Origin: Spirochaetia bacterium
GTDB taxonomy: Bacteria; Spirochaetota; Spirochaetia; Sphaerochaetales; Sphaerochaetaceae
NCBI GenBank assembly: GCA_009930325.1
Contig: RZYO01000014.1
Span: 1 to 39,836 of the forward strand
Reading direction: 5' to 3'
Length of the DNA: 39,836 bases
In this document: in pieces, positions 1-39,836 of the stretch
Layout: each line of letters begins with the position of its first letter
Position numbering within the stretch: position 1 is the stretch's first letter
Program-made: the position numbers and the translations under genes
The notes under the pieces: generated by a model
Database searches by the model: none
What the model saw: the letters and a program-made list of their open reading frames with translations, nothing else
Told to the model about the DNA's origin: nothing

Positions 1-2
1 TT

Positions 3-86
3 CAAAATATATATCAAATTGAAAGAGGTTATGAAAATTTAGATATAAAGTTAGGTAATATTGGAATTAATATAAAAAAAGCGTAA
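3..86 (+). CDS. murA: MurA C-terminus (partial; 5' end outside the window)
   Basis: Reading from base 3, an open frame runs 27 codons to a TAA at 84-86. Its residues include IERGYENLDIKLGNIG, which matches the conserved C-terminal signature of UDP-N-acetylglucosamine 1-carboxyvinyltransferase (a DRGYE..E.KL..LGA..-type ending). MurA carries out the first committed step of peptidoglycan synthesis in the cytoplasm. The catalytic loop lies upstream and cannot be seen. The other two forward frames stop at once, which supports this one. The call rests on a short tail, so it is likely but not certain. Confidence 0.72.
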   Translation, partial: QNIYQIERGYENLDIKLGNIGINIKKA

Positions 87-743
87 AACCTAATATTTCT
101 ATTACAAATATAAATTGTTTCGAAGTTTTCCACAAGTTATGCACAATAGCAACATATGTTAAGTATATAAAATAATTAACATATTTCTAACATTTTGTTC
201 TTAAATAACAAATTTAACATATTGGATATAATTTGTTATAATATAAGGAATTACTATAGTTTTTAATAAGTTTAATTAAATGAAATATTATTAAAATATA
301 TTAATTGTTATATAAGAATTAATATAAAGTTTTATATAACAAAATATATTTATCCACAAAAATGTTGTAAAAAATAACAAAAATATACAAATATGTAAAA
401 TTTCTTAATAAAATTATTTTTAGGGTGTATGAAAAACAAAAGTGTAGGTTAATAATTCCTTATATATAAAAAAATTAATAAAGAAAAAAGCAAATATTTT
501 GAAAAAATAAAGATATTTAAAAAAATTTTTATATTAGATAAATATTATTAGTTTTAATAAATATTTATTTATTTATGTTAACAATTATAAGATGATTTTA
601 TAAAATAATTACCACATAATAACAAAATATTGTTTATTAATTTTAATAAAAAATAACTAAAAAAAAGGTATTTTTTTATATAAATCATCTTAATTCTTTT
701 ATATATAAACAAATATAAATATAAATATTTTTTTATTTTAATA
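87..743. other. Long AT-rich gene-free region; candidate replication origin
   Basis: No believable gene is present in this stretch. Three 9-mers fit the DnaA-box consensus TTWTNCACA, all on the plus strand: TTTTCCACA at 126-134, TTATGCACA at 137-145 and the perfect TTATCCACA at 350-358. The sequence TTAACATAT occurs at 176-184 and 214-222, and its inverse ATATGTTAA at 154-162. An 8-bp inverted repeat (GTTATATA at 307-314, TATATAAC at 333-340) lies just before the perfect box. From about 360 to 743 the DNA is almost purely A/T, as expected of a DNA unwinding element. No dnaA or dnaN is in view, so the origin call is inference. Confidence 0.45.
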
Positions 744-772
744 TTGACATTTTTATTATACAAGGCTAACAT
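744..772 (+). promoter_or_regulatory. Sigma70-like promoter of the feo operon
   Basis: A perfect -35 TTGACA (744-749), a 17-base spacer and TAACAT (767-772, 4 of 6 matches) precede the first feoA. The predicted transcript would start near 779, giving a leader of about 37 bases. Confidence 0.6.
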
Positions 773-786
773 GGTTTTTAGTTTAA

Positions 787-802
787 GTTAGTTGTATCTA
801 AC
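787..802. promoter_or_regulatory. Inverted repeat in the feo leader, possible metalloregulator operator
   Basis: GTTAG (787-791) and CTAAC (798-802) form a GTTAG-N6-CTAAC dyad just downstream of the predicted transcription start and just before the ribosome binding site (805-810). A further CTAAC (766-770) overlaps the -10 box. The position suits a repressor site for iron-dependent control, for example by a DtxR/MntR-type regulator. That is inference; I see no classical Fur box. Confidence 0.35.
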
Positions 803-815
803 GTAAGGAGACTTT

Positions 816-1028
816 ATGCCATTATCAATGTTATCACTAGGAGAGTCAAAGGAAATTGTTTCGATTAGTGCTTCTTCTGATTTAAAGCAAAGATTATTAT
901 CAATGGGGTTTGTTCCTGGAAATTCGGTTACTATAGTTAGTATGAATTCAATGGGGTTGGTTTTAGAAATTAAAGGAACAAGACTTGCTTTAAATAAAGG
1001 TTTGGCACATCTGATTCAAGTTGCTTAA
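816..1028 (+). CDS. feoA: FeoA-family protein (first copy)
   Basis: A 70-residue FeoA-domain protein with an SH3-like beta-barrel fold. The segment KQRLLSMGFVPGNSVTIV followed by a glycine- and leucine-rich second half is the typical FeoA pattern. FeoA is a small cytoplasmic partner of the FeoB ferrous-iron permease. The start is supported by AAGGAG (805-810), five bases before the ATG. It is the first gene of a four-gene feo operon and lies 27 bases before a second, clearly different feoA. Two separate FeoA proteins next to FeoB are known from other anaerobes, and their division of labour is not settled. Confidence 0.9.
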   Translation: MPLSMLSLGESKEIVSISASSDLKQRLLSMGFVPGNSVTIVSMNSMGLVLEIKGTRLALNKGLAHLIQVA

Positions 1029-1055
1029 TTATTTTTTTTAGTGAGGAGATATTTT

Positions 1056-1274
1056 ATGACTTTATGTGATTTAAAGCCAGGCCAAAAAGGAAAAGTTGTT
1101 TCTTTTGGAACTGAAGGTGTTCTACGCCATAGATTATTAGATATGGGAATAACTACTGGTATTGAAATAGAACTTATTAAGGTTGCTCCGTTAGGAGATC
1201 CTTTGGAAATTAGACTTCGAGGCTATAATTTAAGTTTACGCAAAACGGAAGCTAGTGTTATAGAAATTAAGTAA
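1056..1274 (+). CDS. feoA: FeoA-family protein (second copy)
   Basis: A 72-residue FeoA-domain protein (MTLCDLKPGQKGKVV..., then HRLLDMGITTGIEIELI and a closing beta-rich part). I choose ATG 1056: the GTG at 1041 is in frame, but the sequence right after it holds the GGAG ribosome binding site (1045-1048) for the ATG, so starting at GTG would bury it in the coding region. It is closer to the textbook FeoA pattern than the first copy. It lies between feoA-1 and feoB, with 20 bases to feoB, and probably acts as a FeoB partner in ferrous-iron uptake. Confidence 0.92.
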   Translation: MTLCDLKPGQKGKVVSFGTEGVLRHRLLDMGITTGIEIELIKVAPLGDPLEIRLRGYNLSLRKTEASVIEIK

Positions 1275-1294
1275 AATAAAAAAAGGATTTTATA

Positions 1295-3328
1295 ATGAAA
1301 TATACTTTAGCCTTAGCTGGTAACCCTAACTGTGGGAAAACTACGCTATTTAATGTATTAACTGGGTCAAGACAACACGTTGGGAACTGGCCAGGTGTTA
1401 CAGTTGATAAAAAAGAAGGTGTATGGAAAAAGCACGAAGAATTTAATATTTTAGATTTACCTGGTACTTATTCTTTATCTCCTTATAGTGCAGAAGAAAA
1501 AATAGCAAGAGATTATATTGTTAAAGAACGACCTGATTGTGTTATTGATATTGTTGAATCTCCAAATTTAGAAAGAAATTTATATTTAACTTTACAAATT
1601 CTTGAAACGGGTGTTCCAACAGTCATTGCTTTAAATATGAGTGACGAATTGGAGCAGAGAGGTGAAATAATTGATTCTGCTTATCTTGAAAAAGAATTTG
1701 GTGTAAAAGTTGTAAAGATATCAGCTCGTAATAATCAGGGTTTTAAAGAGCTTTTTGAAGCTGTAAATGAAACAATTGAAAAAAAAATAACTCCAAAGCA
1801 ATTACCTTTGTTTGAAAAAATTAAAAATTTAGATGATGAAGGTGTTGCAAATGCAAGATATGAGAAAATTACTAATGTTGTAAAGCAATCTTATAAAAAA
1901 AATAGCAAAATACAAAATGAGACTACAAAAAGTAGCAAAATAGATAAAGTATTAACTAATAGAATATTAGGCTTACCAATTTTTGCAATAATAATGTATT
2001 TCTTGTTTCAGGTTAGTTTGGGAGAAAATTTATTCTTTGTAGGGATCCCTGGTTTAGGTGTAATTTTTGCTGGCTGGGTTGAAGCCATATGGTCAGCTTT
2101 AACAAATCTTGTAGCTTCCGGTTTAGTTAATGCAGCTCCGTGGGCTCAAGGCTTAGTAATTGATGGTATTTTTGGAGGTATCGGAGCTATTCTTGGTTTT
2201 ATGCCTTTAGTTTTAGTGCTATATATATTTTTAAGCGTCTTAGAAGATAGCGGATATATGGCTAGAGTTGCGTTTGTTTTAGATAGAATATTTAGACGTT
2301 TTGGCTTATCAGGGAAATCTTTTATTCCATTATTAATGGGTTTTGGATGTGCTGTCCCTGCTATCATGGCAACAAGAACTTTAGATGAAGAAAAAGATAG
2401 ACATATAACTACTATTATCACAGCTTTTATGCCATGTGGAGCTAAATTACCAATAATTGCTTTATTTGTAGCAATATTATTTGAACCTGGACAATCAGCA
2501 AATATTACTTTTTTAATTTATGTAATTGCTTTGTCTGTTGCGATTCTTGTTTCATTGATATTAAATAAATTATGGTATAAAGGTGCTACTTCAAACTTTC
2601 TAATGGAGCTCCCTCAATATAGGTTGCCAGCACCTATTTCTGTTTTACATCATTCATTTGAAAAAATAAAAGGTTTTGCTAGAAAAGCTGGAACAATAAT
2701 CTTAGCCTCTACTATATTAATCTGGTTTTTAACAAATTTTAATATTAATTCATTTAACGGGGTTAATAAAAGTGTAAATGAAAATGATAGTGTAATGTCT
2801 CAAATGGATGATTCTTTTATGGCTTCAGTTGGTGATTTTATTAGTCCTATTTTTACCCCATTAGGATTTACTGGATGGAGACCAACTGTTGGAATTATTA
2901 CTGGATGGATTGCTAAAGAAAATGTTGTTGCAACTTTTGCTCAAGTTTATTCTTCCGATATTACAGATGAATATTTAGAAAATTATTTTAATGTTAAAAA
3001 TGCAAGTTCTCAGGATTTAAGTGAGTCTGGTTTTGATAATGGAATATATGATAAAGATGTTGCTCGAACATTGTATGATGATTTACTAGCAGAAGGCCAA
3101 GATAGCAATGCCTTACCAACTGTAAAGAGAGATATTCCAACAAAAAGTGGTGGTTTTGCTTATATCATGTTTAATTTACTTTGTATGCCTTGTTTTGCCG
3201 CTGTTGGTTCAATGAAAAGAGAATTGAAAACTTGGAAAAAAACATTTGGTGGAATTTCAGTACAAATGTTAACCGCATATATAATAGCTCTAGCAATAAG
3301 ACTGATAGGATTATTGTTTGGATTTTAG
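1295..3328 (+). CDS. feoB: Ferrous iron transport protein B
   Basis: A 677-residue inner-membrane Fe(II) permease with an N-terminal G domain. The GTPase motifs are all visible: G1 GNPNCGKT (9-16), the G2 region around GVTV (34-37), G3 DLPG (54-57), G4 NMSD (114-117) and G5 SARN (143-146). A linker of about 70 residues leads to the hydrophobic permease part from about residue 220, with the FeoB signatures EDSGYMAR and GFGCAVPAIMATRTL. The length is normal for the family. An AAGGA ribosome binding site precedes the ATG. It follows two feoA genes and is followed after 9 bases by a small Cys-rich membrane protein, so the four form one operon. Confidence 0.97.
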   Translation: MKYTLALAGNPNCGKTTLFNVLTGSRQHVGNWPGVTVDKKEGVWKKHEEFNILDLPGTYSLSPYSAEEKIARDYIVKERPDCVIDIVESPNLERNLYLTLQILETGVPTVIALNMSDELEQRGEIIDSAYLEKEFGVKVVKISARNNQGFKELFEAVNETIEKKITPKQLPLFEKIKNLDDEGVANARYEKITNVVKQSYKKNSKIQNETTKSSKIDKVLTNRILGLPIFAIIMYFLFQVSLGENLFFVGIPGLGVIFAGWVEAIWSALTNLVASGLVNAAPWAQGLVIDGIFGGIGAILGFMPLVLVLYIFLSVLEDSGYMARVAFVLDRIFRRFGLSGKSFIPLLMGFGCAVPAIMATRTLDEEKDRHITTIITAFMPCGAKLPIIALFVAILFEPGQSANITFLIYVIALSVAILVSLILNKLWYKGATSNFLMELPQYRLPAPISVLHHSFEKIKGFARKAGTIILASTILIWFLTNFNINSFNGVNKSVNENDSVMSQMDDSFMASVGDFISPIFTPLGFTGWRPTVGIITGWIAKENVVATFAQVYSSDITDEYLENYFNVKNASSQDLSESGFDNGIYDKDVARTLYDDLLAEGQDSNALPTVKRDIPTKSGGFAYIMFNLLCMPCFAAVGSMKRELKTWKKTFGGISVQMLTAYIIALAIRLIGLLFGF

Positions 3329-3337
3329 GAGAAGCTT

Positions 3338-3472
3338 ATGATTAATTGGATAATTGCAATAGTTGCAATAGCAATAGTTATTTTTGGAATAGTTAGCTTT
3401 TTTAAAAAAAGCAAGAACAAAAAAGATTGCAACGGAAATTGCAGCAGTGGATGTAGCGGCTGTAGTTTTTAG
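3338..3472 (+). CDS. FeoB-associated Cys-rich membrane protein (44 aa)
   Basis: A 44-residue gene. One hydrophobic helix (residues 3-21) is followed by a Lys-rich stretch and a tail with four cysteines (C31, C35, C39, C42) among Gly, Ser and Asn. This is the layout of the small FeoB-associated Cys-rich membrane proteins found next to feoB in many bacteria. The start follows AGGAG (3327-3331), which overlaps the end of feoB. The gene ends 12 bases before a strong terminator. It may sit in the membrane beside FeoB and bind iron on one face; its function is not established. Confidence 0.88.
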   Translation: MINWIIAIVAIAIVIFGIVSFFKKSKNKKDCNGNCSSGCSGCSF

Positions 3473-3484
3473 AAATAAAAAAAG

Positions 3485-3514
3485 TAATCCCACAACTGTG
3501 GGATTATTTTTTTT
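3485..3514. terminator. Bidirectional terminator between the feo operon and rsmE
   Basis: TAATCCCACA (3485-3494) pairs with TGTGGGATTA (3497-3506) and is followed by eight T on the plus strand. On the minus strand the same hairpin is followed by a T-run formed by the A-rich sequence at 3476-3483. The rsmE stop codon (3504-3506) lies inside the stem. Confidence 0.9.
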
Positions 3515-4265
3515 CCATTATTAGTGTATGAATAGCGCTTAAAGCCACAATTGATGCAGTTTCTGCTCTTAATATATTTGTTTTTAACATCACAGGAAAA
3601 CAACCTTTCTCAATTAATAAATTACATTCTTTATCACTTAATCCACCTTCAGGTCCAATTAATATTCCGATTGGTGTTGTTACTTTATATTCTTGAAGTT
3701 TTTCTTTAAGTGAACTTTTATTGTCTATATCAACTTGATGAAAGAAAAATAATGGAATATTTAAAGAATCTACAAAATCCTTAAAATTAAGCACTCCATT
3801 AAACTTAGTAATAATTGGAGATCCAGATTGTTGTATTGCTTCCTTAATTATAGTTTCATACCTTGTATTATTTGAAGAATCTTTCTTTGCTATACAATGT
3901 TCACTTTGAATTAGTGTAATTGATGAAACGCCTAATTCAGTAGCCATTTTAATAATAGTTTCATTCTTTTTACCTTTACAGCTACATTGGAATAGATTTA
4001 ATGTCGGATAATCTCCTTTATATGAAGGCATAGTATCAGTTGTCTCAAAATCATCGCCCTGTTTCAATTTTTCTATTTGAACAGAGCAACTTGATTTATC
4101 AAAATTTAATAGAGTAAGTTGATAAGATTCACCTTTTTTATCTCTTGCAAATATTTTATCACCTTTTTTTAATCTTAATACTTTAATAAAATACTGACTG
4201 TCTTTTCCTTTTAGCTTTAATAGTTTTTCTCCTTGGAAATAATCAGGCAAAATATATTGTCGCAT
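3504..4265 (-). CDS. rsmE: 16S rRNA (uracil-1498-N3)-methyltransferase
   Basis: A 253-residue RsmE-family SPOUT methyltransferase that methylates N3 of U1498 of 16S rRNA using SAM. The N-terminal PUA-like part (residues 1 to about 75, with HFI/RVLR-like IKVLRLKKGD) and the C-terminal knotted SAM-binding part with GPEGG (204-208) and NILRAETA (about 227-234) are present, and the length is usual. The ATG follows directly on the TAA of the S41 protease gene, and its GGAG ribosome binding site lies in the last codons of that gene, so the two are translationally linked. Confidence 0.95.
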   Translation of the reverse strand: MRQYILPDYFQGEKLLKLKGKDSQYFIKVLRLKKGDKIFARDKKGESYQLTLLNFDKSSCSVQIEKLKQGDDFETTDTMPSYKGDYPTLNLFQCSCKGKKNETIIKMATELGVSSITLIQSEHCIAKKDSSNNTRYETIIKEAIQQSGSPIITKFNGVLNFKDFVDSLNIPLFFFHQVDIDNKSSLKEKLQEYKVTTPIGILIGPEGGLSDKECNLLIEKGCFPVMLKTNILRAETASIVALSAIHTLIMEKK

Positions 4266-5681
4266 TTATTTCTCCAGTTGTTTAACTGCTTCAACTAAAG
4301 CTTTGTCAAGGTATAAATCATATACAGGTCTATCATCAAAATTCATTCGTGATAAATATTCATTTCTAACAAGAAGCAATAATGCATCTCTATTAAGCTT
4401 ATCATTATTAATTTCATCTGCAAATTTTTCTAAATTTTCATGAGTATATTCAGGATTATTATCTACAAAGTCAGAAACTTTATTTGTTTCCATTAATTCT
4501 TCAAAAATTGGAATTTCTTCATCTTCAAAAATTTCTTCTTCAATTAGAATATCTGGTTCAATACCTACTTCATGTATATCAATTGAATTTGGAGTCAAAT
4601 AATGAGCAATTGTAAATTGAACAAAGCCTTTTCCAAAAGGAAAAGATTGTTGCATTATTCCTTTACCAAAGGTTTTTGATCCAATTATTAAGGCTCGATT
4701 GTTATCTTTAAGTGCACCAGTTAAAATTTCTGAAGAAGAGGCTGTTCCTCCATTTGCTAATAAGACTAATTTAAATGAATCCTTTACCATTGTATTTTTA
4801 TTTGCTTTTGTAATTTGAATATTATTTTGTAAAGTTTCTTTTTGTTTTGTAATTAAAATTGTATCTTCAGACAAGAATAAATCAGCAATATTTAAGGCAG
4901 AATCAACAATTCCTCCTCTATTATTTCTTAAATCAATAATTAAACTATCGATATTAAGTGATAATAATTCTTTAAAGTCTTCTATAAATTGGTCTGTTGT
5001 TATTGTTGAAAATTGATATATTTGGATATACCCAATATGGTTATTTATTACGGTTTTTAGTGTTGTTGGTGTTTCAACCATTTCTCTACGTAATGTAATA
5101 TCAAAAGAAGTTTTTCCTCTAAGGACTGTTACTGTTACTTCAGTATTAGGCTCTCCTCTAAGTTTTAATGAAGCTTCAGTAGCACTTAAATTATCAACAG
5201 GCTCACCATCAATATGAGTTATATAGTCATTAGCTTTTAACCCAGCCCTATCAGCAGGCCCTCCAGGAAAGGGTGATGATATTTTTATGAAATAATCATA
5301 ATCATCTTTTTCATCTTTTTCATCAACAACTTTAGGATTTTTTTTAGTTAGATAAGTTCCTATTCCAACATATAATCCTGAAGATTGTTCTTCATACTCT
5401 TTTGAATCTTCTGATGATACATAGAAGGAGTATTCATCGCCAAGAGAATTTAACAAGCCAGTAGCCATTCCTTCAAGCGCTTTATCATTGTCAATTTCAT
5501 TAATTGATAGAGCATCAATTATTTGATAAAGATAGCCAATATTATTTATATTTTCTTGAATTACTTGCGTATTCACAGAAGGAACAATATCTGTTTGTTT
5601 TTTAGGTTCTGTATTACCATTTGCAAATAGAATACTTGGTGTAATAATTAAAATAATTGTAAATTTTATAAACTTATTCAT
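4266..5681 (-). CDS. S41-family C-terminal processing peptidase
   Basis: A 471-residue exported serine protease of the CtpA/Prc family. A signal peptide (about residues 1-20, ending SILFA) has no lipobox. A PDZ domain lies at about 100-195 and the S41 catalytic domain at about 205-390, with predicted catalytic Ser315 in GGTASSSE and Lys340 in TFGKG, spaced 25 residues apart as in E. coli Prc. An acidic C-terminal extension of about 85 residues follows. The family trims C-termini of periplasmic or envelope proteins. There is no Shine-Dalgarno; the -10 box ends seven bases before the ATG, suggesting a leaderless mRNA. It is co-transcribed with rsmE. Confidence 0.93.
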   Translation of the reverse strand: MNKFIKFTIILIITPSILFANGNTEPKKQTDIVPSVNTQVIQENINNIGYLYQIIDALSINEIDNDKALEGMATGLLNSLGDEYSFYVSSEDSKEYEEQSSGLYVGIGTYLTKKNPKVVDEKDEKDDYDYFIKISSPFPGGPADRAGLKANDYITHIDGEPVDNLSATEASLKLRGEPNTEVTVTVLRGKTSFDITLRREMVETPTTLKTVINNHIGYIQIYQFSTITTDQFIEDFKELLSLNIDSLIIDLRNNRGGIVDSALNIADLFLSEDTILITKQKETLQNNIQITKANKNTMVKDSFKLVLLANGGTASSSEILTGALKDNNRALIIGSKTFGKGIMQQSFPFGKGFVQFTIAHYLTPNSIDIHEVGIEPDILIEEEIFEDEEIPIFEELMETNKVSDFVDNNPEYTHENLEKFADEINNDKLNRDALLLLVRNEYLSRMNFDDRPVYDLYLDKALVEAVKQLEK

Positions 5682-5688
5682 ATTAAAT

Positions 5689-5717
5689 ATAATACATCCA
5701 ACTTTAGGTGTTGACCA
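5689..5717 (-). promoter_or_regulatory. Promoter of the S41 protease-rsmE operon, leaderless geometry
   Basis: On the minus strand, TGGTCA (5712-5717, 4 of 6), a 17-base spacer and TATTAT (5689-5694, 5 of 6) end seven bases before the ATG. The -35 overlaps that of the divergent lgt promoter. Confidence 0.5.
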
Positions 5718-5725
5718 CCCCTAAA
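5703..5725. promoter_or_regulatory. Inverted repeat covering the overlapping divergent -35 boxes
   Basis: TTTAGG (5703-5708) and CCTAAA (5720-5725) face each other around an 11-base centre; GGTG and CACC extend the symmetry imperfectly inward. The dyad is centred on the shared -35 region of the S41 and lgt promoters, where a bound protein could affect both. That role is inference. Confidence 0.35.
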
Positions 5726-5739
5726 TACCTAAGTAATAT
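5711..5739 (+). promoter_or_regulatory. Promoter of lgt, leaderless geometry
   Basis: TTGACC (5711-5716, 5 of 6), a 17-base spacer and TAATAT (5734-5739, 4 of 6) end seven bases before the lgt ATG. A transcript would begin at or one base from the start codon, and no Shine-Dalgarno is present. Confidence 0.6.
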
Positions 5740-5746
5740 TTGAAAT

Positions 5747-6721
5747 ATGATATTATTTATTAATTTCCCAAAGTGGATAAAACCTGAGATTATTCAAGGG
5801 TTTCCTGTTAGATGGTATGGGTTGATGTATGTTTTTGCTTTTATAACAACATATATTGTTTTTAGATATCAAGCTAATAAAAAAGAAATAGAAATTTCTG
5901 CTGATGATACACAATCTTTTTTTATGTTTTGTATTGTTGGTTTATTACTTGGAGCAAGGTTGTTCTCGGTTTTAATATATAATGGTACTAATTATTATTG
6001 GACACATCCTTGGATGATTTTTTGGCCTTTTTATAATGGTAGATTTGTTGGTCTTCCAGGGATGAGTTATCATGGTGGATTAGTCGGTGCTATAATTGGT
6101 GGCCTTATTTATTCAAAAAAAAATAATAGGAACTTTTTTGAGCTAGCAGATGTTCTTAGTATAGGAATCCCTTTGGGATATACTTTTGGTAGATTAGGGA
6201 ATTTTATAAATGGTGAATTATGGGGAAGAGTTAGTACATCAAAAGGTGCTATATTATTTCCTTATGCAGATAAATTTTCTACAAATTATGAATGGGTAAG
6301 AAATATTGCTAATCAACTGAATATTAATTTTATTCAAGGAGATTTGATTAATTTACCTAGATATCCCTCTCAATTATATGAAGCTATATTTGAAGGAATC
6401 TTTTTATTTTTAATAATGTGGTTCATCTTTAGAAAAAAAAGAAAAGATAAATTTAATGGATATTGTTTATCTTGGTATTTAATAGGATATGGTATTATTA
6501 GATTCTTTATTGAATATTTTAGAGAACCTGATTTAAATTTAGGCTTTATTATAAAACTTAATCCAAGTGCTAATAATCCTGCATTATTAGAATCTTTTAT
6601 TAATTTTAGTTTGGGACAGTTATTTTGTCTTATAATGATTTTTTCAGGAATAATTCTATATTTAATATTAAAAACTAAAAAAATGAAAAATTTAGGAGAA
6701 AAAAGTGAACATAGAAAGTAA
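5747..6721 (+). CDS. lgt: Prolipoprotein diacylglyceryl transferase
   Basis: A 324-residue multi-pass inner-membrane enzyme that transfers diacylglycerol from phosphatidylglycerol to the lipobox cysteine of prolipoproteins. Visible signatures are the N-terminal RWYGLMY, MSYHGGLVGA in the middle, and GRLGNFINGELWGR, which contains the Lgt arginine/asparagine motif. It is longer than E. coli Lgt because of an insertion (about 165-205) before the RYPSQLYEA segment, as I recall from treponeme Lgt proteins. No ribosome binding site precedes the ATG. Its last 17 bases overlap the next gene. A predicted lipoprotein lies elsewhere in the window (19684). Confidence 0.96.
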   Translation: MILFINFPKWIKPEIIQGFPVRWYGLMYVFAFITTYIVFRYQANKKEIEISADDTQSFFMFCIVGLLLGARLFSVLIYNGTNYYWTHPWMIFWPFYNGRFVGLPGMSYHGGLVGAIIGGLIYSKKNNRNFFELADVLSIGIPLGYTFGRLGNFINGELWGRVSTSKGAILFPYADKFSTNYEWVRNIANQLNINFIQGDLINLPRYPSQLYEAIFEGIFLFLIMWFIFRKKRKDKFNGYCLSWYLIGYGIIRFFIEYFREPDLNLGFIIKLNPSANNPALLESFINFSLGQLFCLIMIFSGIILYLILKTKKMKNLGEKSEHRK

Positions 6722-8480
6722 ATTATTTGAATTAAGAAAAATAATGAAAAGAGAACAAATTGATTGCTATTATATAAATGGTACTGACCCACATAACAGT
6801 GAATATGTTTGTCCAAGATGGAAAACAAGAGCATTTATTTCTAATTTTACAGGGAGTGCTGGTTCTGTTTTGATAACCAAAGATAGTGCTTATCTTTGGG
6901 TAGATTCAAGATATTTTATTCAAGCTGATAAACAAACTAAAGATTCAGAATTTATAGTAATGAAGATGGATATTGATAATACTCCGACTGTTAAAGAATT
7001 TATAAATAAATATATGGAAAAAGGCAGTAGAATTGGGTTTTCTAAAGACTCTTTAATGATTGAAGAAAAAAAACAGTTTGAAAAAGAATGTAAAGATGTT
7101 GAAATTGTTGTAACAGAGGATTATTTAAATGAAATTTGGGAAAACAGACCAAGTATTCCTGAAAATGAAGTTGTTGAAATGGATGTAAGTTTAACAGGCT
7201 TTTCTCGGGCTCAAAAATTAAATATGATCAGAATTTATCTTTCGGAAAAGAAAGCAGATTATGCATTTATAGCTTCTTTAGATGATATTGCTTGGACTCT
7301 AAATTTGAGAGGTAGTGATATAGATTACAATCCTGTTTTTATTTCTTATTTACTTGTAACTGTTGATAAAGCTTATTTATTTACAAGTGAAAAAAGATTT
7401 AATGAAGATATAAAAAAGAATGTTGAGAAAGATATTGAAATTTTGCCTTATGAAGTCGTTGAAACAAAATTAAAAGAACTTTTTGAAAATGATAAAACTA
7501 TTTTAATAAATGAAAATAAAGTTAATACTCTAATTGAAAAAATAATATTAGAATCAAAATTGAATGTTATTAATGAAATTGAAGTTACAACAAGATTGAA
7601 AGCTTGTAAAAATGATACAGAACTTGAAGGAATGAGAAGAGCTCACTTATTAGATGGTGTAGCAATGGTAAATTTTTTAGCAAGTTTAGATTATAAAAAT
7701 GGTGAATATAGTGAGCTTGGGTTATCAAAAAAGTTAGAAGATGAACGCTTAAGAAATAAAGAATGCTTAAATTTATCTTTTAATACTATTTCAGGATTTC
7801 AAGATAATGGAGCAATTTGTCACTATAGTGTTAATGAAGAAAGTTCAAAGAAAATTCAAGCTAATGGCTTATTAGTTTTAGATAGTGGTGGTTGTTATGA
7901 AAGTGGTACAACAGATATCACTAGAACGCTATTATTTGGTGAAGCCTCAGATGAGCAAATTAGAGATTATACTTTAGTATTAAAAGGACATATTGCATTA
8001 GCTTTACAAAGTTTCCCTCAAGGAACGAAAGGTCATCATTTAGATATTTTAGCAAGACAATATCTTTGGAATAATGGTTTAACATATTTTCATGGAACAG
8101 GACATGGTGTAGGACATAGATTAAATGTGCATGAAGGGCCACATAAAATATCTCAAGTTGTGAATGAATATCCTTTACAAAAAGGAATGATATTAAGTGA
8201 TGAGCCAGGTTTATATAAAGAAGGAAGATATGGTATAAGAATTGAGAATTTATTAGCTGTTCAAAATAATTTTAAAACAGAATTTGGACAATTTTTAAAT
8301 TTTGAAATATTAACATTATGTCCATATGAAAAAAAACTTATTGATGTTTCTCTTTTAACTGAAGTTGAATTAGAGTTTATTAATTCTTATCATGCTTGGG
8401 TTTATGAGGAATTAAATACTTTAATTGATAAAGAGGCAATCCCTTATTTAAGAGAAGCTACATCACCAATATATAAATAA
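6705..8480 (+). CDS. Xaa-Pro aminopeptidase (M24B family)
   Basis: A 591-residue aminopeptidase P-type metalloenzyme that removes N-terminal residues preceding proline. Two creatinase-like N-terminal domains (about 1-140 and 165-300) precede the pita-bread catalytic domain, where all five metal ligands can be placed: Asp393, Asp404, His467, Glu500 and Glu514; the 11-residue Asp-Asp spacing matches E. coli PepP. A C-terminal block of about 60 residues is typical of the long M24B type. The start is GTG, six bases after AGGAG (6694-6698), inside the end of lgt, so the gene is probably co-transcribed and coupled to lgt. Confidence 0.95.
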   Translation: MNIESKLFELRKIMKREQIDCYYINGTDPHNSEYVCPRWKTRAFISNFTGSAGSVLITKDSAYLWVDSRYFIQADKQTKDSEFIVMKMDIDNTPTVKEFINKYMEKGSRIGFSKDSLMIEEKKQFEKECKDVEIVVTEDYLNEIWENRPSIPENEVVEMDVSLTGFSRAQKLNMIRIYLSEKKADYAFIASLDDIAWTLNLRGSDIDYNPVFISYLLVTVDKAYLFTSEKRFNEDIKKNVEKDIEILPYEVVETKLKELFENDKTILINENKVNTLIEKIILESKLNVINEIEVTTRLKACKNDTELEGMRRAHLLDGVAMVNFLASLDYKNGEYSELGLSKKLEDERLRNKECLNLSFNTISGFQDNGAICHYSVNEESSKKIQANGLLVLDSGGCYESGTTDITRTLLFGEASDEQIRDYTLVLKGHIALALQSFPQGTKGHHLDILARQYLWNNGLTYFHGTGHGVGHRLNVHEGPHKISQVVNEYPLQKGMILSDEPGLYKEGRYGIRIENLLAVQNNFKTEFGQFLNFEILTLCPYEKKLIDVSLLTEVELEFINSYHAWVYEELNTLIDKEAIPYLREATSPIYK

Positions 8481-8511
8481 TATTTAATGTAATTAAATTT
8501 TGAAAGTGTAT

Positions 8512-8566
8512 AATTCTTATAGCTTTACTAAAGATACTTTATTATAGTAATCTTAATATAAGAATT
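8512..8566. repeat. Nested imperfect hairpin between the M24B gene and gpmI
   Basis: Outer arms AATTCTTAT (8512-8520) and ATAAGAATT (8558-8566) are perfect. Inner arms AAGATACT (8531-8538) and AGTAATCTT (8546-8554) pair with one bulged base around a seven-base loop. A perfect TATAAT (8509-8514) overlaps the left arm but has no recognisable -35 partner. There is no T-run, so it is not a standard terminator; it may be a leader or RNA-processing structure of gpmI. Confidence 0.4.
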
Positions 8567-8607
8567 GAGTAAATAATTATCAATAATAAAATTAGGAGAA
8601 ATACTAA

Positions 8608-10254
8608 ATGGTCAATGCTTTAAACAAAAATGGTAAGATAAGTCGAAAAGGACCTGTAGTTCTTGTTATAATGGACGGCGTAGGTTTTGGTAAATATCGT
8701 GAAGGCGATGCTGTTGCATCTGCTCATACTGAAACTTTAAATAAATTATATAAAAATAGTCCTTGGACAAAATTAAAAGCACATGGAACAGCTGTTGGTT
8801 TACCATCAGATGATGATATGGGTAATAGTGAAGTAGGACATAATGCAATGGGTTGTGGTAGAGTCTTTGCTCAAGGCGCAAAATTAGTTGCAAAATCTAT
8901 TTCTTCAAAAGCTATGTTTACAGGTGAAACTTGGACAAAATTAATTAAAAACGCAAAAACAAATAATTCAACACTTCATTTTATTGGATTATTATCAGAT
9001 GGTAATGTTCACTCTCATATTGATAATTTAAAAGCAATGGTTTTACAAGCAAAAGAGGATGGTGTTTCTAAGGTAAGAATTCATGCTTTATTAGATGGTA
9101 GAGATGTTGGAGAAAAAAGTGCTTTAGATTATTTTGATCCTTTTGAAGCCTTTTTAGCTGAGTTATCGGACAATAAATTTGATGCTAGAATTGCTTCAGG
9201 TGGTGGAAGAATGGTAATAACCATGGATAGATATAACGCTAACTGGGACATGGTTAAAAAAGGTTGGGAGACACATGTTTTAGGTGAAGGTAGAATGTTT
9301 GATTCTGCTCACCAAGCTATTGAAACATTAAGAGAAGAAACAGGTGCTATTGACCAAGATTTACCTCCTTTTGTTGTTGCAAAAGATAACAAACCTGTTG
9401 GTACTATTGAAGATAATGATAGTGTAATTTTATTTAACTTTAGAGGAGATAGAGCTTTAGAAATAACAAAAGCTTTTGAAGCTGAAGAATTAACAGAATT
9501 TGATAGAAAAAGATATCCTAAAGTTCAATATGCTGGAATGATGGAATACGATGGTGATTTACATGTTCCTGCTCAGTATTTAGTTTCTCCTCCATCAATT
9601 GATAAGACTATGGCTGAATATTTATGCGCTTCAAATGTTAGACAATTTTCAATTTCTGAAACACAAAAATTTGGTCATGTTACATATTTCTTTAATGGAA
9701 ATAAATCTGGTAAATTTGATGAAAATTTAGAAGAGTATGTTGAAATTTTATCTGATATTCTTCCTTTTGAACAAAGACCATGGATGAAATGTGCAGAGAT
9801 TGCTGATAGAGTAATAAAAGAAATAAATGAAGGATCTTGGGATCTTATTAAGTTAAATTTCCCTAACGGAGATATGGTTGGACATACCGGAATTTATGAA
9901 GCTGTTATTTGTTCTATGGAAGCAATGGATCTTCAAATTGGTAGAATAAAAAAAGCTATTGAAGAAAAAGGTGGTGTATTAGTAATTACCGCAGATCATG
10001 GTAATGCAGATGATATGTTTGAACATGCTAAAAATGGTGATGTAAAATATAAAGCTTCTGGAGAACCAAGTGCAAAGACTTCACATTCTTTAAATCCTGT
10101 ACCTTGTATTATTTATGACCCACAATATAATGGTGAATATGATTTAACCTTAAATGAAAAATTAGGTATTAGTTCTATTCCTGCCACTTTAATGAATTTC
10201 TTAGGATTTGATGCACCAAAAGATTATGATAAATCAATTATTAATTTAAAATAA
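8608..10254 (+). CDS. gpmI: 2,3-bisphosphoglycerate-independent phosphoglycerate mutase
   Basis: A 548-residue metal-dependent iPGM of the alkaline phosphatase superfamily, which interconverts 3- and 2-phosphoglycerate in glycolysis. The N-terminal LVIMDGVGFG carries the first metal-binding Asp; the phosphoryl-accepting serine is Ser74 in DMGNSEVGH. The central phosphotransferase insert includes LLDGRDV and SGGGRMVITMDRY. The C-terminal TADHGNAD and KTSHSLNPVP supply the remaining metal ligands. It is somewhat longer than the roughly 510 residues of many bacterial forms. AGGAG (8594-8598) supports the start. A terminator follows 24 bases after the stop. Confidence 0.97.
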   Translation: MVNALNKNGKISRKGPVVLVIMDGVGFGKYREGDAVASAHTETLNKLYKNSPWTKLKAHGTAVGLPSDDDMGNSEVGHNAMGCGRVFAQGAKLVAKSISSKAMFTGETWTKLIKNAKTNNSTLHFIGLLSDGNVHSHIDNLKAMVLQAKEDGVSKVRIHALLDGRDVGEKSALDYFDPFEAFLAELSDNKFDARIASGGGRMVITMDRYNANWDMVKKGWETHVLGEGRMFDSAHQAIETLREETGAIDQDLPPFVVAKDNKPVGTIEDNDSVILFNFRGDRALEITKAFEAEELTEFDRKRYPKVQYAGMMEYDGDLHVPAQYLVSPPSIDKTMAEYLCASNVRQFSISETQKFGHVTYFFNGNKSGKFDENLEEYVEILSDILPFEQRPWMKCAEIADRVIKEINEGSWDLIKLNFPNGDMVGHTGIYEAVICSMEAMDLQIGRIKKAIEEKGGVLVITADHGNADDMFEHAKNGDVKYKASGEPSAKTSHSLNPVPCIIYDPQYNGEYDLTLNEKLGISSIPATLMNFLGFDAPKDYDKSIINLK

Positions 10255-10277
10255 TTAAGATATTATAAAAAATAAGT

Positions 10278-10307
10278 AAGAGAGAATGTTAATCATTCTC
10301 TCTTTTT
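10278..10307. terminator. Terminator after gpmI
   Basis: An 11-bp stem (10278-10288 with 10294-10304, core GAGAGAATG/CATTCTCTC) with a five-base loop and a T-run on the plus strand. The convergent membrane-protein gene ends at 10306, so its stop codon overlaps the T-run. Confidence 0.85.
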
Positions 10308-11073
10308 ATATTGAATAAGACTTCATATTAATAATTAACGTAATTGAACTAGTAATTAATAAAATTAATAAAAAGAAAATTAAAAGGATTGGCAAAGAAA
10401 GAGAACTTTTTAAAATTGCTATCGAAAGTATAAAAAAACAATATGAATAAGTTTTTAATTTATTATGAGATGTTTTATCTTTTAAATATGAGGGAATAAA
10501 ACTTAAAATTGCAAAAAAAGAAAGGAAAAAATAAAAACTTTTAAATAATGGGGATAGTGTTATCATTTTTAAAGGCTCTGAAATAGTCGGACTACTAATA
10601 TTTATAAAAGAACTAATTACTAAAGAAAAACTTAATGTAAATAACACATTTTGATTATACCCTTTTATGTTAGATCTTTTTTGATTAAGTCCACAAAGAA
10701 TAAAGAATAAAAGAGAAGAGATTAATGAGAAAATATGTATTTTACCAATAGAAATAGGAGAAAGCAAAATAATATTTGTTAATTTTTGAAAGCTTGGTAG
10801 AACTATTATTCCATCCAAGGATAAGGCTAATAAGACATAATGAAAAAGAGGAGAGTCCCCCCATTTTCTGGGTTCACTCATTTGGCATAATTGAATAGCT
10901 AAATACTCATAAACGATTAATTGAATAATATTTGAAATAAAAATTGAATGAATACTTGAAAGATCCTTGTTAAATCTTAATGCTTCAATTGTAGAAAAAA
11001 TAATTAAACTTATAAAAAACAATGAAATAATACTTTGAATAATTACAAGTAAATATTGATATTTTTTTTTCAT
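10306..11073 (-). CDS. Hypothetical multi-pass membrane protein
   Basis: A 255-residue protein of no family I recognise. It consists almost entirely of hydrophobic segments separated by short polar loops (about seven or eight possible helices), with few charged residues outside Lys-rich connectors; the N-terminus MKKKYQYLLVIIQS suggests the cytoplasmic side. I choose ATG 11073, which has GAGG four to five bases upstream, over an in-frame ATG at 11124 whose coding would run into a hairpin region. It lies downstream of the symporter gene in the same direction, separated by a terminator-like hairpin, so it may be partly co-transcribed. Confidence 0.7.
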   Translation of the reverse strand: MKKKYQYLLVIIQSIISLFFISLIIFSTIEALRFNKDLSSIHSIFISNIIQLIVYEYLAIQLCQMSEPRKWGDSPLFHYVLLALSLDGIIVLPSFQKLTNIILLSPISIGKIHIFSLISSLLFFILCGLNQKRSNIKGYNQNVLFTLSFSLVISSFINISSPTISEPLKMITLSPLFKSFYFFLSFFAILSFIPSYLKDKTSHNKLKTYSYCFFILSIAILKSSLSLPILLIFFLLILLITSSITLIINMKSYSI

Positions 11074-11099
11074 AAAGTCCTCTATTATTTTTATAATAA

Positions 11100-11133
11100 A
11101 AGGACTTATTTGTAAAAAATACAAAAAGTCCTT
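11100..11133 (-). terminator. Hairpin after the symporter gene
   Basis: AAGGACTT (11100-11107) pairs with AAGTCCTT (11126-11133), and inside it TTTGTA (11109-11114) pairs with TACAAA (11120-11125) around an A5 loop. On the minus strand a short T-rich stretch follows. It probably acts as a terminator or attenuator between the symporter and the membrane protein. Confidence 0.55.
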
Positions 11134-11151
11134 AATTTTTTTATCTAGAAT

Positions 11152-12420
11152 TTATAGCATATTTTCATATGGTACATTTACTAATTGAGATAATCCTTTT
11201 TCTTTTTGCAAAATCCAAATGTTTGTTGTAGCTGAAGTAAAAGAGCCGATTAGAACATCAATCATAGTTCCTATTCCACAAAGTAAAGGTAAAACACCTA
11301 CAAGAGACATTTCAGCAGTCTCTAAATCGATTGATAGCATTTTTAATGTAAAGTAAGTAATGAAAAATACTTCAAAGCCTAAAAAGAAACTACTAAAGAA
11401 AGAAACAAATGTTGAACATAAGGCAATAAAGATAGATAGAGATAAACTAGGACTATTTCCGGTTGTAGCATAAATAAGAGAAGCAATCGTAAAGGATGCA
11501 ATCATCGAGCTACCACCTCTTGATACAATTGTTGTAATTGAAATAGAGGTTGAGGATACTCTTTTTTGAACACCAAGGTTCATTCTTGATAAAGAAAAAT
11601 TTATTGGTGTAGCAAAAAAGATATTTGCTGAAAATAAACCAGCTAATAAAGCAGCCAAAGATCTATAAATAATTTTATAAGGATTTTCTTTAAAGCCTGT
11701 TGTGATAGCAAAAAATAATGGAAGAATTAATAGTATTGCAATTAAAGAAAGTATTATTAGAGCTAAAACAAAAGAAGGTGCAACAAATATTGTAGCTTCA
11801 TCTTGCAATACTGCAAAAAATGATGCAGAAGCAATATATACAAAAGCAAAACCATATAATGCATAGGCTCTACTTAATTTAAACATAACTTCACTAAATG
11901 AGTTAACTGTTACATAAGCAGGTCTTAATACATCACTTGACGGTTTAAGGAAATATCCAAATAAAAAAGCAATAAATACAATTGGAGCAAGAAGGTTTTG
12001 TGAGGCTGCTAAAGTATAAAATGGATTAACAGGAGAAAACGCTTCTTTAACTACAGAAAGTGAAGTTTCAATATATTTTATAACAGCACTTGTCCCTGCA
12101 CCAGCACTAGATGAAGCAGGAAATGAGATAGGAAATATTGAAAATAGAAAAATACCCAAAAGGGATAATAAAAGAGAAGAAAGAATTGTCCAAACAAACG
12201 TTGAAGCAAATAATCTTCCACCCATTTTATCTTTTCTCAAAGAGGCTATCCCAGAAGCAAAAGTAATTAATACTATTGGGAATAGAATAAATCCTCCAAA
12301 TTGAATTATAAAAGAGGAAAACGATTGAATAAATAAAATATAGGTATCAAATTGCCCTAAAAGTAAAGTTGTTGCTAAACCTAAAAAGGTTGCAACTAAA
12401 TATGTAATCCAAGTTTTCAT
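11152..12420 (-). CDS. Dicarboxylate/amino acid:cation symporter (DAACS family)
   Basis: A 422-residue inner-membrane secondary transporter of the GltP/DctA/SdcS type. The early segment FILFPIVLITFASGIASLRKD matches the conserved start of the family, and the serine-rich re-entrant loop STSISITTIVSRGGSSMIASF followed by the late segments with GTMIDVLIGSFTSATTNIW corresponds to hairpin 1 to TM8 and hairpin 2. The substrate (glutamate, aspartate or C4-dicarboxylates) cannot be read from sequence; the usual NMDGT sodium motif is not evident, so assignment within the family is open. No Shine-Dalgarno precedes the ATG. Confidence 0.82.
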   Translation of the reverse strand: MKTWITYLVATFLGLATTLLLGQFDTYILFIQSFSSFIIQFGGFILFPIVLITFASGIASLRKDKMGGRLFASTFVWTILSSLLLSLLGIFLFSIFPISFPASSSAGAGTSAVIKYIETSLSVVKEAFSPVNPFYTLAASQNLLAPIVFIAFLFGYFLKPSSDVLRPAYVTVNSFSEVMFKLSRAYALYGFAFVYIASASFFAVLQDEATIFVAPSFVLALIILSLIAILLILPLFFAITTGFKENPYKIIYRSLAALLAGLFSANIFFATPINFSLSRMNLGVQKRVSSTSISITTIVSRGGSSMIASFTIASLIYATTGNSPSLSLSIFIALCSTFVSFFSSFFLGFEVFFITYFTLKMLSIDLETAEMSLVGVLPLLCGIGTMIDVLIGSFTSATTNIWILQKEKGLSQLVNVPYENML

Positions 12421-12426
12421 ATAATT

Positions 12427-12455
12427 AGATTACATTAACATTCAATACAAGTCAA
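12427..12455 (-). promoter_or_regulatory. Promoter of the symporter gene, leaderless geometry
   Basis: On the minus strand, TTGACT (12450-12455, 5 of 6), a 17-base spacer and TAATCT (12427-12432, 3 of 6) end six bases before the ATG. The -10 is weak, but spacing and lack of a ribosome binding site match the other leaderless cases in the window. Confidence 0.42.
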
Positions 12456-12600
12456 TTAAATATACTATTTAGAGTTTATTATTTAAGGTTTATTGAAAAA
12501 TGAATTTTAATATTTTTGATAATTGTAATTTGTATATAATTTTGAAATTATTTAAAATCTTATCCTTTTATATAATATTTGATTTCTTTGAAAAAAATAA

Positions 12601-12626
12601 AAAAGGAGAGATTTTTCTCTCCTTTT
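12601..12626 (-). terminator. Terminator of the GH13 gene
   Basis: AAAAGGAGAGA (12601-12611) pairs with TCTCTCCTTTT (12616-12626) around a four-base loop. On the minus strand it follows the GH13 stop by four bases and is followed by a long T-rich tract. Confidence 0.88.
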
Positions 12627-12630
12627 ATTG

Positions 12631-15600
12631 TTAATCTATATTCTTTAGAAAGTTTTCTAATTTATATTCTGAGATTTCTTCGGCTTTTAACAATTTTGAT
12701 ATATATGATTCTACATCAAAGGGTTCTTTTTCAAAAACAGCTTTTGATAAAGCACTTAAAACAATTAATTCCTGTACAGCTTCTTTTTTATACCAAGTAA
12801 CATTATTATAATCGTTACATAATGTATATTTTTTTATAAAAGGATTATCAAATAAAGATTTATAACTTAGTTTATTATCTTTTTCAAGAAGTTTAAAACT
12901 TCCTAAATAAATTGAAATTCCTTCAATAATATGATTAATTTCTTTTTTATTTATTTCTAATTTAGATAATGCTTCTTTATAAAAATGATGAAGAAGCAAT
13001 TTATTACAAAGTTTATTAATCTTGTCATAAGAAGATTCTTTTTCTATAAAAGGATAAATAAATAAACTAGCAGATATAATTATTGGAAGTTCATCCATAA
13101 TAAATGCTGTATTAGATAAAATAACATTATTTTTGAATAATCTTGAAAAATTATCAAAAGAATCTAACATAATTTTTTGGTCAAGTGCTCTTGGTTTGTT
13201 TGATAGGTATGTTTTTTCTACTTCACTTAATGCAGAATATGATGCTGGAAGATAAGAATAAAGTTGAACTATTTGTAAAATCAATTTTTTATTAAGAGCT
13301 ATAGTAGAAGACCCTTTACAAATATTGTCTAATGTTTTTAAGAAAAATGGAGATCTTAAATTATCCATTGCTTTATAAACAGGACTTAATCTCATTGCAT
13401 TTATTTCTAAGTTAATATCTTCAACTCCAGAATTAGATAGATGTGAATATAATTTACTATAAGCACCATCTATATCTTCTACTTCTCTTATATCAAGTAA
13501 TACTTTAGTTTCATATCCATTTAGATGTATCCAGAAGCCTTCATCATATATTTTTAATGATGGAGTTAAATATGTTAAGCCATCGTTAAAATTTTTATAT
13601 ATTAAAAAGGTTTTTCCACTTAATGATAAATTTAAATTTTCAGCGATATTTGAAACAACTTTTATATTTGTGTTTTTATCAAGTTTAGGGGCTGATAGTT
13701 TAATATTGCCTTCTACACTTTCGTATTGATTATTATAAAAAACAAGTGTTTTTTCATTTTCTGTTCCATTAGAATAGCAGAAAACAGCTTTCTTTCTATT
13801 CCCATATTCAAGTAAATCATAAATATTAAAGTATTGAACACCGCTAAATAGATATCGTTTTTTTAGAAGAGGGAATATTTTTTTATAGTGTTCATTAATT
13901 AACCATTCATTTGGCCATTCATCCCAATATGCTTTTTTATATTCCATTCCATATTTTTCTTTAAACCCTTCTATTTGACCGTGGCCAAACATTGGTAATC
14001 CTGGCATGGTTGATAATAGTGTACACACTCCAAAATATTTATCGCCATCTCCAAATTGTCCAATAGCAGTTTCTTCATCAGGGTTACTCATAAAGTTAAC
14101 ATAGCGTTTTAATATTTCAGGATCAAAAGATAAAGTCGTTTTTATTGATTCAATATATTTATTGTTTTCTTGATTTTTTAACATATTCATAAAAGCACTA
14201 TTATATACGCGGTGCATTCCAAGTGTTCTTACAAAATACCCTTCCATCATCCAAAAAGCTTCAGCTAATAATAAAGTATCTGGTAACTCTTCAGCCATTC
14301 TATCAACAACTTCTCTCCAAAATTCTTTTGGAATTTTGTTGTTAAATTCTTCATCACTCATGCTATAAATTGTTCTACCAGCTATATCTCCACCATGTCC
14401 AAGTTTTGGATACCAAAGTCTTTGTATATGTTTTTTTGCAAGAGTCATTGCAGCATCAAATCTTATGATTGAGAAATTAAGGGCAACATGTCTTATTTCT
14501 TGAAAAACAGCTTCTCTTGTTAAAGGGTTAAGGTAATCTAATTGTGCAGTATCATTCCAGGGCATTGAAGTCCCATCATTTCCATGAAAGATATAGCTTA
14601 TTTGATTTGTGTTTTTATCTCTTCTTCTAAAGGTTACAGCTGCGTCACTTTGATTATAATAGTGATCTTCAATTTTTAATTCTATATTAGGATTTGTTGA
14701 TAAATCGGGACCTTCATATGTGTAAGAAGGGAATGGTGCGTAATCTTGTTGAATAAATAATTCAGGATTATTTATAACCCAATCGCTATCTATTCCAGTA
14801 TGATTTGGAACCATGTCAGAGGCTAATCTAATTCCTCTAATATCACATCTTTCTTTTAGATTTTTAAGAGCTTGCCAACCTCCAATACTTTCAGATATTT
14901 GATTGTTTTTTAAAGAGTAAGCGGAAGCTTCTGCTTCCTGGTTTCCACAAAGATTTTTAATTTTTTTACTAGCATCACTTCTTTGCCAAAGCCCTATTAA
15001 CCATAATGCTGTAAAGCCTCTATTTTTTAAATTATCTAATTCTTCATCAGGAATTTGATCTAAATTAGTAATAGGTCTATTATAGTATTTAGATAATTGA
15101 TCTAGCCAAACAAGAGTGCTTTTCGCAATCATTACTACATTTGGCATCCAATTTCTATCGTCAGTAAAGGCTTCATATTCAATTTCAAAAGAAGAATAGT
15201 CTGGAACATAAGTCTCACTTTTTCCACCTCCCCCATTATTATCAAAAAATACGGGTTTGTTCTCTTCTTTTTCTAAATCAATTGCTTTTATTAAATTAAT
15301 TTTTATTTCTTCTGATAATAAATCAGCCCACTCCTCAAGAATGAAATTTATTTGATCAATTAATGAATCTGGATGCAAAATAGAAGGAGTTAATAAAAAT
15401 GTAAATAAATCATCTTCACTTCCATAGACATTGTTATTTGAGAATTCTCCCATGATAGCTGAAAGAGCTTTTGAAGCTGGGGGGAATTTCAATTCTTCTC
15501 TATATATTAAAGGCTTTATTGCTTTCATTAGAGCTGGATTATGAGTCATAACTCTATGTATAAAAAACCCTCTAGCTGTTTCTTCTGTGAATTGTTCTAT

Positions 15601-15957
15601 CGATAATTCTTGAGAAGCAATAAGAGGTGATGGAAATTCTTTAGCATAGAAGGCTAGGACTTGATTAACAGATCTATTTTTTGTAACTAGTGGAGTTATT
15701 CTAGAAAAGAAATCATTATTGTTATCTTGTAAATACTGGCTAATTAAATTTTGATATAAATAATGGAGTATTGCACATGTATTCAACTTTGAAGCACTTA
15801 TATAATCGGAGTTTACTATATTTTTATTATATTTATATGATAAATCTTGAGATTGTTTATAATAAGATGAAATAGGATTGTCTGTTTTAAAATAAATAGA
15901 ATAATCTTTTATTTGAGATCTAACAATATTAGATATACGAAAATCTTTTGCTGTCAT
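12631..15957 (-). CDS. Large GH13 (alpha-amylase-like) protein
   Basis: A 1108-residue protein with a GH13 (beta/alpha)8 domain in the middle (about 255-730). Conserved regions: I DMVPNH (Asp381), II IRFDAAM (nucleophile Asp501), III LAEAFW (acid/base Glu566) and IV MSNPDEE (Asp627), where the usual NHD is NPD, so a substrate-binding histidine is replaced. PGLPMFGHGQIEG follows, as in amylases. The N-terminal 250 and C-terminal 370 residues match nothing I recognise; no signal peptide is seen, so it is probably cytoplasmic and acts on glycogen or maltodextrin. AGGAGG supports the start. The subfamily is not clear. Confidence 0.85.
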   Translation of the reverse strand: MTAKDFRISNIVRSQIKDYSIYFKTDNPISSYYKQSQDLSYKYNKNIVNSDYISASKLNTCAILHYLYQNLISQYLQDNNNDFFSRITPLVTKNRSVNQVLAFYAKEFPSPLIASQELSIEQFTEETARGFFIHRVMTHNPALMKAIKPLIYREELKFPPASKALSAIMGEFSNNNVYGSEDDLFTFLLTPSILHPDSLIDQINFILEEWADLLSEEIKINLIKAIDLEKEENKPVFFDNNGGGGKSETYVPDYSSFEIEYEAFTDDRNWMPNVVMIAKSTLVWLDQLSKYYNRPITNLDQIPDEELDNLKNRGFTALWLIGLWQRSDASKKIKNLCGNQEAEASAYSLKNNQISESIGGWQALKNLKERCDIRGIRLASDMVPNHTGIDSDWVINNPELFIQQDYAPFPSYTYEGPDLSTNPNIELKIEDHYYNQSDAAVTFRRRDKNTNQISYIFHGNDGTSMPWNDTAQLDYLNPLTREAVFQEIRHVALNFSIIRFDAAMTLAKKHIQRLWYPKLGHGGDIAGRTIYSMSDEEFNNKIPKEFWREVVDRMAEELPDTLLLAEAFWMMEGYFVRTLGMHRVYNSAFMNMLKNQENNKYIESIKTTLSFDPEILKRYVNFMSNPDEETAIGQFGDGDKYFGVCTLLSTMPGLPMFGHGQIEGFKEKYGMEYKKAYWDEWPNEWLINEHYKKIFPLLKKRYLFSGVQYFNIYDLLEYGNRKKAVFCYSNGTENEKTLVFYNNQYESVEGNIKLSAPKLDKNTNIKVVSNIAENLNLSLSGKTFLIYKNFNDGLTYLTPSLKIYDEGFWIHLNGYETKVLLDIREVEDIDGAYSKLYSHLSNSGVEDINLEINAMRLSPVYKAMDNLRSPFFLKTLDNICKGSSTIALNKKLILQIVQLYSYLPASYSALSEVEKTYLSNKPRALDQKIMLDSFDNFSRLFKNNVILSNTAFIMDELPIIISASLFIYPFIEKESSYDKINKLCNKLLLHHFYKEALSKLEINKKEINHIIEGISIYLGSFKLLEKDNKLSYKSLFDNPFIKKYTLCNDYNNVTWYKKEAVQELIVLSALSKAVFEKEPFDVESYISKLLKAEEISEYKLENFLKNID

Positions 15958-15978
15958 AAAGCCTCCTGAATATAATGC

Positions 15979-16007
15979 AGTATAGCATATTTTTTTTACC
16001 TAGTTAA
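15979..16007 (-). promoter_or_regulatory. Promoter of the GH13 gene
   Basis: On the minus strand, TTAACT (16002-16007, 4 of 6), a 17-base spacer and TATACT (15979-15984, 5 of 6). Predicted leader of about 15 bases containing AGGAGG, in contrast with the leaderless promoters nearby. Confidence 0.5.
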
Positions 16008-16072
16008 AGAATATAATTAGTAATTAACTAATCTTAGTTGATAATTTTATTAACCGGTTGATATATTTTTAC

Positions 16073-16102
16073 AATAAATTAAATTATTGTATTTAATTTA
16101 TT
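16073..16102 (-). terminator. A/T-only hairpin at the end of pth
   Basis: AATAAATTAAA (16073-16083) pairs perfectly with TTTAATTTATT (16092-16102), which overlaps the pth stop codon. A T-rich stretch follows on the minus strand. With no G:C pairs it is a weak terminator candidate. A palindrome AACCGGTT lies nearby at 16052-16059. Confidence 0.35.
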
Positions 16103-16610
16103 ATACTGTTTTTAAAAAGGCATCTAATTGATTAGCTGCTTTTTCAAGATAAAGTGGAAGAATAGCCTTTTCATCAGAGGAAAAACTAGAAAGGACATAG
16201 GATGCAACATTATTATGCTGAGGGCGCCCTATTCCAAACCTTAATCTATAAAAATTATCATTGTTTAAAAAATTAGAAATGCTTTTTAATCCATTGTGTC
16301 CTTTTAATCCGCCACCTTTCTGTATTCTAATTTCTCCAAAAGATAATTCTAAATCATCATGAATAATTAATAATTCATCTGCTTTTAAGGAAAAGAAAGA
16401 GAGCGCTTTTTGAACAGCCTCGCCACTGTTATTCATAAAAGTCTGAGGTTTTAGTAATTTGTATTCCAAAGAAGTTGAAAACAAGGCATTAAATTTTTTT
16501 TGAAAAGAAATATCTTTATATTTATAGTCACAAAAAATGAAGCCAATATTATGTCTAGTGTTTTCATATTGTTTACCAGGATTGCCTAAAAATACAATTA
16601 ATTTTATCAT
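16101..16610 (-). CDS. pth: Peptidyl-tRNA hydrolase
   Basis: A 169-residue bacterial Pth that frees tRNA from drop-off peptidyl-tRNA. The N-terminal LIVFLGNPGKQYENTRHNIGF contains the substrate-binding Asn10 and catalytic His20, and the middle IIHDDLELSFGEIRIQKGGGLKGHNGLKSI contains the conserved Asp and the GHNGL stretch. It is shorter than the roughly 190 residues of E. coli Pth, mainly at the C-terminus. There is no ribosome binding site; the -10 box ends six bases before the ATG. Confidence 0.95.
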   Translation of the reverse strand: MIKLIVFLGNPGKQYENTRHNIGFIFCDYKYKDISFQKKFNALFSTSLEYKLLKPQTFMNNSGEAVQKALSFFSLKADELLIIHDDLELSFGEIRIQKGGGLKGHNGLKSISNFLNNDNFYRLRFGIGRPQHNNVASYVLSSFSSDEKAILPLYLEKAANQLDAFLKTV

Positions 16611-16616
16611 ATAATA

Positions 16617-16645
16617 AATATAATAAGTGGAGGTTTAAATTACAA
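16617..16645 (-). promoter_or_regulatory. Promoter of pth, leaderless geometry
   Basis: On the minus strand, TTGTAA (16640-16645, 4 of 6), a 17-base spacer and TATATT (16617-16622, 5 of 6) end six bases before the ATG. The -35 abuts the ATG of the divergent yqfO-like gene, whose GGAGG lies in this spacer. Confidence 0.5.
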
Positions 16646-16646
16646 G

Positions 16647-16958
16647 ATGTATCACTTGATAGTATATATACCAACAACCCATTTAGAACTTGTTAAGACG
16701 GCTATTTTAGAAGCAGGTGCAGGCAATATTGGTGGTTACGATTATTGTTGTTGGGAGACTAAAGGTATAGGTCAATTTAGGGCTAGTGAATCTAATTCAC
16801 CTTTTGTAGGTGAAATTGGGAAAATTCATAAAGAAGAGGAATATAAGGTTGAATTTGTAGTAGAAGAAAAATATATAAATGATGTAATAAAAGCAATGAA
16901 AGAAACCCATCCTTATGAAGTAGTGGCCTACTCAGTTTTTCAAATGGTGAATATTTAA
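16647..16958 (+). CDS. YqfO/NIF3-associated CutA-like domain protein
   Basis: A 103-residue stand-alone protein of the small ferredoxin-like family found as an insert in NIF3/YqfO proteins. The pattern is typical: an opening beta strand with IPTTHLELVKTAILEAGAGNIGGYDYC, a central GIGQFRASESNSPFVGEIG, and the closing THPYEVVAYSVF. Its biochemical function is unknown; the fold resembles CutA and PII proteins. The only Shine-Dalgarno (GGAGG, 16629-16633) is 13 bases from the ATG, which is unusually far, and no nearer in-frame start exists. The gene ends one base from the convergent nth stop codon. Confidence 0.85.
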   Translation: MYHLIVYIPTTHLELVKTAILEAGAGNIGGYDYCCWETKGIGQFRASESNSPFVGEIGKIHKEEEYKVEFVVEEKYINDVIKAMKETHPYEVVAYSVFQMVNI

Positions 16959-16959
16959 T

Positions 16960-17625
16960 CTATCTTGTTTTATTTACATTAATTTTAGGACAATACCAAT
17001 TTTCATTACATTTACTACATTTTGGATTTATTGATGTACAAATTACTTGTCCATAAGATACTAGTAATTCATTTAGTGGAATCCAATATTTTTTTGGCAT
17101 TATTTTTTGTAGCTCTTTTTCACTTTCTTCGGGAGTCTTTGTTCTAATCCAACCCATTCTATTGGCAATTTGATGAACATGACAATCAACACATATTGCA
17201 GCAATATTAAAACCAAGATTTAAAGTTAAGTTTGCAGTTTTTATCCCAACTCCAGGTAGATCTAGCAACAATTTAGAATTATTTGGTACCTTTGAATTAT
17301 ATTTACTTAATAATATCTCACTTATTTTAATTATATTTTCTGTTTTTCTTTTGTAAAATGCACAAGGATAAATTGCTTGTTCAATTGTTTCTTTTTGCAA
17401 TTTAAGAATATCTTTTGGTGTTGTTGCTATTTTAAATAAATTCCTACTAGATTTTAATGTAACAGAATCTTTTGTTCTTAAAGAAATTATTGTTGATAGT
17501 AATATGCAAAAAGGATTATTATTTGTTTCAACGGCAATTAAAGAAACAGAAGGAAGAGAAAAATTTTCTCTTTCTAGTGTTTTTTTCATACTCAAAAATA
17601 AATTATCCCAATCTTTTGTTTCCAT
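16960..17625 (-). CDS. nth: Endonuclease III (DNA glycosylase/AP lyase)
   Basis: A 221-residue HhH-GPD base-excision repair enzyme that removes oxidised pyrimidines and nicks AP sites. The helix-hairpin-helix LPGVGIKTAN contains catalytic Lys129, and VDCHV contains catalytic Asp147, 18 residues on as in E. coli. The C-terminal [4Fe-4S] motif is complete: C196-X6-C203-X2-C206-X5-C212. I choose ATG 17625: an in-frame ATG at 17673 would add 16 hydrophobic residues unlike the family. Neither start has a convincing ribosome binding site; a weak TTTACT-N17-TATGTT promoter ends 12 bases before ATG 17625. Confidence 0.92.
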   Translation of the reverse strand: METKDWDNLFLSMKKTLERENFSLPSVSLIAVETNNNPFCILLSTIISLRTKDSVTLKSSRNLFKIATTPKDILKLQKETIEQAIYPCAFYKRKTENIIKISEILLSKYNSKVPNNSKLLLDLPGVGIKTANLTLNLGFNIAAICVDCHVHQIANRMGWIRTKTPEESEKELQKIMPKKYWIPLNELLVSYGQVICTSINPKCSKCNENWYCPKINVNKTR

Positions 17626-17683
17626 ATTAATGTCTTTAACATATAAATAATAGATAAACAAGTAAAAACTCATTTTAATTTAC

Positions 17684-17712
17684 TTGATTTTTTTATGCTT
17701 TATGCTTAGAGT
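17684..17712 (+). promoter_or_regulatory. Promoter of aroF-pheA, leaderless geometry
   Basis: TTGATT (17684-17689, 4 of 6), a 17-base spacer and TAGAGT (17707-17712, 4 of 6) end seven bases before ATG 17720. The longer reading frame would start inside this -35. Confidence 0.42.
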
Positions 17713-17719
17713 TTTTTCT

Positions 17720-19624
17720 ATGATAATAATATTAAACAAACAAATAAAACCAAGACAAAAAGAAGATATCAAAAATTTTTTAACTGATAAAGGCTTTAAA
17801 GTTAAAGAAATTATTGGACAAGAAGAAACCGTTTTAGGCGCTGTTGGACGAGCTACTATCGATCATAGAATAGTTGAACAAATGGAAGGTGTTTCATCTG
17901 TCGTTCCAATTTCTAAACCTTATAAACTAGCTTCAAGAGAGTTAAAGAAAGAAGATACTATTGTTCAAGTTGGCAATGTTAAAATTGGTGGTCATAGAAT
18001 AGTTGTTATGGCAGGTCCTTGTGCTGTTGAATCTGAAGAACAAATTATGACTATTGCTTCACAAGTAAGAGAAGCTGGTGCAGTAATATTAAGAGGTGGC
18101 GCTTTTAAACCGAGAACCTCTCCATATTCTTTCCAAGGTCTTGGGGAAGAAGGTTTGAAATATTTAAGAAAGGCTGGGGATACTTATGGTATGCCAGTAA
18201 CAACAGAAGTTGTCTCACCAACAGATGTTGAAATGATGAGTAAATATATTGATATGTTCCAAATTGGAGCTAGAAATATGCAAAATTTTGAGCTATTGAA
18301 AAAAGTTGGTCAAACAAAAATGCCTGTTTTATTAAAAAGAGGACTTTCTGCAACTATTGAAGAATGGCTTATGGCTGCTGAGTATTTAATGGCAAATGGA
18401 ACCGATCAAATTGTTCTTTGTGAAAGAGGAATAAGAACTTATGAAAGAGCTACAAGAAATACACTAGATTGTAGTGCTATTCCAATTGTTCAAAAACTAA
18501 CACATTTACCTGTTATAGGAGACCCAAGTCATGCTACTGGAATTCGTTCATTAGTTTCTCCTATGTCTTTAGCTTTAATAGCTAGTGGTGCTAATGGTTT
18601 AATGGTTGAAGTCCATAATAACCCTGAGTGTGCTTTAAGTGATGGCCCACAATCCTTATATCCTTCTCAATTTGAAAAATTAATGAGAGACGTTCAATCT
18701 TTATCTACAGTGGTTGGTAAATCTTTAGAAAGAATACCTAGAATGATTCCTTCAAGTTTAACTGATATTGAAAATAATTATTCAAGTTCAGATAGAATCG
18801 CCTTCCAAGGTGAGCGTGGTGCTTTTAGTGAACTAGCTGTAAGAAGAACTTTTGATGATAAAGCGATACTTCCTTGTGAAACTTTTGAAGATGTTTTTGA
18901 AGCTGTTATGAAAGGCGATGCATTATATGGAATGATTCCAATAGAAAATACTTTAGGTGGAACAATAAATGATAATATTGATAATTTAATTAATTATCCA
19001 GATATTGTTGTAATAGGTGAGCAGCATGTAAGAATTATTCATAATTTGATCGCTTTACCTGGCGCAACTAAAAATGATATTAAAAAAGTTTATTCTCATC
19101 CTCAAGGATTGGCACAATGTTCTCAATATTTAAAAAAAGAAGTTCCAAATGCACAAGCTATTCCTTTCTTTGATACAGCAGGTGCTGTTGCCTTTATAAA
19201 AGAGCAAAATGATAAAAGTTTAGCTGCTATTGCAGGGGAACCAGCAGCAGTTTTTCATAAAATGAATATTTTAGAAGCTGGAATTGAATCTCATCCAAGT
19301 AATTATACAAGATTCTATATTATTTCTAGAATTGAAAATGTTAATAACTTTTTAAGTGCTAGTAAGTTAAATAAAGCTGCTATGGTCTTTAATGTATCTC
19401 ATAAACCGGGATCATTATTTAATGCCTTAAAAGTGTTAAGTGATTATGGATTTAACTTAAGGAAATTAGAATCAAGGCCTATTCAAGGAAAACCTTGGGA
19501 ATATTCTTTCTTTGTTGAAACAGATATTTTAGACCAAGAAGATGCTTTTGAGAATGTTGTACAAATATTAAAAGAACAATGTTCCTCTTTTAGAGTATTA
19601 GGTAAATTTAATTCTTCAAACTAA
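17720..19624 (+). CDS. DAHP synthase-prephenate dehydratase fusion
   Basis: A 634-residue fusion. Residues 1 to about 75 form the ferredoxin-like regulatory domain of Thermotoga/Pyrococcus-type DAHP synthase (MIIILNKQI...); about 80-335 form the catalytic barrel with AGPCAVES, RGGAFKPRTSPYSFQG, LCERGIRTYE and DPSHATG. From about 360 prephenate dehydratase begins (IAFQGERGAFSE; IPIENTLGGT; catalytic TRF near 530), with a C-terminal ACT domain (from about 552, motif ESRP) that usually binds phenylalanine. No chorismate mutase domain is seen. It thus joins the first step of the shikimate pathway with the last specific step to phenylpyruvate. ATG 17720 fits the family N-terminus and the promoter. 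Confidence 0.93.
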   Translation: MIIILNKQIKPRQKEDIKNFLTDKGFKVKEIIGQEETVLGAVGRATIDHRIVEQMEGVSSVVPISKPYKLASRELKKEDTIVQVGNVKIGGHRIVVMAGPCAVESEEQIMTIASQVREAGAVILRGGAFKPRTSPYSFQGLGEEGLKYLRKAGDTYGMPVTTEVVSPTDVEMMSKYIDMFQIGARNMQNFELLKKVGQTKMPVLLKRGLSATIEEWLMAAEYLMANGTDQIVLCERGIRTYERATRNTLDCSAIPIVQKLTHLPVIGDPSHATGIRSLVSPMSLALIASGANGLMVEVHNNPECALSDGPQSLYPSQFEKLMRDVQSLSTVVGKSLERIPRMIPSSLTDIENNYSSSDRIAFQGERGAFSELAVRRTFDDKAILPCETFEDVFEAVMKGDALYGMIPIENTLGGTINDNIDNLINYPDIVVIGEQHVRIIHNLIALPGATKNDIKKVYSHPQGLAQCSQYLKKEVPNAQAIPFFDTAGAVAFIKEQNDKSLAAIAGEPAAVFHKMNILEAGIESHPSNYTRFYIISRIENVNNFLSASKLNKAAMVFNVSHKPGSLFNALKVLSDYGFNLRKLESRPIQGKPWEYSFFVETDILDQEDAFENVVQILKEQCSSFRVLGKFNSSN

Positions 19625-19683
19625 GTTTTGTATTATTTTTTTTAAAAATAAAGCAAATTATAATAAAACTACAATAATAAAGT

Positions 19684-20445
19684 ATGAGTGTTTTAAAAAT
19701 TAAGTATTCATTTATTATTTGTAGTTTTATTTTTTTTATAGGGTGTAGTACCTCATTAAATTATAAAGAAGTAGAGATTATTATTGAAGAAGAGCATCCT
19801 TTTGAAAAGGCTATCGGAACTAAGGTTTGGTATTCTCTTTGTTATACAGATTCTTCAGGAAAGATAAATTATATTCATTTAAAGCCAGAGCAAAGAATAA
19901 TAAAAATTTGGATTAAAAAAAATATTACAGTTTTCTTTTGTGCTAGAATTCTAGATGATTATTCTCCAATTGGAGGAGTAATAAATCCAGGAAATGATAA
20001 TAGAGTAATTTTGAATTATAAAAATGGATATTTAGTTAGTTTTTTACAAGATTTATATATTCAAAATCCCAAAGCGGTTTGTTCAATAAATTATGAAAGA
20101 GTTTATGATCTTTTAGAAAAAAGAGGTATTCTCTTTTCTTTTGATAAATTAACTTTTGCTCGTGCACTTTTAAATGGAAACTTAAATGAAAATTCTATTT
20201 ATGAATTAAGTAATATTCCAATTGAAGTGAATCAAGCTATTGAAGGTTATTGGATAAGTGAAAATCCTGATGAAGGTGGTTTTTTAATTTCAGATAGTAA
20301 TTATAAAAGAGTGAAACTTAGTCTTGGGGAAGGAGAACATAATTATATAAATTTTGAAAAAGGATTCAGAATGAAAATAATTGTTGATACAAGAAGTAAA
20401 AAATATTTTGTTAAAATTGAAGAAGTAAATGAAGAGCTTACATAA
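19684..20445 (+). CDS. Hypothetical lipoprotein
   Basis: A 253-residue protein of no recognised family. A hydrophobic N-terminal signal (about 5-20) ends in FFIGC, a lipobox of the relaxed kind common in spirochaetes, so the mature protein would be lipidated at Cys21. The rest is soluble, rich in aromatic residues and in alternating beta-like stretches, with a Lys/Glu-rich C-terminus. No Shine-Dalgarno is visible; TACAAT (19670-19675) ends eight bases before the ATG, without a good -35. It stands alone between aroF-pheA and the convergent leuS. Confidence 0.75.
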   Translation: MSVLKIKYSFIICSFIFFIGCSTSLNYKEVEIIIEEEHPFEKAIGTKVWYSLCYTDSSGKINYIHLKPEQRIIKIWIKKNITVFFCARILDDYSPIGGVINPGNDNRVILNYKNGYLVSFLQDLYIQNPKAVCSINYERVYDLLEKRGILFSFDKLTFARALLNGNLNENSIYELSNIPIEVNQAIEGYWISENPDEGGFLISDSNYKRVKLSLGEGEHNYINFEKGFRMKIIVDTRSKKYFVKIEEVNEELT

Positions 20446-20472
20446 AAAAAGACTGCATCCTAAGATGCAGTC
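20443..20472 (-). terminator. Terminator of leuS
   Basis: GACTGCATC (20451-20459) pairs with GATGCAGTC (20464-20472) around CTAA. On the minus strand a run of seven T follows (20444-20450), 17 bases after the leuS stop. The plus strand has no T-run, so the lipoprotein gene gains less from it. Confidence 0.9.
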
Positions 20473-20489
20473 AAGTTGAGTATTATCGA

Positions 20490-23003
20490 TTACTTTACAA
20501 CTATATTTACTAATTTACCTGGTACGGCAATCTTTTTAATAATAGTTTTTCCATCAATCCATTGTTTTGTTTTTTCATCATTTAAAGCAACTTCAATCAT
20601 TTGTTCTCTTGATATATCTCTAGATACATTTATTTTGGACCTTAGTTTACCGTTAATCTGAACAACAAGTTCAATTTCATCATCTATTGTTAATTCTTCA
20701 ATATATTTTGGCCAAGGTGCATTTGCAATTGGTGCTTCTTTTCCTGCTTTTTCCCATAATTCTTCAGCTAAATGTGGAGCATAAGGACTTAAAAGCAATA
20801 ATAAAGATTCCCATATTACTCTAGGAAGTGTATCTATTTTATAAATATCATTTACAAGAACCATCATTTGACTAATTGCTGTATTAAAATTAAGAGTATC
20901 TGTATCAAGAGTTACTTTTTTAATTGTTTTATGTAGAGATTTTAATAATTCTAATGAGGGTTCTTCTTCGGAAATTTCTCTTTCGTCAGAAAGTCTCCAA
21001 ATTCTGTCTAAGAATCTATAAACCCCACCCATTCCAGAAGTTGACCAAGGTTTTGAAACTTGAAGAGGACCCATAAACATTTCATAAAGTCTCATTGAGT
21101 CAGCACCAAATTCATTGATAATATCATCTGGGTTAATAACATTTTTAAGACTTTTTGACATTTTTGCAATTACTTTTTCAAGTTCATTATCAGTGTCTTT
21201 TTCATAGAAAAGTCCATCTTTTTCCTCAACCATATCGGTTGGAACTAAAGATTTATCTTTTCTTTGATAAGCAAAGCTAGTAATCATTCCTTGGTTAACA
21301 AGTCTTTTAAAAGGTTCTTTTGTTTCAACAAGTCCTAAATCAAATAGCACTTTATGCCAGAATCTAGCATATAAAAGGTGAAGAACAGCATGTTCTGCCC
21401 CTCCTACATATAAATCTACAGGCATCCAATATTTTTCTTTTTCAGGAGATACAAATCTTTCTGTATTGTTTGGGTCTAAATATCTTAAGTAATACCAGCA
21501 GGAACCAGCCCATTGTGGCATTGTATTGGTTTCTCTTTTAGCTGCATGCCCACAAACAGGACAAGTCGTATTTACCCATTCATCAATCACAGAAAGAGGA
21601 CTCTCTCCTGTTCCACTAGGTTCAAAACTAGTAACTTTTGGTAATTCTAGAGGTAAATCTTCTTCTTTGATATGAACAATACCACAGTTAGGACAATGAA
21701 CTAAAGGAATAGGTTCTCCCCAGTATCTTTGTCTTGAGAAAATCCAGTCTCTAAGTTTATAATTTGTTGTTTTATAACCATTTTTTTGTTCTTCAAGCCA
21801 AGAAAGCATTTTATTTATTGCTTCTTCTTTGTTTAATCCATCTAAAAAGTCTGAATTGACATGAATACCATCTTCAACCCAAGCTGCTTCTTGAACATCT
21901 ACTTCACTTTTTAAAACTTCAATTATTGGAAGATTAAATTTCTTAGCAAATTCCCAGTCTCTTGAATCATGAGCTGGTACAGCCATTATTGCACCTGTTC
22001 CATAACTAATTAAAACATAATCAGCAATCCAAATAGGAATTTTTTTACCATTTACTGGGTTGATTGCATAGCTTCCAGAGAAAACACCTGTTTTATCTTT
22101 TGCTAAATCAGTTCTTTCTAAATCGCTTTTTTGAGCAGTTTTAACAAGATATTCATTCACTAGATTTTTTTGTTCTGGTGTTGTTATTTTTTCAACAAGA
22201 GGATGTTCTGGTGCTATTACCATGTATGTTGCACCAAAAAGAGTATCACATCTTGTGGTATATACTTCTAATTTCTCATCAAAATTTTCTAGTTTAAAGA
22301 AAACAGAAGCCCCTTCACTTTTCCCTATCCAGTTTTTTTGCATAGCTTTTACAGAATCTGGCCAATCTAAAGTGTCTAAATCTTCTAATAATCTATCGGC
22401 ATATTCTGTTATTTTTAAAACCCATTGTCTGATGTTTTTTCTAACGGTTTGAGTACCACAGCGTTCACATTTCCCGTCTTTTACTTCTTCGTTAGCTAAA
22501 CCAGTTTTACAATTTGGACACCAGTTAATTGGAGTTTGAGATTCATATGCTAAACCTTTTTTAAAAAGTTGGATAAAAATCCATTGAGTCCATTTATAAT
22601 ATTCTTTTGAATGTGTTGCTACTTCCCTATTCCAATCGTAACAGAACCCTAAACTTTTTATTTGTTTTCTAAAGTTATCAATATTTTTTTCAGTTGTTGT
22701 TTTTGGGTGAGTTCCTGTTTTTATTGCATAGTTTTCTGCAGGTAGTCCGAATGAGTCAAAACCCATTGGATGAAGAACATTATAACCATTCATTCTTAAA
22801 AAGCGGCAATAAATATCTGTTGCAGTATAGCCTTCTGGATGTCCTACATGAAGTCCTGCTCCGGATGGATAAGGAAACATGTCCAATACATATTTGCGTT
22901 TCTCTTTTGGGATTGACGCATCTTCAGTTACAGCAAAAGTTTGGTTTTCTTCCCAATATTTTTGCCATTTTTTTTCTATTTCGTTGAAAGGATAATTACT
23001 CAT
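20490..23003 (-). CDS. leuS: Leucyl-tRNA synthetase
   Basis: An 837-residue class I synthetase that charges tRNA-Leu. The HIGH-type motif is HVGH (52-55) and the KMSKS motif is at 614-618. Zinc-ribbon-like cysteine pairs (CPNCKTG...CERC and later CPNC...CPVC), the CP1 editing domain (about 220-420, [20 protein letters not shown]) and the C-terminal anticodon-binding region are present. I choose ATG 23003, giving the usual [14 protein letters not shown] opening; an in-frame ATG at 23039 falls inside the -35 box. There is no true Shine-Dalgarno. Confidence 0.97.
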
Positions 23004-23010
23004 GAATCCA

Positions 23011-23039
23011 ATAATACAGTTGCATATTAGTTCAGTCAA
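23011..23039 (-). promoter_or_regulatory. Promoter of leuS, leaderless geometry
   Basis: On the minus strand, TTGACT (23034-23039, 5 of 6), a 17-base spacer and TATTAT (23011-23016, 5 of 6) end seven bases before ATG 23003. This is one of the clearest cases of the pattern. Confidence 0.65.
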
Positions 23040-23099
23040 TAATACTTTTATTTTTGCCTTGTATTTTTACATAAAACCTTGTGAAATCATGAATAAACT

Positions 23100-23120
23100 G
23101 ATTCTTTCTTAAAAAGAATC
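23100..23120 (-). terminator. Hairpin at the end of the CorC-type gene
   Basis: GATTCTTT (23100-23107) pairs with AAAGAATC (23113-23120) around a five-base loop; the stop codon (23109-23111) lies in the loop. The T-run on the minus strand is short, so termination is only probable. Confidence 0.4.
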
Positions 23121-24362
23121 TCTCACTCTATTAAATTTTATCTCTTCAATTCTTCTTTCATTCATTTTTGATATTGTATAAATTCCAAATTCATCACTGA
23201 TAGAATCTTTTTCTTTAGGGATATCTCCGGTTAAGCTCATCAAATATGCAGCAATTGTCCCCATTTTTTCTGCATTCTTAAAATCAATATCCATTTCATC
23301 ACAAAACTGAATAAAGGGTGTTTCTCCTTGAATCAAATATAAATCTTTAACACCTTTGACTTCTTTTATAATTTCCCCATCACTTTTTTCGTGTTCATCA
23401 TATATTTCTCCAAGTAATTGTTCAGCAACATCCTCCATAGAAATTACTCCTGCAAAGCCACCATATTCATCTAAAACAATTGCTAATTGAAGTTTCTTTT
23501 TCTTAAACAAGAAAAAAATGTAATCTGCATGTTTTGTTTCTGGAACAAATATTGGTTCTCTAATAATGGATGATATTTGATCTTCCATTTTGTTGTTTAA
23601 TTGAGCTTTTAATATATCTCTAACTAAAACAATACCAATGATATTTTCTTTAGTATCTTTATAAACCGGAATCCTAGAATATCCAGAATTAACAATATCA
23701 GAAAAAACTTCACTAATTTTTTGGTCAGCAGAAATTATAAAAACATCTTTTCTATGAGTCATAATTGTTTTAATTGGATTATTAGAAAAATGGAGAACTT
23801 TTTGCATTAAATCAGATTCATATTCATGCACAATCCCACTATCTTCAGCAGCATCAACAGCATGCATTAATCCTTCTAAAGTAATTCCTTTTATTCCATC
23901 TTTTTTAAATAATCTACTAATTATATTGCCAAAAGCTTTAATGAAGAAAACTAGAGGAAATAATAGTTTTGATAACAAGAATATTGGATAACTCATTGCT
24001 CTTGCAATTTTTACGGAATCATTTAATGCCAGTTGTTTAGGTGTAACCTCTCCAAAAATTAAAATAACTAAGGTAAGTAAACCAGTTCCATAAGCAACAA
24101 GACTTTGGCCTAAATATTTTATACAAAACGTTGTAACTAAAGAGGATACACTAATATTAACAACATTATTACCAATTAAAATTGTTGTTAATAAAATATC
24201 TTTTTGATGAGTTAGTTTTGCAGCAAGTCTTGATCCTTTATGCTTACTCTTTTCTAATTCTTTAATTTGAATAATTGAGAGGGATGTATAAGCCGTTTCT
24301 GTTGAGGAAAAAACACCACTTAGTATAATTAAAACAAATATGATAATTAGTTCATTTATCAT
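23109..24362 (-). CDS. CNNM/CorC-HlyC family membrane protein
   Basis: A 417-residue protein with the usual order of this family: an N-terminal DUF21/CNNM membrane domain (about 1-170, opening IIIFVLIILSGVFSSTETAYTSLS), a pair of CBS domains (about 190-320, including MTHRKDVFIIS, SRIPVYKDTKENIIGIVLVRD and LDEYGGFAGVISMEDVAEQLLGEI) and a C-terminal CorC/HlyC domain (about 335-417). Family members are linked to Mg2+/Co2+ transport, probably efflux; the haemolysin label is historical. The CBS pair usually senses nucleotides. GGAAG six bases before the ATG supports the start. Confidence 0.92.
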   Translation of the reverse strand: MINELIIIFVLIILSGVFSSTETAYTSLSIIQIKELEKSKHKGSRLAAKLTHQKDILLTTILIGNNVVNISVSSLVTTFCIKYLGQSLVAYGTGLLTLVILIFGEVTPKQLALNDSVKIARAMSYPIFLLSKLLFPLVFFIKAFGNIISRLFKKDGIKGITLEGLMHAVDAAEDSGIVHEYESDLMQKVLHFSNNPIKTIMTHRKDVFIISADQKISEVFSDIVNSGYSRIPVYKDTKENIIGIVLVRDILKAQLNNKMEDQISSIIREPIFVPETKHADYIFFLFKKKKLQLAIVLDEYGGFAGVISMEDVAEQLLGEIYDEHEKSDGEIIKEVKGVKDLYLIQGETPFIQFCDEMDIDFKNAEKMGTIAAYLMSLTGDIPKEKDSISDEFGIYTISKMNERRIEEIKFNRVRDSF

Positions 24363-24503
24363 AAAAATCTTCCAATAATAATTTTATTCGGAGCACTATC
24401 TCCATCATTTGAATCACTCATATAAGAAATATAAAAGAAAAAGAGAAAGCAAGCAAGATAAAAATTGTTTATTAAGTATAAATAAAATTTACTCTTTTTA
24501 TTC

Positions 24504-25121
24504 TTAAATAAAGATGAATCCAAAAGATATTAAAATTAAAGCTAGTGTGTAAGTTCCCATAATATATGTATCATTATATTTATTTTCTTTTTCACAAACA
24601 TTTCTTGCAATAAAGCTATCGCTTAAAGTAAAAATTGATGTTCCAATAATGAAGAAAGGATTTAAAGTCATCGAACTAGTTGCAATAAATAGCATCATAA
24701 ATATTGAATATATTTGCATTGGTATTTTTAATTTACCACCATTTTTTGTTATTTTAAACATTAGAATTTCTGGAAAAATTAATAAAATTAAAAAAATAAA
24801 AAAGACAAAGTAAATTTGCTTATTATTATAAAAAAGAAATATTAATGTAATATGTCCCAATAAAAAACTAATTAATCCTGATGCGAATAAAATAGTTTTA
24901 TTACTAAGTAGGAAAATATCTCCAATTAAATAAAAACTATAAAAAATATAAACAATAATTAGCATTTTTATTGGAAGATTAGTATTAATAATTACATTAA
25001 TTAAAGCTAAAGGAGCTAATGTTATTTTTGTTAATGTAATAAGAAGTTTTTTATTTTTATTACAAGCAATAATGTTAAAAATGCTCATCAAAATAAATAA
25101 AAGTAATGGTATAACGTTCAT
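24504..25121 (-). CDS. YhhN-family membrane protein (lysoplasmalogenase-like)
   Basis: A 205-residue protein that is almost wholly transmembrane (about eight helices). The spacing of GDIFLL (about 67-72), GLISFLLGH, an internal PMQIYSIFMMLFIATSS and the late IFTLSDSFIA matches the YhhN family, whose animal relative TMEM86 hydrolyses lysoplasmalogen. In bacteria the substrate is often unknown; plasmalogens occur in many anaerobes, which would fit, but this is inference. No Shine-Dalgarno precedes the ATG; the -10 ends six bases upstream. Confidence 0.8.
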   Translation of the reverse strand: MNVIPLLLFILMSIFNIIACNKNKKLLITLTKITLAPLALINVIINTNLPIKMLIIVYIFYSFYLIGDIFLLSNKTILFASGLISFLLGHITLIFLFYNNKQIYFVFFIFLILLIFPEILMFKITKNGGKLKIPMQIYSIFMMLFIATSSMTLNPFFIIGTSIFTLSDSFIARNVCEKENKYNDTYIMGTYTLALILISFGFIFI

Positions 25122-25127
25122 ACTTAA

Positions 25128-25156
25128 ATCTTATTACACAGTTGTATAAAATGCAA
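25128..25156 (-). promoter_or_regulatory. Promoter of yhhN, leaderless geometry
   Basis: On the minus strand, TTGCAT (25151-25156, 3 of 6), a 17-base spacer and TAAGAT (25128-25133, 4 of 6) end six bases before the ATG. Weak boxes, but the geometry matches the others. Confidence 0.38.
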
Positions 25157-25270
25157 ATATTTTTACATAATTAATTGCTTTTGTGATAAACTAAAGCATA
25201 TATATACTTTTTTTAATTATATATATTATTGTGTTTAGGATTATAAACAATTAACTAAAATTCTTTATAT

Positions 25271-25298
25271 TTGAAAAAGATAAATAAAAGTGTATAAT
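25271..25298 (+). promoter_or_regulatory. Promoter of the parE-parC-rluA operon, near-leaderless
   Basis: TTGAAA (25271-25276, 4 of 6), a 16-base spacer and a perfect TATAAT (25293-25298) end nine bases before ATG 25308. The in-frame GTG at 25290 lies inside the spacer and -10 region. Confidence 0.6.
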
Positions 25299-25307
25299 AA
25301 TAATGAT

Positions 25308-27119
25308 ATGGAAAAAGTAACAAATATTTATGATGAAGATCAAATTCAATCTTTATCTGCATTAGAACATATAAGATTGAGAAGTGGAATGTATATCGGA
25401 CGTATTGGTAACGGAAGTAATCAAAATGATGGTATATATATTCTTTTTAAAGAAGTAATTGATAACAGTATTGACGAGTTCAATGAAAATTGTGGTAATC
25501 GCATTGAAATAACGCTTAAAGAAAATTTGGTAACAGTGAGGGATTACGGAAGAGGAATCCCTTTAGGCAAAGTAATTGATTGTGTTTCTAAAATAAATAC
25601 AGGCGCTAAATATACTAATGAAGTTTTCCACCGTTCTGTTGGATTAAATGGTGTAGGTACTAAAGCAGTAAATGCATTATCTTCTCATTTTAAAGTTATT
25701 AGTTATAGAGAGGGTAAATTCGTAAGTGCAACTTTTTCTAGAGGGAAGCTTCTTGATCAAAAGAAAGGCCAAGATAAATCGCAACTAGATGGGACTTATA
25801 TTGAATTCATTCCCGATGAAGAAATATTTAAAAAATATAAATATGAAGAAGATTATATAGAAACAAGATTATGGAATTATGCATATTTAAATCCAGGATT
25901 AACATTAAATTATAATGGAAGAAATTATAAGAGTACAAAAGGGCTTTTAGATTTATTGTCAAAAGAAGTAGATGGAGAAGAGTTATATTCTTTAATTCAC
26001 TATAGAGGACAATATTTAGAATTTGCTTTAACGCATGTCGCTAATAGTTATGGAGAGAATTACTTTTCTTATGTTAATGGACAAAATACTATAGATGGCG
26101 GTACTCATTTATCAGCGTTTAAAGAAGGTTTTTTAAAAGCTGTTAATGACCATTTCAAAAAAACATGGTCAGCTCAAGATGTAAGAGAAGGTATTCTAGG
26201 TGCAATTTCAGTAAAAATTGAAAATCCAGTTTTTGAAAGTCAAACAAAAAACAAATTAGGAAATACCGAAATTAGAGGATGGATTGTTCAAGAAGTAAAA
26301 GACGGTGTTATTGATTTTTTATTAAAAAATCCTGATGAAGCTAGTAGTATTTCAAGTAAAATTACTCATAATGAGAAATTAAGAAAAGAATTAAATGAGG
26401 TTAGAAAAAGTTCAAGAAGTTCTGCTAAAAGAGTAGCTCTAAATATTCCAAAATTAAAAGATTGTAAATATCATTTAGGTCAAAGTAAATCTCATGTTGA
26501 AGAATGCGAGAATTCTATGATTTTTTTGACTGAAGGAGATTCTGCTTCAGGCTCGATTACAAAATGTCGAGATGTAAAGATTCAAGCTGTTTTTTCTCTT
26601 AGAGGTAAAATATTAAATGTATTTAATAAAAATAAAGCTGAGCTATATAAAAATGCAGAATTATATAATCTTATGAAAGCCTTAGGTTTAGAGGATGGTA
26701 TAGAAAATTTACGTTATTCAAAAGTTATAATTGCAACAGATGCTGATACAGATGGGTTTCATATTCGTAATTTATTAATGACATACTTTTTAACTTATTT
26801 TGAAGAATTAGTACTAGCTGGGCGAGTATATATTTTAGAAACCCCTTTATTTAGAGTAAGAAATAAAAAGACTACAGCTTATTGTTATTCAGAAAAAGAA
26901 AGGGATATTTTATTAACACAAATAAAAGGTGCTGAAATAACTCGATTTAAAGGTCTTGGTGAAATTGATCCTAAAGAATTTGGAATGTTTATTGGAGAGG
27001 ATATGAGATTAGAGCCTGTTAAGGTTAATTCCTTATCAGAAATCCCAAAGCTTTTGAAATTTTATCAAGGAGATAATACTCCAGAAAGAAGAGACTTTAT
27101 TATGGAGAATTTAATTTAA
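25308..27119 (+). CDS. parE: DNA topoisomerase IV subunit B
   Basis: A 603-residue type IIA topoisomerase ATPase subunit. The GHKL ATPase carries NSIDEF, DYGRGIP and the GLNGVGTKAVNALS lid; the Toprim domain carries EGDSASGS and DADTDGFHI with catalytic acids. The version EGDSASGSITKCRD with SLRGK is typical of Bacteroidetes/spirochaete ParE rather than GyrB, and the short length agrees. I choose ATG 25308; a GTG at 25290 is in frame but lies in the promoter and has no ribosome binding site. The stop overlaps the parC ATG by one base. Confidence 0.92.
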   Translation: MEKVTNIYDEDQIQSLSALEHIRLRSGMYIGRIGNGSNQNDGIYILFKEVIDNSIDEFNENCGNRIEITLKENLVTVRDYGRGIPLGKVIDCVSKINTGAKYTNEVFHRSVGLNGVGTKAVNALSSHFKVISYREGKFVSATFSRGKLLDQKKGQDKSQLDGTYIEFIPDEEIFKKYKYEEDYIETRLWNYAYLNPGLTLNYNGRNYKSTKGLLDLLSKEVDGEELYSLIHYRGQYLEFALTHVANSYGENYFSYVNGQNTIDGGTHLSAFKEGFLKAVNDHFKKTWSAQDVREGILGAISVKIENPVFESQTKNKLGNTEIRGWIVQEVKDGVIDFLLKNPDEASSISSKITHNEKLRKELNEVRKSSRSSAKRVALNIPKLKDCKYHLGQSKSHVEECENSMIFLTEGDSASGSITKCRDVKIQAVFSLRGKILNVFNKNKAELYKNAELYNLMKALGLEDGIENLRYSKVIIATDADTDGFHIRNLLMTYFLTYFEELVLAGRVYILETPLFRVRNKKTTAYCYSEKERDILLTQIKGAEITRFKGLGEIDPKEFGMFIGEDMRLEPVKVNSLSEIPKLLKFYQGDNTPERRDFIMENLI

Positions 27120-29074
27120 TGGCACAAGTTGAAAAAATATTTAAACAAAACTTTTTAGAATACGCTTCCTATGTAATAAAGGATCGAGCAATAGCAGATT
27201 TAGAAGATGGTTTTAAACCTGTACAAAGGAGAATAATGCATTCTCTTTTTGAAATGGATGATGGCAAATTCCATAAAGTAGCAAATGTTGTTGGATGGAC
27301 AATGAGATATCATCCTCATGGTGATTCTTCAATTTATGAAGCATTGGTTAATTTAGCCAATTTTGATTTATTAATTGAAAGACAAGGGAATTTTGGTAAT
27401 AGTTTAACTGGAGATAGAGCTGCTGCTTCAAGATATATTGAATGTCGGGTGTTACCTTTCGCGAAAAGAGTTTTATATAATCCTGAATTAACTACTTATA
27501 TTGATTCATATGATGGAAGAAATAAAGAACCTGTTGTTTTTCTCTCTAAATTACCTTTAGTAATTATTCAAGGTGTTACAGGAATTGCTGTAGGTATGGC
27601 AACAAATATTTTTCCTCATAATGTTGATGAAGTAATGACTGCCATGAAAAAAGAATTACAGGGAGAAGATTTTATTTTATATCCTGATTTTCCTTGTGGT
27701 GGGTATGTTGATGTAAGTGATTATGATGATGGGAAAGGTTCTATTATTGTAAGAGCAAAACTCGATACTTCCGATTCAAAAAGAATCGTAATCACAGAAC
27801 TCCCTTATGGAATTACAAGTGAAAGACTAATTACAACTATTGATGATGCAGCGAAGAAAGGGAAATTAAAAGTAGCCTCAATTAATGATTATACTGCTGA
27901 AAATGTAAATATTGAAGTAAATTTATCAAGAGGAACATATTCAGAAGATGTTGTAAAATTATTATATGCATATACAGAATGTGAGAGAAAAATTTCATGT
28001 AATTCTTTAGTTATTAAAGATAATATACCAACTATAATGGGTGTAAGTGAAATTGTAAAATATCATGCACATCATTTAATTGATGTTTTGAAAGCAGAAT
28101 TAGAACTTGAAAAATCAAAATTAGAAGATAGATTACATTTAAGAACATTAGAGAGAATCTTTGTTGAAGAGCGAATATATAAGAAAATTGAACAAAAAAA
28201 ATCAGCACAAGCTGTTGTAAGTGCTGTATTAACCGGTTTTAAACCTTTTAAGGATCAATTATTTAGAGATATTAATGAAGATGATGTCGATAGATTATTA
28301 AAAATACCAATTAGAAGAATTAGTTTATTTGATATTGAAAAGAATCGAAATGAAATTGATGTAATTAATGAAAATATTAAAGAAATTAACAAGAAATTAG
28401 ACCATTTAGTTGATTATGCTATTTCATATTTAGATGAACTAAAAACAATGATAGGTAAAGATAAACTAAAAAGAAAAACTATAATAAATAATTTTGAAGT
28501 AGTAAAAGAAAAGGAAGTTGCACAAAGAGACAAAGATTTAAAATATGATTCTTCTACTGGTTATTTAGGCTATACAATAAAAACTGGAGATACTGTATTA
28601 TCAATTAGTATTTTTGATAGAGTACTGATAATAATGAAAGATGGATCTTATAGATTCTTAGTTAATCCTGAAAAAGAATATATTGGTAAAGGGTTACTTT
28701 ATATTAATTATGGAGATAAAGAGACTCTAGATAATGTAATTTTCTCTTTAATTTTTAGACAAAACACTTATAAATATTTATTTATAAAAAGATTTAATAT
28801 AAAATCAGGACAATTGAATAAAGTATATTCTTTATTGCCAGATGAAAATGAATATAAAGTTACAAAGTTAACTACTTATGAAAATGCTGAAATTAGGGTA
28901 ATTTATAAACCTAAACCAGGATTAAGAATTAAAGAAGAAAGTTTTTATTTAAGTGATTTCTTAGTTAAAGGACATAAATCTAAAGGTGTTAGATTAACCG
29001 TAAAAGAGGTCTCCTCTTTGAGAATGAGGGAAGTAAAACAAGTTGTATCCGAAGATAAAACTCTGTTTGATTAA
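27119..29074 (+). CDS. parC: DNA topoisomerase IV subunit A
   Basis: A 651-residue type IIA topoisomerase breakage-reunion subunit. It opens MAQVEKIFKQNFLEYASYVIKDRAI, with KPVQRRIMHSL and catalytic Tyr106 in AASRYIE. The region that matches the quinolone-resistance region of GyrA is HGDSSIYEA: Ser70 (Ser83 equivalent) is kept and the Asp87 equivalent is Glu74. The C-terminal part is short (about 170 residues after the coiled coil), so a full six-bladed pinwheel seems unlikely; the size is like Borrelia ParC. Its ATG overlaps the parE stop, so the two are translationally coupled. Confidence 0.92.
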   Translation: MAQVEKIFKQNFLEYASYVIKDRAIADLEDGFKPVQRRIMHSLFEMDDGKFHKVANVVGWTMRYHPHGDSSIYEALVNLANFDLLIERQGNFGNSLTGDRAAASRYIECRVLPFAKRVLYNPELTTYIDSYDGRNKEPVVFLSKLPLVIIQGVTGIAVGMATNIFPHNVDEVMTAMKKELQGEDFILYPDFPCGGYVDVSDYDDGKGSIIVRAKLDTSDSKRIVITELPYGITSERLITTIDDAAKKGKLKVASINDYTAENVNIEVNLSRGTYSEDVVKLLYAYTECERKISCNSLVIKDNIPTIMGVSEIVKYHAHHLIDVLKAELELEKSKLEDRLHLRTLERIFVEERIYKKIEQKKSAQAVVSAVLTGFKPFKDQLFRDINEDDVDRLLKIPIRRISLFDIEKNRNEIDVINENIKEINKKLDHLVDYAISYLDELKTMIGKDKLKRKTIINNFEVVKEKEVAQRDKDLKYDSSTGYLGYTIKTGDTVLSISIFDRVLIIMKDGSYRFLVNPEKEYIGKGLLYINYGDKETLDNVIFSLIFRQNTYKYLFIKRFNIKSGQLNKVYSLLPDENEYKVTKLTTYENAEIRVIYKPKPGLRIKEESFYLSDFLVKGHKSKGVRLTVKEVSSLRMREVKQVVSEDKTLFD

Positions 29075-29083
29075 AGGAAGAAT

Positions 29084-29779
29084 ATGGAAAATATTAAAGA
29101 TAGGATTTTATTTGAAGATAATCATTTGATTGTAATTAATAAATTACCTAAAGAACTTGTACAAAGCGATATTACGCAAGATATTACTTTAGCAGATAAA
29201 GTTAAAGAATATTTAAAAGTTACGTATGAAAAAAAGGGTAATGTATATTTAGGGATTCCTCATAGATTAGATAGACCAACAAGTGGAATTGTAATATATA
29301 CAAAAACTGAAAAAGCTTTAAGTAGAATGTGTAATGCTTTTAGAGAAAATACAGTTACAAAAAAATATTGGGCTATTGTTGATAAAGCCCCTGAAAAAGA
29401 TGAGGATACTTTAGTTCACTATTTAGTCAGAGATTCCCAAAAAAATAAAAGTACTGCTTCATTAATGAAAAAGAAAAATAGTAAAACTGCAAAACTTTCT
29501 TATAAATTATTAGGAGCATCTAAAAGTTTTTATCTCTTAGAAATAGATTTACATACAGGGCGTCATCATCAAATAAGAGCTCAATTAGCAGCAATTAATA
29601 TACATATTAAAGGTGATCTAAAATACGGATTTCCAAGATCAAATAATGATGGCGGGATTTCTCTTCATGCAAGAGAAGTTACTTTTATTCATCCAATAAA
29701 GAAAGAAGAAATAAAAATAATTGCTCCACCACCAAAAGATGTTGTTTGGGATTATTTTTTATCAGCGGTTTCAAATTAA
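29084..29779 (+). CDS. RluA-family pseudouridine synthase
   Basis: A 231-residue enzyme that isomerises uridine to pseudouridine in RNA. The catalytic motif is HRLDRPTSGIV with Asp63, followed by KYWAIVD and the C-terminal GRHHQIRAQLA. There is no N-terminal S4 domain, so it resembles RluA/RluC-like short forms; its target (rRNA or tRNA) cannot be read. AAGGA (29074-29078) directly after the parC stop gives a good ribosome binding site, making it the third gene of the parE operon. Its stop overlaps the convergent downstream gene by four bases. Confidence 0.92.
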   Translation: MENIKDRILFEDNHLIVINKLPKELVQSDITQDITLADKVKEYLKVTYEKKGNVYLGIPHRLDRPTSGIVIYTKTEKALSRMCNAFRENTVTKKYWAIVDKAPEKDEDTLVHYLVRDSQKNKSTASLMKKKNSKTAKLSYKLLGASKSFYLLEIDLHTGRHHQIRAQLAAINIHIKGDLKYGFPRSNNDGGISLHAREVTFIHPIKKEEIKIIAPPPKDVVWDYFLSAVSN

Positions 29780-32715
29780 TTCTTAAGAGAAATAATTCCT
29801 TTGCTTTTTAATCCATTAATTTTAACTTCAAGAGGAACTTCAGTTTTATAATGTGTAAAATAAGTTCCTTTTGAAATTACAGTTAGCTCTTTTATTTTGT
29901 TGTATTCAAGCTTTCCATCATTAAATGATGGATTTATTGTCATGTATCGTGTGCCTAAAAGAGTTAAGTTTTGGAAGAAATGAGTTCCTTGACTTGGTTC
30001 AACTTGGAAAGAAGGAAGTCCTGTTTCAATAATAACTTTTGCATTTGAAATTTGAGACCAAGAAGCAGGAATCCCTAACCACGGATCACTTGAGCCTAAT
30101 CGACCAGCAACAATTAAAATATATTGTGTTTCATTGTTTTCAAATTTAGAATTCATTTTTTCTATTTCATCTGGCATATTAATCATATTTGCGGCATCAA
30201 ATTCTTCTAAATTGATCATTATAATATCTTTGATGTTATCTATTTTCCCATTTCCCATAACTGAGTGAGATACAATAATAGCATTTTCTTCTTCTTGATC
30301 AGAAATACATATATCGCTTTCTTCATTTCCTTCAGCTATTGGTCTTATCTGTAAAAGGCTAAACTCAGGTTTTTTAGGAGCTTTTTTATTTAAGTTTATT
30401 GCAAACTCTATTTCTACTGGAGTGCTCATAGCTTCTTTTCCAAGTTGTAAAATATCATAAATTATTGAAGCAAGAGGAAACATATCATATTTTAATATTC
30501 CATTAAATGTAATGATTTTTTCACCTACAGCTCTTACACTTTCACTTAGTCCCCCAGTTTTAATATCAAAAGTACTTGCACATCCCTTTAAACTTTCTGG
30601 GTATTTCTCGGCTTCTTTAATATCCAATAGTTTTAGATTGTCTAAATCTTCAAATGGATCAAAAGCAGAATTTAAATCAAGGCCATAAAACATTGTTTGA
30701 CTACTGAATTGATTTTTACCTAAAAAATGAACAGGGCGTTTTGGGTTTTTAGGAGAAAAACGGAAAACACTACCATTGTCAACAACACTTTTTCCAAAAC
30801 CAAAACTTATATTTGCAACTCCGGCATTAATATCTTCTCCAGCGATTGGATAGTAGTTAAGAGATCTTGCTACTCCACTAATATTGGGATACCAATAATC
30901 ACCATGACGAGTTCCAATAACTTGTTGAATAACAATAGCCATTTTTTCTTCTTCCATCATGTGTTCTGTAGCTTTAAGATATTCTTTTGCGTTATGGAAG
31001 AAAGTAGAAGCCCAAACTGTTTTTATTGCTAATTCTAATTCATTTAATCGCTCTTCATCTGTTCCTGTGTTTTTTAACATACACGTTTCATATACTCCAG
31101 CAAATGGTTGAAAGTGTGAATCTTCTAATAAAGAAGAAGACCTTACAGAAATTGGTTGATGTATTACATTTATTATTTCTTTTAAATCCTCTTTTAAATC
31201 ATTTTGAATGGGTTTTTCTAAAAAAGCTTTTAGCATTTCTTTGTCACTGATATTTTTTACAATTATAGTTCTTAGATTGTTTGTAGCAATAAATGTTGAA
31301 AAGCTGTGAGTTGATATAACAACGGTTCTTGGTATTGATAGGTATACATCAGGGTATTTCTCAAGAATACCACTAGCTCTTAATTCCATGTCGATAAAGG
31401 CTAAACCTCTTCCTTTTCCACCTAAAGATCCATCTCCTATTCTACTAAAAAATAAAGTTTCATCATAAACTTCTTTTGAAAATTGTGCTAAAACACCTTT
31501 TGTTCTTTCTGCTCTATAATCTTTTATTACTTTAATTAAATTTTTTCTTGATTCTTCCTCAGCACCCTCAATTACTCTTATTGGTTTAATTCTAGAGGCA
31601 AGAACATATAAACTTTGAGCTCTTAGCCATCTTGAAAAATCATCTCTACATGAATGATAAATAAAACTTTGTATTGGGATTAACTCTAATGCTTTTTGGA
31701 GCTGTCTCATTGTTTTTGCTTCAGTTATTTTTTCGTTTGTTTCTGGATTCTTGAAAACAAAAGGACCAAAGCCATAATTACCAGTAACATAATCTTCTAA
31801 TGCAAATAAGAGATTATCTGCTTTTTTCCATAGAAAGTTCGCACCAATTTTATTTGTAATAATTTCATTTTCTTTATTCATGCTTTGAATTAAAAAAGGT
31901 AATCTAGGATTATCTTTTCTAACTTCTCTGCAAAGTTTTAATCCAGCATATTTATCTTCTTTGTCATCTTTATCATAAGACATGTCAGAGATAATACCTA
32001 AAATATTGTTTTTATAATTTAAATAAAGGTCTAAAGCTTCTTCATACGTTTTTGCAAGGAGGATTTTTGGTCTTCCTCTCATTCTAAGAATTTTACCCCA
32101 AGAGTTTAATCCTTCTAATATTGATGATCTATTTTGGGTGATTAAGCTTTTATATAAAATAGGCAAAAATGAGGAATAAAATCTAACAGAATTTTCAACT
32201 AAAATAATAACTTGAATATCAGCTTCATTAGTATCATGGTCAATATTCATTCTATCTTCAACTAATTTAATCATGGCTAAAAAGATCATAGGATCGCCTT
32301 GATAATAGAAAAAGTCATTAATAGAATCAATTTTTTTATTTTTTATTAGTTTGTTTCTCTTATGTACTGGTGATGGAGACAAAACAACAATTGGCATGTA
32401 AGGATATACTTCTTTAATTGAATCTGCTAACTCTTCAACATGCTCATTTCCTAAATCAAGCATCGATATGACTAGTTCAAATTTTCTATTAGATATGCTT
32501 AATAATTCTAAGGCTTCTTGAGGTGTGTTTACATGAGTAATTTTTGGAGGATTTGATAATCCTAATTGAGTATATTCTGTATAAAGAGCTTCTTCAACTC
32601 TTCCATCTTCTTCAAGTAAAAAACGATCATAATCACTACAAATTAATAATACATTATAAACATGTTTTAGCATTAAATTGCTAAATGGTAACCAAGTTGG
32701 ATCTAATTTATACAT
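29776..32715 (-). CDS. Pseudo-receiver protein with PEP-synthase-type ATP-grasp domain
   Basis: A 979-residue protein. Two receiver-like segments come first. In the first (about 15-130) the phosphoacceptor strand ends SMLD, without the usual Asp. The second (about 168-300) keeps an Asp in IISDMSYD but has Glu-Asn for the acidic pair. From about 425 it carries the ATP/pyruvate-binding domain of PEP synthase and pyruvate phosphate dikinase (GSLGGKGRGLAF, ISVRSSSLLED, FAGVYET, ISGVARS). The swivelling phosphohistidine domain and the PEP barrel are both absent, so it cannot be a complete PEP synthase. Similar proteins occur in spirochaetes and Bacteroidetes; function unknown. No Shine-Dalgarno. 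Confidence 0.83.
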   Translation of the reverse strand: MYKLDPTWLPFSNLMLKHVYNVLLICSDYDRFLLEEDGRVEEALYTEYTQLGLSNPPKITHVNTPQEALELLSISNRKFELVISMLDLGNEHVEELADSIKEVYPYMPIVVLSPSPVHKRNKLIKNKKIDSINDFFYYQGDPMIFLAMIKLVEDRMNIDHDTNEADIQVIILVENSVRFYSSFLPILYKSLITQNRSSILEGLNSWGKILRMRGRPKILLAKTYEEALDLYLNYKNNILGIISDMSYDKDDKEDKYAGLKLCREVRKDNPRLPFLIQSMNKENEIITNKIGANFLWKKADNLLFALEDYVTGNYGFGPFVFKNPETNEKITEAKTMRQLQKALELIPIQSFIYHSCRDDFSRWLRAQSLYVLASRIKPIRVIEGAEEESRKNLIKVIKDYRAERTKGVLAQFSKEVYDETLFFSRIGDGSLGGKGRGLAFIDMELRASGILEKYPDVYLSIPRTVVISTHSFSTFIATNNLRTIIVKNISDKEMLKAFLEKPIQNDLKEDLKEIINVIHQPISVRSSSLLEDSHFQPFAGVYETCMLKNTGTDEERLNELELAIKTVWASTFFHNAKEYLKATEHMMEEEKMAIVIQQVIGTRHGDYWYPNISGVARSLNYYPIAGEDINAGVANISFGFGKSVVDNGSVFRFSPKNPKRPVHFLGKNQFSSQTMFYGLDLNSAFDPFEDLDNLKLLDIKEAEKYPESLKGCASTFDIKTGGLSESVRAVGEKIITFNGILKYDMFPLASIIYDILQLGKEAMSTPVEIEFAINLNKKAPKKPEFSLLQIRPIAEGNEESDICISDQEEENAIIVSHSVMGNGKIDNIKDIIMINLEEFDAANMINMPDEIEKMNSKFENNETQYILIVAGRLGSSDPWLGIPASWSQISNAKVIIETGLPSFQVEPSQGTHFFQNLTLLGTRYMTINPSFNDGKLEYNKIKELTVISKGTYFTHYKTEVPLEVKINGLKSKGIISLKN

Positions 32716-32721
32716 TTAGTA

Positions 32722-32750
32722 ATAATAACATAGGAAAATTAGTTTAACAA
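32722..32750 (-). promoter_or_regulatory. Promoter of the pseudo-receiver gene, leaderless geometry
   Basis: On the minus strand, TTGTTA (32745-32750, 4 of 6), a 17-base spacer and TATTAT (32722-32727, 5 of 6) end six bases before the ATG. Confidence 0.5.
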
Positions 32751-32872
32751 TTAAAATTATAGTAAGTTTTGAAAAAATAGTAAAATTTTTAAATTTTAGT
32801 TCATTAATAAAATAAAACTAAAAAAATAATGAAAAACTAAAAAAAATTTTTAAAATTACTGTAAATTGAAAC

Positions 32873-32899
32873 TTGACGATTGAGTAAAGAGGGTATAAT
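32873..32899 (+). promoter_or_regulatory. Promoter of gdhA
   Basis: TTGACG (32873-32878, 5 of 6) and a perfect TATAAT (32894-32899) with a short 15-base spacer. The leader of about 40 bases carries AAGGAG (32931-32936). Confidence 0.6.
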
Positions 32900-32945
32900 C
32901 TGTTGTCGTAACAAACTAGTTTTTATCTAGAAGGAGATAAAATAA

Positions 32946-34283
32946 ATGTATAATTTAGAAGCTTTTATGGCTCAGTTAGAACAGAAGAATCCTGGACAAA
33001 AAGAATTCTTACAAGCCTCTCGTGAAGTACTTGAAAGTATTTTACCAGTAATCAATGAAAATCCGGTTTATGTGAAAAACAAAATTCTTGAAAGAATTAC
33101 TATGCCAGAAAGAATTATTGAATTTAGAGTTGAATGGGAAGATGATAATGGCGAAATTCAAGTAAATAAAGGTTGGAGAGTTCAATTTAACAGTGCTTTA
33201 GGGCCATATAAAGGTGGATTAAGATTTCACCCTTCAGTAACTTTAGATACTTTGAAATTTTTAGGATTTGAACAAATCTTTAAAAATAGTTTAACAACAC
33301 TACCTATGGGTGGTGGTAAAGGTGGTTCAGACTTTAACCCAAGAGGAAGAAGCGATGCTGAAATTTTACGTTTCTGTAAAAGTTTTATGTCTGAATTATA
33401 TAATTACATTGGTCCTGATACTGATGTTCCTGCTGGAGATATTGGTGTAGGTGGAAGAGAAATTGGTTATTTATATGGACAATATAGAAGATTAAAACAT
33501 GAGAATACTGGTGTATTAACAGGTAAAGGACAAGGTTGGGGTGGCTCTTTAATTAGACCAGAAGCTACTGGTTATGGTGCTTTGTATTTTGCAAATGAAA
33601 TGTTAACTCATAGAGGTGATTCTCTTAAAGATAAAAAAATTGCTATAAGTGGTTTTGGTAATGTAGCTTGGGGTGCTGCGGTTAAAGCAACTCAATTAGG
33701 TGCAAAAGTTGTTACAATTAGTGGACCTGATGGATATATTTTTGATGAAGCCGGAATTAATACTCAAGAAAAATGGGATTATATGCTTTATTTAAGAGCT
33801 TCAAATAATGATGTTGTTGCACCATATGCAAAAAAATTTGGTGCTAAATTTGTAGCAAATAAGAGACCTTGGGAAGTCCCTGTTGATTTAGCTTTCCCTT
33901 GTGCAATTCAAAATGAATTAAACGAGGAAGATGCTAAACTTTTATATAAAAATGGTTGTCAATATGTAATTGAAACTTCAAATATGGGATGTACTCCTGA
34001 AGCAATTGAATATATTACTGAAAGTAAAATGATTTTTGCTCCTGGAAAAGCTGTTAATGCAGGTGGTGTAGCTGTTTCAGGTCTAGAAATGACTCAAAAT
34101 GCAATGCATTTATTCTGGACTGCAGATGAAGTTGATGAAAAATTAAAACAAATTATGAAAAATATTCATCAACAATGTGTAAAAGAAGGTACTCAAGAGG
34201 ATGGTAGTGTAAATTATCCATTAGGTGCTAATATTGCTGGTTTTAAAAAAGTCGCTGATGCTATGGTTGCTCAAGGCTATTAA
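32946..34283 (+). CDS. gdhA: Glutamate dehydrogenase, hexameric type
   Basis: A 445-residue enzyme that interconverts 2-oxoglutarate plus ammonia and glutamate. PYKGGLRFHPSV (about 88-99), the catalytic Lys125 in MGGGKGGSDF and Asp165 in PAGDIGVGGREIGY are conserved. The Rossmann domain begins near 230 (ISGFGNVAWGAA); the second beta strand ends in TISGPDGY, with Ser rather than an acidic residue, which favours NADPH as in E. coli GdhA. Length is usual. AAGGAG nine bases before the ATG supports the start. Codons include more C-ending choices than most neighbours, suggesting high expression. Confidence 0.97.
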   Translation: MYNLEAFMAQLEQKNPGQKEFLQASREVLESILPVINENPVYVKNKILERITMPERIIEFRVEWEDDNGEIQVNKGWRVQFNSALGPYKGGLRFHPSVTLDTLKFLGFEQIFKNSLTTLPMGGGKGGSDFNPRGRSDAEILRFCKSFMSELYNYIGPDTDVPAGDIGVGGREIGYLYGQYRRLKHENTGVLTGKGQGWGGSLIRPEATGYGALYFANEMLTHRGDSLKDKKIAISGFGNVAWGAAVKATQLGAKVVTISGPDGYIFDEAGINTQEKWDYMLYLRASNNDVVAPYAKKFGAKFVANKRPWEVPVDLAFPCAIQNELNEEDAKLLYKNGCQYVIETSNMGCTPEAIEYITESKMIFAPGKAVNAGGVAVSGLEMTQNAMHLFWTADEVDEKLKQIMKNIHQQCVKEGTQEDGSVNYPLGANIAGFKKVADAMVAQGY

Positions 34284-34330
34284 AATATTTTTGTTGACTA
34301 AATAAGTCTTCTGGTTTTGTTGGTTTTTAT

Positions 34331-34364
34331 TTGGCGAGTATTATTAATACTCGCCAATATTATT
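34331..34364 (+). terminator. Terminator of gdhA
   Basis: A 12-bp perfect stem, TTGGCGAGTATT (34331-34342) with AATACTCGCCAA (34346-34357), three-base loop, followed by an interrupted T-rich tail. Confidence 0.75.
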
Positions 34365-34658
34365 TAAGACTTAAAATCTATTAAGTATAATTTTAAAAAA
34401 AAGAAATTTGTTTTCAGAAATAAAAATTTTTTTATTTATTTTTGTTAAGCATTTTCTATGAAATAACTATAAATTTGTAACAAATTTCTTTAAAAAATCA
34501 ATTCTAAAGAAATGGCATTATCTATAAAATAAATTCAAAAACTATATAATTATTAAATAAGTATAATATAATTTTATCATACAATTTTTGTATAGTACTC
34601 TTTTATATTTTGATTATTGCGCTTCTTTTTTTTTCGTGTTAGTGTATGCGTGTTGTGT
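34365..34658. other. Gene-free AT-rich gap with short palindromes
   Basis: No gene or RNA is recognised. Small inverted repeats are present: AAATTTGT/ACAAATTT (34471-34487), TTCTTTA/TAAAGAA (34486-34511) and ATACAA/TTGTAT (34579-34593). TATAGT (34591-34596) and TATATT (34604-34609) are possible -10 boxes for the 76-codon gene, but neither has a good -35. The palindromes could be by-products of base composition. Confidence 0.35.
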
Positions 34659-34670
34659 AGGAGATAAAAG

Positions 34671-34901
34671 ATGTTAGATTATTTATACGAGATGAAAACA
34701 TCAAGAAGGAATACGACTCTTGATAGTCAACGCTTTAGTGCTGATGAAGCTAGTGGTATTTTTTCGCCAATTAAGAAAAGCAAGACAACTATATTAGCAA
34801 AAAAAATAATTGTTAATCCTGTTGAAATGGATAGTGTGCATATTGATCTTGCAAATACAAGTAGTAAAAAAAGATTATTGAAATTTTTCAAAAAAAAATG
34901 A
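34671..34901 (+). CDS. Hypothetical basic 76-residue protein
   Basis: A small gene of no recognised family. AGGAG (34659-34663) seven bases before the ATG and a strong terminator 55 bases after the stop (34956-34998) support it as a real, single-gene unit. The protein is basic, hydrophilic and without a signal or membrane helix: an N-terminal SRRNTTLDSQRFSADEASG stretch, a middle KKIIVNPVEMDSVHIDLAN and a Lys-rich end KKRLLKFFKKK. It could bind nucleic acid or membranes through its basic tail, or be a remnant of a larger gene; nothing here decides. Confidence 0.6.
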   Translation: MLDYLYEMKTSRRNTTLDSQRFSADEASGIFSPIKKSKTTILAKKIIVNPVEMDSVHIDLANTSSKKRLLKFFKKK

Positions 34902-34955
34902 AAAAAAATTAAGTTAACCGCAACTTATACTTTTAAATAATAGTTTCAAAAAAAG

Positions 34956-34998
34956 ATTAGGATGATTACAATAATTGTTTTCGTCCTAATTTTTTTTA
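34956..34998 (+). terminator. Strong terminator after the 76-codon gene
   Basis: A long stem from ATTAGGATG (34956-34964) with CGTCCTAAT (34982-34990), continued inward by ACAAT/ATTGT, followed by eight or nine T. Confidence 0.85.
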
Positions 34999-35152
34999 TT
35001 AATAATATGAAAAGTCTCACATTAACTAGCAAATAAGATAATAAAATGTTATAAAGTATTAGTATATTACTTATCTGTAATTTATTAAATTTTATTAGTT
35101 AGAAACTGCTAATATCACAGAAATTAAATTTAGAATACTTCGCTTGTCGTAC
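34999..35152. other. Gap upstream of the nifJ promoter
   Basis: AT-rich, without a gene or RNA I can recognise. No clear operator was seen immediately upstream of the nifJ -35 box. Confidence 0.4.
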
Positions 35153-35181
35153 TTGAAAACCCCTAAATGGTGTATTATAAT
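35153..35181 (+). promoter_or_regulatory. Strong promoter of nifJ
   Basis: TTGAAA (35153-35158, 4 of 6), an exact 17-base spacer and a perfect TATAAT (35176-35181). The predicted start near 35188 leaves a leader of about 100 bases, with a small hairpin (TTATTAG 35191-35197, CTAATAA 35210-35216) at its 5' end that could stabilise the mRNA. Confidence 0.7.
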
Positions 35182-35286
35182 TTGTGATGGTTATTAGGCT
35201 TTTCTATGTCTAATAAATAGCTATGGGCAAATGAATGATTTTTATTTTTAAATCAAATATTATATTTTGGTAATGGAGTGTCAAAA

Positions 35287-38200
35287 ATGGACAACAAAAA
35301 AATGGTAACTATTGATGGTAACAATGCTGCAGCGCATATTGCATATGCTTTCAGCGAAGTTGCTGCAATTTACCCAATCACACCATCTTCACCAATGGGT
35401 GAATATGCTGATGCTTGGGCAAGTACTGGCAAGAAAAACCTTTGGGGTAAATCTGTTGAAATTATTGAAATGCAATCTGAAGCCGGAGCAGCTGGTGCTG
35501 TACATGGTGCTTTAGCAGGTGGTGCATTAACAACAACTTTCACAGCTTCTCAAGGTTTATTATTAATGATCCCTAACATGCATAAAATTGCTGGTGAAAT
35601 GACACCTACAGTTTTCCATGTTTCAGCTCGTTCTTTAGCAGCACAATCTCTTTCTATCTTCGGTGATCACTCTGATGTTATGTCTTGTCGTAATACAGGT
35701 TTTGCTATGACTGCTGCAAGTAGTATTCAACAAACAATGGATATGGCTTTAGTAGCACATTTAGCAACTTTGAAGAGTGATGTTCCTTTCTTAAGTTTCT
35801 TTGATGGTTTTAGAACTTCTCATGAAATTCAAAAAGTTGAAGAAATTGATTATGAAGATATCAAGAAATTGGTTGATGAATCTTTAATTGAAAAATTCCG
35901 TGCTAGAGGCCAACGTCCTGAAGCTCCAATGCTAAAAGTTGCAGCTCAAAACGAAGATGTATATTTCCAAGGACGTGAAACAGTAAATAAATACTATGAT
36001 GCTGTTCCTGAAATTGTTGAAGAATACATGGCTCAAGTTTCTGAATTAACAGGTAGACCTTTACAATTATTCTCATATTCTGGTGCAAAAGATGCAACTG
36101 ATGTTGTTATTGTAATGGGCTCTGGTGCTGATACATGTGAATGGGCAAGTAATTACATTAACAGTAATGGCGGAAAAACAGGTGTAATTAATGTACATTT
36201 ATATAGACCTTTCAGTGCTAAACATTTAGTTGCTGCATTACCAAAATCTGTTAAGAGAATTGCTGTATTAGATAGAACTAAAGAACCAGGTTCTTTAGGT
36301 GAACCATTATACTTAGACGTAGTAGCAGCATTAAGTCAAATGGGCTTACTAGAAAACATTAAAGTTATTGGTGGCCGTTATGGTTTAAGTAGTAAGGATT
36401 TCCCTCCTACACATGCAAAAGCTGTATTTGATCACTTAGCTGGAGAAGCTTTCCATAACTTTACAGTTGGTATTGAAGATGATGTTACAAATCTTTCAAT
36501 TAAGATTGGTGAACAAATCAACGTTACTCCTAGTGATGTTTCTTCTTGTATGTTCTGGGGTCTTGGTTCAGATGGTACTGTTGGTGCTAACAAGAACTCA
36601 ATTAAAATTATTGGTAACAATACAAAGAAAAATGCTCAAGCATATTTTGCTTATGACTCAAAGAAATCTGGTGGTATTACCGTTAGCCATTTAAGATTTG
36701 GTGAAAGTGAATTAAATATGCCTTGGTTAATTGACCATGCTGACTTTGTGGCTTGTCATAATCCTGCTTATATTGGTAGATATGATATGTTAAGTCCTTT
36801 AAAGAAAGGTGGTGTATTCTTATTAAATAGCCAAATTCCTTCAGATGAAGTATTTGAACATTTATCAAGAGATATGCAAGAACAAATTATCGAAAAGAAA
36901 ATTCGTTTTTACAATATTGATGCTTTAAAAATTGCAGAAGCTGCTGGTTTAGGTACAAGAATTAATACTGTTATGCAAGCTGCTTTCTTTAAGATTAGCG
37001 AAGTATTACCAGAAGAAGAAGCAATTAAATTAATTAAAGAATATATTAAGAAAACTTTCATCAGAAAGGGTGAAGAAGTTGTTAAAAAGAACTGGGCTGC
37101 TGTTGATGGGGCTTCAGATGCATTACATGAAGTTAAAGTTCCTGCAACAATTACAAAGAGCTATGTTCCTGCTGCTTTAATTAAAGAAGATGCTTCAGAT
37201 TTTGCTAAAGATATTATTGAACCTATTATGCATCGTGATGGAGATAGAATTCCTGTTTCTAAGATGTCTTATGATGGTAAATTACCTACAGCAACAGCAA
37301 AACTTGAAAAACGTGGTGTAGCTCCTGCTGTTCCAATGTGGATTTCAGATAATTGTATTCAATGTAACCAATGTGTTCAAGCTTGTCCTCACGCAGCAAT
37401 TCGTGCAAAACAAATTGAACCAGCAAATCTTGAAAATGCTCCAGAAACATTTGTTACTCTTAAATCAAATACTAAGAATGATAAAGACTTAAGATTTAAG
37501 ATTCAAATTTATACAGAAGATTGTCAAGGTTGTGGTGTTTGTGTTGAAGCATGTCCTGCTAAAACAAAAGCTCTTGAACTTTCACCAATTCAAGTTGAAA
37601 GAGATAAAGGCGAAATTGCTAATGCCGAGTTCTTTGAAGAGTTACCATATGATGTATTAGATGGTGTTAAAGATACTACTGTTAAAGGATTACAATTTAA
37701 ACAACCTTTATTTGAATTCAGTGGCGCTTGTGCTGGTTGTGGTGAAACTCCATATGTTAAACTTGTTTCTCAAATTTGCGGAGAAAGCATGATTGCAGCA
37801 AATGCAACAGGTTGTTCTTCAATTTATTCAGGAACATTCCCTACAACTCCTTATACTACTCGTCAAAAAGATGGTAGAGGTCCAGCTTGGGGTAACTCAT
37901 TATTTGAAGATAATGCGGAATATGGTTTAGGTATGCGTCTTGCTGTTGATAGTAATAGAAATTTATTAAAAATTTATATTGAAAAACTATTAGCTGTTGG
38001 AACTACTGATGAATTAACAAAAGCAATTAATGCAAGCTTAGAACTTTGGACTTCAGCAAAAGAAGATGCAATTGATGCTCAAAAAGCTGTTCAAGCTGCT
38101 TTACCAGCTGCTTTAGCTGCTGCAACTGATGAAAATAGAGTTTACTTAGATAAGATCAATGAATTAAAAGATTATTTCTCAGAAAAAACTGTATTCATTA

Positions 38201-38826
38201 TTGGTGGTGACGGTTGGGCTTATGATATCGGATACGGTGGTGTAGACCATGTTGTTGCTTCTGGTAAAAATGTAAACATTCTTGTATTAGATACAGAAGT
38301 TTATTCAAATACTGGTGGACAAGCTTCAAAAGCTACTCCAATTGGTGCTGTAGCAAAATTTGCTAATGCTGGTAAACAATTCGGTAAAAAGAATCTTGGA
38401 TTTATGTGTATGAGTTATGGTTATGTATATGTAGCTTCTATTGCATTAGGTGCTAATAGAATGCATGCACAAAAAGCATTACAAGAAGCAGTTGCATGGA
38501 ATGGTCCTTCAATTGTTTTCTGTTATTCTTCATGTATTAACCATGGTATGAATATGAGATATAGCCAAGTTGAAGCTAAAAAAGCAGTTGATGCTGGTTA
38601 TTGGCCATTATATCGTTATAATCCTGCTCTTGAAGAAGGAAAGAGATTCTCATGGGATATTAAGAGTGAACCTACAGTAGCTTATCAAGATTTCTTGAAA
38701 GGTGAAGTACGTTATACATCTCTTTATAAGACAAACCCAGAGCATGCTGATGAATTATTCAATAAAGCAGAAGCAGATGCAAAACGTCAAATGAATTTCT
38801 ACAAATCTATTGGAGAAATCATGTAA
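35287..38826 (+). CDS. nifJ: Pyruvate:ferredoxin (flavodoxin) oxidoreductase
   Basis: A 1179-residue single-chain PFOR that oxidises pyruvate with CoA to acetyl-CoA and CO2, reducing ferredoxin or flavodoxin. The domain order is standard: pyrimidine-binding part (AYAFSEVAAIYPITPSSPMGE), the central and gamma domains, two [4Fe-4S] motifs (C690, C693, C696, C700 and C746, C749, C752, C756), the proximal-cluster Cys pair C815/C818 in CAGCGE, and the TPP segment GGDGWAYDIGYGG near 974. I choose ATG 35287 with GGAG (35275-35278) eight bases upstream; GTG 35278 overlaps that site. Codon use (TTC, AAC, AAG, ATC) is unlike most neighbours and suggests very high expression. Confidence 0.97.
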   Translation: MDNKKMVTIDGNNAAAHIAYAFSEVAAIYPITPSSPMGEYADAWASTGKKNLWGKSVEIIEMQSEAGAAGAVHGALAGGALTTTFTASQGLLLMIPNMHKIAGEMTPTVFHVSARSLAAQSLSIFGDHSDVMSCRNTGFAMTAASSIQQTMDMALVAHLATLKSDVPFLSFFDGFRTSHEIQKVEEIDYEDIKKLVDESLIEKFRARGQRPEAPMLKVAAQNEDVYFQGRETVNKYYDAVPEIVEEYMAQVSELTGRPLQLFSYSGAKDATDVVIVMGSGADTCEWASNYINSNGGKTGVINVHLYRPFSAKHLVAALPKSVKRIAVLDRTKEPGSLGEPLYLDVVAALSQMGLLENIKVIGGRYGLSSKDFPPTHAKAVFDHLAGEAFHNFTVGIEDDVTNLSIKIGEQINVTPSDVSSCMFWGLGSDGTVGANKNSIKIIGNNTKKNAQAYFAYDSKKSGGITVSHLRFGESELNMPWLIDHADFVACHNPAYIGRYDMLSPLKKGGVFLLNSQIPSDEVFEHLSRDMQEQIIEKKIRFYNIDALKIAEAAGLGTRINTVMQAAFFKISEVLPEEEAIKLIKEYIKKTFIRKGEEVVKKNWAAVDGASDALHEVKVPATITKSYVPAALIKEDASDFAKDIIEPIMHRDGDRIPVSKMSYDGKLPTATAKLEKRGVAPAVPMWISDNCIQCNQCVQACPHAAIRAKQIEPANLENAPETFVTLKSNTKNDKDLRFKIQIYTEDCQGCGVCVEACPAKTKALELSPIQVERDKGEIANAEFFEELPYDVLDGVKDTTVKGLQFKQPLFEFSGACAGCGETPYVKLVSQICGESMIAANATGCSSIYSGTFPTTPYTTRQKDGRGPAWGNSLFEDNAEYGLGMRLAVDSNRNLLKIYIEKLLAVGTTDELTKAINASLELWTSAKEDAIDAQKAVQAALPAALAAATDENRVYLDKINELKDYFSEKTVFIIGGDGWAYDIGYGGVDHVVASGKNVNILVLDTEVYSNTGGQASKATPIGAVAKFANAGKQFGKKNLGFMCMSYGYVYVASIALGANRMHAQKALQEAVAWNGPSIVFCYSSCINHGMNMRYSQVEAKKAVDAGYWPLYRYNPALEEGKRFSWDIKSEPTVAYQDFLKGEVRYTSLYKTNPEHADELFNKAEADAKRQMNFYKSIGEIM

Positions 38827-38844
38827 TTGATTTATGTATTTCAT

Positions 38845-38876
38845 AAAAAAAGAGGTCCATTTGGGCCTCTTTTTTT
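38845..38876 (+). terminator. Terminator of nifJ
   Basis: AGAGGTCC (38851-38858) pairs with GGGCCTCT (38863-38870, one G-T pair) around a four-base loop, flanked by A and T tracts. The T-run serves the plus strand; the A tract could serve the convergent PHP gene less directly. Confidence 0.9.
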
Positions 38877-38964
38877 GTTTAGTTTGAATGATAAAATTAT
38901 TAGATGTTCTTTGATAAAGTTTTTGTTAAAAATTCTCTTAATCAATTATTAGAAAAATGTTAAT

Positions 38965-39771
38965 TTAAATTGAATAAGGAATAAATTCTGAATTTGAGAA
39001 CTTATATATTTTATTAATTCCTATTTTTTTAATAATAACTTCTATTTCATTAAAGTATGTATTGAGGTTTTTAACTGAATGAGAATCTGAACTAATAATA
39101 ATTTTTGAATTTAACTCTTTAAGTATTTCAATAGTTGGAATATCTGGATAAGGAGAAGTTCTATAGCCTCTTGCAATTGCTCCCGTATTTATTTCTATAA
39201 TTTTATTTAAATTGTTCAACTCTTTTATTACTTCTTTTACAGTTTTTAAGTACCAGCTTTCATTAATATTAAAAAGTTGTTCTCTCTCATTAAATTTGGT
39301 AAATAAGTCTAAATGTCCTATAATATCATAATTACAGCTTTTTGCAAAATTTATAATTTCTTCATAGTATTTTATAATAAAATTTTTTTCGCCATTGCAA
39401 ACTGTGATTAATTCTTTAAGATATTCTATTTTCCAATCTATAGTGTATACTTTATTATCTATGAGTAAATTATGAACAGATCCAATTGTATAATCTGGAG
39501 TTCCTTCATGTTTCCAATTTAATGAATCTAATTCTAATCCTTTATATATTTTAATTTGTGGATATTTATTTTGTAATAGATCTAGTTTTTTAAAATATTC
39601 TATTTGATCATTTAATCCTAATTCTGAGCAACCGATATCATAGCCACATTCTGCATGTTCACTAAAGCCAATTGATTCAAAATTTAATTCAATTGCTCTT
39701 TCAATTACTTCTTGAGGGGAATTGTCTCCATCACTAAATATTGTATGTGTGTGTAAATTTGATAAAATCAA
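38965..39771 (-). CDS. PHP-family histidinol-phosphatase-like protein
   Basis: A 268-residue PHP metallophosphoesterase of the HisJ/HisK type, which removes phosphate from histidinol phosphate in histidine synthesis. Metal-binding signatures are in place: LHTHTIFSDG (His7, His9), GFSEHAE, KGLELD, GSVHN, IGHLDLF, EINTGAIARGYRTSPYPD and ISSDSHS. No other his gene is in the window, so another phosphoester substrate is possible. The start is TTG: a good TAGGAG lies six bases upstream (39778-39783), and no internal Met offers an alternative without losing the HTH motif. Confidence 0.87.
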   Translation of the reverse strand: MILSNLHTHTIFSDGDNSPQEVIERAIELNFESIGFSEHAECGYDIGCSELGLNDQIEYFKKLDLLQNKYPQIKIYKGLELDSLNWKHEGTPDYTIGSVHNLLIDNKVYTIDWKIEYLKELITVCNGEKNFIIKYYEEIINFAKSCNYDIIGHLDLFTKFNEREQLFNINESWYLKTVKEVIKELNNLNKIIEINTGAIARGYRTSPYPDIPTIEILKELNSKIIISSDSHSVKNLNTYFNEIEVIIKKIGINKIYKFSNSEFIPYSI

Positions 39772-39836
39772 AATAAACTCCTAATAAATAATATAATTTA
39801 AATATACCAATTTTTTAGAAAAAAAAAAGTACTCAA

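Follow-up and report, generated by a model that had tools for sequence, protein, structure and literature searches.

A DnaA-box element found across much of the spirochaete class lies outside the replication origin and resembles E. coli datA in layout

Does the gene-free stretch between murA and the feo genes of this spirochaete, in which several DnaA boxes are grouped, serve as a replication origin, as a sequence-only reading of the DNA had proposed, or does it play another part in replication? The window (the whole stretch of 39,836 nucleotides that was analysed) is contig C153 of draft genome G000 (3.51 Mb in 413 contigs, completeness 92%, contamination 7.9%), a member of Sphaerochaetaceae judging by its relatives. 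It opens with the 3' end of murA (3-86, plus strand), of which the last 27 codons and the stop are present, frame 3 reading QNIYQIERGYENLDIKLGNIGINIKKA up to the stop. The genes that follow, both neighbours outside the element described here, are a first copy of feoA (816-1028, plus strand, an ORF read from the sequence) and feoB (1295-3328, plus strand; TIGR00437, E 2.4e-167). The murA-feoA gap itself (87-815) is 729 bp long, contains no gene, as the sequence-only reading had stated, and has a G+C content of 14%.

Three matches to the DnaA-box consensus TTWTNCACA were found in this gap, all on the plus strand: box A1 (TTTTCCACA, 126-134), box A2 (TTATGCACA, 137-145), which starts 11 bp after A1, and box B2 (TTATCCACA, 350-358). 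A further box, B1, is expected at 339-347, where the window carries the degenerate ACAAAATAT and many relatives have an intact box. The three matches are grouped within 233 bp, outside the origin and in the minimum number (at least three) that we took to define a DnaA-box cluster, while dinucleotide shuffles of the gap contained on average 0.12 boxes and reached at least three in only 0.02% of cases (P ~2e-4). A tandem pair like A1/A2 is also present in the oriC of the same genome (TTTTCCACAAGTTATACACA). The number, common orientation and 11-base spacing of the boxes were thus as the sequence-only reading had given them, and the repeats of TTAACATAT that it mentioned were located at 176 and 214, with the complement at 154. 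The 8-bp inverted repeat described beside the perfect box could not be recovered, there being no perfect one with a spacer below 12 bp around 310-400. The scarcity of C and G is real, but it is not distinctive, as the other intergenic gaps of the window have 15-32% G+C, and AT-richness was accordingly dropped as a sign of an origin. Two features had been overlooked, namely a 25-bp palindrome between the boxes (229-253) and the fact that the contig starts inside murA.

Some further sequence features accompany the boxes. A near-palindrome, GTTAAGTAT-ATAAA-ATAATTAAC, follows directly after A2 at 154-181, and its counterpart in G001, a genome of the same genus, is perfect and also lies just after A2 (ATACTTAAC). 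The motif ATTTTTAGGGTRTATG occurs about 60 bp after B2 in the window (410-430) and in G001, and a similar one lies inside the corresponding gap of G003. Rfam gave no match in window positions 1-1400 at E up to 1, nor in the locus of one relative, and a reading of the element as a non-coding RNA was dropped on that ground.

The truncated murA proved informative about the position of the site on the chromosome. The N-terminal part of the gene (first 349 codons) was found on contig C412 of the same genome (3-1049, minus strand), where it runs off the contig start, and in G001, where the same gene order is contiguous, the stretch missing between C412 and C153 amounts to 150 bp. Because murA is split between both contig ends, the two contigs are probably neighbours, joined inside murA with about 150 bp missing. 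C412 also carries dnaA (9509-10948, minus strand) and, next to it, a gene assigned as dnaN by this position. The gap between the two (9096-9388) holds eight exact box matches within 0.3 kb, compared to three at the window site, and by its content and setting it is the ordinary oriC of this genome. The window boxes would then lie approximately 9.4 kb from oriC, a distance that spans the contig gap and is read with the help of the contiguous synteny in G001. The window has, in addition, a pair of adjacent topoisomerase genes (25290-29074), encoding a GyrB/ParE-like protein and a PRK09631-type topoisomerase IV subunit A, which are additional to the gyrB/gyrA-like genes beside dnaA.

GC skew was assessed on G003, a chromosome of the same genus available as one 3.4-Mb contig, which was sampled in stretches. 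On one side the sampled values were mostly below zero and on the other mostly above it, with the sign change at dnaA-dnaN: skew was -0.175 to the left of dnaA, +0.089 between oriC and the element and +0.082 beyond, although the resolution is limited, as gene orientation contributes too. The signs in G000 were the same. The stretch from oriC to the element thus already carries the sign expected downstream of oriC, and no sign change takes place at the element, which is, as far as skew goes, the outcome that the sequence-only reading had itself named as speaking against an origin. Its suggested comparison of DnaA-box density pointed the same way, the densest cluster being that between dnaA and dnaN. 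What stands of the proposal is that these are functional-looking DnaA sites tied to replication initiation, probably about 9 kb from the origin; they are not the origin itself.

The whole element (126-358, plus strand, approximately 240 bp) has a palindrome at its centre and a group of DnaA boxes on either side, and this geometry is kept in relatives as two head-to-tail box pairs with an 11-bp period, on the same strand, with the pairs 204-233 bp apart. The check for conserved boxes in close relatives was positive: a tandem pair, followed about 210-230 bp on by a box or a pair, was found 3' of murA in G001, G002, G005, G008 and G024, and the same arrangement near jag, rsmE or ctp in G009, G016 and G019. 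A four-box scan (A1, A2 at A1+11, B1, B2 at B1+11, all on one strand) of 77 Sphaerochaetales loci anchored at jag gave scores of 27-32 out of 32 in about 60 loci, the remainder being mostly contigs that end too early, whereas control scans (other strand, reversed or complemented sequence) mostly reached 18-26. The G003 copy looks degenerate, since only separated boxes are kept in its gap. In some relatives the boxes are weakened (for example TTTTCAACA) or the element could not be recognised in the stretch examined (L107 and L110, 13.3-14.6 kb; L126, L129 and L133-L135). Strict helical phasing between A1 and B1 was tested and the claim was dropped; phasing between parts of the element is only suggestive.

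Across the class, 395 genomes were scanned with the strict pair-plus-third-box pattern, which was present in 61; the reversed-pattern control had no hit in any of the rows listed. A sequence-only profile (R1), built from 44 elements with the window included, recovered the window copy at 121-359 of C153 (E 2.5e-10, for a training sequence) and gave matches at E up to 0.01 in 150 of 198 class genomes, many with E < 1e-8 and many from families that were not used in training. With this profile, the element was found in most sampled families of the spirochaete class. It had no match in the listed genomes of family f19 (1.0-1.8 Mb; Borrelia-like) or in G211, a 1.1-Mb genome of f24 (probably Treponemataceae), and this apparent absence suggests loss with genome reduction. 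Two genomes of f26 carry a further cluster of five or six DnaA boxes (L141, 9967-10212; L143, 9957-10212), which lies downstream of a gene resembling a gamma carbonic anhydrase and far from murA.

The genomic setting of the element varies by family: it may follow murA or jag at the 3' end, occupy the gyrB-dnaA gap or adjoin a gene for a STAS-domain protein, and it is thus independent of its neighbouring genes. Members of Sphaerochaetaceae have it 3' of murA or rbr; outside this family it is mostly situated between murA and the STAS gene and sometimes in the gyrB-dnaA gap. The murA-STAS interval is probably the ancestral setting. The STAS-domain gene adjoining the element in f24 and f28 (L161-L164, L153) likely encodes an anti-sigma-factor antagonist, and some of these copies are flanked on their far side by a gene for a polyprenyl synthase. 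The distance to dnaA ranges from next door through 9-30 kb and 74-145 kb to about 0.5 Mb in G291 and G265, two f24 chromosomes, and because of the latter, close linkage to the origin is not essential. Copies with the same geometry occur in the gyrB-dnaA gap of several families (L199, L200, L202, L204, L209; L151, L152, L158-L160), and these may belong to a bipartite origin, to the dnaA promoter or to dnaA control.

The centre of the element was explored by EM motif discovery without a positional prior, on 71 diverse elements picked by their boxes alone. One central motif emerged, with a log-likelihood of 322 compared to 85-122 in shuffles, and its consensus is a 25-bp palindrome (TAAnTnnTTnnAnTnnAAnnAnTTA), the symmetry being read from the frequency table. 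Its offset from A1 is +107 to +109 for the majority of elements and about +87/88, +96-98 or +102/103 for others. The window copy (TAATTTGTTATAATATAAGGAATTA, 229-253), a candidate HU/IHF (Hbb-type) bending site, agrees at 14 of 14 defined positions and is the sole such site in the 39.8-kb window, which was itself among the source sequences of the motif. In 18 of 19 later elements the motif scored above shuffles (p<0.05), although these are not fully independent, as the profile that found them includes the motif.

Each arm of the palindrome reads TAAnnnnTT, and the two TT/AA steps lie 9 bp apart, as do the two kinks in complexes of the IHF type. The arms correspond to the opening half of the IHF consensus TAAnnnnTTGATW (PMC10950094), but the GAT half found in the E. 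coli consensus is missing. With this partial likeness to sites of the IHF/Hbb type, the palindrome is a probable bending site, and it could alternatively be the site of another protein or an unwinding element. A search of the genome itself (a draft, completeness 92%) returned one HU/IHF-family gene, whose protein has Borrelia Hbb as its best PDB match (2np2, E 2.4e-25); a homodimer of such a protein would suit a palindromic site.

This layout can be compared with datA of E. coli, a 262-bp minimal region near oriC in which DnaA boxes enclose an IHF site; the bend made there by IHF brings the bound DnaA molecules together, and ATP is hydrolysed (PMC5742627). Both elements are non-coding, are about 250 bp long, have an IHF-type site (a putative one here) flanked by DnaA boxes and lie 3' of genes, near but outside oriC (PMC5742627, PMC10950094). 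Here, boxes flank the putative bending site within about 260 bp, with the partial likeness to IHF noted above, and the distance of about 9.4 kb places the element near oriC, which is not the case in G291 and G265. In contrast to datA, the spirochaete element has two symmetric 11-bp tandem pairs and a palindromic centre suited to a homodimer, it is class-wide, and it has no gene neighbours in common with datA. Looser counterparts exist as well. DnaA-box clusters near oriC of B. subtilis are likewise groups of boxes outside the origin, and removal of six of them led to early initiation (ref. 123 of PMC5295017); the spirochaete element differs in the constant geometry of its two pairs and in its conserved centre, and no site of the latter kind is described for those clusters in the text consulted. 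The cluster of Streptomyces coelicolor, likened to datA in PMC5742627, also lies outside oriC and is reported to restrain initiation.

On the whole, we lean towards reading the element as an origin-linked DnaA-control element that is built like datA, exerts negative control and is not an origin. In such an element, DnaA would bind the two head-to-tail box pairs, about 205-233 bp apart, and a homodimeric HU/IHF-family protein of the Hbb type would bend the DNA at the central palindrome. The bend would bring the two DnaA groups together into a complex, which would hold or inactivate DnaA, by sequestration or ATP hydrolysis, soon after the origin region has been copied. Negative rather than positive control is proposed because the datA-like plan recurs here in a symmetric form and because, in this family, the element would be copied just after the origin.

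A possible but unlikely alternative is that the element forms the remote half of a bipartite origin, its DnaA looping to that bound at oriC and joining in unwinding, as do the clusters flanking dnaA in B. subtilis, where two separated box groups surround the dnaA region and loop formation has been proposed. The distance to oriC (about 9 kb here, 7-16 kb in many relatives) would suit such looping, as would the presence of the two-pair geometry right beside dnaA in several families. However, the spirochaete element is several genes away and has been mobile relative to dnaA over evolution, with its internal geometry constant from next door to about 0.5 Mb. Moreover, in G155 and G222 a distant copy exists alongside the one in the gyrB-dnaA gap, and the dnaA-dnaN gap is box-rich by itself in the loci examined.

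Another reading is a DARS-like element, reactivating DnaA via nucleotide exchange. In its favour, the boxes form a group on the chromosome together with a putative bending site, and one genus has extra inverted boxes just inside the pairs; DARS1 and DARS2 are likewise non-coding DnaA-box elements, and DARS2 has an IHF site. This we consider rather improbable, as box I is opposite to boxes II and III in the DARS cores (PMC5742627), whereas the window boxes all point one way, and most families lack the inverted boxes. It is very doubtful that the element serves feoA, or some other neighbour, as a promoter region regulated by DnaA: it does lie upstream of feoA in the window, and DnaA acts as a transcription factor in Borrelia (PMC9879097), but the neighbours vary between families, most relatives that keep the element lack feo at this place, and the flanking genes are often convergent (murA(+)/rsmE(-) or murA/STAS), so that a feo promoter was ruled out. 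Finally, a separate working origin, suggested by the boxes, the AT-rich gap and the nearby dnaA, deserves next to no credence, because of the skew and the presence of oriC elsewhere, and since relatives keep both oriC and the element.

Most detailed knowledge of DnaA-control elements outside the origin comes from E. coli, and clusters of a looser kind are known from B. subtilis and Streptomyces. The element described here belongs with these DnaA-box elements outside the origin, and what is new is its twin-pair geometry, its palindromic centre and its persistence across the class; no description of it was found in the literature searched, which is weak evidence given the poor coverage of subscription papers. 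Judged by its spread, the element is very old, and it probably helps decide when copying starts. A fixed geometry across much of the class, in genomes with G+C contents of 27-65%, points to DNA-templated control of DnaA being general and old. More tentatively, it may be a spirochaete class-wide analogue of datA, in which a homodimeric Hbb-type protein folds the two box pairs together and thereby switches DnaA off (or on); if so, DNA-templated control of DnaA would be ancient and not a speciality of E. coli and its relatives. The boxes, the central palindrome and their spacing offer a precise target for the study of replication control in spirochaetes.
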